From positions 558,001-622,000 of the forward strand of contig CAJYHN010000010.1 in the NCBI GenBank assembly GCA_913774665.1: a stretch of 64,000 nucleotides of DNA. Reading direction: 5' to 3'. A model generated the notes under the pieces. It saw nothing but the letters and a program-made list of their open reading frames with translations, had not been told where the DNA came from and did no database searches. This stretch comes from an uncultured Microbacterium sp. Lineage in GTDB: Bacteria > Actinomycetota > Actinomycetes > Actinomycetales > Microbacteriaceae. Position numbers and translations under genes: made by a program. Shown here piece after piece: positions 1-64,000 of this stretch; within the stretch, counting starts at the first letter, position 1; each line of letters opens with the position of its first letter.

Positions 1-393
1 GCGCCCGAGCCGCGAATCGCGGCGAAGCACGGCGATGGGCGCCTTCGCACCGACCTCGCCCCCCTCGCCGAGAGATATCCGCAGCTCGCGGCCGCCGAGT
101 CGGTCGAGTGGATGGGCGGCACGCTCGGCTCGAGCGATGCCGGCCCCTCCACGTACTGGGTCGACGTGATCGCGGTCATGCCGGAGTCCGAGATCGACGT
201 CTATCGATCCACCGCGGACCTCGTGAGAGTCGATCCGCCCACCCTCATCGAGGACCTCGCGCCGAAGCTCCCGACCGGTCCGTTCGAAGGAAGCCCGGAG
301 CTCGACGACCTGTTCTCGTCGGGCGGTCACGGCGCGACGGTCGCCATCGACCCGCAGAAGCGCACGGTGGTGATGTCGGGGGTCTTCGACTGA
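1..393 (+). CDS. hypothetical protein, 3' part only
   Basis: The frame is open from the first base of the window and ends with TGA at 391-393, leaving 130 visible residues; the start lies upstream. No membrane segment, signal or catalytic motif is visible and I do not recognise the family. The visible part is a small mixed alpha/beta-looking region rich in acidic residues and ends in VVMSGVFD. It points toward the convergent mobA gene, with about 130 nt between them. Codon use is normal for the window (strong G/C third positions), so it is probably a real gene. Confidence 0.6.
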   Translation, partial: APEPRIAAKHGDGRLRTDLAPLAERYPQLAAAESVEWMGGTLGSSDAGPSTYWVDVIAVMPESEIDVYRSTADLVRVDPPTLIEDLAPKLPTGPFEGSPELDDLFSSGGHGATVAIDPQKRTVVMSGVFD

Positions 394-526
394 CTCTCAG
401 CCCCTCGCCGCCCCGACGAGCGCGAGGACGCTGCTCAACCCCTCGGGCGTTCCCGGCCAGTGGCGCTCGATGGCCGGCATCCGGGCATGACGGATGGCGC
501 AGGGCGATCGCGCGGGCATGGCCCGC

Positions 527-1354
527 TCAGTCGCTCTTCCACCCGCGGGCCATCTCGACGACGGCGGCGACCGCGGCCTCGGTGTCGGCGGACGAACCAC
601 CGGCGCGACCGGCGACCAGACCCGCGACGAAGGCGCTGAGCGGCGCGGCCGGTCGGGCCACCCCGTTCGCGACGTCGCGAGCCAGATCGAGGATCAACGA
701 GATGGGGATTTCGCCCTCGGCCAGGCCGAAGCGCTTCGCGAGAGCGGCGCTCCAGTCGTTCAGCGCCTCGGGCGGCAGGGTGCGGGAATCGGTCATGGCT
801 CCTCCTCGGGCTACCCGGAGATCGTCCCACGTGTCGATGTCGCGCGTCAGAGCCGCGTCCGCCTCGATCGCCCTCACCCGCAGCCCACCCAGCAATGCGC
901 GCATCGAGGCGTCGCGTCCCCCGTCGGGGAGGCCGGATGCCGCTGCCCGCAGCGCCGCGGAACGGTAACGCCCGATGAGCCACTGTCGGCGGCCGTCGTC
1001 CAGACAGGCACCGTCGACGTCCGAGGCCAGTTGGTCGGGCAAGAGACCGACCGCGGCTCGGACGGTCGGCAGATCGCACGCCAGTACGAAGACCTCCTCG
1101 GCCTCCACGCGGGTCAGGGCGGCGACGATCGCCGCAGCAGGTCCGCCGAAGGGCGGGTCTTCGCGCACCCACTCGACGTCGAGGTCGGCGTCGAGAACGG
1201 GCGAGGCCACGATGATCCGCTGCGCACCATGGGCACGCACGGCGTCGGCGGCCGCGCGCAGCAGCGTCGTTCCGTTCACCTCGAACAGCGGTTTCGTCGC
1301 CCCGTCGACGCGCGAAGCGCGTCCGCCGGCGAGCAGGATCGCGTCCACGCTCAC
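527..1354 (-). CDS. mobA: molybdenum cofactor guanylyltransferase (MobA-like) fused to a C-terminal DUF6457 domain
   Basis: Transfers GMP from GTP to molybdopterin to form the guanine dinucleotide cofactor used by DMSO-reductase-type enzymes, in the cytoplasm. Residues 1 to about 185 form an NTP-transferase domain: AILLAGGRASRVDG near the N-terminus carries the nucleotide-binding loop with a downstream lysine (TKPLFEV), and LACDLPTV is the acidic metal-binding stretch. The last 85 residues resemble the small DUF6457 domain often attached to or beside MobA in actinobacteria. The GTG at 1354 overlaps the moeA stop by 4 nt (GTGA), so I prefer it to the GTG at 1357. The likely client is the molybdopterin oxidoreductase at 8616-10937. 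Confidence 0.85.
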   Translation of the reverse strand: MSVDAILLAGGRASRVDGATKPLFEVNGTTLLRAAADAVRAHGAQRIIVASPVLDADLDVEWVREDPPFGGPAAAIVAALTRVEAEEVFVLACDLPTVRAAVGLLPDQLASDVDGACLDDGRRQWLIGRYRSAALRAAASGLPDGGRDASMRALLGGLRVRAIEADAALTRDIDTWDDLRVARGGAMTDSRTLPPEALNDWSAALAKRFGLAEGEIPISLILDLARDVANGVARPAAPLSAFVAGLVAGRAGGSSADTEAAVAAVVEMARGWKSD

Positions 1355-2547
1355 CACAACAGCACCTCGACGGGATCACCCGCGCCGGTCGCCCGCGTGC
1401 TCGGGGGGATCACGGCGAGGCCGTTCGCGTCGCCGAAGCCGCGCGTCCCCCGCTCGACCGGCTCGGCCACCGGATGCGCGGGGTCGGACCGGTCGATTCG
1501 GACCGGTACGTACTGCGCCCGCTCGGCTCGCGCGCGCCACTCCTGGACCAACGGCACGACGGCACGGGAGCGACTGAGCTCGCGAGCGCCCTCGAGCGCG
1601 CGCAGGGCGGGCCGCACGAAGAGCTCGAACGATACCGCCGCGCTCACCGGGTTGCCCGGCAGCCCGAACAGCAGCGTCCCCGTCTCCGAACGACCGAAGC
1701 CCTGCGGCTTGCCCGGCTGCATGCGCACGGGCTCGAACCGCATGAGATCGCCGAGGGTGTTCTTCACGACCTCGTAGGCCCCCGCGCTCACCCCGCCCGA
1801 GAAGACGACGACGTCGGCGCCGGCGGCCTCGGCGACGGCGATCGCGCGGCGGGGTCCGTCGCCGCTGTCGTCGACGCTGGTGCGCAGCACGACCTCGGCC
1901 CCCGCCTCTTCGGCGAGACCGGCGAGCAACAGGCTGTTCGACTCGGGGATCTGCCCGCGCAGCAGCGGCGTTCCGGCGGGTCGGAGCTCGGATCCCGTCG
2001 ACACGATCGCGACCCGTGCGGCGCGCGCCACCGAGACGGTCCCGACTCCGGATGCCGCGATCGCGCCGACCCGGCCCGCACTCAGCCTCACGCCGGCGGC
2101 CGCGACGAGCGATCCGGCCCGCACGTCGGACCCGCGTGGACGGATGTGCGCGCCCGGGCCGCGGGGCGCCGCGATCACCGTCACCGGGCGGAGTCCGCCC
2201 TCGAGCCCGTCGGCGGTCTCTTCGAACGGCACCACGGCGGTGGCGTCCGTCGGCACGGGGGCTCCGGTCATGATGCGCACCGCCTCGCCGGCCGTGATCG
2301 GCGGATCGAGGTCGGTGCCCGCGGGCAGGTCCGCGACCACGCGCAGGGTCGTCGGCACGCCCGTGATGTCCTCTGCGCGCACGGCGAAGCCGTCCATCGC
2401 GGAGCAGTCGAAACCCGGCACGTCGACCGCGGCGTGCACGGCGGCGCGCAGCACGAAGCCGCGTGCGGCCGCGACGTCACGCGGCTCAGGTTCCAGGGGC
2501 ACGACCGTCTCGAGGATCGCGGCGAGGTGCTCGGCGACGTCGATCAC
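1351..2547 (-). CDS. moeA: molybdopterin molybdenumtransferase MoeA
   Basis: Inserts molybdate into adenylylated molybdopterin, the last common step of cofactor synthesis, in the cytoplasm. The 398-aa length fits the family. Visible motifs in order: CSAMDGFAV near residue 50 (MoeA N-terminal domain), STGSELRPAG around residue 190 and SGGVSAGAYEVV around residue 250 (cofactor-binding domain), GLPGNPVSAAVSFE near residue 295, then a C-terminal beta-barrel domain. GTG start. It is the upstream gene of a two-gene operon with mobA, overlapping it by 4 nt, which implies coupled translation. Confidence 0.93.
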   Translation of the reverse strand: MIDVAEHLAAILETVVPLEPEPRDVAAARGFVLRAAVHAAVDVPGFDCSAMDGFAVRAEDITGVPTTLRVVADLPAGTDLDPPITAGEAVRIMTGAPVPTDATAVVPFEETADGLEGGLRPVTVIAAPRGPGAHIRPRGSDVRAGSLVAAAGVRLSAGRVGAIAASGVGTVSVARAARVAIVSTGSELRPAGTPLLRGQIPESNSLLLAGLAEEAGAEVVLRTSVDDSGDGPRRAIAVAEAAGADVVVFSGGVSAGAYEVVKNTLGDLMRFEPVRMQPGKPQGFGRSETGTLLFGLPGNPVSAAVSFELFVRPALRALEGARELSRSRAVVPLVQEWRARAERAQYVPVRIDRSDPAHPVAEPVERGTRGFGDANGLAVIPPSTRATGAGDPVEVLLW

Positions 2548-2596
2548 GCTAAAGGACCGGAGATTGTCGACACCATGTCCTCAGCGTAGGCGCGCG

Positions 2597-3055
2597 TCAG
2601 AGGTCGTAGCGGTGCGGGATCGCCCCGTCCATCTCCCGGTAGGGCACGAAGCCCATCGCCCGGTAGTAGGCCAGGGCGGGCTCGCTGTCGGCGCCGATCG
2701 TGGCATCGATGTGCCGCAGCCCGGCGTCGTGCGCCGCGGCGACCGATCGCGCGAAGAGGCTGCGCCCGATGCCGCTGCGCCCGAGGTCGGGGTGGATGTG
2801 GGTCCCGATGATGCCCCAGCCCTCTTCGACCCCGTACGGGTTGCCGGGCCACGCCCGCGTGAGCGACTGGAAGCCGACGACCACGCCGTCTCTAACGGCG
2901 ACGGTGCACACGACGGAGTGCTCGGCGTCGAAGTAGCGCTCCGCGACGAAGGCGGCGTCGACCGGCCACGACCGCAGGCCCGCGCGGTGGATCGCGTTCT
3001 GCACCTCGACCATGGCGTCGATGTCGTCGGGGCGAGCTTCGCGGAAGTCGATCAT
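2597..3055 (-). CDS. GNAT family N-acetyltransferase
   Basis: A 152-aa acyl-CoA dependent acetyltransferase of unknown substrate. The start at 3055 (MIDFREARPDD) puts the first beta-strand where GNAT proteins normally begin; longer reading adds an unlikely Gly-rich extension. The acetyl-CoA loop is read as HPDLGRSGIGRSLF (Q/RxxGxG/A type) around residues 98-111, and YYRAMGFVPY near the end is the usual helix-strand of motif B. It lies upstream of moeA on the same strand with about 50 nt between, so co-transcription is possible, but nothing ties it to cofactor synthesis. Confidence 0.85.
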   Translation of the reverse strand: MIDFREARPDDIDAMVEVQNAIHRAGLRSWPVDAAFVAERYFDAEHSVVCTVAVRDGVVVGFQSLTRAWPGNPYGVEEGWGIIGTHIHPDLGRSGIGRSLFARSVAAAHDAGLRHIDATIGADSEPALAYYRAMGFVPYREMDGAIPHRYDL

Positions 3056-3153
3056 CGCGTCATCCTCGCATCCCCCTCCGACGCTGCCCTGCACCCCACC
3101 TGCGGGTGGCGCAGGACGAAGTCTCCTGAGACCCCTTCAACTCATTCATCCGA

Positions 3154-3399
3154 ATGGGTACCCTCGATGTCGATCCCGAGTTTTCCCGCGTCGTGTGTGT
3201 GGAGGAGCACGAGAACGTGATGGACGCGTACGTCGCCAGAGCCGTGGACAAAGTCCTGAATGAGCGGCCTCACGTCGAGATCAGGTTCACGTCGGCCATC
3301 CACCCGGCGTGCCACTTCGAGAGCCCGACAGCCCTCTACCTGCACCCTGATCACCGGGAGCTCGTCGTCGGGATCCGCAAGACCCACACCCCGACCTGA
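3154..3399 (+). CDS. small hypothetical protein, weakly DUF7882-like
   Basis: An 81-aa protein starting MGTLDVD. The MGTL start, a middle stretch ending KVLNERPHVEIRF and a terminal TALYLHPDHREL resemble the pattern of small DUF7882 proteins common in Microbacteriaceae (MGTL at the start, an ExF/SW strand, then LWLHP), but the match is loose and made from memory. No signal peptide or membrane segment. It stands alone between the divergent GNAT gene and the DUF1990 gene. I cannot assign a role. Confidence 0.5.
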   Translation: MGTLDVDPEFSRVVCVEEHENVMDAYVARAVDKVLNERPHVEIRFTSAIHPACHFESPTALYLHPDHRELVVGIRKTHTPT

Positions 3400-3409
3400 C
3401 CGCCCCCGA

Positions 3410-3415
3410 TACCGT
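3410..3415 (+). promoter_or_regulatory. -10 box TACCGT for a leaderless DUF1990 gene
   Basis: Six nt separate the box from the ATG at 3422, so the transcript should begin at or next to the start codon; there is no Shine-Dalgarno sequence in front of the gene. Confidence 0.5.
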
Positions 3416-3421
3416 GGGGCC

Positions 3422-3916
3422 ATGGACGAGCTGACCTACGACGAGGTCGGCGCGACCGCCGGACAGATGCCCGCAGGCTACCACCACGTGCGTGCCCGTC
3501 GCGTGATCGGTCGGGGCCCCGAGGCCTTCGCGCGGGCGGCCGATGCCCTTCTGAGCGGAGAGGTCCAGCGCCGCGCCGGTGCGCGGATCGACCTGTCGGA
3601 GACCCCGATGCGCGAAGGCACACGCGTGACGATGCGCCTGGGGGTCGGCATCCTGAGCTTCCGCATTCCGTGTCTCGTGGTGTGGGCCGAACGTACCGAG
3701 ACCCGGGCGGGTTTCGCCTACGGCACCCTTCCCGGTCACCCCGAGCGCGGGGAGGAGCGGTTCACCCTGACCCTCACGCCATCGGGTGAGGTGGTGTTCG
3801 ACATCGCCGCGTTCTCGTCGCCCGGACGCTGGTTCACCCGTCTCGGCGCCCCCGTCGGCCGGCGAGTGCAGTCCTGGATGACGCAGCGGTACCTCCGCGC
3901 GCTCGACCCGCGCTGA
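3422..3916 (+). CDS. DUF1990 family protein
   Basis: A 164-aa soluble protein starting MDELTYDEVG. The N-terminal YDEVGATAG...MPAGYHHVRARRVIGRG pattern, the GTRVTMRLG strand and the C-terminal PGRWFTRLGAPVGRRVQSWMTQRYLRAL helix are typical of DUF1990, a plant and bacterial family related to lipid-binding START/YqjF-like folds with no established function. The ATG at 3422 is the only start that leaves a family-like N-terminus; the frame stays open upstream without a plausible start. It may form a short unit with the gene at 3154, 22 nt upstream. Confidence 0.8.
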   Translation: MDELTYDEVGATAGQMPAGYHHVRARRVIGRGPEAFARAADALLSGEVQRRAGARIDLSETPMREGTRVTMRLGVGILSFRIPCLVVWAERTETRAGFAYGTLPGHPERGEERFTLTLTPSGEVVFDIAAFSSPGRWFTRLGAPVGRRVQSWMTQRYLRALDPR

Positions 3917-4251
3917 TCGGCGCGGGGCGGGAAGAGGGCTCTCGGTGCGCGTGTACAACTGCGAAACCGACGGTTCTGCGTCGGGAAGACGCGCGACGAC
4001 GACTCCTCCGGAGTTGTGCTCCGCGCCGCGGGCCGATGACACCACCGCGGCAAGGGGCGCGGGAGCTGGCCGGTGAACACCCCGCGCCGTGCGAAACTCC
4101 TGCATCACGGCGAACTCGCGCGCGGACAACCCCGGGATTCCGGCACCTCGCACCCGCGCCGGCGACGAACTGCAGGAGTTGTGCACGCCGCACCGCCCGC
4201 CGGACAAACCGAAGGCCCCGCCGAAGCGGGGCCTGTGGTTCTCTTGCCGAG
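3917..4251. other. convergent intergenic region with degenerate inverted repeats
   Basis: No credible gene. The stretch holds four related words in both orientations: GTACAACTGC near 3953, GGAGTTGTGCTC near 4010, GAAACTCCTGCA near 4094 and GCAGGAGTTGTGCAC near 4172. Read on one strand they share the core (A)CAACTCC(TGCA), so the region looks like decayed copies of a small palindromic repeat unit placed at the end of two convergent genes. It closes with the hairpin at 4214-4233. Confidence 0.45.
4214..4233 (-). terminator. hairpin terminator of the Asp23 operon
   Basis: GGCCCCGC and GCGGGGCC form a perfect 8-bp stem closed by a CGAA/TTCG tetraloop. On the minus strand it sits 18 nt past the stop of the last operon gene and is followed by a short T-rich stretch (TTCGGTTTG). 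Confidence 0.65.
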
Positions 4252-5139
4252 TCAGGGGCGGGGGTGCTCGTCCTCCACGACCGACTGCACGCTGTCCGTC
4301 GCCGGGGTCTTGTCGTCGGTGCGCACCTCGTCGGCGGCGATGGCGATGTCGATCGCGGCGTCCTCGAGAGCCTCGGCCACGACGTCGGTCACGTCCCCGC
4401 GATCATCCGCGGCCGAAGCGGACCGCTCGGGCTCCAGGCCCTCGGTCACGTGATCCGCGGCGGCGATGTCCGACTCCGCGTCGGCCGCGACCACGCGCTC
4501 ACGCGCCTGGCGAACGGTCTCGTCCACGGCTGCCGCTGCGCCGGCGGCCACGTCCTTCGTCTTGGAGACGGCGGCGTCGATGGTCTCCGAGGCGCTGGCG
4601 GCGAGATCCTCCGACCGCGCCCGCACGTCGTCGGCCACCTCCGAAGCCCGGGACTTCGCGTCGTCGGCCAGGGCGGATGCCCGGCCCGCGACGTCTTTCG
4701 CCTTCGCCTTCGCGTCGTCGGCCACTTCGGATGCGCGGGCGGCGACGGCATCCGCCCGCTCCTCTGCCTCGGCCACGACGTCGCGGTCGAACGGTCCGAA
4801 GACGCCCGTCACCACCACGTCGACGTCGACCCGCCCGCGGCCCAGCGGTTCGAGCGCGATGCGAACGGCCCGGCGGACCTCCTCCGAGACCTCGCGGAGT
4901 TTATGCGGGTAGTCGACGACGAGCGAGATGGTCGCGGTGACCGCGTCGGCCCGATCGGTGTCGATCTTGACGCCCGGGGCGGTGCTCGCGAGACCGACGC
5001 GCTCGCGAACGGCATCGGACGCCCGTCCGATCAGGCTGCCGAGCGCGTGGACGCCGGGCACCGAGCCGGCGGCGGTCGCCGCCAGGTTCGCCGCGGCGTC
5101 GAGGTCGGGCGGGTCGATGGTCGCATCGATGGTGGACAT
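4252..5139 (-). CDS. Asp23/Gls24-type envelope protein with a long Ala/Asp-rich coiled tail
   Basis: The last gene of the Asp23 operon, 295 aa. Residues 1-115 look like an Asp23/Gls24 domain (VPGVHALG in front, then SLVVDYPHKLREVSEEVRRAV and RVDVDVVVTGV). Residues 120-230 are a run of near 11-residue units of the type ASEVADDAKAKAKDVAG, strongly amphipathic and helical, like apolipoprotein or LEA-type repeats; the end is acidic. No membrane segment. The ATG at 5139 has GAGGAG 6 nt upstream and is preferred to the GTG at 5142. The tail could bind membrane or other Asp23 proteins; that is inference. Confidence 0.7.
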   Translation of the reverse strand: MSTIDATIDPPDLDAAANLAATAAGSVPGVHALGSLIGRASDAVRERVGLASTAPGVKIDTDRADAVTATISLVVDYPHKLREVSEEVRRAVRIALEPLGRGRVDVDVVVTGVFGPFDRDVVAEAEERADAVAARASEVADDAKAKAKDVAGRASALADDAKSRASEVADDVRARSEDLAASASETIDAAVSKTKDVAAGAAAAVDETVRQARERVVAADAESDIAAADHVTEGLEPERSASAADDRGDVTDVVAEALEDAAIDIAIAADEVRTDDKTPATDSVQSVVEDEHPRP

Positions 5140-5157
5140 CACGTCTCCTCGTGGGTG

Positions 5158-5745
5158 TCAGTGAACGCGGGTGTTGTCGCGCGCGAGTTTCGCGCGCAGG
5201 CCCGAGTGGATGGAGATGTAGGCGCGCAGGTTCTGGCCCGTGAGCGCCGCCAGGTTCGTCACCAGGGTGTCGACGTGCTGGGCCACCTCGCGGGGGGAGG
5301 TGTTCTGGCGCGGGGTGACGGCCACGTGCAGGACCGACTGCTTGCCGACCTCGCCCGCGCTGATGCGGGACGAGAGGATCTCGTCGCGCTCGCCCAGGGC
5401 GTTCTTCAACGCCTCCGACGCGAACCCGTCGGTCACGGTGATGCGCCCCTCGTCGGTGGCGCTTCCCGTGGACTGCAGCGGGGCCTGGCGGCGACCGCGC
5501 ACGGCGGCCGACGCGATCAGGATGAGGATGATGGCCAGCACCACGATCGCGGCGACGGCCCCCCACCCGGCTGATTCACGGCCGAGCGACTCGAGCCATC
5601 CCTGGAAGCCGCCCATGACGGAGGTCCAGGTTCCGGTGCCGCCCGGGAGCAGTCCGACGGCGAGGGCGAGGGCACCCAGGCCCAGCAGCACCACGGCGAC
5701 CAGGAAGAGCAGGAAGCGGTTCAGACCGCGTCGCGTCGCGTTCAT
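5158..5745 (-). CDS. AmaP-like alkaline shock response membrane anchor protein
   Basis: A 195-aa membrane protein. Residues 8-32 and 62-82 are hydrophobic segments (FLLFLVAVVLLGLGALALAV; AAIVVLAIILILIASAAV) with a short outer loop between, followed by a cytoplasmic domain of about 110 residues starting RITVTDGFASEALKNAL. This layout matches AmaP, which tethers Asp23 to the membrane in Firmicutes. The start ATG overlaps the previous stop as TGATG (1 nt), a sign of coupled translation. Family call is from layout and neighbours. Confidence 0.7.
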   Translation of the reverse strand: MNATRRGLNRFLLFLVAVVLLGLGALALAVGLLPGGTGTWTSVMGGFQGWLESLGRESAGWGAVAAIVVLAIILILIASAAVRGRRQAPLQSTGSATDEGRITVTDGFASEALKNALGERDEILSSRISAGEVGKQSVLHVAVTPRQNTSPREVAQHVDTLVTNLAALTGQNLRAYISIHSGLRAKLARDNTRVH

Positions 5746-6323
5746 CAGGACTCCTTGGTGTCGGGGCGGTGCACGCGCAGGTGCGTGCGCACGGCGGGCG
5801 AGAGCTTGTACGAGGTGACCTCTTCGTCGACGATCCGGCGCAGCTGCGCCTCGTCGACCGGGATGCCGACCGGGGGACGGACCGTCACGTCGACGGCGCG
5901 GTGGGCGACACCCACGACGATGTCCTCGCGGGCGATACCCGACTCGTTGCTGAGGTGCTGAGCGAGAGCGGATGCCACGACGCCGTTGTCCACGACGACG
6001 GCCCGCTCGCCCCACGACATCTCGTGGCGTGCGAGGCGGCCGGGCTTGAGGGCCAGGACGAGGACGATCAGTCCGAGGATCGCGAGCACGACCCCGCCGA
6101 CGATGAAGGCGACCGGCATGAGAGCGGTGGGGGCCGCGACGACGGCATTGAGGGCTGCGCCCGGGGCAACGAGCAACGGCTGGGCGCCGGAGAGGTCGAG
6201 GATGATCTCGACCGCGGCGTAGGCGAGCGCGAGGATCAGCAGCACGACCACGACCAGCATGGCCGCGGTGCGGGGCGAGTGGGTCTCGCGACGCACGACG
6301 GTGCGAAGCACGGTGTCAGTCAT
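5745..6323 (-). CDS. DUF6286 family membrane protein
   Basis: A 192-aa protein with two hydrophobic segments near residues 20-42 (TAAMLVVVVLLILALAYAAV) and 70-92 (AFIVGGVVLAILGLIVLVLAL), then a soluble domain. The C-terminal domain (VVDNGVVASALAQHL...VTVRPPVGIPVD) parallels that of the next gene product and of actinobacterial DUF6286 proteins, which sit in Asp23 clusters. ATG at 6323 overlaps the upstream stop (TGATG) and its own stop overlaps the next ATG in the same way. Likely a membrane partner of the Asp23 proteins; its biochemical role is unknown. Confidence 0.7.
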   Translation of the reverse strand: MTDTVLRTVVRRETHSPRTAAMLVVVVLLILALAYAAVEIILDLSGAQPLLVAPGAALNAVVAAPTALMPVAFIVGGVVLAILGLIVLVLALKPGRLARHEMSWGERAVVVDNGVVASALAQHLSNESGIAREDIVVGVAHRAVDVTVRPPVGIPVDEAQLRRIVDEEVTSYKLSPAVRTHLRVHRPDTKES

Positions 6324-6715
6324 CACAGCACTCGCTTTCGCTGGGGGGCGGAGGCGCCCGAGATGGTGAGGTCGACGCGCGAGATCTCGCGCCCGAACAG
6401 GTGGGTCAGACGCGAGCGCAGCTCGGTCTGGGCAACGCGCGCGGCTTCCAGCACAGGAGTCGCGGCGCGCACAGCCTCGGTGTCGTCGAGGCGGGGGACG
6501 GGAAACGGCGTCGTCACGCGCACGGCGGCGGTGTCACGGGCCGAGACGATCTCAACGCGGACGTTCTTGGCATCCACGCCGACGACGTCGGCGGCGGCCC
6601 GTTCGGCCGTCTTCTGCAGCACGCGGTCCGAGATGGTGACCCGACCGGCGGGGAGGCCGGGGCCGGCAACCGCGGTGCGGCTGCCGACCCCGGGGGAAGC
6701 GGTGACGGTGGTCAC
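6323..6715 (-). CDS. Asp23/Gls24-like protein
   Basis: A 130-aa soluble protein. Residues 25-125 follow the Asp23 order: GRVTISDRVLQKTAERAAADVVGV at the front, a strand AAVRVTTPFPV, then an extended helix and the closing LFGREISRVDLTISGA strand. It lacks the VYALGGG segment of the operon's first protein and is more divergent. Overlaps its upstream neighbour by 4 nt and downstream one by 1 nt. Probably a structural partner in the same envelope complex. Confidence 0.65.
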   Translation of the reverse strand: MTTVTASPGVGSRTAVAGPGLPAGRVTISDRVLQKTAERAAADVVGVDAKNVRVEIVSARDTAAVRVTTPFPVPRLDDTEAVRAATPVLEAARVAQTELRSRLTHLFGREISRVDLTISGASAPQRKRVL

Positions 6716-6900
6716 GATGTGCTCCGACCCTTGAAGGCGTTGACGATGTTGCCGAAGTCGAGTTCACCCGCCGTGATGCGGGCGACGACCACGCCGATCG
6801 CCATGAAGAGGGCGACGAGGATGAATCCCCAGAAGCCGAAGATCAGGGCGCTGAGGGCCAGGACGAGGCCGACCAGGGCGCCCTTCGTCGTGGCGCTCAC
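6712..6900 (-). CDS. DUF2273-like small membrane protein
   Basis: A 62-aa protein that is nearly all membrane: two close hydrophobic stretches (LVGLVLALSALIFGFWGFILVAL... and FMAIGVVVARI) form a hairpin, followed by a short charged tail. Small DUF2273 proteins of this kind accompany Asp23/AmaP genes in Firmicutes and Actinobacteria. GTG start at 6900 overlaps the upstream stop by 4 nt. Confidence 0.7.
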   Translation of the reverse strand: MSATTKGALVGLVLALSALIFGFWGFILVALFMAIGVVVARITAGELDFGNIVNAFKGRSTS

Positions 6901-7376
6901 TGGACGCGCTTCTCGGACTCGGCGTCGTTGTTGTCGTCGCCCGGGATGTGGACGTCGTTCACGTCGACGTTGACCTCGACGACCTCGAGGCCGACGAGAC
7001 GGTTGATGGCACCGGCCACGCGGGAGCGGACCTGGTCGGCGACCTCCTGGATGGGGGCGCCGTACTCGACGACGATGGTGACGTCGGCGGCGGCCTGGGT
7101 CTCGCCGACCTCGACCTTGACGCCCTGCGTCAGGTCGGTCGCGTTGATGGCGTCGCGGATGGCGCCGAGGGCGCGGGCTCCGCCGCCTCCGAGGGCGTAC
7201 ACGCCGCTGACCTCGCGGGCCGCGATACCGGCGACCTTCGCGACGACGCCTTCGGCGATCGTGGTCTTGCCCTCGGTGTGGGCTTCCTGACCGCGACCGG
7301 CGAGGGGACGGTTCACGCGCGACGCCGCCTGGGGGACGTTCTGCGCAGCGGGGGTGGTGGGGGCGTTCTCAGCCAT
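6897..7376 (-). CDS. Asp23/Gls24 family envelope stress response protein
   Basis: First gene of the six-gene operon, 159 aa. Residues 1-35 are a flexible Ala/Pro/Asn-rich tail; residues 38-145 form the Asp23 domain, with KTTIAEGVVAKVAGIAAREV, VYALGGGGA, DVTIVVEYGAPIQEVADQVR and VVEVNVDVNDVHIPG. In Staphylococcus the homologue is an abundant membrane-tethered protein linked to cell-envelope stress. Here it is followed by small membrane and Asp23-like genes, all overlapping by 1-4 nt except the last. The AAAGG at about 7388 is a possible ribosome site. Confidence 0.88.
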   Translation of the reverse strand: MAENAPTTPAAQNVPQAASRVNRPLAGRGQEAHTEGKTTIAEGVVAKVAGIAAREVSGVYALGGGGARALGAIRDAINATDLTQGVKVEVGETQAAADVTIVVEYGAPIQEVADQVRSRVAGAINRLVGLEVVEVNVDVNDVHIPGDDNNDAESEKRVQ

Positions 7377-7676
7377 GTCCGTGCCTTTCGAATGTCTGGA
7401 CCCGGGTGTCCGGGGTGGGCGCTTCGGCCTACATGACTAAGACGTACCGGGTCGAGGAATCGTCACGTCGGACTTGAAAAACTTCTGCGGATCTGTATTC
7501 GCATGAATGCGGATGGCCGGAAACCGCAGGATCTCGGGGGTGTGCACGTTCCCACGGCGGCCGGGTGCCGGCATCCCTCGACGGATCATTTCGTCGCGAA
7601 AGAGCGCGCCGCGATGTCGGAGGCCCGGCGTACGCTCGAGCCATGTCCCCCTCTCTCGCTCGGCGTCGGTCCTGAC
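7377..7676. promoter_or_regulatory. divergent promoter region, Asp23 operon / fdhD
   Basis: Three hundred nt between two divergent units. The fdhD side has the TACGCT box described separately. On the Asp23 side an AT-richer patch near 7470-7500 (CTTGAAAAACTTC on the plus strand) stands out in this GC-rich DNA and is the best place for a promoter or an operator, but no consensus was convincing. No gene seen apart from the short leader ORF. Confidence 0.4.
7631..7675 (+). promoter_or_regulatory. -10 box followed by a leaderless 10-codon upstream ORF
   Basis: TACGCT (7631-7636) lies 6 nt before an ATG at 7643 that opens an ORF of ten codons (MSPSLARRRS) ending in TGA at 7673-7675. The fdhD ATG follows one base later at 7677. 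The arrangement suggests that ribosomes loading on a leaderless transcript translate the short peptide and reinitiate on fdhD. Confidence 0.4.
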
Positions 7677-8555
7677 ATGGGCCGCCTGACCGCCTCGCGT
7701 CGCGTGACGCGTCTCACCCTCGACGGCGTGAATCGACAGAGACCGGATGCCGTGGCCGTCGAAGAACCGCTCGAGATCCGGGTCGCCGGCACGCCCCTGT
7801 CGGTGACGATGCGCACCCCCGGGCACGACGTCGAGCTCGCGGCCGGTTTCCTCGTCTCCGAAGGCGTCATCAGCCGCGGCGAGCAGTTCGCCCGGGCGAT
7901 TCACTGCGGCGGGCCGGGGACGGGCGGAGCCGACGGCAACACCTACAACGTGCTCGACCTGACCCTCGCACCCGGCGTGGAGCTCCCCTCCCCCGACATC
8001 GCGCGCTCCTTCTACACGACGAGCTCGTGCGGGGTCTGCGGGACGGCGTCCATCGAGGCTGTCGAGAAGGTGTCCAGCTACGACGTCGCCTCCGACGGCA
8101 TCCGGATCCCCGCCCACGACGTCGCCGCCTTCCCCGACCGTCTGCGCGAGCAGCAGAGGACCTTCGACAAGACCGGCGGACTGCACGGAGCCGCGCTCTT
8201 CGATGGAGAAAGCGGTGAGCTGCTCGTCGCCCGAGAAGACGTCGGCCGGCACAACGCGGTCGACAAGGTGGTCGGCTGGGCGCTGCTGAACGACCGGCTG
8301 CCGCTGCGGGGCACCGTCCTGCAGGTGTCGGGCCGCGTGAGCTTCGAGCTCGTGCAGAAGGCCGTGATGGCCGGCATCCCGATGCTCTCCGCCGTCTCGG
8401 CGCCCTCGTCGCTCGCGATCGAGCTCGCGGAGCGCGCGGGTCTCACCCTCGCGGCGTTCGTGCGGGGCAACAGCATGAATCTGTACACGCGGACGGATCG
8501 CATCATCGCGCCGTCCACAACCCCCGCGACGACCGAGCTCGCGAGCGTACGCTGA
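7677..8555 (+). CDS. fdhD: formate dehydrogenase accessory sulfurtransferase FdhD
   Basis: Carries sulfur from a cysteine desulfurase to the molybdenum cofactor, giving the sulfido ligand needed for formate dehydrogenase activity. The 292-aa protein has the diagnostic SSCGVCGTASIE with Cys118 and Cys121, preceded by GHDVELAAGFLVSEGVI and followed by FDKTGGLHGAALFD, ARDVGRHNA-type (AREDVGRHNAVDKVVGWAL) and QVSGRVSFELVQKA. ATG at 7677 gives the usual N-terminus (SRRVTRLTLDG); no Shine-Dalgarno is seen, which fits reinitiation from the short ORF just upstream. It is 60 nt before the oxidoreductase it probably serves. Confidence 0.93.
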   Translation: MGRLTASRRVTRLTLDGVNRQRPDAVAVEEPLEIRVAGTPLSVTMRTPGHDVELAAGFLVSEGVISRGEQFARAIHCGGPGTGGADGNTYNVLDLTLAPGVELPSPDIARSFYTTSSCGVCGTASIEAVEKVSSYDVASDGIRIPAHDVAAFPDRLREQQRTFDKTGGLHGAALFDGESGELLVAREDVGRHNAVDKVVGWALLNDRLPLRGTVLQVSGRVSFELVQKAVMAGIPMLSAVSAPSSLAIELAERAGLTLAAFVRGNSMNLYTRTDRIIAPSTTPATTELASVR

Positions 8556-8615
8556 CGACCGAGTGCAGAGCGTGTGGATGCCACACCCCTGCGCCGCAAT
8601 CCACGGAGGGTGAAC

Positions 8616-10937
8616 ATGGGTGAATCGTTCGGGCTGATGACCGAGGAACCGCGTCAGGGAGGCCTCGGCCCGCAGGTCGAGGGCGACTGGTCGAGCACCG
8701 GTCCCTATCAGCACCCGGCCGCCGGCTGGGGCGCGGCCCTCACCGTCGGCAAGGTGCTCTACCAGCAGCGTCAGCCGATCGCCGGCACCACGTCGATGTT
8801 CACCATGAACCACCCGAAGAGCGGTTTCGACTGCCCCGGGTGCGCGTGGCCCGACGACAAGGGCGTGACCCTCGACATCTGCGAGAACGGCATCAAGCAC
8901 GTCACGTGGGAGATGACCCGCAAGAGGGTCGGCAAGGAGTTCTTCGCCGAGCACTCGGTGACCGAACTGTCGCGGTGGAGCGACTTCGAGCTCGAGGACG
9001 CCGGGCGCCTGGTGGGGCCGATGGTCTACGACGCCAACACCGATCACTATGTGCCGATCTCGTGGAACGACGCGTTCCGCACCATCGCGCAGCACCTCAC
9101 CGCGCTCGACTCCCCCGACCAGGCCGCCTTCTACACCTCGGGTCGCCTCAGCAACGAGGCCTCGTTCCTCTACCAGCTGTTCGCGCGCGAGCTCGGGACG
9201 AACAACCTCCCCGACTGCTCGAACATGTGCCACGAAGGTTCGGGGCGTGGGCTCACGGCATCCCTCGCCACCGGAAAGGGCACCGCCGACCTCGAGGACT
9301 GGCAGAACGCCGACGCGCTGTTCATCCTCGGCGTCAACGCGGCCTCGAACGCGCCGCGCATGCTCACCAGCCTCGCCGAGGCGATCGACCGGGGCGCCCA
9401 GGTCGTGCACGTGAACCCGCTGCGCGAGGTCGCCGGCACCCGGACGATCGTGCCGCACGAGATCGTCGACATGGCGACCTTCCGCTCGACCCCCACCAGC
9501 ACGATGAACCTGCAGGTGCGCCCTGGTGGCGACCTCGCCCTCATCCGCGGCATGGCGAAGGTGGTGTTCGAGGCCTCGGCAACCGACCCCACCGCCATCG
9601 ATCAGGCGTTCCTCGATCAGTACACGAGCGGGCTCGACGAGTACCGCGCGATGGTCGAGGCGACCTCGTGGGCCGAGCTCGTCGAGCAGGCGGGTCTGAC
9701 CGAGACCGAGATCCGCGCAGCCGCGGCGGTGTACCTCGCCTCGGAGCGCTGTGTCATCAGCTGGTGCCTCGGTGTCAGCCAGCACCAGCACGGCGTCGAC
9801 ACCGTGCGCGAGATCGTCAACCTTCTGCTGCTCCGCGGCAACGTCGGTCGAAAGGGCACCGGCCCCTCGCCCGTGCGCGGCCACAGCAACGTGCAGGGCA
9901 ACCGCACGTGCGGCATCAACCACAAGCCGAGCGAGGAGTGGCTCGCCAAGCTCGACGAGGTGTGCGGGATCACCTCGCCCCGCGAGCCCGGCCTCGACAC
10001 GGTGCACACGGTGGCGGCGCTGCACCGCGGCGACCTGAAGGTCTTCCTCGGCATGGGCGGCAACTTCGTGCGGGCGGCTCCCGACACCACGCTCACCGCC
10101 GAGGGCATGAGTCGGTGCGAACTGACCGTGCACGTGAGCACGAAGCTCAACCGCAGCCACCTGACCCACGGCAAGCAGGCGCTCATCCTCCCGTGCCTCG
10201 GACGCACCGAGCGCGACGAGCAGGAGGCGGGCCCCCAGTCGATCTCGACGGAGGATGCCATGAGCTCCGTCATGCTCTCGCTCGGCTCGCGCAAGCCGGC
10301 GTCGCCGCACCTGCTCAGCGAGCCCGAGATCATCGCGCGTCTCGCGCGCGCGACCATGCCCGACTCGGCGACGCCGTGGGAGTGGTACGTGGGCGACTAC
10401 GACCGCATCCGCGACACGATGGCGAAGGTGCTGCCCGGCTTCGAGGGCTTCAACGAGCTCGTGCGCCAGCACTGGGGCTTCCGCATTCCGCAGCCCGCGC
10501 GCGAGCGCGACTTCCAGACCCCGTCGGGCAAGGCCGAGTTCTCGCACGCTGAGCTGCCGAACGTCATCCCCGAAGAGGCCGACGTGCTGGTACTGCAGAC
10601 CATGCGCTCGCACGATCAGTGGAACACCACGATCTACTCCGCCGACGACCGCTACCGCGGCGTGCGCAACATCCGCGAGCTCGTGTTCATGAACCGGCGC
10701 GACATGAAGGAGCGCGGCATCGCCGAGGGCGACCTCGTCGACATCGTCGCGACCTCGCGCGACGGTTCGGTGCGCAGCGTCACGGCGTTCCGTGCGCTCG
10801 AGTACGACACCCCGCGCGGCAGTGCGGCCGGGTACTTCCCCGAGATGAACGTGCTGCTCGGCCCCGACGACTACAGCCGCCAGAGCGACCAGCCGCTGAT
10901 GAAGGACATCCGGGTGCGCATCGCGAAGACCGCCTGA
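8616..10937 (+). CDS. FdhF/YdeP family molybdopterin oxidoreductase
   Basis: A 773-aa cytoplasmic oxidoreductase that should bind bis-molybdopterin guanine dinucleotide. Near the N-terminus SGFDCPGCAWPDDKG (Cys73, Cys76) is the YdeP-type signature in place of a full [4Fe-4S] motif. DHYVPISWNDAFRTIA, AAFYTSGRLSNEASFLYQLF, PDCSNMCHEGSG, GHSNVQGNRTCGINHKP and a C-terminal molydop-binding domain (GDLVDIVATSRDG) follow. The ATG at 8616 has GGAGGG 5 nt upstream. YdeP relatives are called formate dehydrogenase-like but their substrate is mostly unproven, so formate is an inference from fdhD next door. Confidence 0.9.
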   Translation: MGESFGLMTEEPRQGGLGPQVEGDWSSTGPYQHPAAGWGAALTVGKVLYQQRQPIAGTTSMFTMNHPKSGFDCPGCAWPDDKGVTLDICENGIKHVTWEMTRKRVGKEFFAEHSVTELSRWSDFELEDAGRLVGPMVYDANTDHYVPISWNDAFRTIAQHLTALDSPDQAAFYTSGRLSNEASFLYQLFARELGTNNLPDCSNMCHEGSGRGLTASLATGKGTADLEDWQNADALFILGVNAASNAPRMLTSLAEAIDRGAQVVHVNPLREVAGTRTIVPHEIVDMATFRSTPTSTMNLQVRPGGDLALIRGMAKVVFEASATDPTAIDQAFLDQYTSGLDEYRAMVEATSWAELVEQAGLTETEIRAAAAVYLASERCVISWCLGVSQHQHGVDTVREIVNLLLLRGNVGRKGTGPSPVRGHSNVQGNRTCGINHKPSEEWLAKLDEVCGITSPREPGLDTVHTVAALHRGDLKVFLGMGGNFVRAAPDTTLTAEGMSRCELTVHVSTKLNRSHLTHGKQALILPCLGRTERDEQEAGPQSISTEDAMSSVMLSLGSRKPASPHLLSEPEIIARLARATMPDSATPWEWYVGDYDRIRDTMAKVLPGFEGFNELVRQHWGFRIPQPARERDFQTPSGKAEFSHAELPNVIPEEADVLVLQTMRSHDQWNTTIYSADDRYRGVRNIRELVFMNRRDMKERGIAEGDLVDIVATSRDGSVRSVTAFRALEYDTPRGSAAGYFPEMNVLLGPDDYSRQSDQPLMKDIRVRIAKTA

Positions 10938-10969
10938 CGCGGGGTCGCACGGTCAGCTCTCGGTCGGGG

Positions 10970-11581
10970 TCAGCGCCGCGCCCACCGCGGCGCGCGCTCG
11001 GCTCGCGGACCGATCCCGATCACGAACGCCGGAACGACGCTCAGCGCCGGAAGGATCCGCAGCAGGATGCCGGCACTCCGGGGCAGCACGGCGCCGGTGC
11101 GCCCCGAGAGCACGGGCGCGATGACCCGCGCGTGTACGACCCGCTGTGGCGTCTGGATCACGACCGTGGGGAACGTCCGACGCCGCTGAATGCGCGCCAG
11201 GATCCGCCCCGACCGGGGTGCGGACAACGCCCCCGCGCGCAGCGGCCCCGCGAGCAGTCGCGCCGTGGCGACGGCATCCTGGATCACGAGATCGATCCCG
11301 ACACCGCCCGCGGGCGACATCGCGTGCGCGGCGTCTCCGATGCACAGCACGCCGTTCGCGTGCCAGCGGCGCGCCGGTCCGGGCGCGGGGATCGCCAGGC
11401 TCTCCGCGTCCGCGTGCACAACGGCGGATCGGCGGCGCGACACCCCGCGTGGGAGGGCCGCGAGGCGGCGGGTCGCCCTCGACATCCGCCGTTGCGCACG
11501 CGGGCCGGCGATCAGGCCGTGGCGATTACGGCGCGGCATCCGGTCCGGTGACCTCTCCGGCTTCGAGCGCCGCCGGGTCAT
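10970..11581 (-). pseudogene. remnant of an FAD-dependent monooxygenase/oxidoreductase
   Basis: The reading frame keeps the C-terminal half of a PHBH-type FAD monooxygenase: RRWHANGVLCIGDAAHAM SPAGGVGIDL (the GD motif that contacts FAD ribose) and then QRRRTFPTVVIQTPQRVVHARVIAPVL. Intact proteins are near 400 aa and begin with a GxGxxG dinucleotide fold, absent here; the 60 residues before the GD motif are Arg-rich and barely family-like, suggesting frameshifts and an internal loss. No ribosome site precedes the apparent start. Downstream of it on the same strand lies nothing; upstream is glycerate kinase. Confidence 0.65.
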
Positions 11582-11602
11582 GCCCCGCGGAGCCGCGACC
11601 GC

Positions 11603-12598
11603 TCAGAGGTCGAGCTGCCAGAGGGCCTGGGTCGTCGTCACGCGCAACGCGTCGGCGGCGTCGGTGCTCGCGCGCTCGGCCCCCACGACCTCGCTCATCG
11701 AGAACACGCGCGCACCGTCGGCGTCGGCGGCGACGACCCCCGCGACGACGAGCGCCGGCACCCGGTGTCGTGCGGCGATCGCGAGCACGTGCCCCGGCCC
11801 CTTTCCCGCGAGGCTCGTGGCATCGAACGTGCCCTCCCCGGTGAGGGCGAGATCCGACTCGGCGAGCGCTTCGCTCAGGTCGAGCGCCTGCGCGACGTAG
11901 GCCGCGCCGTCGACGACCTCGGCGCCGGCCGCGAGCAGAGCGCCCGAAAGACCACCGGCGGCCCCCGACCTCGGCAGGCCCGAGACATCGAGTCCGAAGC
12001 GCTCGGCCCAATCCGCGGCATCCGCCCGCAGGCGGTCCGTCAGGCGCTCGACAAGCTCTGCATCGGCGCCCTTCTGCGGGCCGAACACCTCCGCGGCCTG
12101 AACGAACGTGGTGGTCGTGTCGGTGAGCACCGTGACCTGCCCGGGAGCGAACGGCGCGTGGTCACCGAGCGCCTCGATCGCGCCGCGGCCGCCGTCGGTC
12201 GCCGCGACGCCGCCGGTGCCCACGACGATGCGGGTCGACCCCGCGTCGAGCGCGAGTCCGATGAGCTCGCCGACGCCCCGCGTCGTCGCGCCCCAGGGGT
12301 CGTTTGCCCCCGCTCCCCCGGCGAGGACGAGTCCGGATGCCGCGGCCGACTCGATCACGGCGGCTCGACCGTCGAGCCGCCAGGCAGCGCGCACGGGTGC
12401 GCCGAGGGGCCCGCTCACCTCGTCGTACACGTTGGCCCCGCCGAGGGCGTCGAGCGTCCCGTCGCCGCCGTCGGCCATCGGCACGATCGCGATCTCGGCG
12501 CCCGGCCACCTGTCGCGGACGGCCAGGGCCATGGCATCCGCCGCCTCCCGCGCGGTCAGCGTGCCCTTGAACTTGTCGGGGGCGATGACGATGCGCAT
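11603..12598 (-). CDS. glxK: glycerate kinase (GlxK/GarK family)
   Basis: Phosphorylates D-glycerate with ATP, linking glyoxylate, serine or sugar-acid breakdown to glycolysis. The 331-aa protein starts MRIVIAPDKFKGTLTA, the family signature, with GGAGGAAAGAGC directly upstream of the ATG; a longer in-frame reading adds a Cys/Gly-rich extension that I discard. VPMADGGDGTLDAL, GGVAATDGGRGAIEALG and LALTGEGTFDATSLAGKGPGHV are the other conserved blocks. Whether 2- or 3-phosphoglycerate is made cannot be told. Stands alone. Confidence 0.9.
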   Translation of the reverse strand: MRIVIAPDKFKGTLTAREAADAMALAVRDRWPGAEIAIVPMADGGDGTLDALGGANVYDEVSGPLGAPVRAAWRLDGRAAVIESAAASGLVLAGGAGANDPWGATTRGVGELIGLALDAGSTRIVVGTGGVAATDGGRGAIEALGDHAPFAPGQVTVLTDTTTTFVQAAEVFGPQKGADAELVERLTDRLRADAADWAERFGLDVSGLPRSGAAGGLSGALLAAGAEVVDGAAYVAQALDLSEALAESDLALTGEGTFDATSLAGKGPGHVLAIAARHRVPALVVAGVVAADADGARVFSMSEVVGAERASTDAADALRVTTTQALWQLDL

Positions 12599-12868
12599 GC
12601 TCTTTCCTCCGCGGACGGCGCCGCACCGACCATCTTGCCCCGAGTCGCCGCACGGGCTCAGCGCTCCGCATGCTTCGGACTCCACGGACAGTGCGCACCC
12701 CGTGGACGGTGGGCCCGAAGCCGGATGCCGGAATCCCCGCCCACCGCGCCCGGATCAGTGCGGTCGCGGAACGATGCCGGGCACCGTGCGCGGGACGACC
12801 CCGGCGATGCCGGCCCGCCCAACTAGACTGACTCCCGTCCGGCCCCTGCGATCTTGGAGCTCAGCCGC

Positions 12869-15208
12869 GTGACCACCCCGAACCCCGCCGCCCGTACCGC
12901 TCTTGCGGACACCGTCGACAACGCGATCGCCACGCCCGAGAAAGAGCAGCCCTACGGCGCCCTCGGTCTCAAGAGCGACGAGTACGCGAAGATCCGCGAG
13001 ATCCTCGGCCGCCGCCCCACCAGCGGCGAGCTGGCGATGTACTCGGTCATGTGGAGCGAGCACTGCTCCTACAAGTCGAGCAAGATCTACCTGCGCCAGT
13101 TCGGTCAGAAGGTCAGCGACGAGATGAAGACCCGCCTCATGGTGGGCATGGGCCAGAACGCCGGCGTCGTCGACGTGGGCGAGGGCTGGGCGGTCACCTT
13201 CAAGGTCGAGTCGCACAACCACCCGAGCTACATCGAGCCCTTCCAGGGCGCGGCCACCGGCGTCGGCGGCATCGTCCGCGACATCATCTCGATGGGCGCG
13301 CGCCCGGTCGCGGTCATGGACCAGCTGCGCTTCGGCGCGATCGACCACCCCGACACCCCCCGCGTCGTGCACGGCGTGACCAGCGGCATCTCGTTCTACG
13401 GCAACTGCCTGGGCCTGCCGAACATCGGCGGAGAGACCGTGTTCGACGCGGTCTACCAGGGCAACCCGCTCGTCAATGCCCTCGCGGTGGGCGTCATGCG
13501 CCACGAGGACATCAAGCTCGCCAACGCCACGGGCGTCGGCAACAAGGTCGTGCTGTTCGGTGCCCGCACGGGCGGCGACGGTATCGGCGGCGCGAGCATC
13601 CTGGCATCCGACGCCTTCGCCGACGGCGGACCCACCAAGCGTCCCGCGGTGCAGGTGGGCGACCCGTTCGCCGAGAAGGTGCTCATCGAGTGCTGCCTCG
13701 AGCTGTACCGCGACGATCTCGTCGAGGCCATTCAGGACCTCGGGGCCGCCGGTATCTCGTGCGCCACGAGCGAGCTCGCCGCCAACGGCGACAGCGGCAT
13801 GAGGGTCGAGCTGTCGAAGGTGCTGCTGCGCGACCCCTCGCTGACGCCCGAGGAGATCCTCATGTCGGAGTCGCAGGAGCGCATGATGGCGATCGTCGCG
13901 CCCGAGAAGCTCGACGCGTTCCTCGCCGTCGTCGGCAAGTGGGACGTCGAGACGAGCGTGCTCGGCGAGGTCACCGGCGACGGCCGCCTCGTCATCGACT
14001 GGTACGGCGAGCGCATCGTCGACGTCGACCCCTCGACCGTCGCGGTCGACGGCCCCATGTACGAGCGCCCGGTCGCCTACCCGACGTGGATCGACGCCCT
14101 GCAGGCCGACAGCGCCGCGAAGCTGGAGCGGGCCACGGATGCCGACACCCTCCGCGACCAGTTCACGACCCTCGTCGCGAGCCCCAACCTCGCCGACACC
14201 TCGTGGATCACCAACCAGTACGACTACTACGTGCTCGGCAACACCGCGCTGAGCTTCCCCGACGACGCCGGCATGATCCGCGTCGACGAGGAGACAGGCC
14301 TCGGCTTCGCCATCGCGACCGACTGCAACGGCCGCTACAACCAGCTCGACCCGTACAACGGCGCGAAGCTCGCCCTCGCCGAGGCGTACCGCAACGTCGC
14401 CGTCACGGGTGCCGTGCCCACCGCCGTCACCGACTGCCTGAACTTCGGCAGCCCCGAGAACCCCGAGGTCATGTGGCAGTTCAGCCAGGCCGTCGAGGGC
14501 CTCAGCGACGGTTGCCTCGAGCTCGGCATCCCGGTCACGGGCGGCAACGTGTCGTTCTACAACCAGACCGGCGACCAGCCGATCCACCCGACCCCGGTCG
14601 TGGGCGTCCTGGGCATCATCGACGACGTCGCGGCACGTATCCCCAGCGGTTGGCAGGATGCCGGCGAGAACCTCTACCTGCTCGGCGTCACCGCCGACGA
14701 ACTCGACGGCTCGCAGTGGGCCGGCACCATCCACGACCACCTCGGTGGCCGCCCGCCGAAGGTCGACCTCGCGCAGGAGCGCAAGCTCGCCGAGCTGCTG
14801 CAGGCCGCGGGTTCGCAGTCGCTCGTCTCCAGCGCGCACGACCTGTCGTCGGGCGGTCTCGCGCAGGCCCTCGCCGAGGGCGTCATGCGCTTCGGCGTCG
14901 GCGCGCGCGTCTGGCTCACCGAGCTCATGGAGCGCGACGGCGTGGATGCCACCGCCGCCCTGTTCAGCGAATCCACCGGTCGCGTGCTGGTCAGCGTCCC
15001 CCGCGAAGAAGACGTGAAGTTCCGCGGGCTGTGCGACGGGCGCGGGTACCCGGTGCTGCGCATCGGCGTCACCGACGTCGAGCCGGGCACCGAGGCATCC
15101 CTCGAGATCCAGGACGTGTTCACCGTCCCCGTCGCCGAGCTGCGCCGCCTGTCGAACGAGACGCTGCCCGCGGTCTTCGGTCCGACCGTCTCGGAGCCGG
15201 TGGCCTGA
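12869..15208 (+). CDS. purL: phosphoribosylformylglycinamidine synthase subunit PurL
   Basis: ATP-dependent amidotransferase component of step four of purine synthesis, acting with PurQ and PurS (neither in the window). The 779-aa length is that of the actinobacterial small-type Pur[18 protein letters not shown] and [22 protein letters not shown] are the N-terminal ATP/phosphate motifs, [14 protein letters not shown] the second, and [13 protein letters not shown] plus [12 protein letters not shown] the third block. GTG at 12869 is preferred over TTG at 12854 because GGAG sits 9 nt upstream. A TAGACT -10 box near 12824 is in front of it. Confidence 0.95.
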
Positions 15209-15261
15209 GCTCCGGGCCCCGGCCCGGCACCGCACCCCGCAACGACGAGAGGAGACGCGCG

Positions 15262-15399
15262 ATGACCGATGAAGACGACGACATGACCGTGTTCAGCGAC
15301 AAACGTCAGAAGCGCGTCAAGATCACCGCGTGGGTGGTGATCGCCGCCCTCGTGCTCACCGGCGGCGGTGCCACGGTGATCTCCCTGATCCTCGGCTGA
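15262..15399 (+). CDS. 45-aa single-span membrane protein
   Basis: Starts MTDEDDDMTVFSDKRQKR with GAGAGGAG 9 nt upstream of the ATG. Residues 20-44 (KITAWVVIAALVLTGGGATV...) are one hydrophobic span reaching the C-terminus, with the acidic then basic head expected in the cytoplasm. Fifty nt after purL, so possibly co-transcribed. Function unknown. The good ribosome site and membrane span make it likely real. Confidence 0.6.
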   Translation: MTDEDDDMTVFSDKRQKRVKITAWVVIAALVLTGGGATVISLILG

Positions 15400-15415
15400 G
15401 CCCCCAACTCCCCTA

Positions 15416-15476
15416 CGTGAGGGGTCATGTTCTGTCGCCTGGCGAGCGCCACAGCGACAGAACATGACCCCTCACG
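15416..15476. repeat. perfect 22-bp inverted repeat, copy A of a palindromic element
   Basis: Arms at 15416-15437 (CGTGAGGGGTCATGTTC...) and 15455-15476 match perfectly over 22 bp around a 17-nt centre, itself partly paired (TGGCG/CGCCA). The central word CTGTCGCCTGGCG recurs in the element at 19550-19612, so it belongs to a family and is more than a simple terminator, though it may also end the purL transcript. Confidence 0.75.
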
Positions 15477-15545
15477 CGTGTGACCCACCCGTCCCGCGAC
15501 TGCGGATTCCGGCTCGACACCCAGCCCCGTGTCGGACCCCCGGCA

Positions 15546-15551
15546 TAGCAT
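15546..15551 (+). promoter_or_regulatory. -10 box TAGCAT, leaderless start at 15559
   Basis: Seven nt before GTG 15559; the same TAGCATGG word precedes the next paralogous gene. Its position favours GTG 15559 over the in-frame ATG at 15550, which lies inside the box. Confidence 0.55.
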
Positions 15552-15558
15552 GGGGACC

Positions 15559-16551
15559 GTGGAACCGCTGCTGGCCCTCCTGGTCGACTGGTGGTGGATC
15601 GGCCCGGCTGCAGCCGGTGCGGGCATCATCGGTTGGTTCGGCGTGCGTCGTTCCCGCCAGCGCGCCCTTCCGGCCGGTGCGACGAGCACCACCGACCGCG
15701 CCGTTCGCGCGTGGTCATCCCGTCCCCTCGGCAAGGCCGCCGCCCGCCGTCTCGAGTTCGACGCCGCCGTCCTCGACCTCCAGATCGCGCGCAACGCCGT
15801 CACTCGAGGCCGCGCCGAGGTCAGGGTCGCCGACGCCGAGGTCGTCCGTGCGCAGGCCGAACGCGCTGCCTCCCGGGCGCCCTCCGACGCCGTCTCCGCC
15901 GCGCGGGGACGGTTGACCGACGCTCAACGTGACCTCCGCGCCGCCCTGGCCGAGGTGCGCGCCCGTCGCGCCGGGGTGAAGGCCGCGAAGGCGATGCTCC
16001 CCGCGATCCGCTCGGGGAGCACCCCATTGCCCGTCGCCCGTCTGCTCGCCGAGCACGACGCGATCCTCGCCCGCTGGATGGCGTACGAGACAGATCCCGG
16101 GCTCGCGGTCGACTACCCGCAGATGAGCGACTCTCGCTCACCGCTGCTGGCCGACTTCCTCCGCGCGCACGAGAAGGCGCAGTGGCTTCGCCCGGCGTCG
16201 GTGCAGGCGCGCCTCGCACCAGCCGACTTCCTCGCGTATCGCGACGCCGTACGCCGGACCGCTCACGCCTTCGACCGCGCCGAGCGCGCCGCCCGCCGCG
16301 GTGAGCGTGAGCAGCCCGGCGTGGAGGGCGCCGATGCCTGGAGTCGCGTGGCATCCGATCTCGCCGAGACCGCTCAGCGAGCCCTCGCGCGCTCGATGGA
16401 GTCGATGGGGCGAGCGGCCGCCCGCAACTGGAGCGAGCGCAGCGCGAAGCGCGCGCAGAAGAAGACCCCGGATGCCGGTTCCCCCCGGCCCCACGACGAC
16501 TCCGTCTGGCCGCCTCCCGCACGCGACCGGACGCGGCCGCCCTCTTCCTGA
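15559..16551 (+). CDS. hypothetical membrane-anchored coiled-coil protein, paralogue of the next gene
   Basis: A 330-aa protein. Residues 1-30 hold a hydrophobic segment (LLVDWWWIGPAAAGAGIIGW), residues 60-145 an Ala/Arg-rich predicted coiled coil, and residues 165-260 a domain beginning HDAILARWMAYETDPGLAVDYPQMSD. The same domain occurs in the product of 16585-17346 (HRWLEYELDAAKLINYPAMSD), followed in both by a PLxxxFLRA and a YRDAV motif. The tail is Lys/Arg- and Pro-rich. I do not recognise the family; a membrane-bound cytoplasmic scaffold is a guess. Confidence 0.7.
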   Translation: MEPLLALLVDWWWIGPAAAGAGIIGWFGVRRSRQRALPAGATSTTDRAVRAWSSRPLGKAAARRLEFDAAVLDLQIARNAVTRGRAEVRVADAEVVRAQAERAASRAPSDAVSAARGRLTDAQRDLRAALAEVRARRAGVKAAKAMLPAIRSGSTPLPVARLLAEHDAILARWMAYETDPGLAVDYPQMSDSRSPLLADFLRAHEKAQWLRPASVQARLAPADFLAYRDAVRRTAHAFDRAERAARRGEREQPGVEGADAWSRVASDLAETAQRALARSMESMGRAAARNWSERSAKRAQKKTPDAGSPRPHDDSVWPPPARDRTRPPSS

Positions 16552-16572
16552 GAGCGCCGGGGTGCAGCGGCG

Positions 16573-16578
16573 TAGCAT
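16573..16578 (+). promoter_or_regulatory. -10 box TAGCAT, leaderless start at 16585
   Basis: Six nt to the GTG. The stretch TAGCATGG...CCGTG is almost the same as in front of the upstream paralogue, as expected from a duplication that included the promoter. Confidence 0.55.
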
Positions 16579-16584
16579 GGCGCC

Positions 16585-17346
16585 GTGCACGATATTTGGA
16601 CCTTCGCGGGGAGCTACTGGTGGCTCGCCTTTCCCCTCTTCGGGATGACGATGGGCGCCGTCAATGCGCGCGCGAAGCATCGCGAGGTCACGGCGCGGCG
16701 CCGCCATCGCGAGCAACTCGAGCTCCTGAAGGCTCAGAGCGCTGCGCTCTCCCCCGCCGACAGCGGAGAGGCCGCCCTCCCGGCCGTCACGACGACTCCC
16801 ACCGACGACGGGCAGAAGCGCATCGTCGCCGCGCAGGACGCCGTCACCCACCGCTGGCTCGAGTACGAACTCGATGCCGCGAAGCTCATCAACTACCCGG
16901 CGATGAGCGACGGCCGTCAGCCGCTGACGGCCGCGTTCCTGCGCGCCAAGAAGGTAGCCGACAACCTGCGCCCGGCGGCAGGCGAGACCCTCTCGGCGGA
17001 GCAGCTCAGGGAGTACCGCGACGCCGTCACCGACTACGAGGTCGCCTTCGACGTGGCCGAGCGCGACGCGCGTCGCGTGAAAGACGCGGCCTTCACCGCC
17101 GACGAGCGCAAGCGTCTCACCACCGCGAAGCAGCTCCTGACCGTCGCCACCGATCAGGCCGCGACCCCGAACGAACGCCAGCTCGCCTACAAGCGCGTGC
17201 GCGAGGAGCTGGATGGGCTCATCCTGCTGTCGGACGAGGCCGTCGACGTACTCGAGAAGAAGGTCGCGCTCGAGCTCCCGCGCGAGCGGACCGCGCCTCC
17301 GGCACCCGGCCCCACCCCCGAGACGGCGCCCGGCTCGGCCGCCTGA
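16585..17346 (+). CDS. hypothetical membrane-anchored protein, paralogue of the preceding gene
   Basis: A 253-aa protein starting MHDIWTFAGSYWWLAFPLF, one N-terminal membrane segment, then a basic stretch (NARAKHREVTARRRHREQLELL). Residues 85-175 carry the shared domain: THRWLEYELDAAKLINYPAMSD, TAAFLRAKKVADNLRP, EYRDAVTDYEVAFDVAERDARR. The C-terminal 50 residues contain a helix and a Pro/Ala tail. It lacks the coiled coil of its neighbour. Both sit in tandem with own promoters. Function unknown. Confidence 0.7.
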   Translation: MHDIWTFAGSYWWLAFPLFGMTMGAVNARAKHREVTARRRHREQLELLKAQSAALSPADSGEAALPAVTTTPTDDGQKRIVAAQDAVTHRWLEYELDAAKLINYPAMSDGRQPLTAAFLRAKKVADNLRPAAGETLSAEQLREYRDAVTDYEVAFDVAERDARRVKDAAFTADERKRLTTAKQLLTVATDQAATPNERQLAYKRVREELDGLILLSDEAVDVLEKKVALELPRERTAPPAPGPTPETAPGSAA

Positions 17347-17505
17347 GCCTTCGCGCGGGCGTGGCCGACCCGAACCTCATCGAAACCGGATACCCGCACC
17401 AGAATCGGAACCCAGGGCTTCCGGCATCCGGATCTCTTGCGCCCCCGGGCCGACCCTCGCGAAGCGCGCACGGTTCTCCGGTTCACCCGGTGAATCGGTT
17501 CGCCC

Positions 17506-17766
17506 TCAGCGCACCCGGCGAATACGCACCGGTCCGCGCGCCGTGGTCACGTCGACCACCGCGCCCTTCTGCGTCACCTCGACCTCGCCGAGCTCCACCA
17601 GCTCGCGCGCCGCGTCGCGCGCCGGCTGCATGAGGTCGCGCCAGTCCTCCCCGCCGATTGCGCGCGCCGCCTCAGAGGGGCAGATCGTCTTGTCGGCACC
17701 GCGCGCCGCGAGCAGTTCGCGAATGGATGCCACGAGCCGAGGGTCTGCACCAGATGACGGGGCCAT
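17506..17766 (-). CDS. DUF3253 family protein
   Basis: An 86-aa protein of winged-helix appearance: ASIRELLAARGADKTICPSEAARAIGGEDWRDLMQPARDAARELVELGEVEVTQKG follows the DUF3253 pattern, in which the CPSEVAR box and GEVxxTQxG wing are typical. The family is sometimes described as S-adenosylmethionine-related, but no function is established; the fold suggests nucleic acid or protein binding. Divergent from the DUF2071 gene 47 nt away. Confidence 0.82.
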   Translation of the reverse strand: MAPSSGADPRLVASIRELLAARGADKTICPSEAARAIGGEDWRDLMQPARDAARELVELGEVEVTQKGAVVDVTTARGPVRIRRVR

Positions 17767-17801
17767 CTGTCCAGTGTCCCTCCGCGCCGAGACGCCGGGG
17801 C

Positions 17802-17807
17802 CAGAAT
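17802..17807 (+). promoter_or_regulatory. -10 box CAGAAT, leaderless start at 17814
   Basis: Six nt to the GTG, no Shine-Dalgarno. The first base departs from the TANNNT form of the other leaderless genes, so the call is weaker. Confidence 0.4.
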
Positions 17808-17813
17808 GACCCG

Positions 17814-18545
17814 GTGATCACCGAGCGACACGCCCCCGACCTCCCCGGACGCGCCGTCATCGCGCAGCGATGGAACCGCGCGGTCTTCGTGCATTGGCGC
17901 ATCGACCCCGCCGAGGTCGCCCCGCTACTTCCCCGGGGCACGCGTCCCGACGTGCACGACGGCTCCGCCTGGGTGGGGCTGGTGCCTTTCGTGCTGAGCG
18001 AGTTCCGGTTCCTGCCGCTGCCGCCGGTGCCCCTGCTCGGTACCTTCACCGAGATCAACGTGCGCACGTACGCCGTCGACGACGAGGGGCGTCGCGGAGT
18101 CGTCTTCCGCACGCTCGAGGCCGAGCACCTCCCCCCGGTGCTGGCGGCACAGGCCCTGTTCGGACTCCCCTACCGCTGGGCGCGGGCGGGAGTCCGCACC
18201 GACGGCGCGCGGATCGAGTTCCGGTCACGGCGCCACGGGGGTCGGCGTCCGGGCACTCATGTGCGCGCCACACTCGGCACGACGCCGGTCGACACCCCGC
18301 TGTCGCGGTTCTTGACGGCGCGCTGGGGATTCCACGAGCACCACCTCGGTCGCACGATCTGGGCCGCCAACGAACACGAGCCCTGGCCGCTCGTCGGGGC
18401 AGCCCTGGATGTGCTCAACGACGACCTGGTCGCCGACTCCGGCTTCCCCCAGCTCGCCGGCCGCACGCCCGACTCCGTGCTGGCGATGCCTGCTGATCAC
18501 CCGGGCTTCATCACGCGGTTCACGGGCGCGCACGCGATCGCCTGA
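17814..18545 (+). CDS. YqjF family protein (DUF2071)
   Basis: A 243-aa soluble protein. QRWNRAVFVHWRIDPAEVAPLLPRGTRPDVHDG at the N-terminus, WVGLVPFVL, FTEINVRTYAVDDEGRRGVVFRTLEAEHLPPV in the middle and FLTARWGFHEHHLG later are the DUF2071/YqjF pattern, related to acetoacetate decarboxylase-like folds; no catalytic role is established. GTG 17814 starts just ahead of the conserved region. Ends before a strong hairpin. Confidence 0.85.
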   Translation: MITERHAPDLPGRAVIAQRWNRAVFVHWRIDPAEVAPLLPRGTRPDVHDGSAWVGLVPFVLSEFRFLPLPPVPLLGTFTEINVRTYAVDDEGRRGVVFRTLEAEHLPPVLAAQALFGLPYRWARAGVRTDGARIEFRSRRHGGRRPGTHVRATLGTTPVDTPLSRFLTARWGFHEHHLGRTIWAANEHEPWPLVGAALDVLNDDLVADSGFPQLAGRTPDSVLAMPADHPGFITRFTGAHAIA

Positions 18546-18550
18546 CACGA

Positions 18551-18587
18551 TGATGCCCCCTCCGCCTCGAGGCGAAGGGGGCATCAT
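18551..18587. terminator. bidirectional hairpin terminator
   Basis: GATGCCCCCT and AGGGGGCATC, continued by CGCC/GGCG around a TCGA loop, give a stem of about 14 bp with one bulge between the convergent DUF2071 gene and the betaine-binding protein gene. Confidence 0.75.
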
Positions 18588-18598
18588 CGAGCGGGGCG

Positions 18599-19501
18599 TC
18601 AGTCGCGCTGCGTCGAGAACGCCGAGGGGTTCTTCTCGAGCCAGGCGTCCACGGCCTCGGCCTCGCGGCCCTCTCCGTACTCGTTGACCACCAGGTCCTC
18701 GAGCGAGCCGTACTGCTCGTCGTCGAGCTGGATCCCCTTGATGAGCTCAGCGGCATCCGGGTACTTCTCGGCGAAGCCGGACGTACCGAGGAAGTGCAGC
18801 GCCTCGGGGTCGCCCATCAGACCCTGGGGGTCTTCGAGGTCCTTCACGTCGTACGTGTCATTGGCCCAGAAGGGACGCCACAGCGTGACGGCGATGTCCT
18901 TCTGCGCCGCGATGGCGTTGTCGAGCTCGGTGAGCATCGCCGCGGTCGAGGACGTGACGAGCTCGAGGCCGTCCAGGCCGTAACCGGGCATCGCGACCTC
19001 CTGCGTCTGCTTGGTCAGACCCGCCCCCGGCTCGATGCCGTAGATCTTGCCGTCGAAGCGCGCGGCGTTCGCCTTGAGGTCCTCGATCGAGTCGATGTCG
19101 ACGTAGCTCGGAACCGCAATCGTGAGCTTGGCGTTGTCGTAGTAGGCGCCGAGATCCTCGATCTTGTCGCCGTAGCGGTCCATGTACGACTTGTGCGTCA
19201 GCTCGGGCCAGGCCGAGGGGTAGATGTCGACGTCGCCCTGGGCGAGGCCCGTGTAGAGCGGACCCGCTTCGGTGAGCGTCTGCATCTCGACGTTGTAGCC
19301 GAGCTTCTCGAGTTGGTCTTCGAGCAGGTACGCCGTGCTGAGGCCGTCCGTCCACGAGGGCAGGAAGCCGAGCGTGATCGTGCCCTTGTCGCCGCCGCCG
19401 CCGTTGCCGCCTTCGGCCTGGTTGCCGCTGGCGCAGCCGGCGAGGGCGAGGGCGCCCACGGCGCCGAGGGCGAGGGCAGAGGTGAGGTGTCGCGTGTTCA
19501 T
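18599..19501 (-). CDS. proX: glycine betaine/choline-type ABC transporter substrate-binding lipoprotein
   Basis: Captures a quaternary-ammonium osmolyte outside the membrane. A lipoprotein signal (LALGAVGALALAGC, Cys at residue 23) precedes a Gly-rich linker and an OpuAC domain: GTITLGFLPSWTDGLSTAYLLEDQLEKLGY, QGDVDIYPSAWPELTHKSYMDRYGDK, IEPGAGLTKQTQE and a tryptophan-rich VTLWRPFWAN pocket stretch. At 300 aa it has normal length. It is the third gene of the minus-strand transporter; a 132-nt gap with a palindromic repeat separates it from the permease. Confidence 0.88.
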   Translation of the reverse strand: MNTRHLTSALALGAVGALALAGCASGNQAEGGNGGGGDKGTITLGFLPSWTDGLSTAYLLEDQLEKLGYNVEMQTLTEAGPLYTGLAQGDVDIYPSAWPELTHKSYMDRYGDKIEDLGAYYDNAKLTIAVPSYVDIDSIEDLKANAARFDGKIYGIEPGAGLTKQTQEVAMPGYGLDGLELVTSSTAAMLTELDNAIAAQKDIAVTLWRPFWANDTYDVKDLEDPQGLMGDPEALHFLGTSGFAEKYPDAAELIKGIQLDDEQYGSLEDLVVNEYGEGREAEAVDAWLEKNPSAFSTQRD

Positions 19502-19549
19502 TGCTGTGTTCTCTTCCTTTTCGTATGTGATTCCGTGGTGCCTTCTCGC

Positions 19550-19612
19550 ACGAGGGGTCTTTTCCTGTCGCCTGGCGCACGCCGAAGCGACGAAAACCGA
19601 CCCTTCACGCGG
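19550..19612. repeat. imperfect palindromic repeat, copy B
   Basis: Lies between the permease and binding-protein genes. Its centre CTGTCGCCTGGCG-CACGCC-GAAGCGAC matches copy A (15416-15476) in the first 13 nt and the same overall plan, with GAGGGGTC and GACCCTTC at the outer ends. The arms have diverged, so this copy is partly decayed. On the minus-strand mRNA it would form a large hairpin before the binding-protein cistron. Confidence 0.65.
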
Positions 19613-19633
19613 AAGAGGGAGGGATGCCGGGAC

Positions 19634-20638
19634 TCAGTGCCCGGATGACACCGGCGCTCGACGCGGCGAGGCCTTCTCTCGCTCGGCCTCGGTGGCGGCA
19701 TCCGACGACGACGTGTCGGCGTGCGGCGCAGCGGTGGGTCCGGCCGTGACGGCGGTCGCGGAGCGCGCGGCCCGGCGACGCGAGAGCAGGCCCAGCAGCG
19801 AGCCGCGGTTGTCGGCGCGGTTGCCGAGGGCGGCGGTGAGCCGGTCGAGGTACACCGCGAGGATGACCACGCTGAGTCCCGCCTCGACGCCCTTGGGCAG
19901 GTTGACCGTCGAGATCGACTGCACGACCTCCTTGCCGAGGCCGTCCGCCCCGACGATGCCGGCGACGACTGCCATCGACAGCGCGAGCATGATGACCTGG
20001 TTGACGCCCGCCATGATGGTGGGCATCGCGAGCGGGAGCTGGATGCCGCGGAGGATCTGGCCGGGGGTCGCACCGAACGCGTGTCCGGCTTCGACCGTCT
20101 CGGAGTCCACCCCGCGGATGCCGAGCTCGGTCAGTCGCACGCCCGGAGGCAGAGCGAAGATGACGGTCGAGACGACACCGGGAACGACGCCGATGGAGAA
20201 GAAGGTGATCGCCGGGATCAGGTAGACGAAGGCGGGCATCGTCTGCATGAAGTCCAGGATCGGCTTGAGCACCGCGCGGACGGTCGCGTTGCGCGCCGAC
20301 CAAATTCCGAGCGGCACCGAGATGGCGACCGCCACGATGGTCGCCACGAGCACCAGGGCGAGGGTCTGCATGGCGGTGACCCACTGGCCCATCGCCAGGA
20401 TCAGGGCGAAGCCGATCACCGTTCCGAGAGCGAGCTTCCACGAGCGCAGCAGCCACGCGAGGGCCGCAGCGACGATGATGACCACGACGATGGGCGAGGC
20501 GAGCAGCACGTCGCTGAGCCCGCCGACGAGAGAACGCACGACCAGGGCGACGACGTCGAAGAGACCCGAGAGGTTGTCACGGACCCAGTCCACGCCGGCA
20601 TCCACCCAGGATCCGACCGGAATGCGGAAACCATCCAT
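19634..20638 (-). CDS. proW: glycine betaine/proline-type ABC transporter permease
   Basis: Membrane channel subunit, 334 aa. An N-terminal region (VDWVRDNLSGLFDVVALVVRSLVGGL) is followed by six or seven hydrophobic segments; the EAA loop that contacts the ATPase reads EAGHAFGATPGQILRGIQLPLAMPTIMAGV. The C-terminal 60 residues are a Ser/Thr/Ala-rich cytoplasmic tail not usual in ProW. The ATG overlaps the ATPase stop (TGATG), so translation is coupled. Confidence 0.9.
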   Translation of the reverse strand: MDGFRIPVGSWVDAGVDWVRDNLSGLFDVVALVVRSLVGGLSDVLLASPIVVVIIVAAALAWLLRSWKLALGTVIGFALILAMGQWVTAMQTLALVLVATIVAVAISVPLGIWSARNATVRAVLKPILDFMQTMPAFVYLIPAITFFSIGVVPGVVSTVIFALPPGVRLTELGIRGVDSETVEAGHAFGATPGQILRGIQLPLAMPTIMAGVNQVIMLALSMAVVAGIVGADGLGKEVVQSISTVNLPKGVEAGLSVVILAVYLDRLTAALGNRADNRGSLLGLLSRRRAARSATAVTAGPTAAPHADTSSSDAATEAEREKASPRRAPVSSGH

Positions 20639-21981
20639 CAGCGCACCCCCTCGGTCTCGGATGCCGCGACCCCGGCGTCGGCGGAAGTCCCGTCGAGGGC
20701 CGCGTCGATCTCGGCGGAGGGAAGGGGCTGGGGCAGCACGGTGAGCTCCTCGGTCGCAGTGGGGCCGGGGCCGAGAGCCGCGAGCAGGGTCACGCGGGGA
20801 ATGACCCCGGCGAGGCGCCCGTCGGCGTCGAGGACGGCGAGGGGAAGGGGCGATTCGACCGACGGCACGAAGAGGTTCATCAGGACGTCGTCGACGCCCA
20901 CGCTCTGCGGCAGCGGCTTGAGCTTGCCGAGCAGCGAGTTCTCGCCGGCGCGCACGAGCTTGATGGCGTCGCGATCGGTGATGATGCCGAGCGGCTTGCG
21001 ATCGCGGTCGGTCACGTAGACCGCGGACATGTAGGCGTCGCGCATCTGGCGGAGCGCGGTGCGGGGACCGGCGGAGGCGTCGACGCGGGGCCGCGCACGC
21101 TCCATGACGTTGCCCGCGGTGAGCACGCGGGCGCGGTCGACATCCTGCACGAACTGCTCGACGTAGTCGTTCGCCGGGTCGGTGAGGATGTCCTCGGGAG
21201 TGCCGATCTGCACGATGCGACCGTCGCGCATGACGGCGATCCGGTCGCCGAGGAACATCGCCTCGTTGAGGTCGTGGGTGATGAAGACGATGGTCTTCTT
21301 CAGGGTGCGCTGGAGTTCGAGCAGCTGCTCCTGCATCTCACGACGAATGAGGGGGTCGAGGGCGCTGAACGCCTCGTCCATGAGCAGGATGTCGGTGTCG
21401 GCGGCGAGGGCACGGGCGATGCCGACGCGCTGCTGCATGCCGCCCGAGAGGGCCGAGGGGAGCTTGTCGCCCCACCCGCCGAGACCGACGAGGGCGAGGA
21501 TCTCGTTCGCCTTCGCGAGGCGCTCGGCCTTACCGACGCCGCGGAGTTCGAGGGGATACGCGACGTTCGCCGCGACCGTGCGGTGCGGCAGCAGCGCGAA
21601 GTGCTGGAAGACCATCGCGAGACGGTCGCGGCGGAGCGCGCGCAGGCGCGAGGCACCGACGCCGGTGAGGGCATCACCCTTCACCTCGACGGTGCCGGCG
21701 GTGGCCTCGTGCAGACCGTTCAGCATGCGGATGATCGTCGACTTGCCCGAGCCGGAGAGGCCCATGATGACGAAGATCTCGCCGGGCTGCACGTCGAAGC
21801 TGGCATCGATGACAGCGGCGGTTCCGTCGTCGGCCACGTCTTCGCGTCGGGAACCGGAGCGGAGCTTGTCGACGGCGGCCTGAGGGGCTCGACCGAAGAC
21901 CTTGAACAGATTCTTGGCGGAGAGAGCGGGCGTCGCGGTTGCGGGCGGCGCGGAGGCAGGCGGATGGGTCACTGTGTGCAC
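20638..21981 (-). CDS. proV: glycine betaine/proline-type ABC transporter ATP-binding protein with CBS domains
   Basis: ATPase subunit, 447 aa, first gene of the operon. GLSGSGKST (Walker A), LSGGMQQRVG (signature) and ILLMDEAFSALDP (Walker B) are intact; an extra N-terminal helix with DKLRSGSRREDVADDG fits the OpuAA type. Residues 285-420 carry two CBS-like units (RTALRQMRDAYMSAVYVTDRD and the VDDVLMNLFVPS pair), which in OpuA sense ionic strength. Starts with GTG at 21981, or GTG 9 nt further in. Likely osmotically controlled through CBS and possibly the palindrome at 22059-22081. Confidence 0.92.
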   Translation of the reverse strand: MHTVTHPPASAPPATATPALSAKNLFKVFGRAPQAAVDKLRSGSRREDVADDGTAAVIDASFDVQPGEIFVIMGLSGSGKSTIIRMLNGLHEATAGTVEVKGDALTGVGASRLRALRRDRLAMVFQHFALLPHRTVAANVAYPLELRGVGKAERLAKANEILALVGLGGWGDKLPSALSGGMQQRVGIARALAADTDILLMDEAFSALDPLIRREMQEQLLELQRTLKKTIVFITHDLNEAMFLGDRIAVMRDGRIVQIGTPEDILTDPANDYVEQFVQDVDRARVLTAGNVMERARPRVDASAGPRTALRQMRDAYMSAVYVTDRDRKPLGIITDRDAIKLVRAGENSLLGKLKPLPQSVGVDDVLMNLFVPSVESPLPLAVLDADGRLAGVIPRVTLLAALGPGPTATEELTVLPQPLPSAEIDAALDGTSADAGVAASETEGVR

Positions 21982-22358
21982 CTCGGCGGCCTTCGGGTGG
22001 CCGCAGCGGTCACGCCCGGGTGGCAGCCGTCGGCGCTCTCCGGGGGTGGAGCACGTCAGCGTCGGATATCGGATCCGACGCTCAGGCCGCCGACCGTACG
22101 CTCACCGGGTCGACTCCCCCGAGTCGTCACCGGCGACCGCGGACTGGTCGGGTGGGCGGCCCGAGAACGGGCCTCCACCAACGTTTCACGGTGATGGAAT
22201 CCCTGGCAAATCGCCTCTGACCTTGCGATCCGGGATGCCGTGTGGCACGCGCGCGCGTCTGAAGACGATGTCTCCGTCACCTCGGCCGACCGACCCGCCC
22301 TGTCAGCCCGGGCGTGTCGCGGACCCCTTGCGCCTGAAAGGGGCCGTATGGCAGCGCC
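21982..22358. promoter_or_regulatory. upstream region of the betaine transporter operon
   Basis: No gene seen. The clearest element is a palindrome at 22059-22081: GCGTCGGAT and ATCCGACGC, 9-bp arms around 5 nt, 78 nt before the proV start; it could be an operator or a 5' leader hairpin. Near 22321-22345 GGACCCCTT and AAGGGGCC form a weak stem just past the chorismate mutase stop and may end that transcript. The rest is plain GC-rich DNA. Confidence 0.45.
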
Positions 22359-22664
22359 TCAGTCGGCGGCGGGCTGCGCGGCGACGGAGCGGTGGTGCCG
22401 GATGACCTCCGCCACGACGAAGTTGAACCACTTCTCGGCGAAGGCCGGATCGAGATCGGCCTGTTCGGCCAGCTGCATGAGCCTCGCGATCTGCTGCTCT
22501 TCACGTGAGGGGTCGGATGCCGGCATCCCGTGCTTCGCCTTCAGTACGCCGACCTGCTTGGTGCAGCGGAAGCGCTCAGCCAGCAGGAAGATCAGGGCGG
22601 CGTCGATGTTGTCGATGCTGCCGCGGAGCCCCTGCAGAATCGTCGAAGGATCGGTCTCGGTCAT
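22359..22664 (-). CDS. chorismate mutase, AroQ type
   Basis: Converts chorismate to prephenate, the branch point to Phe and Tyr, in the cytoplasm. The 101-aa all-helical chain has ILQGLRGSIDNIDAALIFLLAERFRCTKQVGVLKAKHGMPASDPSREEQQI; the first Arg (LRGSID), the second (AERFRCTKQVG) with Lys, and the DPSREEQQ block are the usual active-site positions of short actinobacterial chorismate mutases. GAGGAGG lies 4 nt before the ATG. No DAHP synthase is nearby, with which such enzymes often pair. Confidence 0.9.
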   Translation of the reverse strand: MTETDPSTILQGLRGSIDNIDAALIFLLAERFRCTKQVGVLKAKHGMPASDPSREEQQIARLMQLAEQADLDPAFAEKWFNFVVAEVIRHHRSVAAQPAAD

Positions 22665-22732
22665 GTGTCCTCCTCAATCGCTCCGACCCTACCGGTCGGC
22701 ACCGACGCCCGAGCACGACTCTCAGGGAGTCC

Positions 22733-22738
22733 TACAGT
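22733..22738 (+). promoter_or_regulatory. -10 box TACAGT, leaderless start at 22745
   Basis: Six nt to the ATG; fixes the start of the AI-2E family gene, whose frame is open for 240 nt further upstream. Confidence 0.55.
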
Positions 22739-22744
22739 GTGAGC

Positions 22745-23869
22745 ATGAGCCGATCCACGCGCCCCGATCCCACCAGCGAAGGCGCACACGCCGGGGCCAC
22801 CACGTCGCGCGACAGACCGGTCTGGTCGGCCCTCTCGCGCCCGTACGCGGCCGGGTTCTTCCTCACCCTGGGCGGGCTCACGGCGATCCTGCTCGCGCTG
22901 GCCCTGTCGAACCTGTCGACCGTGCTCATCTACATCGCCATCGCTCTGTTCATCGCTCTGGCCCTCGACCCCCTCGTGCGTCTGCTCGTGCGCCGCGGGC
23001 TCTCTCGCGCGTGGTCGATCATGATCGTGTTCGGCGGGCTCGCCGTGGTGCTCGCCGGGGCCCTCTGGCTGCTCATCCCGCCGGTCGTGCGTCAGGTCGA
23101 ACAGTTCGTCGGCGACATCCCCACCTTCGTGAACGACCTGGTCGACAGTGAGGCCGTGCGTTGGGTCGAGACCAACTTCGGCGACAGCCTGGGCGACGTC
23201 CTGAAAGAGGTGCAGGGCTTCGTCACCAACCCCGCGAACATCGCCGCGATCGGCGGCGGGCTGCTTCAGGTCGGAATCGACATCGGCACCTTCATCTCGG
23301 GTGCGATCATCGTGCTCGTCCTGAGCCTGTACTTCTTGGCATCCCTGCCGAAGATGAAGAACTCGCTCGTGCGCCTCACCCCCGCACGGAGCCGCGAGAC
23401 CGTGGCCGACATGACCGGTCAGATCACCGACTCGGTCGGTGGCTACCTCGCCGGCATGGTCGTGCTCGCGTTGTGCAACGCGGTCTTCGCCTTCATCGTG
23501 TTGACGATCCTCGGTCAGCCGTTCGCCGCCCTCCTCGCCGCTCTCGCGTTCGGCATCACCCTCATCCCGCTCGTTGGGTCGGTTCTCTTCTGGGCGACCG
23601 CGACCGTCTTCACGCTCATCGTCAGTCCGACCGCCGGGCTCATCTTCGCCATCGTCTACCTGGTCTATATGCAGATCGAGGCATATCTGCTCACGCCCCG
23701 CGTGATGAACCGGACGATCTCGATACCCGGCGCCCTCGTCGTCATCGGAGCACTGGTCGGCGGCACGCTCCTGGGCCTGCTGGGGGCGCTCGTGGCGATC
23801 CCCGTGACCGCGTCGGTCCTGCTGATCATCAAGCAGATCGTGATCCCGCGACAGGATGCCAAGAAGTAG
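22745..23869 (+). CDS. AI-2E family transporter (YhhT/TqsA/PerM family permease)
   Basis: A 374-aa inner-membrane protein with about eight spans: FFLTLGGLTAILLALALSNL, VLIYIAIALFIALALDPLV, SIMIVFGGLAVVLAGALWLLIPPVV near the front, then a loop of about 60 residues and spans toward the end with the family-typical GALVVIGALVGGTLLGLLGALVAIPVTASVLL. Substrates of the family vary (signals, small organics, Na+/H+ in some), so none is assigned. Its last 41 nt overlap tail-to-tail with the giant glycosidase gene. Confidence 0.88.
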   Translation: MSRSTRPDPTSEGAHAGATTSRDRPVWSALSRPYAAGFFLTLGGLTAILLALALSNLSTVLIYIAIALFIALALDPLVRLLVRRGLSRAWSIMIVFGGLAVVLAGALWLLIPPVVRQVEQFVGDIPTFVNDLVDSEAVRWVETNFGDSLGDVLKEVQGFVTNPANIAAIGGGLLQVGIDIGTFISGAIIVLVLSLYFLASLPKMKNSLVRLTPARSRETVADMTGQITDSVGGYLAGMVVLALCNAVFAFIVLTILGQPFAALLAALAFGITLIPLVGSVLFWATATVFTLIVSPTAGLIFAIVYLVYMQIEAYLLTPRVMNRTISIPGALVVIGALVGGTLLGLLGALVAIPVTASVLLIIKQIVIPRQDAKK

Positions 23870-26800
23870 CCGCCCGCGCCGAGCGGCGTCGGCGGTGAAG
23901 GGCGATCGCCATCACGAGCAGCCCCAGCGCGAGGACGCTCGAGCCGAGGACCGTCGCGATCCGAGCGGGCGCGGGGTCTTGACCTGTCGTGGCGAGCGGC
24001 GGCGTCTGCGAGGACGACGCGCCCGGGGTGACGACGGTCACCTGAGCGGTGATCTCACCGCCCGGCACCATCAGCGCCACGGTGTGCGTCCCCGCCTCTG
24101 CGTACGCGGGGACGGTGAACACCCCGCTCCCTGTGCCGTCGGCGCCGATCGTGAGACTACCCAAACGAGCCGGTGTCGAGCGGAACTCGACGGCGAACAC
24201 CGTTCCCGGCGCCGCCCCGGTGACCGTGACGGGCAGCTGGCCGCCCGGGGAGACCTGCGTCACGCCGACGCGGAGCACCTCCTTACCGGTGAGCGACCCG
24301 GTCGGTTCCGCGCCCGGGTCCCCTCCGCCCGCGCCGGGTCCGGTGCCGGGGTTCCCCCCGGAAGACGTCCCCTTCGCGGAAATGCTCGCCTCGACGACCT
24401 CCGACAGGTTCCCGGCCACATCGACGACCCGTACCCGGACCGTTGTGGCGGAATCGCCGACGGCAACGCTTCCCTGGGCCGGGATCCATACGCCGCCGCC
24501 CACTTGGTACTCCACCAGAGCCACGCCCGAGCCGGTGTCGGTACCCGCGGGGGTCACCGTCCGCGCCTCGGCGTTGTAGCCGACATCGGCGACCGGCTTG
24601 GCGGCATCCCTCTTGACGTCGACCTGAACGGAGGCGGAGATATTGCCCGCTGCATCCCCGGCCCGGAACCAGATCGTCGTCACGCCGTCGGTCGAGACCT
24701 CGACCGGCGCGGTGTACGCGGCCCATTCGCCGTCTCCGACGCGTGCCTCGATCTTCGGGGCGTCGTCACGGTCATCGATCGCCGTCGCGGAGACCTTGAC
24801 TGTGCCGGTATGCCAACCGCTCGTCGGGGCGACGGGATCGACCGTCGTGGCCACGACAGGGGCCTGTGTGTCGGGAGTGGGCATCGTGGGCTGTTCCCAC
24901 ACCTGCCATTCCTTGATGCCGACGCTGCCCTTGCCCTGCTCGGTCCCGACCGGGTCGAGCGCGAGGCGGAGCTTCGTCGTGGTCACCGGGTCGAACGACA
25001 CCGTGTTGTAGGTGTCCTTCGCCGTGCCGTACGTGCCCGCGTTCTTCACGGGCACCCACGCGCTGGTCGTGGCATCCCAATACTCGGCCTCCCACTTCGC
25101 GGGGACGTCGATGCCGAGCCCCTGCGCATCGATGTTCGACACGAAGTACACGCCCAGTTCGCCGACCGTCACCGGCTCGGTCCAGTCGTACTGCACCCAC
25201 TGGTCGGTCACCGCGGGCCAGACGCCCCACACGTTCGCGTTGTCGCTGGGTGCGACGTCGCCGGAGGACGTGGGCTGGACGTTGTCGTTCAGACCCGTGA
25301 CCTTGTTCCAGGCGGCGGTTCCGGATGCCGTGGGCGTGGCGAGCAGGGCGGCGTTCCGCCGCTGCGTGCCATCGGCCTTCGGCACCGTGCGCTCGATAAC
25401 CGGCGAGGCGTTGCCCGCGGTGTCGGTGGAGCGCACCTGCACCTTCGTCTCGTCGAGTCCGACGAGCACGGAACCCGTCAGCGCCCTCCAGCCACCGGAG
25501 TCGCCCAGGCGGTACTCGATCGAGGCCACACCCGAGCCGGAGTCCGTCGCGGTGGCCTTGATCGTGCGCGAGACCGCGTCGGTGGTCACCTCGACGGCCG
25601 GAGCCGTGGTGTCGATGCGCACGGTCTGCTCGGCCACCGACGACGTGTTACCCGCCGCGTCGGTCGCCCGGGCCTGCACGACGTGGGCTCCGTCGCCGGT
25701 CACCGAGACGGTGCCGGTGTAGGCCGCCCAGGAGCCCGCATCCACGCGCACCTCAATGCGCGGAGAGGCGTCCTGGTCGTCGCGCGCCGTCACGTCGACG
25801 GCGACCGCCTGCGTGTACCAGCCCGACCCGGGAGCCGCGGGCGAGACCTGGAAGGCGACCGTGGGCGCCTTCGTGTCGTCGCCGCCGGTCCCGACCGTCA
25901 CTGCCGCCGAGGCGGCCTTGGCACCGGGCAGGTCGCTCTGCACCGTGCCCGCGACCGTGAACTGTCCCGGTGCGGCGTACGAGTCCGCGGCGACCGCGTT
26001 CCACGTGACCGGGAGATCCTGGCGCGAGCCGTCGTTGAACAGCACGCCCACCGTCTTCGGCAGCACCGGCGCGACACCCGGCTGGGTGCGGCTGGTCACG
26101 GCATCCACCTGGTTGATCTGGCCGGGAGGGGTCGCGCGGACCCACACGGTCGCCTTGGCCGAGAGGGGCGAGCCGGGGACGATACCCGACACCGGGAAGC
26201 TGCCCTCACCCGCGACCTGCGCGTCGCTGACCTCGGCCCACGTCACGGCGAGGTCGGCGTGGCTGCCGTCGGAGTACGTGGCATCCACCGTCGCGGGAAG
26301 CGTCGGCTTCGTGCCCACGGCCGTGCGCACGTCGATCGGCTCGATCGAGGTGGGCGCGTCGGCGAACACCTTCAGCTCGCTGACGGCGACGGCCGCGTAC
26401 GGTCCGGTGCCCGCGGCCTGCAGCACGACGCGGAGCCGCGTGGTGGTCACGGCGTCGAACGTCACCGCGTTGGAGGCGTCGCGCGCCACGGTGTACGCCG
26501 AAGGGCCGGACACGTCGACCCAGCCGCTACCGTTCCAGTACTGCGCCTTCCATCCCTTCGGAACGTTGACGCCGTTGCTGGAGTTCGGATCGGTCTGGTC
26601 GCCCCAGAAGCTGATCTCGGCTCCGGCGATGCGCTGCGGCGTCGCCCACTCGTACTGCAGCCAGCGAGTGGCGGGGTGGGTGCCAGACCAGGTGCCCCAG
26701 ATGTCGCTCTGGCTGCCGCCGGTGAACAGCACCTTGCCGTCGTTGACCGCCCGGACGTTGTTCCAGCCGGCCGTGTACTCGGCGGTCGGGGTGGCCTCGG

Positions 26801-29800
26801 GAGCAACGTTCGTGCCCGCGGTGACGGGCTCGCCCTGCACGGTCACGTCGGTCTGCGAGGTCTTCTCGCCGTCGTCGCCCGTAAGCCGCAGCACATACGT
26901 TCCCTTGTCCGAGAAGCGCGCCGTGGTCGAAGCGGCCGCCGCGTCGTCGAAGAGCACCGTGGCACCCTCGGGGGCGCTCACCACGCTCCACCGCGACGAG
27001 AGCTCACCGCCGGGCAGAGCGTCGTCCTTCACGGAGCCCACCAGGGCTGCCGCGCCGCCGACCGAGGCCTGGCGGTCCTGCCAGGCGGTGATCAGCGGAG
27101 CCTGGTTGGTGGATGCCGGGGCGGCGACGCCCGTGTCGAACACCTGCAGTTCCTTCACACCGGTGCGCGCTCCGCTGGCGTGCGTGACCGTGAGCCGCAC
27201 GGCGTCTCCGGTGACCGCGGGGAACTGCACCTGGTTGTAGTTGGCGCGCGGGTAGGCGGGCGTGCGGGCCTGCTGCGGGATCACCGACCACTGTCCGCCT
27301 CGACGCACCTCGAGCGTGTAGACCGAGGGTTCCGCGTAGCCGGGCGCCGTCGCCGACGAGGAGCTGTCGTAGAAGTAGGTGCGCACGTCGTCGAAGGTCT
27401 TCTCTCCGCCGAGCTCGACGGTGAGGGAGTCCTTCGCGTTCGGTGAACCCGCGGTCCCCCAGAAGGGTTCGTTGATGGTCGTCCCGTTCACGGCGCCCGC
27501 CGGCTCGCGCCCCGCGGCCGAGAAGGTCGCGGTCGCCGAGGCGGCGAGGTTGGCGCTGCCGGTGCTCGCGGTGCGCACATCGGCACCCGCCTTGGCGAAG
27601 AGGTCGACCACACGGGCGTCGTCGGCGAACCGCACGTCCTGAGGAGCCTGGACAGTGGATGCCGTGGCGGTGGTGACCTTCGCGTCACCCTTCACGACCT
27701 CGACGGTGCCGCTGGCGGGATCGTAGACCACGTGCGAGAGCTTGTCGACGGTGAACGCGAGCTTGCCGTCGAGGAACACCGAGTACCCCTCGGGCACGTC
27801 GTCGCCGTAGTGCCGTTCGCCGCCGGGGGCGTCCCACGTGACCGTCAGGTCGCGGTCGCGGTAACGGATGTTATTCGCGGTGAAGTGATCCCAGCCGATG
27901 TCGATCGGGTCGAGCTCGATCTTGGCATCGCTGCGGGTGCGCACCCCCATGGCGTCTTCGATCATCGTGAAGTTCGTCGCGCCCAGGATCGTGTGGTGGA
28001 TCCACGAGCGGTAGTCGATCTTCGGCGGGTCCGCCGAGCCGTTGGCCCAGAACTCGTTCTGGTCGGGCAGGCGGTTGTCACCGCCGTTCTGGTAGTGCGA
28101 CCAGGCGTTCCAGTAGAGGAGCTTCTTGTACCACTCGGCGTTGATCGCGTCGGTGGGGTAGTCGCGCAACACCTTCGAGAGCATGCGGAATGTCACAGTG
28201 GAGTTGATGACCGAGAAGTTGTTGCTCCCCTGCCCACCGGTGGCGTTGTACGCGGCCTGGTCGGCCTGGTTCGCCGTGTAGAAGGGGAAGATCGGGTACT
28301 GCTTGTCGTCGGCGAACAGCCGTAGCGCCTCGACGTAGTCGTCCTTGTAGTCGGCATCCCCGGGCTTGGGCACCAGCCCCACGGTGAACGGGTAGTAGTT
28401 GTTGATCTCCTTCCATGGCACGTGCTCGCCGTTGTTCGCCATGGCGTGCTCGATGAGCTTGGAGTCGGGGTTCCAGAGCACCTTCATGACCTGCGTCTTG
28501 ATGTTCTGGGCGAAGGCGTCCATCTCATCGGCCTTGGCCGTCTCGCCGGCCGTGCGGTAGGCCTGGGCCGAGGCGAGGGCGTTGGAGTAGAGATAGGCGT
28601 TCTCGGCGCGGTCCTGGTATCCGCCCTTCCAGTGGAACGACACGGCATCCGCGTCGTTGCCCGTCATGGCGCCCCAGTTGTACTCGATCAGGCCGTTCTT
28701 GTTGAAGTCGTAGGCGTCGACGAGGCCCTTGACGTCGTCCTCGGCGTACTCGGCGAGGTTCTTGGCGATCGCGGTGGGGCCGCCGTGCAGCTCGTAGGAG
28801 CGCCAGGCCGCTTCGGAGATGTACTGCGTGTAGCTGTTCGACCAGTTGGCGGGGTCACCCGGGTTGTCGACGAACTTGTAGCTCTTGCTCGTCTCGCCGG
28901 TCGAGACCCACGGACCGTAGGAGTAGATCGGGTCGCGGAAGTACTTGAGGTCATCGATGAACATGCCCGTGGTCAGCACGATGGAGTTGTTGTACCCGAG
29001 CACCCCTTCCATCGCGACGGGGAACTGGTAGGTGTTGCCGGGCATGTCGGCGTCGAGGAAGTTATACCTCATCAGCCACCAGCGGTAGTACAGCGTCTTG
29101 TCGATGTTGTCTTCGGGGGTGTCGAGGTAGGGGACGTTCTCGGCCCACCACCGGTTGTAGGCGGTGACGTGGGCCGTGTACGCCTCGCCCGCCGACTGCG
29201 CGCGCGTGGTGTCGTACTCGGTGCGGGAGGCCGCGATCTCGTCGGTGACGAGTCCGAGCTGCAGCTTCGCGGTGACCGAGCCACCGGCGGGGACGGACAG
29301 CGTGCGCGCGAGGGTCTCGCCCGCGGGGGCGAACCCGTCGCCCGAGAAACGCGGCGACAGCTTCGTGAGGTCGTTCAGCGCCTGGACGTGGCCGACGAGT
29401 TCGTCGCCCTCCGCGGTGACGGCGTAGGGGGAGGAAGCCACGAGCTCGACGTCGACCGCTCCTCCGGTCGAGCGCACCTCGAGGTCGGTCACCAGCACGT
29501 TGGCGTCGGTGATGAACTTCGTCTGCACGACCTCGATACCGGAGGCGCGATGAACGCTCCGCCAGTAGCTCGGCGTCTGCTTGCGCTGGGAGACGTCCTC
29601 GGCGAGAGCGACATCGGTGCCGCCGACACGGGCGGTCACGGTGTATCCGGAGCGCCCGTCGATCGATTCCCAGTAGGCGAGCTGTCCACCGAAGCCGAGG
29701 ACGGCGGGGTTGTGCTCCTTCATGAAGGCGGCCCGCCCGCGGGTGAACAGCCACTGGTTGTTGTCGCCGAAGCTACCGGCGTCGCCGGTGCGGGCGAGCA

Positions 29801-30071
29801 TCTCGTCCATCCAGAAGTCGTTCGACGCGCTGGAGCCGGCGCCGGCGGCGAGGTCGGCGTCGAAGATCCTCTGCAGCTGATTGCCGGGGGTGTAGGCCAC
29901 CCCGGTGTCGGGGACGGGGGTCGGGCTTCCCGAGAACGTCGGGTAGCCGATGTCGGTGTTGGCGGCGTGTGCCGGCGCGACCACGAAGGTCGTCGCCAGC
30001 ACCGTCGCGATCGCCGCTGTGGCGATCGCGGAGCGCCCGACGCGACGGGGGGTCGTCGGATTGCAGTCCAC
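23829..30071 (-). CDS. giant secreted cell-wall-anchored glycosidase, probably GH121 beta-L-arabinobiosidase (HypBA2-like)
   Basis: A 2,080-aa exoprotein. Residues 1-36 are a signal peptide ending AHAA. Residues 40-800 form one long catalytic region of (alpha/alpha)6 type (NDFWMDEMLARTGD, YYRWWLMRYNFLDADMPGN, GLIEYNWGAMTGND, EINNYYPFTVGLVP, DYRSWIHHTILGATNF). Then: discoidin-like module about 840-980, PKD/Ig-like, second discoidin-like 1087-1233, two Big_4-like 1233-1390, Ig-like repeats, third discoidin-like 1570-1727, more Ig-like, a Gly/Pro linker near 1905, and LATTG (2026-2030) followed by a membrane span and RRRR, a sortase-E-type anchor. Size, anchor and the neighbouring GH127 and importer match B. 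longum HypBA2 (GH121); the GH family is inferred from context, not proven. Confidence 0.65.
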   Translation of the reverse strand: MDCNPTTPRRVGRSAIATAAIATVLATTFVVAPAHAANTDIGYPTFSGSPTPVPDTGVAYTPGNQLQRIFDADLAAGAGSSASNDFWMDEMLARTGDAGSFGDNNQWLFTRGRAAFMKEHNPAVLGFGGQLAYWESIDGRSGYTVTARVGGTDVALAEDVSQRKQTPSYWRSVHRASGIEVVQTKFITDANVLVTDLEVRSTGGAVDVELVASSPYAVTAEGDELVGHVQALNDLTKLSPRFSGDGFAPAGETLARTLSVPAGGSVTAKLQLGLVTDEIAASRTEYDTTRAQSAGEAYTAHVTAYNRWWAENVPYLDTPEDNIDKTLYYRWWLMRYNFLDADMPGNTYQFPVAMEGVLGYNNSIVLTTGMFIDDLKYFRDPIYSYGPWVSTGETSKSYKFVDNPGDPANWSNSYTQYISEAAWRSYELHGGPTAIAKNLAEYAEDDVKGLVDAYDFNKNGLIEYNWGAMTGNDADAVSFHWKGGYQDRAENAYLYSNALASAQAYRTAGETAKADEMDAFAQNIKTQVMKVLWNPDSKLIEHAMANNGEHVPWKEINNYYPFTVGLVPKPGDADYKDDYVEALRLFADDKQYPIFPFYTANQADQAAYNATGGQGSNNFSVINSTVTFRMLSKVLRDYPTDAINAEWYKKLLYWNAWSHYQNGGDNRLPDQNEFWANGSADPPKIDYRSWIHHTILGATNFTMIEDAMGVRTRSDAKIELDPIDIGWDHFTANNIRYRDRDLTVTWDAPGGERHYGDDVPEGYSVFLDGKLAFTVDKLSHVVYDPASGTVEVVKGDAKVTTATASTVQAPQDVRFADDARVVDLFAKAGADVRTASTGSANLAASATATFSAAGREPAGAVNGTTINEPFWGTAGSPNAKDSLTVELGGEKTFDDVRTYFYDSSSSATAPGYAEPSVYTLEVRRGGQWSVIPQQARTPAYPRANYNQVQFPAVTGDAVRLTVTHASGARTGVKELQVFDTGVAAPASTNQAPLITAWQDRQASVGGAAALVGSVKDDALPGGELSSRWSVVSAPEGATVLFDDAAAASTTARFSDKGTYVLRLTGDDGEKTSQTDVTVQGEPVTAGTNVAPEATPTAEYTAGWNNVRAVNDGKVLFTGGSQSDIWGTWSGTHPATRWLQYEWATPQRIAGAEISFWGDQTDPNSSNGVNVPKGWKAQYWNGSGWVDVSGPSAYTVARDASNAVTFDAVTTTRLRVVLQAAGTGPYAAVAVSELKVFADAPTSIEPIDVRTAVGTKPTLPATVDATYSDGSHADLAVTWAEVSDAQVAGEGSFPVSGIVPGSPLSAKATVWVRATPPGQINQVDAVTSRTQPGVAPVLPKTVGVLFNDGSRQDLPVTWNAVAADSYAAPGQFTVAGTVQSDLPGAKAASAAVTVGTGGDDTKAPTVAFQVSPAAPGSGWYTQAVAVDVTARDDQDASPRIEVRVDAGSWAAYTGTVSVTGDGAHVVQARATDAAGNTSSVAEQTVRIDTTAPAVEVTTDAVSRTIKATATDSGSGVASIEYRLGDSGGWRALTGSVLVGLDETKVQVRSTDTAGNASPVIERTVPKADGTQRRNAALLATPTASGTAAWNKVTGLNDNVQPTSSGDVAPSDNANVWGVWPAVTDQWVQYDWTEPVTVGELGVYFVSNIDAQGLGIDVPAKWEAEYWDATTSAWVPVKNAGTYGTAKDTYNTVSFDPVTTTKLRLALDPVGTEQGKGSVGIKEWQVWEQPTMPTPDTQAPVVATTVDPVAPTSGWHTGTVKVSATAIDDRDDAPKIEARVGDGEWAAYTAPVEVSTDGVTTIWFRAGDAAGNISASVQVDVKRDAAKPVADVGYNAEARTVTPAGTDTGSGVALVEYQVGGGVWIPAQGSVAVGDSATTVRVRVVDVAGNLSEVVEASISAKGTSSGGNPGTGPGAGGGDPGAEPTGSLTGKEVLRVGVTQVSPGGQLPVTVTGAAPGTVFAVEFRSTPARLGSLTIGADGTGSGVFTVPAYAEAGTHTVALMVPGGEITAQVTVVTPGASSSQTPPLATTGQDPAPARIATVLGSSVLALGLLVMAIALHRRRRSARAATSWHPVAGSRSA

Positions 30072-30207
30072 GGTGTCTGTTCCTCTCGCGCCGTTCGTCG
30101 ATGAGCGGCGGGTGCGTGGGGGGCACGCTACAGACGGGGGCGGAGATTTCGCAATGGTTTTCGTCTATTTCGAAAAAACGGCGAAAACAGCGCGCGAGCA
30201 CGCAGAT
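30072..30207. promoter_or_regulatory. upstream region of the giant glycosidase gene with a candidate operator
   Basis: An AT-rich patch in GC-rich DNA: TTTTCG (30157-30162) and CGAAAA (30170-30175) form an inverted repeat with 7 nt between. Similar TTTCG/CGAAA words stand before the ABC importer (CGAAAGGGATTTCGG near 31297), so both may bind the LacI protein encoded between them. Confidence 0.35.
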
Positions 30208-31242
30208 TCAGCGGTGAGCGATCGTCGAGCCGCGGATGACGAGCTTGACCGGCATCGGGTGCGTTCCCGCCCCCACGTCGACGCCGTCGATCGCGTCGAA
30301 CACCCGCTGCGCAGCCTGACGACCGAGCTGCTGAAGGTTCGCGTTGATGCTCGTCAGCGGCGGCCGGGCGTTCTCGGTGAGCAGTTCCCAATCGTCGTAT
30401 CCGATGACGGCGAGATCGCCCGGAACGTCGCGACCGAAATCGCGCGCGGTGTCGAGCACACCCCGCGCGATCTGGTCGGAGCCGCAGAACACGGCATCGA
30501 CTTCCGGATGCCGCTCGAGCAGCATCGCGGCGGCATCACGGCCCCAGTGCTCGTTCCATGCCGCGAACATCGGCTCGCCGACGAAGTCCAGACCCGCCGC
30601 GGCGAGCGCCGCACGCGCACCGGCGAGACGATCCTGAGCCGCCGCGTAAGACGGATCGCCGGAGATATGGGCGATGCGGCGGCGGCCGCACGCGAGCAGG
30701 TGCTCGACGGCGAGGCGGCCACCCGAGTAGTTGTCCGGCGTGAGCGACAGATCGCGCGGGTCGTCGGAGGGCGAGTAGGCGTAGACGACCGGGACCGGTA
30801 GTTCCTGACCGAGCGAGGGCCGGGGATCGGTCTGTCGCCCCACCACGATGATCCCGTCGACGCGGCGGCTCAGAAGCGCCCGTAGGTGATGTTGTTCGCG
30901 GATCGCGTCGCCGCGCGCATCGCAGAGGAACACGTTGATCTGTCCCGCACCGAAAGCATCCTCGGCGCCCATGAGGATGGGGATCACGAAGCGACCGTCG
31001 AGGTCGTTCGTGAGCAGGCCCACGGTGCCGGTACGTCCGGCCAGCAAGCCGCGCGCCATGGCGTTGGGGGTGAAGGCGAGCTCGGCGGCCGCCTCCATCA
31101 CTCGCTTGCGCGTTCCCGCGGCGACGTCGCCTCGACCGTTCAAGGCTTTCGACGCCGTCGCGATCGAGACGCCGGCGCGGCGCGCGACATCGCTGAGGGT
31201 GGCGGCCCGTACCGGGTCGGTCATCATCGGCTTCCGTTTCAT
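30208..31242 (-). CDS. LacI family transcriptional regulator of the arabinofuranoside locus
   Basis: A 344-aa sugar-sensing repressor. The N-terminal helix-turn-helix reads ATLSDVARRAGVSIATASKALNGRGDVAAGTRKRVMEAA, followed by the hinge (FTPNAMARGLLAGRTGTVGLL) and a periplasmic-binding-like effector domain (VIGYDDWELLTENARPPLTSINANLQQLGRQAAQRV). ATG at 31242 has GGAGAG 8 nt upstream; ATGs at 31227 and 31224 are alternatives. It lies upstream of the giant glycosidase on the same strand and is divergent from the importer operon (147 nt), an arrangement suited to controlling both. Confidence 0.9.
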   Translation of the reverse strand: MKRKPMMTDPVRAATLSDVARRAGVSIATASKALNGRGDVAAGTRKRVMEAAAELAFTPNAMARGLLAGRTGTVGLLTNDLDGRFVIPILMGAEDAFGAGQINVFLCDARGDAIREQHHLRALLSRRVDGIIVVGRQTDPRPSLGQELPVPVVYAYSPSDDPRDLSLTPDNYSGGRLAVEHLLACGRRRIAHISGDPSYAAAQDRLAGARAALAAAGLDFVGEPMFAAWNEHWGRDAAAMLLERHPEVDAVFCGSDQIARGVLDTARDFGRDVPGDLAVIGYDDWELLTENARPPLTSINANLQQLGRQAAQRVFDAIDGVDVGAGTHPMPVKLVIRGSTIAHR

Positions 31243-31389
31243 ATTTGTGACTCTCCGCCGTCTTGACGGATCGGCTGCACCCACGTTACCGTCCCGAAAG
31301 GGATTTCGGATATTTCGCTGATCCGCCCCGCACAGCGGTGTCGACCCCGAATGTCGCATCCGCTCAATGAAGAGCTAGAGGAGACTGCA

Positions 31390-32685
31390 ATGACCCCATT
31401 CCGGCGCCGCTTCGCCCTCCGGGCAGTGACGGCCATCCTGGCTGCGACCGCTCTCGTCGGCGGACTGGCCGCGTGTTCCGGCGGCTCCACGGCCACCGCA
31501 CCGGCCGACATCCCCGCCGAGGGCACCGACGACGGTTCGACCCTCACCCTGTGGACGCGCGCTCCGCTCGAGAAGCAGGCCAAGGACCTCGTCGCGGCCT
31601 ACAACGCGAGCCACAAGAACCAGGTCGAGCTCACCGTCGTCCCCAACGACGACTACGTCGCCAAGGTCGGAGCGGCCGCCGGATCCGGGGGTCTCCCCGA
31701 TCTGTTCGCTGCCGACATCGTCTACGTCCCGAACTGGGTCGAGCAGGGCCTCTTCCAGGACATCTCCGCGCAGATCGACGGACTGTCCTTTAAGGACACC
31801 ATCAACCAGGGCCACCTCGACGCCGGCACGCTCGACGGCAAGGAGCACGTCCTGCCCTTCGTCCTCGACCTTTCGGTGATGATGTGGAACAAGGCGCTCG
31901 TCGCCGAGGCCGGCCTCGACCCCGAGAAGGCCCCCGCCACGGTCGCCGACTTCGCCAAGACCGCCAAGGCGGTGCAGGCGCTCAACAAGCCCGGCGTCTC
32001 GGGCACCTCGACGGGACTGAACTGCGGCGGCTGCCTGCTCTTCACCTGGTTCCCCTCCATCTGGGCATCCGGCGAAGAGGTGCTGAGCGCCGACGGCACG
32101 AAGTCGCTGCTCAATAACGACGCGGCCAAGAAGGTCTACTCGACATGGAAGGACCTCGACGCCGCGGGCGCCGTCGCCCCGGGCTCCGCCGACGAGACCG
32201 GCGCCACCTGGGTGGCCGGCTTCCAAGAGGGCAAGGTCGGCATCATGCCCTTCCCCGCCACGCTGCTGTCGGGCCTGTCGTTCGACGCGGGCGTGTCGGG
32301 CATCCCGGGCGTCGACGGCGGTGAGTCGACCTTCGTCGGCGGCGACGGCGTCGGCATCTCGAAGGACTCCAAGAAGGCGGCGCAGGCGTGGAACTTCCTG
32401 TCCTGGCTCACCTCGGAGGACGCTCAGGTGGGCGTTCTCGCCAAGGACGGCAGCACCGTCAGCCGCTCCGACCTCGCCACAAACGAGTACTCGTCGAAGG
32501 ACCCCCGCCAGGTGGCCATCAACGAGGTCGCCGGCAAGGGCAAGACGCCGGTGGCGCTGAACTTCCAGCAGGCCTTCAACGCCCCCGGCAGCCCGTGGCT
32601 GACGCTCGTGCGCAACGCCGTCCTCAACGGAACCAACACCGTGGACGCCGACAACGACGAGATCACCGCCGTTCTGTCCCAGTAA
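31390..32685 (+). CDS. sugar ABC transporter substrate-binding lipoprotein
   Basis: Extracellular binding protein, 431 aa, first gene of the importer. Signal and lipobox VGGLAAC (Cys at residue 29), a Ser/Gly linker, then a family 1 binding domain: STLTLWTRAPLEKQAKDLVAAYNAS, PDLFAADIVYVPNWVEQGLFQDIS, and aromatic residues LFTWFPSIWASG that may stack on sugar rings. AGAGGAGA precedes the ATG at 31390. Ligand is likely an arabino-oligosaccharide released by the adjacent enzyme; that is inferred from context. Confidence 0.88.
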   Translation: MTPFRRRFALRAVTAILAATALVGGLAACSGGSTATAPADIPAEGTDDGSTLTLWTRAPLEKQAKDLVAAYNASHKNQVELTVVPNDDYVAKVGAAAGSGGLPDLFAADIVYVPNWVEQGLFQDISAQIDGLSFKDTINQGHLDAGTLDGKEHVLPFVLDLSVMMWNKALVAEAGLDPEKAPATVADFAKTAKAVQALNKPGVSGTSTGLNCGGCLLFTWFPSIWASGEEVLSADGTKSLLNNDAAKKVYSTWKDLDAAGAVAPGSADETGATWVAGFQEGKVGIMPFPATLLSGLSFDAGVSGIPGVDGGESTFVGGDGVGISKDSKKAAQAWNFLSWLTSEDAQVGVLAKDGSTVSRSDLATNEYSSKDPRQVAINEVAGKGKTPVALNFQQAFNAPGSPWLTLVRNAVLNGTNTVDADNDEITAVLSQ

Positions 32686-32691
32686 CCCCCC

Positions 32692-32721
32692 GCGGGGGTG
32701 CCGTCGCGGCGGCACCCCCGC
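32692..32721 (+). promoter_or_regulatory. intercistronic hairpin after the binding-protein gene
   Basis: GCGGGGGTGCCG (32692-32703) and CGGCACCCCCGC (32710-32721) form a perfect 12-bp stem with a 6-nt loop and no T run. Such hairpins after binding-protein genes commonly stabilise the 5' message or damp read-through so that more binding protein than permease is made. Confidence 0.6.
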
Positions 32722-32738
32722 ACCCCGGAAGGAACACC

Positions 32739-33644
32739 GTGGCTCTCCTCACTTCGCCCCGCCGCTCGCGCTACGGCCGTACCGCGCTGGGCGGGCCCGT
32801 CCAGGGTTGGCTCTACGCGGCACCGACGGCTCTGTTCGTCGTCGCGCTCTTCGTCATCCCCCTCCTCCTCGTGCTGCAGATGTCGGGTTCCGACTGGCCA
32901 CTGCTGCGCGGCAACACCGGACCGAACTTCCCCGAGAACTTCGTGGATGCCGTGAACCACCGTCTCTTCTGGGACTCGGTGCGCTTCACCCTGCTCTACA
33001 CCGTCATCACCACGGTCCTGCTCATCGGTCTGGGGCTCGGACTCGCTCTCCTGGTCCAGGAATCGACGGCGTGGAAGGGATTTCTGCGCACGGCCTTCCT
33101 CCTGCCGAGCGCGCTGGGCCTGGCCTCGGCATCCCTCCTCTTCTACGTGCTGTACTCCCCCATCGCCGGACCCTTCTCGAATCTCATGGAGTCGTGGGGA
33201 ATCACCTTCCTGGGCTCTCCGGAGGGGGCTCTGTGGTCCACGGTGTTCCTCATCGTGTGGCGCTTCGCCGGGTTCTACATGCTCCTGCTGCTCGTAGGCC
33301 TCCAGGGCATCCCCGAGGACATCTACGAGGCCGCGCGCATCGACGGCGGTTCGCGGTGGCAGATCTTCCGCGACATCACCGTGCCGCTGCTGCGCCCCAC
33401 CTTCGCCCTGACCACCGTGATGTGCGTGACGGGGTCACTGCTGGCGTTCGATCAGTTCTACATCCTCACCAAGGGCGGGCCCGACAACAGCACCATGACC
33501 GTGGTGCAGCTCATCTACAACATCGCCTTCCAGGGGCAGAACAGCCTGGGCATCGCCGCGGCGCTGTCGGTCATCATCCTGCTCGCCCTGGTGGTCATCA
33601 ACGTCGTGCAGCTGCGCGCGTTCCGTCGTCCCGAGGAGTCCTGA
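32739..33644 (+). CDS. sugar ABC transporter permease (MalF/UgpA type)
   Basis: A 301-aa membrane protein with six spans; the first is WLYAAPTALFVVALFVIPLLLVL. The EAA loop IPEDIYEAARIDGGSRWQIFRDITVPLLRP lies around residues 190-220 and marks the contact with the shared ATPase. GTG at 32739 follows GGAAGGA by 6 nt. No ATP-binding gene is in the operon, as usual for actinobacterial CUT1 sugar importers, which use a common MsiK-type ATPase encoded elsewhere. Confidence 0.9.
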   Translation: MALLTSPRRSRYGRTALGGPVQGWLYAAPTALFVVALFVIPLLLVLQMSGSDWPLLRGNTGPNFPENFVDAVNHRLFWDSVRFTLLYTVITTVLLIGLGLGLALLVQESTAWKGFLRTAFLLPSALGLASASLLFYVLYSPIAGPFSNLMESWGITFLGSPEGALWSTVFLIVWRFAGFYMLLLLVGLQGIPEDIYEAARIDGGSRWQIFRDITVPLLRPTFALTTVMCVTGSLLAFDQFYILTKGGPDNSTMTVVQLIYNIAFQGQNSLGIAAALSVIILLALVVINVVQLRAFRRPEES

Positions 33645-33645
33645 G

Positions 33646-34551
33646 ATGGCCCTGACCGCTGCTCCGTCACCCGCCGCCACCACGAGCACGCGCACCATCG
33701 TCGCGCCGGGAGCGCGCGAGCGCCGCCGGCCGGTGGGACGCCTTCTGTGGGGCATCCCCTCGACCATCTTCACGGGCGCCCTGGCGATCATCTTCCTGTA
33801 CCCGCTCGTGTGGACCGGGGTCGCCTCGGTGAGCCCTCAGGCCGGAACGAGTCAGACCGACGGCTGGGGCTTCGGCAACTACGCCACCCTGGCCAACTTC
33901 CAGTCGGGCATATGGGTCTACCTCGGCAACTCGCTCTTCGTGTCGTTGCTGACGGTGACCCTCACCCTGCTGGTGTCGTTCTTCGGCGGGTACGCCTTCG
34001 CCCGATTCCAGTTCCCCGGCAAGAACCTGCTCTTCCTGTCGGTCCTGGCGATCCTCATGGTCCCGTACGCGACGCTCCTCATCCCGCTGTACGTGATCCT
34101 CAATGCCGTCGGTCTTCAGAATTCCCTCGTGGGCGTCGCGCTCGTGCTGACGATGTTCCAGCTGCCGTTCTCGATGTTCATGATGCGCATCTCGTTCGAG
34201 TCCGTGCCGCGCGAACTCGACGAGGCAGCACTGGTCGACGGGTGCACGAGTTTCAGCGCTCTCTGGCGTGTTCTGCTGCCCGCGGTGAAGCCGGGGCTGA
34301 TCACGGTGGGATTGTTCGCCTTCCTGACCGCGTGGAACGACTTCATCGCCCCCCTGATCCTCATCAACGACCAATCGCGCATCACGCTGCCGCTCGCGGT
34401 GGCGAACCTCCGCGGCCAGACGATGGGCGTCATCGACTACGGGGTCACCGAAGCCGGTGTCGTCGTGCTCGCGCTGCCGTGCATCGTGCTGTTCCTGATC
34501 CTCCAACGTCACTACGTGCGCGGCTTCATGTCCGGCGCCTTCAAGGGATGA
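33646..34551 (+). CDS. sugar ABC transporter permease (MalG/UgpE type)
   Basis: Second permease, 301 aa, one nt after the stop of the first. It begins with a 40-residue Thr/Arg-rich cytoplasmic part, then six spans (TIFTGALAIIFLYPLVWTGV first). The EAA loop is VPRELDEAALVDGCTSFSALWRVLLPAVKPGL near residues 186-216. The stop is followed at once by the GH127 gene. Confidence 0.9.
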   Translation: MALTAAPSPAATTSTRTIVAPGARERRRPVGRLLWGIPSTIFTGALAIIFLYPLVWTGVASVSPQAGTSQTDGWGFGNYATLANFQSGIWVYLGNSLFVSLLTVTLTLLVSFFGGYAFARFQFPGKNLLFLSVLAILMVPYATLLIPLYVILNAVGLQNSLVGVALVLTMFQLPFSMFMMRISFESVPRELDEAALVDGCTSFSALWRVLLPAVKPGLITVGLFAFLTAWNDFIAPLILINDQSRITLPLAVANLRGQTMGVIDYGVTEAGVVVLALPCIVLFLILQRHYVRGFMSGAFKG

Positions 34552-34553
34552 CC

Positions 34554-36506
34554 ATGTCGACCACTCTCCCCGCCCGTCCCCTCGACCCCGACACGGCCCG
34601 CACCGTCGCCGCCCCCGTCGTCCCCTCGCGCTCCCGGCTGCGCCCGCTCGGCTTGGGCGACGTGCGCATCACCGGCGGGTTCTGGGGTGAGCGACAGGGC
34701 GTCAACGCGCGGCACACCCTCGCCCACATCCTCGGACGACTGGAGTCGGAGGGATGGCTCCCCAACTTCGACCGTGCCGCCGCCGGTACCCTCCCCCTCG
34801 GCCGCCGCGGTCGGGAGTTCAGCGACTCCGAGGTCTACAAGTACCTCGAAGCGGCTGCGTGGGAGATCGGCCGCAGCGACGACACCGCTCTGGAGGCCAC
34901 CTTCCGGGCGGTCGTCGATCGCGTCGCCGCGGCTCAGGAGGACGACGGGTACCTCAATACCGAGTTCGGACGGGAGGGGCAGCAGCCCCGATGGTCGGAT
35001 CTCGAGTGGGGTCACGAGTTGTACTGTCTCGGTCACCTCTTCCAGGCGGCGGTGGCTCGTGAGCGCACGCGGCCCGGGGCCGACGACGGGCTGCTGCTCA
35101 TCGCCCGGCGCGCGGCCGACCTGGTCTGCGAGGTCTTCGGGCCCGACGGCATCCCGGCGTTCTGCGGCCACCCCGAGGTGGAGACCGCACTGGCGGAGTT
35201 GGCGCGCGTGACCGGTGACGCGCGCTACGCCGAGCAGGCCGCTCTCTTCGTCGCCCGGCGCGGGCACGAGACGCTCGCCGACATCGAGTGGGGTCGCCGG
35301 TACTTCCAGGACGACGTCCCGGTTCGCGATGCCGAGGCGTTGAGCGGCCATGCCGTACGCGCCAACTACCTCGCGGCGGGTGCCGTCGACGTCGCCGTCG
35401 AGAGCGACGACCACGAGCTGCTGACGTCGTTGCGACGGCAGTGGGCGCGGACGCGCGGACGCCGCACCTACATCACCGGCGGTCAGGGATCGCATCACCA
35501 GGACGAGGCGTTCGGCGACGACTGGGAGCTCCCGTCGGACCGTGCCTACTCCGAGACCTGCGCCGGGATCGCCTCGGTCATGTTCTCGTGGCGTCTTCTT
35601 CTGGCGGGCGGAGAGTCGGCGTACGCCGACTTGATCGAGCGGACGCTGTTCAACGTCGTGGCCACCTCACCGGCCGCCGACGGGCGCAGCTTCTTCTATG
35701 CGAACACGCTCCACCAGCGCGTTCCCGGCATCGTCGCAGACCCCGACGCCACCTCCCCGCGCGCCTCCTCGTCGCTGCGCGCGCCGTGGTTCGACGTGTC
35801 GTGCTGCCCTCCGAACGTGGCCCGCACCCTGGCCAGCCTCGATGCCTACATCGCGACCGCCGATGACCACGGCATCCAGATCCACCAGTACGCGCCGAGC
35901 GAGATTCGAACAACCCTCACCGATGGGAGGGCCGTGTCTCTCGACGTCGCTACTCGCTACCCGAGCGAGGGGAGCATCCGTGTGAGCGTCATCGAAAGCG
36001 CGGACGAGCCCTGGACCCTGTCGTTGCGCGTCCCGGAGTGGGCAGACGGCGCGCGGCTTAGCGTCGAGGGTGCCGACGGAGTGACGCAGGAGGCACCGGC
36101 TGCGGGGGGATGGGCTCGAGTGCATCGCGCCTTCCGAGCGGGTGACGTCGTCGAGCTCGAACTGCCGATGGCCCCCCGCGTCGTCCTCCCCGACCCGCGT
36201 ATCGACGCCGTCCGCGGCTGCGTGGCCGTGGAACGTGGACCCGAGGTGCTCGCCCTGGAATCCGTCGACCTCGACGGCGGCCACGACGTGGGCGAGGTGG
36301 CCGTGCTTCCCGACGTCCCGCCGGTCGAAGACGGAGGACGCGTCTGGATGAGCGTCACCACTCGAGGCTTCGCGCCCGACGGCTGGCCCTACGGCACCGA
36401 GGCGACCGTGGCCCCCGCCGCCGCGGGACGTGTCGCTCTCGTCGCCTATCACGACTGGGGTAACCGCGGCCCGTCGACGATGCGGGTATGGATGCCGATC
36501 GCCTGA
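34554..36506 (+). CDS. GH127 beta-L-arabinofuranosidase (DUF1680, HypBA1-like)
   Basis: Cytoplasmic exo-enzyme removing beta-L-arabinofuranose, for example from Ara-beta-1,2-Ara. No signal peptide. 650 aa, as in the family. The zinc-thiolate active site of HypBA1 is fully present: Glu334 and Cys336 in YSETCAGI and Cys417-Cys418 in DVSCCPPN; the last pair falls at the same numbers as the nucleophile and ligand in B. longum HypBA1 as I recall them. VRITGGFWGERQ, YKYLEAAAWEIG and DEAFGDDWELP are further family blocks. AAGGG 6 nt before ATG 34554 selects this start over ATG 34548. Last gene of the importer operon. Confidence 0.93.
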   Translation: MSTTLPARPLDPDTARTVAAPVVPSRSRLRPLGLGDVRITGGFWGERQGVNARHTLAHILGRLESEGWLPNFDRAAAGTLPLGRRGREFSDSEVYKYLEAAAWEIGRSDDTALEATFRAVVDRVAAAQEDDGYLNTEFGREGQQPRWSDLEWGHELYCLGHLFQAAVARERTRPGADDGLLLIARRAADLVCEVFGPDGIPAFCGHPEVETALAELARVTGDARYAEQAALFVARRGHETLADIEWGRRYFQDDVPVRDAEALSGHAVRANYLAAGAVDVAVESDDHELLTSLRRQWARTRGRRTYITGGQGSHHQDEAFGDDWELPSDRAYSETCAGIASVMFSWRLLLAGGESAYADLIERTLFNVVATSPAADGRSFFYANTLHQRVPGIVADPDATSPRASSSLRAPWFDVSCCPPNVARTLASLDAYIATADDHGIQIHQYAPSEIRTTLTDGRAVSLDVATRYPSEGSIRVSVIESADEPWTLSLRVPEWADGARLSVEGADGVTQEAPAAGGWARVHRAFRAGDVVELELPMAPRVVLPDPRIDAVRGCVAVERGPEVLALESVDLDGGHDVGEVAVLPDVPPVEDGGRVWMSVTTRGFAPDGWPYGTEATVAPAAAGRVALVAYHDWGNRGPSTMRVWMPIA

Positions 36507-36527
36507 GCGCGCGTCCACTCGACCGAG

Positions 36528-36567
36528 GCTGAACCGGCGTCCCGCAGCAGTGGGGCGCCGGTTCAGC
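36528..36567. terminator. bidirectional hairpin terminator
   Basis: GCTGAACCGGCG (36528-36539) pairs perfectly with CGCCGGTTCAGC (36556-36567); TCCC/GGGG can extend the stem. It lies between the convergent GH127 and lactonase genes and includes the lactonase stop codon. Confidence 0.7.
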
Positions 36568-37765
36568 GCATCGGCAGCAGGCGCGTCGGAGACGGAGACG
36601 GGGTGCGGTGGCGCACCTTGCCGGGAATGCCGGTGCGGCCGTCGAGCGGCAGCGAGACGATCTCGTGCGCCAGCTGACCCGCGACGAGCAGGGTGTTGTC
36701 GACGACGACGTGATGTCGCGGCCAACGGGTGCCCGTCTCGGCGAGAGCGAGCAGCTGCAGCTCTTCACCGTGCCCGCGCACCGAGAGCACGCCCACGGTG
36801 TCGCTACCGCGCACGCCGGCGTACAGCGTCGACCCGTCGCGACTGCTCGACAGCTCGGCGGCGGTGTCGGTGTCGAGGGTGCCGAGCAGCGGCTGACCCG
36901 AGACGAGGTGCCACCGTCCCGCGCGGTCGGGCGCGAGGACGAAGACCTCGCAGCTCAGCTCGGTCACGACGTAGAGATGACCCGAGGGATGCCACAGACC
37001 GTGGCGCGGTCCGCTGCCCTTGGGGAGGGCGACCTCTTGCGCGAGCCGTAGCCCGCCCTCGTGCGTGCGCCAGAACCGCACGAGGTCGAAGCCCATGTCG
37101 GTCGTCGCGATCAGGCCGCCGGGCAGGAACACCGCCTGGTGAGCACGCGACACGCGGGCTCCCGCGACGGCCTCTTCCGACTCGGCATCGGTGACGGGGA
37201 CATCGTCGTACGCGGGCACGAGGTGGGAGTACTCCTCCCCGGCTGCGTCTCGAAGAGCCCGTGCCGCGGCGGCCAGGTCGGGCACCACCGCGCCCGAGAC
37301 CCGGGCGCCGGTCGAGACGGTGCCCTCGTCCGATGCCGCCCCGTGCGGATCCGCGGCCTCGGCGGCGACGACCGGGCGCGACGGCCGACCCTGGGCGTCG
37401 AGCGCGATGCGGACGATCCGGCCGTCCCCCCAGCAGCTCGCCACGAGGAACGAGGCGTCGGACGCGACCGCGATGTGGCAGACGGCACTACCCGCCTCGA
37501 CGGGCGGTGCGAGAGGTGTCAGGCGGGTCTCGGCGGTCCGTCGGAACGCCTGCACGGTCCCGTCGAACTCGACAGCGGCGTAGACGATGTCGTCGTTCGA
37601 CGGGTGCGCGGCCACCCACGAGGCGGAGCCCGGCACGGCGGCGGCGGTCGCGACCATGCCGAGGGGGCCGCCGGCCCCGAGCGAGTCGGGCTCGCCCGCC
37701 TGAAGGATGCCGATGCCCTCGGCCGCCCCGGTGTCGGGAGCGTAGGCGCCGACCCAGAACCGCAT
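36563..37765 (-). CDS. lactonase family protein (six- or seven-bladed beta-propeller)
   Basis: A 400-aa cytoplasmic protein of the 6-phosphogluconolactonase (Pgl)-like propeller family: [13 protein letters not shown] start, WVAAHPSNDDIVYAAVE, CHIAVASDASFLVASCWGDG, RVSRAHQAVFLPGG, GSGPRHGLWHPSGHLYVVTELSCEVFV and TRWPRHHVVVDNTLLVAGQ are typical blade motifs. It could open a sugar lactone, fitting the sugar genes on the opposite strand, but it is translationally coupled to purA (TGATG), which argues for a separate function. The exact substrate cannot be told. Confidence 0.8.
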   Translation of the reverse strand: MRFWVGAYAPDTGAAEGIGILQAGEPDSLGAGGPLGMVATAAAVPGSASWVAAHPSNDDIVYAAVEFDGTVQAFRRTAETRLTPLAPPVEAGSAVCHIAVASDASFLVASCWGDGRIVRIALDAQGRPSRPVVAAEAADPHGAASDEGTVSTGARVSGAVVPDLAAAARALRDAAGEEYSHLVPAYDDVPVTDAESEEAVAGARVSRAHQAVFLPGGLIATTDMGFDLVRFWRTHEGGLRLAQEVALPKGSGPRHGLWHPSGHLYVVTELSCEVFVLAPDRAGRWHLVSGQPLLGTLDTDTAAELSSSRDGSTLYAGVRGSDTVGVLSVRGHGEELQLLALAETGTRWPRHHVVVDNTLLVAGQLAHEIVSLPLDGRTGIPGKVRHRTPSPSPTRLLPMR

Positions 37766-39051
37766 CAGTCGATCAGGTCGTGGCGCACGATCACCTGATC
37801 GCGGGCCGGGCCCACGCCGATGACCGAGATCCGCGTGCCGCTCATCTTCTCGAGCGCGAGCACGTAGTCCTGCGCGTTCTGCGGCAGGTCCTCGAACGTG
37901 CGCGCGGTCGAGATGTCCTCGCTCCAGCCCGGGTAGTACTCCAGGACCGGCTTCGCGTGGTGGAAGTCGGTCTGGTTGACGGGCAGATCGTCGAAGCGCT
38001 CACCGTCGACGTCGTAGGCGACGCAGACGGGGATCTGCTCGAGCCCGCCGAGGATGTCGAGCTTGGTCAGCACGAGGTCGGTGATGCCGTTGATCCGCGT
38101 CGCGTAGCGTGTGATGGGCGCGTCGTACCACCCGACGCGGCGCGGGCGCCCGGTGGTCGTACCGAACTCGAACCCGCGCGAGCGCAGCCAGTCGCCGCTC
38201 TCATCGAACAGCTCAGTCGGGAACGGGCCCGAGCCGACGCGGGTCGTGTACGCCTTGACGATGCCGACGATGCGGTCGAGCCGGTTGGGGCCCACGCCCG
38301 ACCCCGTCGAGGCACCGCCGGCGGTCGCCGACGACGAGGTCACGAACGGGTAGGTGCCGTGGTCGACGTCGAGCATGGTCGCCTGACCACCCTCGAACAC
38401 GACGACATCCCCCGCTTCGAGAGCGTCGTTGAGCAGCAGCGAGGTGTCGGCGACCATGGGGCGCACGCGCTCGGCATAGGCGAGGAGGTCGTCGACGATC
38501 TCGTCGGCCGTGATCGAGCGACGGTTGAAGATCTTCACCAGCAGGTGGTTCTTCTGGTCGAGGGCACCCTCGACCTTCTGACGCAGGATGTTCTCGTCGA
38601 AGAGGTCTTGCACGCGGATGCCGACGCGGTTGATCTTGTCGGCGTAGGCCGGGCCGATGCCGCGACCGGTGGTGCCGATCATGCGCTTGCCGAGGAAGCG
38701 CTCGGTCACCTTGTCGAGAGTGCGGTGGTACTGCGTGATGATGTGCGCGTTGGCGCTGATCTTCAGCCGGCTCGTGTCGAGGCCGCGCGCGTTGAGCGCT
38801 TCGAGTTCGTTGAAGAGCACCTCGAGGTCGACCACGACGCCGTTGCCGATCACCGGGGTGACCCCGGGAGACAGGATGCCGCTGGGCAGCAGGTGCAGCG
38901 CGTACTTCTCGTCGCCGATGACGACGGTGTGGCCGGCGTTATTGCCGCCGTTGAACTTCACCACCCAGTCGGTGCGCTCACCGAGCAGGTCGGTGGCCTT
39001 GCCCTTGCCTTCGTCGCCCCACTGGACGCCGACGATCACGATTCCGGGCAT
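37765..39051 (-). CDS. purA: adenylosuccinate synthetase
   Basis: Joins IMP and aspartate using GTP in AMP synthesis. 428 aa. [25 protein letters not shown] carries the GTP-binding loop and catalytic Asp; [48 protein letters not shown] and [17 protein letters not shown] follow. GAGGAG lies 7 nt before ATG 39051, and TAGGAT about 30 nt further up is a probable -10 box. It overlaps the lactonase ATG by one nt. Confidence 0.96.
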
Positions 39052-39126
39052 GTGCGCTCCTCGCGTCTGATTCCGGCGGTACACCCCATCCTATCGAGCG
39101 GGTCCGACACGCCCGCGCGGAGGCTA

Positions 39127-39353
39127 ACGGCTGAAGGTGCTCGTGATGTCGTGCCACGCGATCGATGCGGGGGCCGTCGCGCCCTGGGCCAGCGCGAGCA
39201 GGAGGTCCGTGGCATCCCGATCCGTCAAGACCTCGTTCGGCAGGACGCGGAACGAGCGCGTCGCCCCGGGCAGCTCGACGAGCTCTCCCGCGGTGCTCGC
39301 CGAGGCCGCGGCGATCCGCTGTGCAACCCCTCCCCCGCCGCCCAGCCGCTCAC
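39127..39353 (-). pseudogene. small ORF of about 70 codons with a disrupted start
   Basis: On the minus strand a frame reads RIAAASASTAGELVELPGATRSFRVLPNEVLTDRD...SIAWHDITSTFSR and ends TAG at 39127-39129. Composition and codon use are gene-like, but there is no ATG, GTG or TTG in this frame; it runs into the divergent gene. A GTG AGC at 39353-39348 is in another frame, and a G-rich run (39326-39341) between them could hold a one-base indel. Either a small gene broken by a real or sequencing frameshift, or a non-coding coincidence. I do not recognise it. Confidence 0.4.
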
Positions 39354-39359
39354 TAGCCT
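39354..39359 (+). promoter_or_regulatory. -10 box TAGCCT, leaderless start at 39366
   Basis: Six nt to the ATG of the Pr6Pr gene; no Shine-Dalgarno. Confidence 0.5.
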
Positions 39360-39365
39360 GGGGCG

Positions 39366-40097
39366 ATGCAGAATTCGCGCGGATGGGCGACCGGGTGGAA
39401 CGCGGCCCGCGTGGTGATCGCCGCGCTCATCGTCGTCGCGGTGGGGGCCCAGTTCGCCTCCTCCGTCGCGGAGGCCGTCGCCCGGGGCCGCGACGTCGCG
39501 ACGGTCGTCGCGAACTTCTTCAGCTTCTTCACGATCCTGTCCAACGTCTCGTCCGCGGTCGTGATCGCGTGGCTCGGCCTGCGCTTCTTCGCGCGCGGGC
39601 GCCGGCTCGATGTCGACCCGCCCGCTCTCGCCACGGCCCTGGCGTTCGTGTCGACCTACATGATCGTCACCGGGGTCGTCTACAACCTGCTGCTGCGCGG
39701 CATCCCCCTCCAACCCGAGACGGTCGGCTGGTCGAACGAGGTCATGCACGTGTGGGGTCCGCTGTTCCTGCTGCTCGACGTCGTCCTCGGGCCCGCGCGT
39801 CGGCGGCTGCCCTGGTCTGCGGCGTTCGGCGCGGCGATCTTCCCGATCGTGTGGATCGTCTACACGCTGGTGCGCGCGCCGCTGATCACCAACCCGACGA
39901 CCGGCGTCCCCTTCTGGTACCCCTACCCCTTCCTCGATCCGAGCACCGGCGGATGGGGGAGCGTCGTGTTCTACATCGTGATAATCGCCGTCGCGATCGT
40001 GGCCCTCGCCGTCGGAGTGGTCGCGATCGGGCGGGCTCGCGGCATCCGTTCCGACGGAACACGCGCCGGCCGTCCTATCGAGCGCCGCGCATACTGA
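39366..40097 (+). CDS. Pr6Pr family membrane protein
   Basis: A 243-aa protein with six membrane segments, the first RVVIAALIVVAVGAQFASSV. VANFFSFFTILSNVSSAVVIAW, FVSTYMIVTGVVYNLLL, NEVMHVWGPLFLLLDVVL (with the conserved His) and PFWYPYPFLDP are typical of the bacterial Pr6Pr group, which is distantly like the FAR-17a/AIG1 family. Function unknown; some relatives hydrolyse lipids. No partner is obvious nearby. Confidence 0.82.
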   Translation: MQNSRGWATGWNAARVVIAALIVVAVGAQFASSVAEAVARGRDVATVVANFFSFFTILSNVSSAVVIAWLGLRFFARGRRLDVDPPALATALAFVSTYMIVTGVVYNLLLRGIPLQPETVGWSNEVMHVWGPLFLLLDVVLGPARRRLPWSAAFGAAIFPIVWIVYTLVRAPLITNPTTGVPFWYPYPFLDPSTGGWGSVVFYIVIIAVAIVALAVGVVAIGRARGIRSDGTRAGRPIERRAY

Positions 40098-40109
40098 ATC
40101 GCCCCGTCC

Positions 40110-41129
40110 GTGCCGAGAAAGCGATTCCGGATGCCACTGCGCCCGACGAGCTGGAGGACTCGCGTGACCGCGGGCGCCCTCGCCGCCGCTCTCCTCCCCC
40201 TCCTCGTCGGCTCCCCGGCCGCCGCACACGACGTGCGCGCGGCCGTGACGACGCAGAGCCCGAACCCTCTGGCATCCGGTCCTGCCCTTCCCACCTACTC
40301 CGCCGCCGCCGAGGCGCAGAAGGCCGCGACGGCGGCGGGGCGCACGAGCGTCGCGAAGCAGATCGCGGTGATCGCCGGGCAACCGACCGCGGTCTGGCTG
40401 GGCGAGTGGTACGACGACGCGGCCCTCGTGCGCGTGCTGCGGGCCGAGACGCAGGCCGCGGCGCAGCAGAAGAAGACCGCGGTCTTCGTGCTCTACGCCA
40501 TCCCGGCTCGAGACTGCGGTCTGCACTCCTCCGGCGGTTTCGACGCCGCCGGCTACCAGCGGTGGACGCGGCTGATCGCGCAGACGCTGCGCGGGACGCC
40601 CTCGGTCGCGATCGTCGAGCCCGACGCGCTGGCCATGCTCGGATCCTGCGCGGGACAGGGCGATCGTGTCGGTCTCATCGCCGACGCGGTCCGCACGCTC
40701 GCCGCCGCGGGGGTGCCGTCCTACATCGACGCGGGCAACTCCGACTGGATCCCGGCCGAGACCATGGCCCAGCGCCTGCGCGACGCGGGGGTGTCGGCCG
40801 CCCGCGGGTTCTCGACCAACGTCTCGAACTTCCAGGCCACCAGCGCCGAGCAGCGCTATGCGGAGCGCGTGCGTTTGCTGCTCGGCGGCGCCGCCCGGTA
40901 CGTCATCGACACCTCGCGCAACGGCCGCGGGTGGACCGGCGACTGGTGCAATCCCTCCGGCGTGGGCCTGGGGACCGCACCCCGCGCCGTCACCGGGAGC
41001 GGCGGGCTCGACGCCCTGCTGTGGATCAAGCGACCCGGCGAGAGCGACGGCGTGTGCAACGGTGGCCCCGCCGCGGGCAGCTGGTTCGAGAAGGCGGCTC
41101 TCGACCTCGTCGCACAACGCAAGAGGTAG
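40110..41129 (+). CDS. secreted GH6 family beta-1,4-glucanase/cellobiohydrolase
   Basis: Extracellular cellulose-type glycosidase, 339 aa. A basic start and hydrophobic segment (AGALAAALLPLLVGSPAAAHD) form a signal peptide. Catalytic domain: VLYAIPARDCGLHSSGG holds the proton-donor Asp, SVAIVEPDALAMLG the second Asp, then YIDAGNSDWIP, RGFSTNVSNFQ, YVIDTSRNGRGW, DWCNPSGVGLG and ALLWIKRPGESDG. No carbohydrate-binding module is present, so it likely acts on soluble or amorphous glucan. GTG 40110 or ATG 40131 may be the start. With the HypBA-like locus it points to plant cell walls. Confidence 0.93.
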   Translation: MPRKRFRMPLRPTSWRTRVTAGALAAALLPLLVGSPAAAHDVRAAVTTQSPNPLASGPALPTYSAAAEAQKAATAAGRTSVAKQIAVIAGQPTAVWLGEWYDDAALVRVLRAETQAAAQQKKTAVFVLYAIPARDCGLHSSGGFDAAGYQRWTRLIAQTLRGTPSVAIVEPDALAMLGSCAGQGDRVGLIADAVRTLAAAGVPSYIDAGNSDWIPAETMAQRLRDAGVSAARGFSTNVSNFQATSAEQRYAERVRLLLGGAARYVIDTSRNGRGWTGDWCNPSGVGLGTAPRAVTGSGGLDALLWIKRPGESDGVCNGGPAAGSWFEKAALDLVAQRKR

Positions 41130-41135
41130 ACGCCC

Positions 41136-41141
41136 TACCCT
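41136..41141 (+). promoter_or_regulatory. -10 box TACCCT, leaderless start at 41149
   Basis: Seven nt to the GTG, only 6 nt after the GH6 stop; it gives the cyclophilin gene its own promoter despite the close spacing. Confidence 0.5.
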
Positions 41142-41148
41142 GGAACGC

Positions 41149-41841
41149 GTGCGCACTCGCCTGATGTCCGCGGCCCTCGCCGCCTCCGCCCTGCTCCTGC
41201 TCGCCGGTTGCTCCGGCGGAGCCACGACCGAGCCCGCCCCCGCGGCGAGCGCGAGCACCGCACCGCAGGCGACGGCGAGCGCCGCCTCGGGCGAGTGCTC
41301 GTACACCGCCTCCGGACAGCCCGCCGTCGACGTCACGCCTCCCGCGGAGAGCACCGAGCGCCCCACGGGCACGGTCAAGGCCACGCTGGAGACCTCGGCG
41401 GGGGCGATCCCGATGACCCTGACCGGCGAGCGCACCCCGTGCACGGTCGAGAGCTTCGTCTCGCTCGCGCAGCAGCAGTACTTCAGCAACACCGAGTGCC
41501 ACCGCCTCACCACGCAGGGCATCTTCGTCCTGCAGTGCGGCGACCCGACCGGCACGGGCCGCGGCGGCCCCGGCTACCGCTTCGCCGACGAGCTCGACGG
41601 CAGTGAGACCTACCCCGCGGGCACGGTCGCGATGGCGAACGCGGGCCCCGGGACCAACGGGTCGCAGTTCTTCCTCGTCTACGCCGACTCGAAGCTGCCC
41701 CCGAATTACACGGTGTTCGGCACGATGTCGCCCGAGGGTCTGCAGGTCGTGAAGAACATCGCCGCCGCGGGTGCGGCCGGCGGCTCGCCCGACGGTGCCC
41801 CCGCCACCCCGGTGACGATCACCGGTGTGACGATCGGCTGA
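41149..41841 (+). CDS. cyclophilin-type peptidyl-prolyl isomerase lipoprotein
   Basis: Assists folding of exported proteins outside the membrane. 230 aa: lipoprotein signal with lipobox LLAGC (Cys at residue 21), an Ala/Ser/Thr linker, then the cyclophilin domain from about residue 75: KATLETSAGAIPMTL, CTVESFVSLAQQQYFSNTECHRL, GIFVLQCGDPTGTGRGGPGYRFADE, VAMANAGPGTNGSQFFLVY, YTVFGTMSPEGL. The catalytic Arg and Gln/Phe positions are in place except that the usual FHR reads CHR. Confidence 0.92.
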   Translation: MRTRLMSAALAASALLLLAGCSGGATTEPAPAASASTAPQATASAASGECSYTASGQPAVDVTPPAESTERPTGTVKATLETSAGAIPMTLTGERTPCTVESFVSLAQQQYFSNTECHRLTTQGIFVLQCGDPTGTGRGGPGYRFADELDGSETYPAGTVAMANAGPGTNGSQFFLVYADSKLPPNYTVFGTMSPEGLQVVKNIAAAGAAGGSPDGAPATPVTITGVTIG

Positions 41842-43365
<1,524 letters not shown>

Positions 43366-43380
43366 CCAAACCACCTAGAC

Positions 43381-43417
43381 GAGAGCCCGCGGCGCCCCTT
43401 CGGCACCGCGGGCTCTC
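43381..43417. terminator. hairpin terminator of argG
   Basis: GAGAGCCCGCGGCGCC and GGCACCGCGGGCTCTC form a 16-bp stem with one mismatch around CCTTC, followed by GTCGCTTCCCCTC. Lies between argG and the convergent lipoprotein gene and may serve both. Confidence 0.75.
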
Positions 43418-43437
43418 GTCGCTTCCCCTCGCTCTGT

Positions 43438-43938
43438 CTAGAGGACGCCGCACGCGCTGAAGACGGTGATCGAGACGATCCCCTCCGGCCCCTCCGGGGC
43501 TTGGAGGAGGTACGACCCGGTGTCGTCGCGGATGAGCGTCCACGGCAGCTGGGCAATCACACTCCTGCCCGGCGTCATCTCCACGTCCCCCGGCGCGCCC
43601 GTCGTCACCGAGGCGGAACCGGCGGAGGAGTCCCGAAGGCCCGCAATCGTCGAAACGGGATCGGTGGCGCCGAAGACGCGACTCCAGTGCCAGCGCCCGA
43701 TGCCCGCTTCCTCGCCCGCGCACTGCTCGACGTCGACATCGACGGGTTGATCGAAGCGGATCTCGCCGAATGCCGCGACCAGATCATCGCTGGTCTCGCG
43801 AGCGTCGATGCGGAGCGCGCTCATCGATTTCGTGAACTTCTTCGTCGGGAGATCAGTCGGAGCATCGGCGGTGCACCCGGCGAGTCCCGTGGCGAGAAGG
43901 GAGACGGTCAGGAGAGAGAGGAGGGGGGATCGACGCAC
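43438..43938 (-). CDS. hypothetical lipoprotein
   Basis: A 166-aa secreted protein. From GTG 43938 the N-terminus RRSPLLSLLTVSLLATGLAGC is a lipoprotein signal with Cys at residue 22. The mature part (CTADAPTDLPTKKFTKSM...) has two strand-rich halves and two further cysteines (VEQCAGEE and the C-terminal SACGVL) that could form a disulfide. I do not recognise a family. Divergent from the TetR gene with a shared 70-nt control region. Confidence 0.65.
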   Translation of the reverse strand: MRRSPLLSLLTVSLLATGLAGCTADAPTDLPTKKFTKSMSALRIDARETSDDLVAAFGEIRFDQPVDVDVEQCAGEEAGIGRWHWSRVFGATDPVSTIAGLRDSSAGSASVTTGAPGDVEMTPGRSVIAQLPWTLIRDDTGSYLLQAPEGPEGIVSITVFSACGVL

Positions 43939-43971
43939 CGCGCCATCCTCGCAGAAGCTCACCAACTAAGT

Positions 43972-43987
43972 TGCACACGCATGTGCA
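43972..43987. promoter_or_regulatory. TetR operator, inverted repeat TGCACA-N4-TGTGCA
   Basis: Perfect 6-bp arms around CGCA, located 10 nt before the -10 box of the tetR gene and 34 nt from the divergent lipoprotein start. The position over the -35 region is what is expected of an autoregulatory repressor site. Confidence 0.6.
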
Positions 43988-43996
43988 CTTTCAGAG

Positions 43997-44002
43997 TACA
44001 CT
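43997..44002 (+). promoter_or_regulatory. -10 box TACACT, leaderless start of tetR at 44009
   Basis: Six nt to GTG 44009; no ribosome site precedes the gene. Confidence 0.55.
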
Positions 44003-44008
44003 CGACCT

Positions 44009-44614
44009 GTGAGCATCCCCACCCGCCGCGACGCCGTCGAGAACCGCGCCGGCATCCTCGACGCCGCCACCGCGGCCATCGGCCACGACCCGCGCGCCTC
44101 GATCGACACGATCGCCCGTCGCGCCGGCCTCTCGCGCCGCGCCCTGTACGGGCACTTCGACGACCGCAACGCCATCGTGCGCGAGGTCATCGCCGCCGGA
44201 GCGACCCGCTTCAACGCCATCGCCGATCGCGTCGACGACGCCGACTCCCGCGTCGCGCTCGCCCGACTGGCATCCGAGCTCTGGCGCGAAGCCGCCCACG
44301 TGCAGGCCGCCGCCGCGCTCGCCCTCGACGACGCGCACCTCGCCGAGACCTCCGACGCTCTCGCCCCGCTCCGCCGCCGCATCGACCAGATCGTGCGCCG
44401 CGGGCAAGAGGCGGGAGAGCTGCGGACGGACCTTCCCGCGCCGACCCTCGCCCGCCTGCTCGAAGAGACCGGCCGCATGGTCGTCGCGCGAGTGGATGCC
44501 GGCTCGTCGACGGCCCGCTCGATCGCGGTGTGCGCGGTCCTGGGCATCGCGGGCCTGTCCTGGACCGAGGCGCGCGCCCTGCTGGAACAGCACCCCGACC
44601 TGGAGGCGCAGTGA
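44009..44614 (+). CDS. TetR family transcriptional regulator
   Basis: A 201-aa repressor. Residues 8-55 form the DNA-binding domain: AVENRAGILDAATAAIGHDPRASIDTIARRAGLSRRALYGHFDDRNAIVREVI. The rest is an all-helical effector domain. It is the first gene of a three-gene unit; its stop overlaps the next GTG (GTGA). It probably represses this unit through the palindrome at 43972-43987. Nothing indicates its inducer. Confidence 0.9.
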   Translation: MSIPTRRDAVENRAGILDAATAAIGHDPRASIDTIARRAGLSRRALYGHFDDRNAIVREVIAAGATRFNAIADRVDDADSRVALARLASELWREAAHVQAAAALALDDAHLAETSDALAPLRRRIDQIVRRGQEAGELRTDLPAPTLARLLEETGRMVVARVDAGSSTARSIAVCAVLGIAGLSWTEARALLEQHPDLEAQ

Positions 44615-45225
44615 GAATCGTCCTGAACGCCGTCGCCAAGGGCCGCGCGCAGAGCGCCCTGCCCGAGACGTCCACCGCGTATGAGACCGGCGGCGCGACC
44701 CTGGTGGTCGCCGAGACCGAGCAGCGTCCCACGGTGCTGGGCCTGGTGGCATCCGGTCGCATGAAAGTCGACAGCGGAACGGTCACGATCGACGGACGAG
44801 CCGATGCGTCGGCCATCCGTCGACGCGTCGCGCTCGTGGACGCCCCCGTCGTCTCTGAGCCCGAGTCCAACGTCACCGTGACCGGTGTCGTCGCCGAAGA
44901 GCTGATGTTCGCCGGCCATGCCCCCAACCCGTTCGCCGCCGCGCGTTGGCTCGAGGGGCTCGGGCTCGAGTCCCTCGCCACCCTGGCGATCGGCAACGTC
45001 GAGCCGGCCGCCCGCGTGCGCCTGCTCCTCGAGCTGGCGGCGCTTCGCACAGACGTCGAGGGGCTCGTTCTGGTCGCCCCCGATCGCCACGGCGGAGAGC
45101 CCCTTGCCTGGTGGCGGATCGCGCAGGAGTTCGCCGAGCGCGGCTACGCGGTGCTGGTGATCGCCGGCCACGCGTCGAAGACGACGATCGACGCCCTCGA
45201 CGAGACGGTGGAGGCCGCCCGATGA
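44611..45225 (+). CDS. degenerate ABC-ATPase-like protein without Walker motifs
   Basis: A 204-aa cytoplasmic protein whose order of segments follows an ABC ATPase, with every nucleotide motif altered. Where Walker A should be, TLVVAETEQRPTVLGLVASGRM stands before SGTVTIDGRADASAIRRRVALV (normally after the P-loop); the signature region reads NVEPAARVRLLLELAAL and the Walker B position GLVLVAPDRHG instead of LLLLDEP. It is translationally coupled to the TetR gene before and to the YhgE/Pip gene after (ATGA). Likely a non-hydrolysing partner of the membrane protein; that is inference. Confidence 0.65.
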   Translation: MRIVLNAVAKGRAQSALPETSTAYETGGATLVVAETEQRPTVLGLVASGRMKVDSGTVTIDGRADASAIRRRVALVDAPVVSEPESNVTVTGVVAEELMFAGHAPNPFAAARWLEGLGLESLATLAIGNVEPAARVRLLLELAALRTDVEGLVLVAPDRHGGEPLAWWRIAQEFAERGYAVLVIAGHASKTTIDALDETVEAAR

Positions 45226-47159
45226 AGGTCCCGCAGATGATCACGGCCGAGCTGCGCCGACTCACCTCGACGCGCATGTCGGTGATCGCGTTGATCGCGC
45301 TGCTCGCCGTGCCGATCCTGTACGGCGGTCTGTACCTCTGGGCCAACCAGGACCCGTACGGCAACCTCTCGAGCGTGCCGGTCGCTCTCGTGGTCGACGA
45401 CCAGGGCGCCGACGTGAATGGTCAGCACCGCAACCTCGGCGATGAAGCCGCCGAGCAGCTGCTCGAGAGCGACACGTTCGAGTGGCACCGGGTCTCGTCC
45501 GACCAGGCCGACGCCGGTCTGCAGGCGGGCGACTTCGACTTCATCGTCACCCTGCCGGCCGACTTCTCCGAGGCCGTGGCGACGCTGTCGAGCAACACTC
45601 CCCGCCAGGCCGACATCGAGCTGCGCACCAACGACGCGAACAACTACCTCGCCTCGACGATCGGCACGCAGGCGGTGGCGAAGATCCAGGAGTCGGTGGC
45701 GAAGAAGGTCGTCGACGAGGCGGGTCGCTCGCTCCTCGATGCTCTGCACACCATCCGCGTGAAGCTCGTGGATGCCACGGACGGGGCGACCCAGCTCGTC
45801 GACGGTCTCGCGACCGCGAAGAACGGGTCGTCGCAGCTCACGACCGGGTCGACCACCCTGGCCGATGGAGCGGCGAAACTGGCCGACGGCAATGCCCAGC
45901 TGTCCTCCGGCGCGAACCAACTGCGCGACGGAACCGCTCAACTCCGCGACGGCTCGGCCCGCGTGGCCGACGGCGCCCAGCAGGTCGCCGGTGGGGTCGA
46001 CCGCCTCGACGCAGCGGCCCGTCAGGTGGGCTCGGTCGCGGGCGACGCGGCGTCACAGCTGCCGCAGGCCCGAACGGACATCGCGGAGGCCCTGGCCGAC
46101 GCTGGGCTCGACCAGACCCGCATCGACGAGATCCTCTCGCGCCTCGACCCCGTGGGCGAGCGCCTCACGACCGCCAACGCACGCGTCCAGGACACGGTGA
46201 AGCAGATCGATCAGCTCGACGACGGCGCTCGCCAGGTCGCCTCGGGAAGCGCCGCCCTGGCCACCGGCGCCGCCACCGCAGACGATGGCGCATCGGCCCT
46301 CGCCGAGGGCGCCGCCACAGCGGCATCCGGTGCCTCCCAACTCCGCGACGGATCCGCGCAGCTGCGCGACGGAGCGACCCAGCTGGATGACGGCATCGGG
46401 CAGCTCTCGACCGGCGCCATCCAGCTCCGCGACGGCCTTAGCGCGGGGGTTCAGCAGATCCCCGACTCCGACGACGCCACGCGCCAGGCGCAGGCGTCGG
46501 CCATCTCCGACCCCGTCGCCGTGGGCACGAGCGCGGTCACGAAGGCCCAGAACTACGGCGCGGGGCTGGCCCCGTTCTTCGCCGCGCTGGCCGGATGGAT
46601 CGGCATCTACGCGCTGTTCCTCATCGTCAAGCCGGTGTCGAAGCGCGCCGTGACGGCGCTGCGTTCGCCCTTCCGCGTCACGCTCGCCGGGTGGCTCACG
46701 CCCGCGGGCCTGGGGGCCCTGCAAATGGTGGGGCTCTTCACGATCCTGGCGTTCGCGCTGCAGTTCTCGTTCGCGAATCCGTGGGCCGCTCTCGGCATCC
46801 TGCTCTTCGCGTCGGCGACGTACGCGGCCATCGTGCTCGCACTGAACGTCTGGCTCGGGTCGGTGGGTCAGTTCCTCGGTCTCGTGCTGATGGTGCTCCA
46901 GCTCGTCACCGCCGGTGGCACCTTCCCGTGGCAGACCCTGCCCGGCCCCCTCGCGGCGCTGCACCACGTGCTGCCCATGGGATACGTGGTGGATGCCATG
47001 CGCCAGGTCATGTACGGCGGGGACGTCTCGAGGGTCGGTCAGGACCTGCTGGTGCTGGGTGCGTGGATGGTCGGCGGCGTGCTGGTCGCGGCGATCGGCG
47101 TGACCCGCATGACGCACCACCGCACCCTGCGCGACCTGCAGCCGAGCCTGATCGGTTGA
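45222..47159 (+). CDS. YhgE/Pip family membrane protein
   Basis: A 645-aa protein of the phage-infection-protein/ABC-2-like group. One membrane segment at residues 18-38 (MSVIALIALLAVPILYGGLYLWA), then an outside domain of about 400 residues containing repeated units such as LADGAAKL, LRDGTAQL, LRDGSARV, VADGAQQV (and again LRDGSAQL, LRDGATQL), and five to six C-terminal spans. Homologues serve as phage receptors or as secretion-linked proteins (EsaA-like). The ATG overlaps the upstream stop by 4 nt. Ends before a strong terminator. Confidence 0.88.
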   Translation: MKVPQMITAELRRLTSTRMSVIALIALLAVPILYGGLYLWANQDPYGNLSSVPVALVVDDQGADVNGQHRNLGDEAAEQLLESDTFEWHRVSSDQADAGLQAGDFDFIVTLPADFSEAVATLSSNTPRQADIELRTNDANNYLASTIGTQAVAKIQESVAKKVVDEAGRSLLDALHTIRVKLVDATDGATQLVDGLATAKNGSSQLTTGSTTLADGAAKLADGNAQLSSGANQLRDGTAQLRDGSARVADGAQQVAGGVDRLDAAARQVGSVAGDAASQLPQARTDIAEALADAGLDQTRIDEILSRLDPVGERLTTANARVQDTVKQIDQLDDGARQVASGSAALATGAATADDGASALAEGAATAASGASQLRDGSAQLRDGATQLDDGIGQLSTGAIQLRDGLSAGVQQIPDSDDATRQAQASAISDPVAVGTSAVTKAQNYGAGLAPFFAALAGWIGIYALFLIVKPVSKRAVTALRSPFRVTLAGWLTPAGLGALQMVGLFTILAFALQFSFANPWAALGILLFASATYAAIVLALNVWLGSVGQFLGLVLMVLQLVTAGGTFPWQTLPGPLAALHHVLPMGYVVDAMRQVMYGGDVSRVGQDLLVLGAWMVGGVLVAAIGVTRMTHHRTLRDLQPSLIG

Positions 47160-47230
47160 CGCGGGCACCCCGGCGCGGCGCGGACACCGACGAGCCGACC
47201 TGTCGGGGAGGAACGGGGTGCTCCCGACGA

Positions 47231-47271
47231 GAGGACGGGTGGGGAACGGTTTGCCGTCCCCACCCGTCCTC
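47231..47271. terminator. bidirectional hairpin terminator
   Basis: GAGGACGGGTGGGGA (47231-47245) pairs perfectly with TCCCCACCCGTCCTC (47257-47271); ACGG/CCGT inside extends it. Lies between YhgE/Pip and the convergent alpha-galactosidase gene and is followed by AGTTATCAG. Confidence 0.8.
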
Positions 47272-47289
47272 AGTTATCAGCGTGAGAAA

Positions 47290-49312
47290 TCAGTTCTCGC
47301 CCGCACCCTCCCCACCGGATGACGTGGCGTCGGCCGTCCGGACCGCGTCGGGTGCATTGGTGGTCTTGGTCACCAGGGGTAGAGGGCGCGATCGCGGTGG
47401 GGACTGACCGAGCCGTGCAACCACAGGTCTCCGCCCTCGAGCTCCCGGCGCACCGTCGTACCGGAGTGGATGAGGCCGCGGACGCCCTTGTAATAGGCGA
47501 CCCACGCCGTCAGTCGTTGCAGGTCATCGGGCGAAGCCGTGGTGAGATCCCACTCGATTCCGAAGTGCCCGAAGAGCGCGGTGGCCGCCCGGAAGTCCAG
47601 GTCGACGCGACGGCGAGTGGTGTGCGCCCTGTCCGCGCCGACGTGGCTGCCGACCAGCTCCGGCGGAAGCAGCTGCGCGGTCCAGCGCTGGATCTGCTGC
47701 CGTTCGCGGGCGTCGATGCAGTCCGAGGCCCACACGCGATCGGTGTGCTCCAGGATGCCGAGATCGACGCGTGCTCCTCCGGAGGAGCACGACTCGATCT
47801 CCAGCCCCGGGCAGGCGCGGCGGATCGCGTCGAGCAGGCGATAGGTCGCGAGGGTCTGTTCGTGCACTCCCGCCCGCCCGGTCCGGGTGGACCCGGCCTC
47901 GATGAGGTCGCGGTTGTGGTCCCACTTGATGTAGTCGATTCCGTGCTCGCGCACGAGCGAGACGATCTGATCGAAGACGTGGGCGAAGGCACCCGGGTGC
48001 GAGAGATCGAGAACCTGCTGGTGTCGGAAGTCGACGGGCAGACGACCGGGCACCTGCAGGAGCCACTCGGGGTGGGCGGTGGCGAGGTCGGAGGTCACAT
48101 TGACCATCTCGGGCTCGAACCACAGTCCGAACTGCATGCCGCGTCGCTTGACCCCCTCGACGAGGGCGCGGAACCGCCCGCCGCCCCAGACGTCTTCTGC
48201 GATCACCCAACGCCCAGACCCGACGTGTCGTCACGGCGCGAGCCGAACCATCCGTCGTCGAGCACGAAGCGTTCCACTCCCACGCGCTCGGCCGCGTCGG
48301 CGAGCTCGAGCAGCCGCGGCAGTTCGTGGTCGAAGTAGACCGCCTCCCACACGTTCATCACCACGGGGCGGGCGGAGCGCGGGTGCGAGGGCCGCGAGCG
48401 CAGGTGAGCGTGGAAACGCGCGGCGACGGCATCCAGTCCGGCACCATATCCGGCGAAGAGGGCGGGGGTCTCGTACGTTTCACCCGGAGCGAGCTGGATT
48501 TCGCCAGGCAGCAGGAGTTCGCCGCCGAGAATCAGCCGCTCCCCCGAGAAGGCGCGTTCCGCGAGCACACGGTGGTTGCCACTGAACGCGACGTGAAGCC
48601 CCCACGCCTCGCCCTGGCCGAAATCGAGATCGGCTGTCCCCGCGGCCAGGAACGTGGCCGCATCGGCGCCCGTGCGTCCGTGTCGACCCTCGCGAAGGTG
48701 CGTACCAACCGTGAACGGACGCGACTGGGCGACCCTCTCCTTGGCCCACCGCCCGGCCATGTCGAATACGACATCCGCGCGGGTCGGTACCGGCAGCGCC
48801 AGATTCAGCGCGTCGATCGTGTAGGAATCGACGCCGTCGTTGCGCAACGTCGCCGAGAGGCGCAGGAGTCCACTCGGCAGTAGCTCGAGCAGGAGCCCGA
48901 GGGAGAGCTGGGCGTCGACGTCGACCGCCCGCACGCTCACCGATCCGCCCGACGGCGCATCGTCTGAGATCTCCACCGAGACCGGAACGAACCGCGTCGA
49001 CCACGCCCGTCCCGAACGGTGGCCCTGAAGACCCGGGGTACCCGTCCATCCCGCGGCGTTCTCAGGCACGACTCCGACGATGACCGGCACGTCGACACCG
49101 TTGGTGGCCAGTGGCGGCTGTGCGTGCAGGGCGAGCTCGCGGAGGGAGTCGGCATCCTGCGCCCCGATGTCACCACCCCAGTGGATGACGAAAGGGAGAG
49201 CGTCTTGGGGCAGGCCGAGGACGACGGCGACGCCGGCCGCCCGGAGGGTCACGGCCGATGGCCAAAGGGCCTCGAGGTCTCCGTTGATCTCGGTCATCGT
49301 TTGGGTGGTCAC
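47290..49312 (-). pseudogene. frameshifted GH36 alpha-galactosidase
   Basis: Two long frames together make an almost full GH36 enzyme. The upstream part (49312 down to 48203) covers the N-terminal beta domain to VERFVLDDGWFGSRRDDTSGLG. The next part (48206-47370) continues IAEDVWGGGRFRALVEGVK, GLWFEPEMVNV, YIKWDHNRD (nucleophile), IESCSSGGARVDLG and WASDCIDARERQQIQRW (acid/base). One missing base near 48207 (GGCG-TTGG where GGC GAT TGG is expected) splits them. A second likely one-base loss near 47373 (TACCCCTGG) ends the frame; TKTTNAPDAVRTADATSS continues in the third frame to 47290. Pseudogene or sequencing error. Expression would be under the divergent LacI protein. Confidence 0.8.
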
Positions 49313-49349
49313 TGCGTCATCGCCTTCCGGAGAACCCCTCGTCGGGTTC

Positions 49350-49364
49350 TGCAAACGTTGGTCA
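49350..49364. promoter_or_regulatory. operator copy 1 (TGCAAACGTTGGTCA)
   Basis: First of three copies of AAACGTTGGTCA, nearest to the alpha-galactosidase start (49312). The AACGTT core is palindromic, as in LacI-family operators. Confidence 0.65.
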
Positions 49365-49387
49365 AGCTAGCATGCGTTCACTCGCTC

Positions 49388-49402
49388 TGCAAACGTTGGT
49401 CA
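49388..49402. promoter_or_regulatory. operator copy 2 (TGCAAACGTTGGTCA)
   Basis: Identical to copy 1 over 15 nt, 38 bp further along, midway between the divergent genes. Confidence 0.65.
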
Positions 49403-49423
49403 GAGATTTTCTTCGAACAAAGA

Positions 49424-49435
49424 AAACGTTGGTCA
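49424..49435. promoter_or_regulatory. operator copy 3 (AAACGTTGGTCA)
   Basis: Ends 1 nt before the -10 box of the lacI gene (TAGACT 49437-49442), so protein bound here should block its promoter. Confidence 0.65.
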
Positions 49436-49436
49436 C

Positions 49437-49442
49437 TAGACT
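49437..49442 (+). promoter_or_regulatory. -10 box TAGACT, leaderless start of lacI at 49449
   Basis: Six nt to the ATG. Confidence 0.55.
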
Positions 49443-49448
49443 CGGGGC

Positions 49449-50468
49449 ATGCCACTCGAACGAGATGTCCCCGGGATCGTCGACGTGGCCGAGAGAGCCG
49501 GGGTCAGTCTCTCCACGGTGTCCCGCGTGATCTCAGGTCGCACCCGCGTGAGCGATCGGCTCCGCGAGAAGGTCGAGGCAGCGGTAGCCGAGCTCGGCTA
49601 CCGGCCGAACGCCGCCGCGCAGTCCCTGGTCAGCGGACGTCGATCGACGGTCGCCGTGTTCGCGCGCAACACGATCCGCTACGGGTACGCCGCCACTCTG
49701 CAAGGTATCGAGGAGGCCGCCCGCGCCGCCGGCTACGTCATCATGATCGCCGTGGTCGAGTCCGACGACCCCGCGGCCATCTCGGCAGCCGTCGACGGCG
49801 CCCTCTCGCAGCCCCTTGCCGGGGTGATCGTGATCGAGTTCGACGAGCTGGGCGTCGCGACCCTGGCAGCCATGCCCAAGACGGTGCCCGTCGTCGCCGC
49901 CGCAGGTGCCCGGCGTCCGCCGGGCGAGACTCCTCACGCGTTCCTCGACGACTACGTCGGAGGATACGAAGCCACGAAGTACCTGCTCGCCCAGGGGCAT
50001 CACACCGTGCACCACATCGCCATCCCCGCCACCCGTCCCGGGACGGGTCGCGCGTGCGGGTGGCGCGCGGCGCTGGACGAAGCCGGCGCGCGCGTCCCTC
50101 CCCTGTTGCAGGCGAGCTATTCGCCCACCTCGGGATACGACGTCGCCCAGACTCTCCTCGACGACGATGCCGTGACAGCGGTGCTCTGCGGTAACGATGA
50201 ACTCGCCATCGGTGTCGCTCGCGCCTACCAGGAGCTCGGCCGACGCATCCCCGAAGACGTCAGCGTCGTCGGCTTCGACGACCAACCGTTCGCGCGCATG
50301 TGGACTCCAGCCCTCACCACCGTCCGCCAGGACTTCGTCGACCTCGGCCGACGCACTTTCGCGCTGCTCGGCACCTGGATGGAGCAGGGGCGCCCTCCTG
50401 AAGACTCCGCCGTGACGCCCGAGCTCGTCGTGCGCGAGAGTGCGGGGGCGCCGCGCCCGCACGCGTGA
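49449..50468 (+). CDS. LacI family transcriptional regulator of the alpha-galactosidase gene
   Basis: A 339-aa repressor. [39 protein letters not shown] is the helix-turn-helix, then a hinge ([20 protein letters not shown]) and sugar-binding domain ending in [36 protein letters not shown]. Divergent from the broken GH36 gene over 136 nt with three operator copies between. Repression by itself and induction by an alpha-galactoside is the simplest reading. With the enzyme broken, the regulator may control other, distant genes. Confidence 0.92.
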
Positions 50469-50967
50469 GTCCGCGCCGACAGCGGCCGCACACGATCGGG
50501 CGCGAGCACTGTTCAGGCCGGGACGGGTGGGGGCGGTCCTCGGTCGCACCGGTAGCCACCCGTCGAATACCGGCCCGTTGCGCGGCCGGCGCCGACGAAG
50601 AGACACTGCCGCAGATGCTCGGAGCCCTGACCCACCCTTTCCGAGCGGGGCGGTCACGCTCAGCGCGTCATTGCGCACGGCTCTGGCCGTGACTCGACGT
50701 GCCCGCTGGCGCCGGCACCGCGAGACCGGGGTTCGAGTCCGACATCACGCGCGGCTGCTCCGACCGGCACGGGTCTGTGCCCCCCTCATCGCGCTCGGTG
50801 GGTCGCGCCCATCCAGCGTGACGCGGGTTCCTTCGCCGTTCTGCGCCGCCCCACTTCTCAGGTTCCCGAGCCTGCCGACGAGCGGACCCGGCCGAGCGTT
50901 CGGTCAAGGGGTGCGCCGCCCTCGACGATCACGATCTACCGTAAGAGACGTCGAACGGAGGGATGCC
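50469..50967. other. geneless stretch between lacI and the SRPBCC gene
   Basis: About 500 nt of GC-rich DNA without a gene-like frame; the open frames here have Arg-rich shadow composition. GGTTCGAGTCC at about 50733 looks like a tRNA T-loop, but no stems fit around it. TACCGT at 50937-50942 is a possible -10 box for the downstream gene. Nothing else stands out. Confidence 0.5.
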
Positions 50968-51474
50968 ATGGCCGCCCGCAACACCCGCCTCATGCGCTGC
51001 ACGCCCGACGACCTGTTCGCGGTTCTCTCCGACGGTTGGCTCTATCCCATCTGGGTGGTGGGGGCGGCGCGCATGCGCGATGTCGACGAGCAATGGCCCC
51101 AGGAGGGGTCGCAGATCCATCATTCCCTGGGCATCTGGCCCGTCATGATCCACGACGAGACCACGATCGTCGAGTGGGACCCTCCGCGCCGAATGCGGTT
51201 GCGGCCCGAGGCCGGCATCCTGGGTCGCGGCGTCATCCGTATCGACGCCCGGCCGCATGAACTCGGCACCGCCGTCACCATCGCCGAGGAGCCCGTGTCG
51301 GGAGCGGCTGCCCTGCTGCCGTCGCTGCTGTGGAAGCCTCTGCTCGTCGCGCGCAACCACGAGTGCCTCAACCGTCTGGCTTTTTTCGCCGAAGGGCGGC
51401 GAGAGAAACGCGAAGCGCGCGAACCGCAGCACCGGAGGCCCGATCCGGATGACCTCGGCGAAGCCGGCAGCTGA
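50968..51474 (+). CDS. SRPBCC family protein
   Basis: A 168-aa protein of the polyketide-cyclase/START-like fold: RNTRLMRCTPDDLFAVLSDGWLYPIWVVGAARMRDVDEQWPQEGSQIHHSLGIWPVMIHDETTIVEWDPPRRMRLR and a long C-terminal helix (ALLPSLLWKPLLVARNHECLNRLA). Such proteins bind lipids or aromatic ligands; none is predicted here. CGGAGGGA 6 nt before ATG 50968 fixes the start; a longer in-frame reading is not gene-like. Confidence 0.82.
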   Translation: MAARNTRLMRCTPDDLFAVLSDGWLYPIWVVGAARMRDVDEQWPQEGSQIHHSLGIWPVMIHDETTIVEWDPPRRMRLRPEAGILGRGVIRIDARPHELGTAVTIAEEPVSGAAALLPSLLWKPLLVARNHECLNRLAFFAEGRREKREAREPQHRRPDPDDLGEAGS

Positions 51475-51486
51475 CCCGACCCCCCT

Positions 51487-51553
51487 CGATAAACGCTCTC
51501 TCGACTGAGACACGCTGCGGCCCGGCGTGTCTCGCTAGGAAGAGCGTTTATCG
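51487..51553. repeat. nested palindrome after the SRPBCC gene and the mrp operon
   Basis: Outer arms CGATAAACGCTCT (51487-51499) and AGAGCGTTTATCG (51541-51553), inner arms GAGACACGC (51507-51515) and GCGTGTCTC (51525-51533), all perfect, with 7-nt unpaired stretches between and a 9-nt loop. Lies between convergent units and could act as a terminator, but the AT-rich outer arms and two-tier form suggest a mobile palindromic element. Confidence 0.7.
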
Positions 51554-51561
51554 CGGCGGTG

Positions 51562-51625
51562 AGCGGTCGCAGCGGCCAGCGGTCGCAGTGGCCAGCGGTC
51601 GCGGCGGCCAGCGGACGCAGCAGTG
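51562..51625. repeat. 16-bp tandem repeat, about four units
   Basis: AGCGGTCGCAGCGGCC, AGCGGTCGCAGTGGCC and AGCGGTCGCGGCGGCC follow directly, then a degenerate unit AGCGGACGCAGCAGTG. From about 51640 two copies of a GGGAGCGCGGGCGGGGGC-like unit follow. The block is non-coding and lies just downstream of the nested palindrome. Confidence 0.75.
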
Positions 51626-51697
51626 AGCAGAGGCAGCACCGAGCGGGGGCGGGAGCGCGGGCGGGGGCGGGAGCGCGGGCGGCGCTGCGGCGCCGGC

Positions 51698-52078
51698 TCA
51701 GCTCTCCGGCCGCGTCTCCGCGCCGGTCGACCCGGGCTGCTCCGTGCGGTGCTGCAGCTCGTCGATGTACAGGCCCTCTTCGTCGGTCGTTCGGTTGCGG
51801 TACGCGGCTCGCCCGACCATGTGCGCGGCCAGCGGGGCCGTGGCGAACTGGATGAGCACGATCGGGATGCCGAAGGCGACCACCTCCCACGTGCGCAGCG
51901 ACAGCGCGACGGCGATGACGATGAGCAGCACGCCCAGAACCTGCGGCTTCGTCGCCGCGTGCAAGCGCGTGGGGACGTCGCGCCAGCGCAGCAGTCCCAT
52001 CGTCGCCGTGAGGCAGAGCACGGCGCCGATCAGCACGAGCACGAGGGCGACGGTGTCGAGCACCGATTCGAGGGTCAT
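51698..52078 (-). CDS. mrpG: Mrp Na+/H+ antiporter subunit G
   Basis: Small membrane subunit, 126 aa, last gene of the mrp operon. Three spans: TVALVLVLIGAVLCLTATMGLL, PQVLGVLLIVIAVALSL and VVAFGIPIVLIQFATAPLAAHMVGRAAY, the last with the PhaG/MnhG pattern; a 30-residue tail follows. ATG 52078 overlaps the mrpF stop by 4 nt. Confidence 0.93.
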   Translation of the reverse strand: MTLESVLDTVALVLVLIGAVLCLTATMGLLRWRDVPTRLHAATKPQVLGVLLIVIAVALSLRTWEVVAFGIPIVLIQFATAPLAAHMVGRAAYRNRTTDEEGLYIDELQHRTEQPGSTGAETRPES

Positions 52079-52341
52079 CGCGGGTTCTCCTTCCGCGCGA
52101 CGAAGCGGGCGACCGCGATCGACCCGAACACGCCGACCGCCGCGATGATGAGCATCGCCGGCAGCGAGCGCGTGTGGTGATTGATCACCATGTCGGCGCC
52201 CAGGATGCAGACCACCTCGGTGAGCAGCACGTCGGCCGCGACCGCCCGGTCGAGGATCGACGGGCCGATCACGAGTCGGATGAGGGCGAGCACCGCGGCG
52301 GCGGCGAAGACGACGAGGATGACGACGACGAGGGCGTTCAC
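52075..52341 (-). CDS. mrpF: Mrp Na+/H+ antiporter subunit F
   Basis: An 88-aa subunit with three spans (VVVILVVFAAAAVLALIRLV first). RLVIGPSILDRAVAADVL is the MnhF signature. GTG 52341 overlaps the mrpE stop (GTGA); its own stop overlaps mrpG. Confidence 0.93.
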   Translation of the reverse strand: MNALVVVILVVFAAAAVLALIRLVIGPSILDRAVAADVLLTEVVCILGADMVINHHTRSLPAMLIIAAVGVFGSIAVARFVARKENPR

Positions 52342-52952
52342 AGCGGGGTCCTCCCCTCTCGCGGAGATTCGATGGACTCGTGATGATGCGTCGAGCTGTC
52401 GGCGATGCGGGCGCGCAGCTCCTGCAGCTCCTCGCGCGAGCCGACGGCACGCGTGATGCGCGCCTCCCAGCCGAGCACGATGCGGCGCTGGTGCTCGGCG
52501 TCGGCGTCGCTGCGCACACCGATCGCGTGCAGGTAGAGCGTGCGGTTCTCGCGGTCGACGTCGACGATGAGGGATCCCGGGATGAGGGATGCCGTGACCG
52601 CGGTGTGGGCCATGATGACGTCGTCGTCGACGCGCAGGGGCACGGCGATGATCGCCGCCCCCGGCTGGCGCCGCAGGTCGAGGACCTGCCACGCGACGAT
52701 CAGGGATCCCTTGATCACGGCGCCGAGGAAGGTCACGACGAAGATCAGGCCGTACCAGAGGTTGATGCGACCCGAGAGCTCGATCGGGGGCAGCCGGAAG
52801 ACGCGGGTGACGAAGACCGCCATCACGAGGCCGGTGACGAAGGCGAGCCACGTGAACTGGCCCCACAGCAGCATCCACAGGGCGATGAGCCACAGCAGGA
52901 GTGGCAACTGGTGCAGGAAGAGCGACACCTGCGCACGGCGGGTCGGGCTCAT
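52338..52952 (-). CDS. mrpE: Mrp Na+/H+ antiporter subunit E
   Basis: A 204-aa subunit: two N-terminal spans (LPLLLWLIALWMLLWGQFTWLAFVTG), a third (LWYGLIFVVTFLGAVIKGSLIVAWQVL), then a cytoplasmic domain with TAVTASLIPGSLIVDVDRENRTLYLHAIGV, the MnhE pattern. The last 50 residues are a charged extension. ATG 52952 overlaps mrpD by 4 nt. Confidence 0.93.
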   Translation of the reverse strand: MSPTRRAQVSLFLHQLPLLLWLIALWMLLWGQFTWLAFVTGLVMAVFVTRVFRLPPIELSGRINLWYGLIFVVTFLGAVIKGSLIVAWQVLDLRRQPGAAIIAVPLRVDDDVIMAHTAVTASLIPGSLIVDVDRENRTLYLHAIGVRSDADAEHQRRIVLGWEARITRAVGSREELQELRARIADSSTHHHESIESPREGRTPL

Positions 52953-54505
52953 CGCGGGTCCTCCGCATCCTGCAGCTGCACGAGGGTGACCCCGCCGTAG
53001 ATGCGCTCGCCCGCCCGCAGGCACGCGTCGAGCAGGGGGCCCGCGAACACCGTCAGAGAGAGGGTCACGATGACCATGCCGGCGGTGGCGACCGTCATGA
53101 TGCGCGGGATGGTGCGGCGCTCGGTCGAGATCGCCGCCGCGGGGGCGTTGCCGAGGTAGGCGATGCGCTCGGTCGTCTCGGCTGAGTCGTCGTCTTCGCG
53201 CCAGAACGACAGGTTCCAGGCGCGCATGAGCGCGTACAGCGTCAGGATCGAGGTGACGATGCCGCCGACGATGAGCACGATCATGACCGGCGTGCCGACC
53301 TGGGCCGCGGCGTCGAACAGTGCGTACTTGCCGATGAAGCCCGAGAACGGCGGGAGGCCGCCCAGGTTGATCGCGGGGATGAAGTACAGCACCGCGAGCA
53401 GGGGTGCCGCGCGCATGAGCCCCTTGACCTTGAGGATCGACGTGCTCCCCGCGCGGCGTTCGATCAGGCCCACCGCGAGGAACAGCGTCGTCTGCACGAT
53501 GATGTGGTGGACGATGTAGTAGATCGTCGCCCCCACTGCGAGTGGGGTGTTGATGGCCAGTCCGAAGATCATGTAGCCGATGTGGCTCACGAGCGTGAAC
53601 GACAGGATGCGCTTGAGCTCGGCCTGCGCCACCGCGCCGAGCACGCCGACGATCATCGTCGCGAGGGCGACCATGAGCAGCAGGAAGTTGATGTCGTTGT
53701 CGACGAACAGCTGCGTCTCGGTGCGGATGATCGCGTAGACCCCGACCTTGGTAAGCAGGCCCGCGAACACGGCCGTGACGGGAGCGGGTGCCGTGGGGTA
53801 CGAGTCGGGCAGCCAGAACGACAGCGGGAACACCGCCGCCTTGATGGCGAACGCGAGCAGCAGCATGAGGTGCAGGATCGTCTGCGTGTCCTGCGGGAGC
53901 AGCGCCATGCGCTCGCTGATCTGCACCATGTTGACGGTGCCGAGCGCGCCGTAGACCATCGCGATCGCCGCGAGGAAGAGGATCGACGACACCAGCGACA
54001 CGACGATGTAGACGACGCCCGTGCGGATGCGCGACTCGGTGCCCCCGAGCGTGATGAGCACGTACGAGGCGACGAGCAGGATCTCGAAACCGACGTAGAG
54101 GTTGAACAGGTCGCCCGCGATGAAGGCGTTGAAGATGCCCGCGCCCAGGATGAGGTAGGCCGGGTAGAAGATCGAGACCGGCGTGTCCTCGTCGTTGTCG
54201 GCCGCCCCCTGACCGATCGAGAAGAGCAGGACCGCGAGCAGCACGATGCTGGTCACGACGACCAGCAGGGCCGCGAGCACGTCGACGTACAGCACGATGC
54301 CCAAGGGGATCTGCCAGGCCGCGATCGCGACCGCGATGGGACCGCTGGTGTCGACGGCCACGAGGAGGATCGCCCCGAGCACGAGCACCGCCGTGAGGGA
54401 GGCGACCGACACGACGATCTGCGTCTTCTTGCGACGGCCGAAGATGAGGTTGATCGCGGCGCCGATGAGCGGGATGCCGACGAGCAGGGGCACGAGGGCG
54501 CTCAC
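52949..54505 (-). CDS. mrpD: Mrp Na+/H+ antiporter subunit D
   Basis: A 518-aa channel-like subunit related to complex I NuoM/N, with about 14 spans. Visible family blocks: DLFNLYVGFEILLVASYVLITLGG, LAFAIKAAVFPLSFWLPDSYPTAPAPVTAVFAGLLTKVGVYAIIR (with the conserved Lys residues) and KRILSFTLVSHIGYMIFG. GTG start overlaps the mrpC stop. Couples proton entry to Na+ exit with subunit A. Confidence 0.95.
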   Translation of the reverse strand: MSALVPLLVGIPLIGAAINLIFGRRKKTQIVVSVASLTAVLVLGAILLVAVDTSGPIAVAIAAWQIPLGIVLYVDVLAALLVVVTSIVLLAVLLFSIGQGAADNDEDTPVSIFYPAYLILGAGIFNAFIAGDLFNLYVGFEILLVASYVLITLGGTESRIRTGVVYIVVSLVSSILFLAAIAMVYGALGTVNMVQISERMALLPQDTQTILHLMLLLAFAIKAAVFPLSFWLPDSYPTAPAPVTAVFAGLLTKVGVYAIIRTETQLFVDNDINFLLLMVALATMIVGVLGAVAQAELKRILSFTLVSHIGYMIFGLAINTPLAVGATIYYIVHHIIVQTTLFLAVGLIERRAGSTSILKVKGLMRAAPLLAVLYFIPAINLGGLPPFSGFIGKYALFDAAAQVGTPVMIVLIVGGIVTSILTLYALMRAWNLSFWREDDDSAETTERIAYLGNAPAAAISTERRTIPRIMTVATAGMVIVTLSLTVFAGPLLDACLRAGERIYGGVTLVQLQDAEDPR

Positions 54506-55107
54506 GAGCGATCACCGTCCTGGGAGTCGCGGGGGGCGTCGGTCGCGGCGTCGCCGTCGCGCGTTCCGCTCTCATCGGATCCGCGCCGCCGCACGGCGAC
54601 GCGATCGACCGGGGCGTCGTCGACGAGCTGCGACAGGTCGCCCTGGTGCAGGACGCGGATGGGGTTCGCCACGTCGCCGACGAAGTCGGTGGTGACGTCG
54701 TCGTCGTCGGAGCGCGACTCCTCGTCCATCGCGTCCTCGACCTCTTCGGCCGTTCGGGTGCGCAGAGCGACGTCGTCCGCGTCGTCGATGACCGTGTCGG
54801 CCTGGCCGAGCTGCCAAGAGCGGTAGATGAGGGCGAGCAGGAAGGCGGAGATGGCGAACGTGATCACGATCGCCGTGAGCGTCAGCGCCTGCGGGAGCGC
54901 GTCCGACATGTCAGCGGCATCCGTCTCGCCGTCGTAGAACGGGGCGAGCGCGGGGCGGCCCATGACGATGAGCAGCAGGAGGTTGGCGGCGTTTCCGAGA
55001 AGCAGGAAGCCGATGAGCACGCGCGTGAGGCTGCGCTCGAGCATCGCGTACACGCCGCACGCGAAGAGCACGGCCATGACGATGACGAGAACGAGAGAGA
55101 TGTTCAC
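54502..55107 (-). CDS. mrpC: Mrp Na+/H+ antiporter subunit C with a long acidic tail
   Basis: Residues 1-95 are a normal NuoK-like subunit with three spans: LVLVIVMAVLFACGVYAML, TRVLIGFLLLGNAANLLLLIV and TLTAIVITFAISAFLLALIYRSWQL. Residues 96-201 are an added, very acidic cytoplasmic tail (DDADDVALRTRTAEEVEDAMDEESRSDDDD...). MrpC is usually near 115 aa, so the tail almost doubles it. Start GTG 55107 overlaps mrpA by 4 nt. Confidence 0.92.
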   Translation of the reverse strand: MNISLVLVIVMAVLFACGVYAMLERSLTRVLIGFLLLGNAANLLLLIVMGRPALAPFYDGETDAADMSDALPQALTLTAIVITFAISAFLLALIYRSWQLGQADTVIDDADDVALRTRTAEEVEDAMDEESRSDDDDVTTDFVGDVANPIRVLHQGDLSQLVDDAPVDRVAVRRRGSDESGTRDGDAATDAPRDSQDGDRS

Positions 55108-58031
55108 GCGTCCACCACCTCCGCGTCTTCGGGCAGCTGCGACTGCCGGTCGACCTCGGCGCCGAGGCTGCGCAGCACGTCGAGCACGAGACCGATGACG
55201 ACGAGGTAGACGCCGACGTCGAAGATCGTGCTGGTGACGAACTCCCAGTGCCCGATGAGCGGCAGCTCGCCCTCGAACGTGAAGCTCTGCAGGGGCGCGA
55301 AGCCGAAGAACATCGGCATGATCGCGCACAGCACGGCGATCGCCATGCCCGCGCCCAGCAGGCGTCCGGCGTCGGTCGGGGCGGCGGCGCCGAGCTCCCA
55401 GCGCCCACCGGCGATGTAACGCATCACCAGGCCGAGGCCGGCGACCAGACCGCCCGCGAAGCCGCCACCGGGCAGGTTGTGACCGGCGAAGAGCAGGTAC
55501 AGCGAGATGATCATGACCGTGTGGAACAGCACCCGGATGATGATCTCGAGCAGGATCGAGCGGTTCTCGGGCTGAACCTTGACGCCCGACACGAGCCAGG
55601 CGCGCGGAGCGCCGGTCTCGCCCACGCGTTGCGCGCGCACCCCGCTGTCGGTCTCGACGAGCGGGCGACGGCGCCCGAGGCCCGACCGACTGCGGGCCGT
55701 GCCCGAGCGGCGGGACAGGTTGTCGCTGCGGTCGGTGATGAAGACGAGGGATGCCACGCCCGTCGCCGCGAGAACGAGCACCGACAGCTCGCCCATGGTG
55801 TCCCAGCCGCGCAGATCGACGAGCGCGACGTTGACGACGTTTCGGCCGTGACCGATCTCGTACGCCAGGGGCGGCCACTCGAGCGAGATGGGGAGGTCCT
55901 GCCGCGCTCCCGTGGCGACCACGGCGACGAGGGCCATGGTCAGACCCACGCCGGCACCGAGCACGGCCCGGGCCAGGGGCGCGACCGAGGCGTTCTGCTC
56001 CCCCATGCGCGCGGGTAGACGCCGCAGCACGAGAGCGAAGACCACCAGGGTGACGGTCTCGACGAGCACCTGGGTGAGCGCGAGGTCGGGGGCGCCGCTC
56101 GTGGCGAAGAGCACGACGAGCCCGAGACCGGTCACCGACACGAGGGCGACACCGGTGTAGCGCTTGCGCGCGCGCACCGCCAGGATGCCCGCGGCGATCA
56201 TCAGCGGCGCGGCGATGAGCTGCGTCGGCGAGTGCCAGGCGTCGAGCTGGGCGCGCCACTCCGACGAGGCGAAGAGCGCCGTGCCCTCGGCGATAACGAG
56301 CACGATGAAGATCGTCCCGACGTAGAACGGCAGCGAGCCGCGCTGGAAGCGCGCCGTCACCCACTCGGACGAGTGGTCGATGCCGCGCAGCGCGACGTTG
56401 TAGGCGTCGTTCGCGGTGAACGGCAGCACCCGGCGCCGCTTGTGCAGCTGCGTCTTGCGCACCGTCCAGAAGATCGCCGCGCCGAGCGCGAGAGTGCCCA
56501 GCGAGATGAAGAGGGCCGGCTCGAGCCCGTGCCAGAGGGCCAGGTGGTACGGGTAGGCGGGAGCGCTCACACCCGGAGTGGCCTCGGGCAGACCGTCGGC
56601 GTAGGGGGCGAGCCAGTGGTCGACCACGGGCGACAGGACGCCGAGCGCGAGCGAGGCGGCGGCCAGCAGCACGGGCGCCGAAAGGAAGCCGATGGGCGGA
56701 TCGGGCCATTCGGTCGTCGCGACGTCGCGCTTGGTCCAGTAGGCACCCCAGAGGAAGCGGATGCCGTAGCCCGCCGTGAGAGCGGAGCCGAGGACGATGC
56801 CGATCAGCGCCACGACGCCCCAGGTCGCCCCGGCCTCGGCCTCGTGCAGGAGCGCGGTGAGCGCGGTCTCTTTCGCCACGAACCCGAGGGTCGGGATGAC
56901 ACCCGCCATCGAGGCGATCGCGATGAACGAGGCGGTCGCCATGACGGGCGCCTGTCGGCCCAGGCCCGAGAGCTCGCCGATGTCGCGGGTGTTCAGCTGG
57001 CGGTCGATCACGCCGACCACGAGGAACAGGCACGACTTGAACAGCGCGTGGCTGAGCAGCAGGGCCACGCCGGCGAGGGCGGCATCCCGCGTCCCGTAGC
57101 CCAGCATGACGGTGAGGAAGCCGAGCTGGCTCACGGTGCCGAAGGCCAGGATGCGCTTGAGGTCGCGCTCGCGCAGGGCCTGGAAACCGCCGAGCAGCAT
57201 GGTGAAGACGCCGAGCGCGATGAGCGTCGGCCGCCAGAACGGCGTCTCCGCGAAGCCCGGTGCGAGACGGGCGATGAGGTAGATGCCGGCCTTGACCATC
57301 GCGGCGGCGTGCAGGTACGCGCTCACCGGGGTGGGAGCGGCCATGGCGCCGGGCAGCCAGAAGTGGAACGGGAAGATGGCCGACTTGCTCAGCGCGCCGA
57401 CGAGCAGAAGGAGCACCGCGATGTCGACGACCGTGCCGGTGGGCGGATCGGCGAGGAGGGCGGACAGGCTCGAGGTGTCCGCCTGCACGACGATCAGCAC
57501 GACGCCGATCAGCATGACGAGTCCGCCGAGGGTGGTGACCAGCAGCGCCTGCAGGGCCGCGCGACGGCTGGCGGCACGCGCGTGGTAGTAGCCGATCAGC
57601 AGATAGGACAGCACGCTCGTGGCTTCCCAGAGCATCACCAGCACGACGAGGTCGTCGGTCAGGACGAGGCCATACATCGCACCGGCGAACGCGAGGAGCA
57701 CGGCCGAGAACTGCCCGACCCCCCGCGTCTTGCCCCGGAAGTACCAGCGGCAGTAGAGCATGACGAGCGCGCCGACGCCGGTGACGACGAGCGTCAGGAG
57801 CCATCCGAGCACGTCCATCCGCATCGACAGCGAGACGTCGATCGCGGGGATCCAGCGGTATTCCTCGAACGGAATGTCGCCGGCGAACACCGCGGGAGCC
57901 CGCACGATCGCGTGGACGAAGGCGAGAGCGGGCAGGACCGCGGCGACGTAGAACGCACGGGCGCCGATCCTCGAGACCAGCCACGGCAGGAACAGGGGCA
58001 GAGCCGCGAAGGCGCCCAGGAACAGCAACAT
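55104..58031 (-). CDS. mrpA: Mrp Na+/H+ antiporter subunit A fused to subunit B
   Basis: A 975-aa protein, first gene of the operon. About 20 spans; residues 1-700 are NuoL-like, with DDLVVLVMLWEATSVLSYLLIGYYH (conserved Glu), LSKSAIFPFHFWLPGAMAAPTPVSAYLHAAAMVKAGIYLIAR and KRILAFGTVSQLGFLTVMLGYG. The C-terminal 130 residues (PENRSILLEIIIRVLFHTVMIISLYLLFAGHNLPGGGFAGGLVAGLGLVMRYIAGG) are the MrpB domain. GAGGAGG lies 8 nt before ATG 58031. A -10 box TAGAAT (58094-58089) overlaps a LacI-like operator. Confidence 0.95.
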   Translation of the reverse strand: MLLFLGAFAALPLFLPWLVSRIGARAFYVAAVLPALAFVHAIVRAPAVFAGDIPFEEYRWIPAIDVSLSMRMDVLGWLLTLVVTGVGALVMLYCRWYFRGKTRGVGQFSAVLLAFAGAMYGLVLTDDLVVLVMLWEATSVLSYLLIGYYHARAASRRAALQALLVTTLGGLVMLIGVVLIVVQADTSSLSALLADPPTGTVVDIAVLLLLVGALSKSAIFPFHFWLPGAMAAPTPVSAYLHAAAMVKAGIYLIARLAPGFAETPFWRPTLIALGVFTMLLGGFQALRERDLKRILAFGTVSQLGFLTVMLGYGTRDAALAGVALLLSHALFKSCLFLVVGVIDRQLNTRDIGELSGLGRQAPVMATASFIAIASMAGVIPTLGFVAKETALTALLHEAEAGATWGVVALIGIVLGSALTAGYGIRFLWGAYWTKRDVATTEWPDPPIGFLSAPVLLAAASLALGVLSPVVDHWLAPYADGLPEATPGVSAPAYPYHLALWHGLEPALFISLGTLALGAAIFWTVRKTQLHKRRRVLPFTANDAYNVALRGIDHSSEWVTARFQRGSLPFYVGTIFIVLVIAEGTALFASSEWRAQLDAWHSPTQLIAAPLMIAAGILAVRARKRYTGVALVSVTGLGLVVLFATSGAPDLALTQVLVETVTLVVFALVLRRLPARMGEQNASVAPLARAVLGAGVGLTMALVAVVATGARQDLPISLEWPPLAYEIGHGRNVVNVALVDLRGWDTMGELSVLVLAATGVASLVFITDRSDNLSRRSGTARSRSGLGRRRPLVETDSGVRAQRVGETGAPRAWLVSGVKVQPENRSILLEIIIRVLFHTVMIISLYLLFAGHNLPGGGFAGGLVAGLGLVMRYIAGGRWELGAAAPTDAGRLLGAGMAIAVLCAIMPMFFGFAPLQSFTFEGELPLIGHWEFVTSTIFDVGVYLVVIGLVLDVLRSLGAEVDRQSQLPEDAEVVDA

Positions 58032-58081
58032 GTTCGGGCCTCCTCGGGTTCGACGGGCGGATGCCCGGGCTCTCGGGGTGT

Positions 58082-58093
58082 CGAATCTATTCT
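58082..58093. promoter_or_regulatory. candidate operator over the mrp promoter
   Basis: CGAATCTATTCT differs in two of 12 positions from the operator CGAATCGATTCG found twice at 59210-59241, and it overlaps TAGAAT (minus strand 58094-58089), the likely -10 box of mrpA. The lacI gene ends 34 nt away. Confidence 0.4.
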
Positions 58094-58127
58094 ATGCGGA
58101 GCATGAGAGTTCGCGGACCACGAATCC

Positions 58128-59177
58128 TCATGTGGTAAGCGGAGGGGCCGTCGTCGTCCCCGCGCGGAACACGCAGCGCAGGTCGAGACCCGAGGGCTCG
58201 GCGTCCTCGAGCATCGCGGCGACCGCCTCTCCCGCCGCCCGTCCCTTCGCGGTTGCCGGCTGCACGAGCGTCGTGAGCACGTGCGGTGCGAGGCCGTCGA
58301 CCACCACCCCGTCGAAACCCGTGACGCTGACGTCGTGCGGCACCCGCAGCCCGGCCTCCTCGGCCGCGCGGATCACGCCCGCGGCCAGCAGATCGCTCTG
58401 CGCGATGACGGCGGTGGGCCGGCGCTCCGGATCGGCGAAGATCGTGCGCCCCGCGATCGTCCCCTCGTCGATCGAGCTCGCCGCCGCCGCCAGCACGGGA
58501 GCCTCCGGGAACACCTCGCGCGCACCGGCCAGCCGATCCGCCGTCACGTCCACGCGCACGGGGGCCTCGGCATCCGCCCACCCGCGGCGCCGGGACGTGT
58601 CGAAGGGCAGCGTCACGAGTACGACATCGCGGTGGCCCAGGTCGTATACGTGCTGCGCGGCCTGCCGCTGGGCCTCGGCGTTGTCGAGGAGTACGCGCGG
58701 CACACCGTCGCCCGCGTCGCCCTCGACGACGACCACGGGGATGCCGCGACCGCGCACGATCTCGAGGGAGTCGCGCATGCGCGGGCTGCATCCGATCAGC
58801 ACGGCCGCGTCGATGGGGGCGGTGTGCAGCGACGGCTCGCTGACGGTCTCGCCATCGTCGCGCAGGAGCAGCAGCGCCGCGCCCAAGCGCGAGACGCCGT
58901 CGGCCAGGCCGTCCATCATGTGCGTGGTGACCGGGTCGAGGAAGGCTGTACCGAGGTGCGTGTCGAAGACGACGCCCACGATGCCGCTGCGCCCCCGACG
59001 CAATGACGCCGCCCGCGGGTCGGGGCCCGTGTAGCCGAGCGCCTCCGCGGCGGCGAGGACGCGGGCCTTCGTCGCTTCGGACGTGGGTGTCTTGCCGCTG
59101 AACACCACCGATGCCGTCGACGGCGACACGCCGGCCTCACGGGCGACGTCGCTGATGGTGGCGCGGCGGGTGGTCAC
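58128..59177 (-). CDS. LacI family transcriptional regulator
   Basis: A 349-aa repressor: RATISDVAREAGVSPSTASVVFSGKTPTSEATKARVLAAAEALGY at the N-terminus, effector domain ending VSVTGFDGVVVDGLAPHVLTTLVQPATAKGRAAGEAV. GTG 59177 follows TAGCAT (minus strand 59189-59184) by 6 nt, so it too looks leaderless. It is divergent from an MFS exporter with two identical operators between, and lies directly upstream of mrpA on the same strand. Confidence 0.9.
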   Translation of the reverse strand: MTTRRATISDVAREAGVSPSTASVVFSGKTPTSEATKARVLAAAEALGYTGPDPRAASLRRGRSGIVGVVFDTHLGTAFLDPVTTHMMDGLADGVSRLGAALLLLRDDGETVSEPSLHTAPIDAAVLIGCSPRMRDSLEIVRGRGIPVVVVEGDAGDGVPRVLLDNAEAQRQAAQHVYDLGHRDVVLVTLPFDTSRRRGWADAEAPVRVDVTADRLAGAREVFPEAPVLAAAASSIDEGTIAGRTIFADPERRPTAVIAQSDLLAAGVIRAAEEAGLRVPHDVSVTGFDGVVVDGLAPHVLTTLVQPATAKGRAAGEAVAAMLEDAEPSGLDLRCVFRAGTTTAPPLTT

Positions 59178-59183
59178 GGGCCG

Positions 59184-59189
59184 ATGCTA
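59184..59189 (-). promoter_or_regulatory. -10 box TAGCAT, leaderless start of lacI at 59177
   Basis: Six nt separate the box from the GTG. Confidence 0.5.
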
Positions 59190-59209
59190 CCGTCGCGCCC
59201 CGGGTGTTC

Positions 59210-59221
59210 CGAATCGATTCG
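59210..59221. promoter_or_regulatory. LacI operator O1, CGAATCGATTCG
   Basis: Perfect 12-bp palindrome, 20 bp (two helical turns) from O2, so both can be bound on the same DNA face. Confidence 0.7.
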
Positions 59222-59229
59222 ATCGATGT

Positions 59230-59241
59230 CGAATCGATTCG
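59230..59241. promoter_or_regulatory. LacI operator O2, CGAATCGATTCG
   Basis: Identical to O1; ends 1 nt before the -10 box of the MFS gene. Confidence 0.7.
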
Positions 59242-59242
59242 C

Positions 59243-59248
59243 TATAGT
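59243..59248 (+). promoter_or_regulatory. -10 box TATAGT, leaderless start of the MFS gene at 59255
   Basis: Six nt to the ATG, and the best match to TATAAT among the leaderless starts here. Confidence 0.6.
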
Positions 59249-59254
59249 GGCCGC

Positions 59255-60493
59255 ATGACCCCGACCCTCACCCGCTCACAGCTCGTGCGCTGGCACATCG
59301 CCATCTGCGCCATCTTCCTGGCGAGCGGTCTGAGCATCTCCACCTGGGCCTCGCGCGTGCCCGCGATCCGCGAGTCGCTCGGCATCGAGAACTCCGGGGT
59401 CGGCCTGCTGCTGCTGGGTATGGGCGTGGCATCCATCATCGGCCTCTCCGTCGCCCCCACAGTGATCGCCCGCGTCGGGGCGCGCTCGGGCATGCTCGTC
59501 GCCCTCGTCCTGGTGAGTGCGGGCCTGGGCATCATCGGATTCGGCGCCGACACCCTGCAGGTCTTCGGCGTCGCCCTCGTGGGCCTGGCCCTCTTCGGGT
59601 TCGGCAACGGCGCGGTCGACGTGATGATGAACGTCGAGGGCGCCGCTCTCGAGAAGGCCACGGGTCGCACGATCCTGCCGCTTCTGCACGCGTTCTTCAG
59701 CTTCGGCACGGTCATCGGCGCGGGACTCGGTTTCGTCGCCGTCAGCCTCGGCATCCCCGTGCTCGCGCACAGCGTCGCGATGGCCGTCGTCATCCTCGTG
59801 ATCGCCTTCGTCGCGGTCGCCAACGTGCCACGGGCCGAGATCGCGACGGACGCCCCCGCCGACGAGGAGCGCCCGCGATGGCGCGAGCGCCTCGCCGCCT
59901 CGCTGCAGGCGTGGCGCGAGCCGCGCACGTACACGCTCGGCGTCATCATGCTCGGCATGGCCTTCGCCGAGGGCAGCGCGAACGACTGGCTGCCCTCCGC
60001 TGTCGTCTACGGTCACGGCGCTCCCGAAGAGGCGGGCCCGGCCGTGCTCGCGGTGTTCTCGGTCGCGATGACCGTCGGCCGCATCGCCGGTGGACCGGTG
60101 GTCGACCGCCTCGGACGCGTCGTGGTGCTGCGCGTCCTCGCGGGCACGGCGGCCGCGGGTCTGCTGCTGTTCATCCTCGCGCCCTACGGACCCCTCGTCT
60201 TCGTCGGGGCGGCACTGTGGGGTCTCGGCGCCTCGCTCGGCTTCCCGATCGGCATGTCGGCCGCCGCGGACGACCCCGCCAAAGCTGCCTCGCGCGTCGC
60301 GGCGGCCGCGACCATCGGTTACGTCGCGTTCCTGTGCGGACCGCCCATCCTGGGCTGGATCGGCGACCACATCGGCCTGCTCAACACCCTGCTGATCGTG
60401 GTCGGTCTGATCGTGGCATCCGGTCTCTTCTCGGGCGCGGCGAAGCCGCTCGTCGTCGAGGAGAAGAAGGTCGACGAGGCCGCGCGCCGCTGA
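59255..60493 (+). CDS. MFS transporter
   Basis: A 412-aa protein with 12 spans, starting MTPTLTRSQLVRWHIAICAIF. STWASRVPAIRESLGI in the first periplasmic loop and the second-half motif GRIAGGPVVDRLGR are typical of the YbjJ-like group of major facilitator transporters, often annotated as sugar or efflux carriers. The cytoplasmic middle loop is charged (DAPADEERPRWRERL). Control by the divergent LacI protein suggests a sugar-like or nucleoside ligand; the substrate is not known. Confidence 0.88.
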   Translation: MTPTLTRSQLVRWHIAICAIFLASGLSISTWASRVPAIRESLGIENSGVGLLLLGMGVASIIGLSVAPTVIARVGARSGMLVALVLVSAGLGIIGFGADTLQVFGVALVGLALFGFGNGAVDVMMNVEGAALEKATGRTILPLLHAFFSFGTVIGAGLGFVAVSLGIPVLAHSVAMAVVILVIAFVAVANVPRAEIATDAPADEERPRWRERLAASLQAWREPRTYTLGVIMLGMAFAEGSANDWLPSAVVYGHGAPEEAGPAVLAVFSVAMTVGRIAGGPVVDRLGRVVVLRVLAGTAAAGLLLFILAPYGPLVFVGAALWGLGASLGFPIGMSAAADDPAKAASRVAAAATIGYVAFLCGPPILGWIGDHIGLLNTLLIVVGLIVASGLFSGAAKPLVVEEKKVDEAARR

Positions 60494-60534
60494 GGCCCGT
60501 CGCGCGCTACGACATCGGCGTCGGCGAGCGCGAT

Positions 60535-60540
60535 TAGGCT
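60535..60540 (+). promoter_or_regulatory. -10 box TAGGCT, leaderless start of nucS at 60547
   Basis: Six nt to the GTG. Confidence 0.5.
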
Positions 60541-60546
60541 CGTCGG

Positions 60547-61245
60547 GTGCGTCTCGTCATCGCCCGTTGCTCCGTCGATTACACCGGCCGCCTCAACGCG
60601 CATCTCCCCCTCGCCACCCGCCTGCTCGTCCACAAGAACGACGGCAGTCTGCTGGTGCACTCCGACGGCGGCTCCTACAAGCCGCTGAACTGGATGAGCC
60701 CGCCGTGCTCGCTCACCCTCGAGCAGCCCGACGAGGTCGACGTCGAAGACGGGGTGATCGAGCGGTGGCGTGTCACCCACGCGAAGACCGGGGATGCGCT
60801 CCTCGTCCGCATCCACGAGGTCATCCACGACACCGCCCACGACCTCGGCGTCGACCCGGGCCTGATCAAGGACGGCGTCGAGGCCGACCTGCAGCGACTC
60901 CTGGCCGAACAGGTCTCGGTCGTCGGCGAGAACCTCACGCTCGTGCGCCGCGAGTACCCCACCGCGATCGGCCCCGTCGACCTGCTCCTGCGCAACGACG
61001 ACGGCACGGGCACGGTGGCGATCGAGGTCAAGCGCCGCGGCGACATCGACGGCGTCGAGCAGCTCACGCGCTACCTCGAGCTCCTCAACCGCGACCCCCT
61101 GCTGGCACCGGTCACGGGCGTCTACGCCGCGCAGGAGATCAAGCCGCAGGCCCGCGTCCTCGCCACCGATCGCGGCATCCGGTGCCTGGTCCTCGACTAC
61201 GACGAGATGAAGGGCGTGCAGTCGGGCGCCCCGCGCCTGTTCTGA
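60547..61245 (+). CDS. nucS: mismatch-specific endonuclease NucS (EndoMS)
   Basis: Cuts both strands at mismatches and gives actinobacteria mismatch repair in place of MutS/MutL, acting with the sliding clamp. 232 aa: N-terminal DNA-binding domain ([53 protein letters not shown]) and RecB-like nuclease domain with [36 protein letters not shown], whose Asp, Glu and Lys form the metal site. The clamp-binding C-terminus is GAPRLF. Confidence 0.96.
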
Positions 61246-61280
61246 CCGCGCCGGATCGAGCCGGGCGGAGGCCGCGCCGG

Positions 61281-61286
61281 TAGCGT
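61281..61286 (+). promoter_or_regulatory. -10 box TAGCGT, leaderless start at 61293
   Basis: Six nt to the ATG of the HAD gene. Confidence 0.5.
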
Positions 61287-61292
61287 GGACGC

Positions 61293-61997
61293 ATGTCTGC
61301 ACGCTCTCCCTTCTCCTGCGTCCTGTGGGACGTCGACGGAACCCTCGTCGACGCATCGGAGGGCATCCTCCGCCGGTTGACGATCACGCTGGAGCACTTC
61401 GGACGCACGCCTCCGGTGCGCGGAGAGCTGTCGCGCTGGATCGGGCCGCCGATGTACGAGTCGTTCCAGGTGAACGTGGGCATGACGCCCGAGCAGGCGA
61501 CCGAGGCCGTCGCCTTCTACCGCGGGCTGAACAAGAGCGAGGGTTACACGGTCAGCGCGCGCCTGTACCCGGGCGTCGGCGAACTGGTGCACGAGCTGCA
61601 CGCGGCGGGCATCCCGCAGTCGACGGCGAGCTCGAAGCCCGAGGTGCAGGTCGTCGCCCTCATGGACCACTTCGGTCTCGCCCCCGCCCTCGAGGCCATG
61701 GTCGGCGCCACCCTCGACGAGCGGACCCTGAGCACCAAGGCCGACGTCGTGCGCGAGGCGCTGCGTCGCCTCGAGGCCGCCGGAGCCGACACCTCGCGAC
61801 CCATCCTGATCGGCGATCGACACCACGACGTCGAAGGAGGGGCGGATGCCGGGGTGCCGGTGATCTTCGTCCGCTGGGGCTTCAGCTGGCCCCACGAGGC
61901 GGACGGCGCCCAGGCGGCCGTCGACGACGTCGACCAGCTCCGTGCCCTCCTGCTGATCGACGACGCGTCGGAATCGGACGCCCCCGCCGGTGTCTGA
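61293..61997 (+). CDS. HAD family hydrolase (phosphoglycolate phosphatase-like)
   Basis: A 234-aa cytoplasmic phosphatase. LWDVDGTLVDASEGILRRL is motif I with both Asp residues; ASSKPEVQ is motif II/III (Ser and Lys), and LIGDRHHDVEGGADAGVPVIFV is motif IV. A helical cap lies between residues 20 and 80. The closest function by motif is Gph-like, but PLP phosphatases and others share the pattern. The stop overlaps the next gene by 8 nt. Confidence 0.9.
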   Translation: MSARSPFSCVLWDVDGTLVDASEGILRRLTITLEHFGRTPPVRGELSRWIGPPMYESFQVNVGMTPEQATEAVAFYRGLNKSEGYTVSARLYPGVGELVHELHAAGIPQSTASSKPEVQVVALMDHFGLAPALEAMVGATLDERTLSTKADVVREALRRLEAAGADTSRPILIGDRHHDVEGGADAGVPVIFVRWGFSWPHEADGAQAAVDDVDQLRALLLIDDASESDAPAGV

Positions 61998-63186
61998 GCT
62001 CGACGCGGTGATCCCGGCGGCGGTCGCCCTCCTCGTGGCGGGTCTCGTCGTGGGGGTGATCGTGATCGCCGTCCGGCTCTCTCGTCGCTCCCCGCGGGCG
62101 CGCGCGGCGGCTGCCGAGGCCGTGACCGCCGCGGGCGACGCGCTCCTGCGTCTCGACGACGCCGTGGCCCGGCTCGACGTGGCCTTCCGCGCCGTCGATG
62201 CGATGGATGCCGCGGACGAGCCGGCCGATCTGCGCCGAGCCCGCGCGGCGGCCGTCCGGGCGCGCGACCGCGGGTTCGCCGACCTCTCGCGGCTCGAAGC
62301 AGACACGGGCGTCGCGGCCCGGCGCGGAGACGACGCGCGCAGACTGCGCACCGGGTTCGACGATCAGACCCAGCGGGTCGAGCGCACCCTCGAGCAGGTG
62401 CAGGAGTGGGCACGGGCGCACCGCACCCCGGCCGACCTCCTCGAGGTCACCCGTCGTCGACGCGACGACCTGCTCGAGACGATGGGCGACCCCGAGCCCC
62501 TGGTGGCCGCTCTGCGGGATCGCTTCGCGCGCGAAGACCGGGACGATGCCGAGACGGCCGCGCGGGCGGCATCCGACGCTCTCCGTGAGGTCGACGACGC
62601 CCTCGAACGCGCGGCCTCCGAGCCCGACGGGGGCCACCTCGTCACCGCCAACGCCGCGCTCCTCCGCACCGAACGGCAGCTGCGCGCCGTCGAAGACGCG
62701 CATCGCGTCGCCCTGCAGGCGGCCGAGAACGCGGACGCCGAGCTCGCTGCGGCGCGGGCCGAGATCGAGGCGGCGACCGCATCGGCATCCCGGCGCCCGG
62801 CCGAGGCGGCGCCCGACGCCCTGGACCGTCTGCGCGCCGCGGCGCGGGACCTCGACCTGGCCGCCGCCGAGGCCGCCCGTCGGCCGCGATGGGCGATCGC
62901 GACCGTCGCCCGGGTCCGCGAGACGCGCGACGACGCCCTGGGCGATGCGATGAGTCCCCGCGAGCGTCTCGAGGCCGCCCGTGCCGCCCTCCCCGGCACG
63001 CTCGCGTGCGCACGAGCTGCTCTCGCCGCCGCCGAGGCCCGCGGTTCCCGTGCCGCGATCGGCGAACGCCTCCGCCTCGAGGACGCGCGTCGGCAGCTGG
63101 CCGCGGCCCGGGCGGCGAAAGACGCGGAGCAGGCCCTCGCCCACGCCCGCGCCGGATGGCACGCCGTCTCCGTTTCCGAGGCCTGA
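61990..63186 (+). CDS. hypothetical membrane-anchored coiled-coil protein
   Basis: A 398-aa protein with one membrane segment at residues 9-29 (PAAVALLVAGLVVGVIVIAV) and the remaining 365 residues almost wholly Ala/Arg/Glu/Asp-rich helix of coiled-coil type, interrupted near residues 140-190. The layout (N-terminal span, long cytoplasmic coil) recalls the septation ring protein EzrA or TPM-associated proteins, but there is no sequence evidence for either. GTG 61990 overlaps the HAD gene. Confidence 0.65.
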   Translation: MSELDAVIPAAVALLVAGLVVGVIVIAVRLSRRSPRARAAAAEAVTAAGDALLRLDDAVARLDVAFRAVDAMDAADEPADLRRARAAAVRARDRGFADLSRLEADTGVAARRGDDARRLRTGFDDQTQRVERTLEQVQEWARAHRTPADLLEVTRRRRDDLLETMGDPEPLVAALRDRFAREDRDDAETAARAASDALREVDDALERAASEPDGGHLVTANAALLRTERQLRAVEDAHRVALQAAENADAELAAARAEIEAATASASRRPAEAAPDALDRLRAAARDLDLAAAEAARRPRWAIATVARVRETRDDALGDAMSPRERLEAARAALPGTLACARAALAAAEARGSRAAIGERLRLEDARRQLAAARAAKDAEQALAHARAGWHAVSVSEA

Positions 63187-63233
63187 GCCGCCGCCCTCCG
63201 CGCCTGCTCCGGGCGGACGGGACGACCGTGCCC

Positions 63234-63239
63234 TATCGT
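63234..63239 (+). promoter_or_regulatory. -10 box TATCGT, leaderless start at 63247
   Basis: Seven nt to the ATG. Confidence 0.5.
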
Positions 63240-63246
63240 GAGCGGC

Positions 63247-64000
63247 ATGGGGGAGAACTCGACGTTCCGGCGAGCGAGGCACCTCGCGCGCCGCCTGCCG
63301 GCCACGCTCGTCCTGGTCGGCATCCTCGTGGTCGTGGGTGTCGCCACCGGCGCCCTGTGGAGCCCGTTCACGGCCTCCGACGCCTTCGCCTGGATCGCCT
63401 ACGGTCTTCCCGCCCTCGAGACGGGCCGCTGGTGGACGCCGGTCACCGGCACCTTCGTGGTCGGTGCACCCTGGCTGTACCTCGTCGGCCTCCCGACCCT
63501 CGTGGGGATGGGCTTCCTCGAGATGCGCCGCGGCTCCCGCGTCGCTGCCGCGTACTTCGCCGTGGGGCAGCTCTTCTCGATCCTGGCGGCGTCGATGCTC
63601 CTCTGGGCGGCGGCCTTCCTGCCGTGGTCGTGGGCTCAGCAGCAGGCCATGGCCTTCGACGTCGGTCCGTCCGGCGGGGTCTTCGCGTGTCTCGCTGCGG
63701 CCCTCGCCCTGCTCCCCTCGCCGTGGCGCCTGCGCGCCTGGACGGTCCTGATCGCGGGTCTGGCCCTCACGTTCCTCTACTACGGCTCGCTCCCCGACCT
63801 CGAGCGCGTCCTCGCCGTCGCCCTCGTGCTCGGCGTCGACCGGTCGTTGCGACCTCAGCGCGTGAGCGTCCGCGAGCAGCGCCTGATCGCCTTCGTGGTG
63901 TTGTGCGCTCTCGGCGCGTTCGAGATCCTCGGGTACGTCGCCCCGATGACGGGTCCGTTCGGCTCGTCGGCGGCGACCTCGGGCTCGTGGATCGACGTCG
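63247..64000 (+). CDS. rhomboid-like/MprF-like (DUF2156) membrane protein, 5' part
   Basis: Open to the end of the window, 251 residues visible. It starts MGENSTFRRARHLARR and has six or seven spans (LVLVGILVVVGVATGALW; YLVGLPTLVGMGFLEM; LFSILAASMLLWAAAFLPW; GVFACLAAALALLP; VLIAGLALTFLYYGSL). The order ALETGRWWTPVTGTFV and AFDVGPSGGVFACLAA is rhomboid-like without a clear Ser/His pair. In related genomes such a domain precedes a C-terminal DUF2156 lysyl-phosphatidylglycerol transferase domain; that part would be beyond the window, so the call is tentative. Confidence 0.55.
   Translation, partial: MGENSTFRRARHLARRLPATLVLVGILVVVGVATGALWSPFTASDAFAWIAYGLPALETGRWWTPVTGTFVVGAPWLYLVGLPTLVGMGFLEMRRGSRVAAAYFAVGQLFSILAASMLLWAAAFLPWSWAQQQAMAFDVGPSGGVFACLAAALALLPSPWRLRAWTVLIAGLALTFLYYGSLPDLERVLAVALVLGVDRSLRPQRVSVREQRLIAFVVLCALGAFEILGYVAPMTGPFGSSAATSGSWIDV

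Follow-up and report, generated by a model that had tools for sequence, protein, structure and literature searches.

The window, i.e., the whole stretch of 64,000 nucleotides that was analyzed, belongs to an uncultured Microbacterium sp. and has a G+C content of 70%. It harbors a locus in which the genes of a GH121 enzyme and of a LacI-family regulator lie on one strand, and those of an ABC binding protein, two permeases and a GH127 enzyme diverge from the LacI gene (Table 1). The regulator, the binding protein and both permeases have Pfam matches above the cut-offs and no ATPase gene is found among them, as read in the original prediction, which was made from the bare sequence; the giant secreted ORF that it described is also present, with an N-terminus that looks signal-like by eye. 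The longest ORFs are too long for LacI and GH127: the most likely starts are at 34548 for GH127, overlapping the stop of permease 2, and near 31242 for LacI. The locus is flanked by an AI-2E-type transporter on one side and by a lactonase and purA on the other, a neighborhood that is partly common to relatives. The expected GH6 gene is found 3.6 kb beyond the locus, at 40110-41129 (PF01341, 199 bits), and lends weak support to a plant-wall life. A plasmid search returned no record covering 80% of the query, and the Rfam and tRNA scans were both empty. Further along the window, a GH36 α-galactosidase is split over adjacent ORFs, 47370-48206(-) and 48203-49354(-), which match complementary parts of the Melibiase profile (97-347 and 1-93, respectively); it looks as if frame-shifted near 48203, and a LacI gene adjoins it.

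Table 1. Features of the locus, numbered along the window.
Feature	Position	Strand	Basis or remark
GH121 β-L-arabinobiosidase, 2080 aa, GTG start	23829..30071	-	secreted, predicted sortase-anchored
LATTG motif of C-terminal sortase signal, residues 2026-2030	23982..23996	-	sequence by eye
F5/8 type C (discoidin-like) module, residues 846-967	27171..27536	-	Pfam
GH121 catalytic region, residues 37-832	27576..29963	-	alignment to HypBA2
E673 (HypBA2 E713)	28053-28055	-	HypBA2 alignment
D473 (HypBA2 D515)	28653-28655	-	HypBA2 alignment
E355 (HypBA2 E383)	29007-29009	-	HypBA2 alignment
Predicted LacI operator CGAAAACCATTGCG, upstream of GH121	30150..30163	-	variant CGAAA-N4-TTGCG
LacI-family regulator (BauR-like), 344 aa	30208..31242	-	Pfam and NCBIfam searches, locus comparison; start inferred
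Predicted LacI operator CCGAAAGGGATTTCGG, between LacI and binding-protein genes	31294..31309	+	CCGAAA-N4-TTTCGG
ABC binding protein, lipoprotein-like N-terminus by eye	31390..32685	+	Pfam; closest to the β-arabinobiose-binding protein of B. longum
ABC permease 1	32739..33644	+	Pfam; start inferred
ABC permease 2	33646..34551	+	Pfam
GH127 enzyme, 652 aa, presumed cytoplasmic β-L-arabinofuranosidase	34548..36506	+	no signal peptide by eye

The giant enzyme had been proposed to be a GH121, and the profile and structure searches set beforehand as a check agree on this family. It matches HypBA2 of Bifidobacterium longum across residues 37-832 with an E-value of 1e-222, and structure prediction and structure search yield two β-sandwiches around an (α/α)6 barrel; an earlier model built from 6 sequences had a pLDDT of 41.7. 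Adding 31 to the structure chain number gives the HypBA2 number, a mapping that holds for each of the three residues given in PMC7263609. The three corresponding acids, E355, D473 and E673, are invariant in 51/51 aligned GH121 sequences, and the Pro/Gly/Trp loop and the pocket acids of HypBA2 are kept as well. The window protein is thus a GH121, but it stands outside the HypBA2 equivalog as delimited by NCBIfam NF041578: it scores 1306 bits, below the curated cut-off of 3200, its best stretch matching positions 12-1368 of 1709, and none of the 149 genomes of the genus exceeds that cut-off. Its closest relatives are Microbacterium genes, with up to 96% identity over the catalytic region. A GTDB scan with two peptide patterns derived from an alignment of Microbacteriaceae sequences (80 of 88 kept) provided 80 GH121 loci from 12 named families for comparison; given this way of sampling, taxon counts are not a census.

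Beyond the catalytic region, three discoidin-like modules had been claimed. Pfam recognizes one (residues 860-960); two further stretches, 1098-1240 and 1580-1730, resemble each other with a profile-comparison probability of 99.9%, and the former shows a weak link to the recognized module (75.8%, E 2e-5), making the set of three plausible. As to the claim of several Ig-like modules, there are two Big_4 stretches (Pfam), four OmpL47-type stretches (NCBIfam) and a PKD-like stretch below cut-off. At the C-terminus, the LATTG motif is followed by a hydrophobic stretch and a basic tail, as judged by eye. Class E sortases use LAXTG, and the genome encodes such a sortase at another place (239 bits against a cut-off of 160). 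With its signal-like N-terminus, LPXTG-like motif, hydrophobic stretch, basic tail and genomic sortase, the protein has the features of a sortase-anchored surface protein and is predicted to be linked to the wall by the class E sortase, the anchor type suggested at the outset. An LPXTG-like motif followed by a hydrophobic stretch (mean hydropathy ≥2.0) ends 14 GH121 proteins of the 80 named loci, 13 from Microbacteriaceae and one from Bifidobacterium, one of the 80 C-termini being cut by a contig end.

The importer appears to be of the same type as in B. longum. The best solved relative of the binding protein is the B. longum β-arabinobiose-binding protein (6lce, E 9e-125; the second reaches 6e-24). 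Together with the permeases, it is 50-59% identical to its counterparts in the Bifidobacterium saguinibicoloris locus L098, as compared with 29-34% for other permeases met in relatives' loci. The imported ligand is presumably β-arabinobiose (β-Ara2). A UgpC-type ATPase above cut-off is encoded elsewhere in the genome.

An operator-like palindrome or its variant precedes both transcription units. The core CGAAA-N4-TTTCG, with at most one mismatch, occurs in 35 of 36 LacI-SBP gaps; base shuffles predict 0.16 such gaps and dinucleotide-preserving shuffles 0.62. These gaps are that of the window and 35 from the 80 named loci; many are close kin, yet each of the 11 named genera has at least one positive, and the lone miss is a Streptomyces. 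The other 45 loci were left out, 14 for a LacI-SBP distance above 900 bases and 31 for want of a close LacI or SBP match. Upstream of GH121 genes, the operator (the variant counting as one mismatch) is present in 42 of 78 regions, with 0.24 expected from base shuffles. Among the 36 regions devoid of it, 20 have a GH127 gene directly upstream, and GH121 there may therefore have no promoter of its own. The sites at 30150-30163 and 31294-31309 are predicted, from position and conservation alone, to be LacI operators. The latter is the sole genomic match of the strict pattern. A loose pattern occurs at three places, two at the locus and one inside a phosphate-permease-like ORF that is taken as chance; it is barely more frequent than the reversed control (one match per strand), and a wider regulon was rejected. 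With two mismatches allowed, the window holds four matches versus 1.20 expected, and 4 of 100 shuffles reach four. The regulator is 48% identical to the LacI of L098; in the available text of PMC5928203, the bifidobacterial LacI regulators of the hydroxyproline (Hyp) pathway are termed BauR.

Taken together, these features make it highly probable that the locus harvests β-1,2-arabinobiose from hydroxyproline-linked arabino-oligosaccharides; here we infer the activities, the substrate, the anchoring, and the action and effector of the regulator. The exported, putatively wall-linked GH121 would cut β-Ara2 from Ara3-Hyp on plant glycoproteins, and its discoidin-like and Ig-like modules may hold the substrate and span the wall. 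The binding protein and the two permeases would import β-Ara2, powered by a shared UgpC/MsmK-type ATPase, after which the cytoplasmic GH127 would split it into two L-arabinose molecules. These would enter an arabinose route, the genes of which are present in the genome, on another contig. LacI would repress both transcription units via the two operators and release them when a breakdown product is present. The carrier, a soil-type actinobacterium, most likely uses a surface enzyme, an importer and an intracellular enzyme to detach a rare sugar of two arabinoses from glycoproteins of the plant wall and consume it, a route described chiefly in gut bifidobacteria and Xanthomonas.

The Hyp pathway, the enzyme family and the transporter type have been described in B. 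longum and partly in Xanthomonas, according to the available parts of PMC7263609, PMC6085000, PMC8106489 and PMC10850190. The B. longum Hyp cluster, BLLJ_0208-0213, encodes a binding protein, two permeases, HypBA1, HypBA2 and HypAA and belongs to the BauR1 regulon. A comparison made via L098 and solved structures indicates that both systems gather in one place a GH121, a β-arabinobiose-type binding protein, two permeases devoid of an ATPase, a GH127 and a LacI regulator. They differ in that the window GH127 belongs to another clade, HypAA is lacking, the GH121 gene lies beyond LacI with its own operator, and the LATTG anchor replaces the FIVAR-transmembrane end of HypBA2. The B. longum-like pathway first envisaged is supported, with qualifications that concern the clade of the GH127, the HypAA step and extensin as the substrate. 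With the XeHypBA2-XeHypAA and XeHypBA1 system of Xanthomonas euvesicatoria, the GH121 enzyme is in common; no relative of the window binding protein, permease pair or LacI (E 1e-10) was found in the fetched flanks of five Lysobacteraceae loci. In GH121 trees of 50 and 34 rows, hand-chosen from 83 trimmed sequences (the partial L100 being added in one), Lysobacterales rows fall among actinomycetes; an AU test does not reject a single actinomycete clade (p 0.461), so that Xanthomonas GH121 may or may not derive from actinomycetes.

The locus lacks the α-1,3-arabinofuranosidase (HypAA) step. No HypAA-type GH43 gene adjoins GH121, the genome encodes no close one (among its eight GH43 matches, the best relative of the GH43 of locus L014 has 29% identity), and no second GH127/GH146-type gene was found in it. 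Hence, there is no dedicated enzyme found for Ara4-Hyp or Ara-Hyp. Loci L012, L014 and L016 contain the window-type GH121 unit with extra genes downstream that are absent in the window; the AI-2E gene follows these in L012 and L014, and L016 has purA and the lactonase on the opposite side. Lacking both these genes and a close GH43, the strain retains the core for taking up the disaccharide; removal of the α-1,3-arabinose of Ara4-Hyp would fall to other organisms or to a different enzyme. Over the 80 GH121 loci, 10 of which have shortened flanks, a GH43 related to that of L014 (≥44% identity) occurs in the fetched flanks of 47 and a GH127/146-type gene (≥37% identity) in those of 34. Such differing accessory enzymes, together with a C-terminal end unlike the FIVAR-transmembrane one described for HypBA2 (available text of PMC7263609), would suit a GH121 acting on another β-arabinofuranose-capped plant glycan, be it an arabinogalactan protein, a pectin side chain or a plant peptide hormone, instead of extensin-type Ara3-Hyp. 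This is rather unlikely: HypBA2 and XeHypBA2 both act on Ara3-Hyp, as far as the available text of PMC7263609 and PMC6085000 goes, the conserved pocket acids and loop argue for the same specificity, and the GH43 found in the 47 flanks, including all five of Lysobacteraceae, is of one kind and recalls the xehypBA2-xehypAA operon. From sequence, extensin itself is only a candidate for the natural substrate.

The GH127 departs from the original prediction, which saw in it the HypBA1 counterpart. Its three Pfam domains (catalytic, middle and C-terminal) score above cut-offs (PF07944, E 3e-78), and the acid/base Glu, the Glu-x-Cys and Cys-Cys motifs and the surrounding His motifs are kept, so that the complete Glu/Cys zinc site was rightly recognized. 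The GH127 in the same operon slot of L098 is of HypBA1 type (1149 bits to 3wre), and the window enzyme is 32% identical to it. In a tree of 34 chosen rows, for which the program warned of long branches, the L098 enzyme groups with two Lysobacterales enzymes (L075 and L097) and that of the window with other actinomycetes (support 100/99 each). Among solved structures, its nearest relatives lie at similar distances: 4qjy (305 bits), 6ex6 (298), the aceric acid hydrolase BT1003, and HypBA1 3wkw (259). Its role can therefore only be deduced, and another substrate is possible. The GH121 and the importer could function as in B. longum with a GH127 that takes a different β-L-arabinofuranoside or an aceric-acid-type substrate, β-Ara2 being split otherwise or the imported sugar being a different one. 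The separate clade and the only NCBIfam match, to an aceric acid hydrolase (346 bits, below the cut-off of 950), point that way. This scenario is nevertheless distinctly improbable, as the gene occupies the HypBA1 operon position with its start overlapping the permease stop, a GH127 is found in the fetched flanks of 48 of 52 GH121 loci having an SBP, the catalytic motifs are retained, and the genome has no other PF07944 match. Finally, that the giant protein belongs to another (α/α)6-barrel family (GH142, GH63 or GH65-like) with a generic resemblance to GH121 is barely conceivable: Pfam gives just MGH1-like_GH (37 bits) in the catalytic region, but the HypBA2 sequence match and the structure searches oppose it, and sequence and fold scores rule these families out.

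The cassette with importer, regulator and common operator occurs in Microbacteriaceae, Streptomyces, Glycomyces, Actinoplanes-type and other actinomycetes. Within Microbacteriaceae, the distribution of GH121 is patchy: in a family scan of 249 genomes, that of the window included, five from four genera match the window GH121 at E 1e-60 or better. In the genus, 15 of 149 genomes carry a GH121, nine of the window clade (>1100 bits) and six of a divergent clade B (408-566 bits). Clade B (L019-L024) is 37-40% identical to the window clade over the catalytic region and ~34% over the longest match; its member L021 matches 6m5a with an E-value of 9e-110. All three catalytic acids are kept in clade B, which differs from the window enzyme by altered residues around them and a C-terminus devoid of a sortase signal. 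An operator variant lies upstream of GH121 in 6/6 loci and a LacI of the same kind nearby in 6/6; SBP, permeases and GH127 are present in five, and the sixth (L023) ends just after LacI, with the SBP at the edge.

The binding protein is more widespread, being found in 45 of the 149 genomes (≥69% identity, then a gap to 42%): all 15 GH121 genomes have it, and so do 30 without GH121, which may be scavengers. Of these 30, 22 have the operator next to the SBP. The 30 genomes contain 43 operator matches altogether, versus 24 in the reversed control, so that scattered matches away from the SBP are at chance level, and an operator-linked partner enzyme for the GH121-less cassettes was rejected. Of 20 importer-only regions inspected (L137-L156), 19 comprise LacI, SBP, both permeases and GH127, and in L150 the contig ends after the SBP. 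In 10 of the 20, araA-, araB- or araD-type genes occur within the fetched 20 kb; in L143, araA and araD pass the NCBIfam cut-offs and the kinase matches only a xylulokinase model, below cut-off. It is tempting, though speculative and somewhat against the odds, to regard the LacI-importer-GH127 cassette as a stable “socket” of soil and plant actinomycetes for varied surface enzymes, either GH121 or a divergent GH121 under the same operator, with two thirds of the carriers in the genus scavenging β-arabinobiose released by neighbors. If so, the β-Ara2 that plant hydroxyproline glycoproteins yield would be traded as a public good, both in soil and on plants.

With the Hyp pathway known before, what may come as a surprise to specialists is how widely it is distributed, together with the operator, the replacement of the GH127 and the genomes that have only the importer; no priority is claimed. 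A literature search with subscription journals mostly outside it found no paper joining Microbacterium, extensin and arabinofuranosidase; the only GH121 paper also mentioning Microbacterium, a Streptomyces genome report, tabulates one GH121 gene in its available text (PMC6998099). The actinomycete cassettes are a possible source pool linking the bifidobacterial and Xanthomonas systems and offer culturable hosts for pathway tests, and directly testable predictions follow from the uncharacterized GH127 clade, from clade B of GH121 and from the genomes with the importer only.

Individual loci show additional features. GH27-type and GH95-type genes adjoin a GH121-less cassette (L151:11773-19441), a GH59-type gene (galactocerebrosidase family) adjoins GH121 in L018:10804-14772, and an ORF that looks transposase-like by eye is located between the LacI and binding-protein genes in L011:15348-16427.
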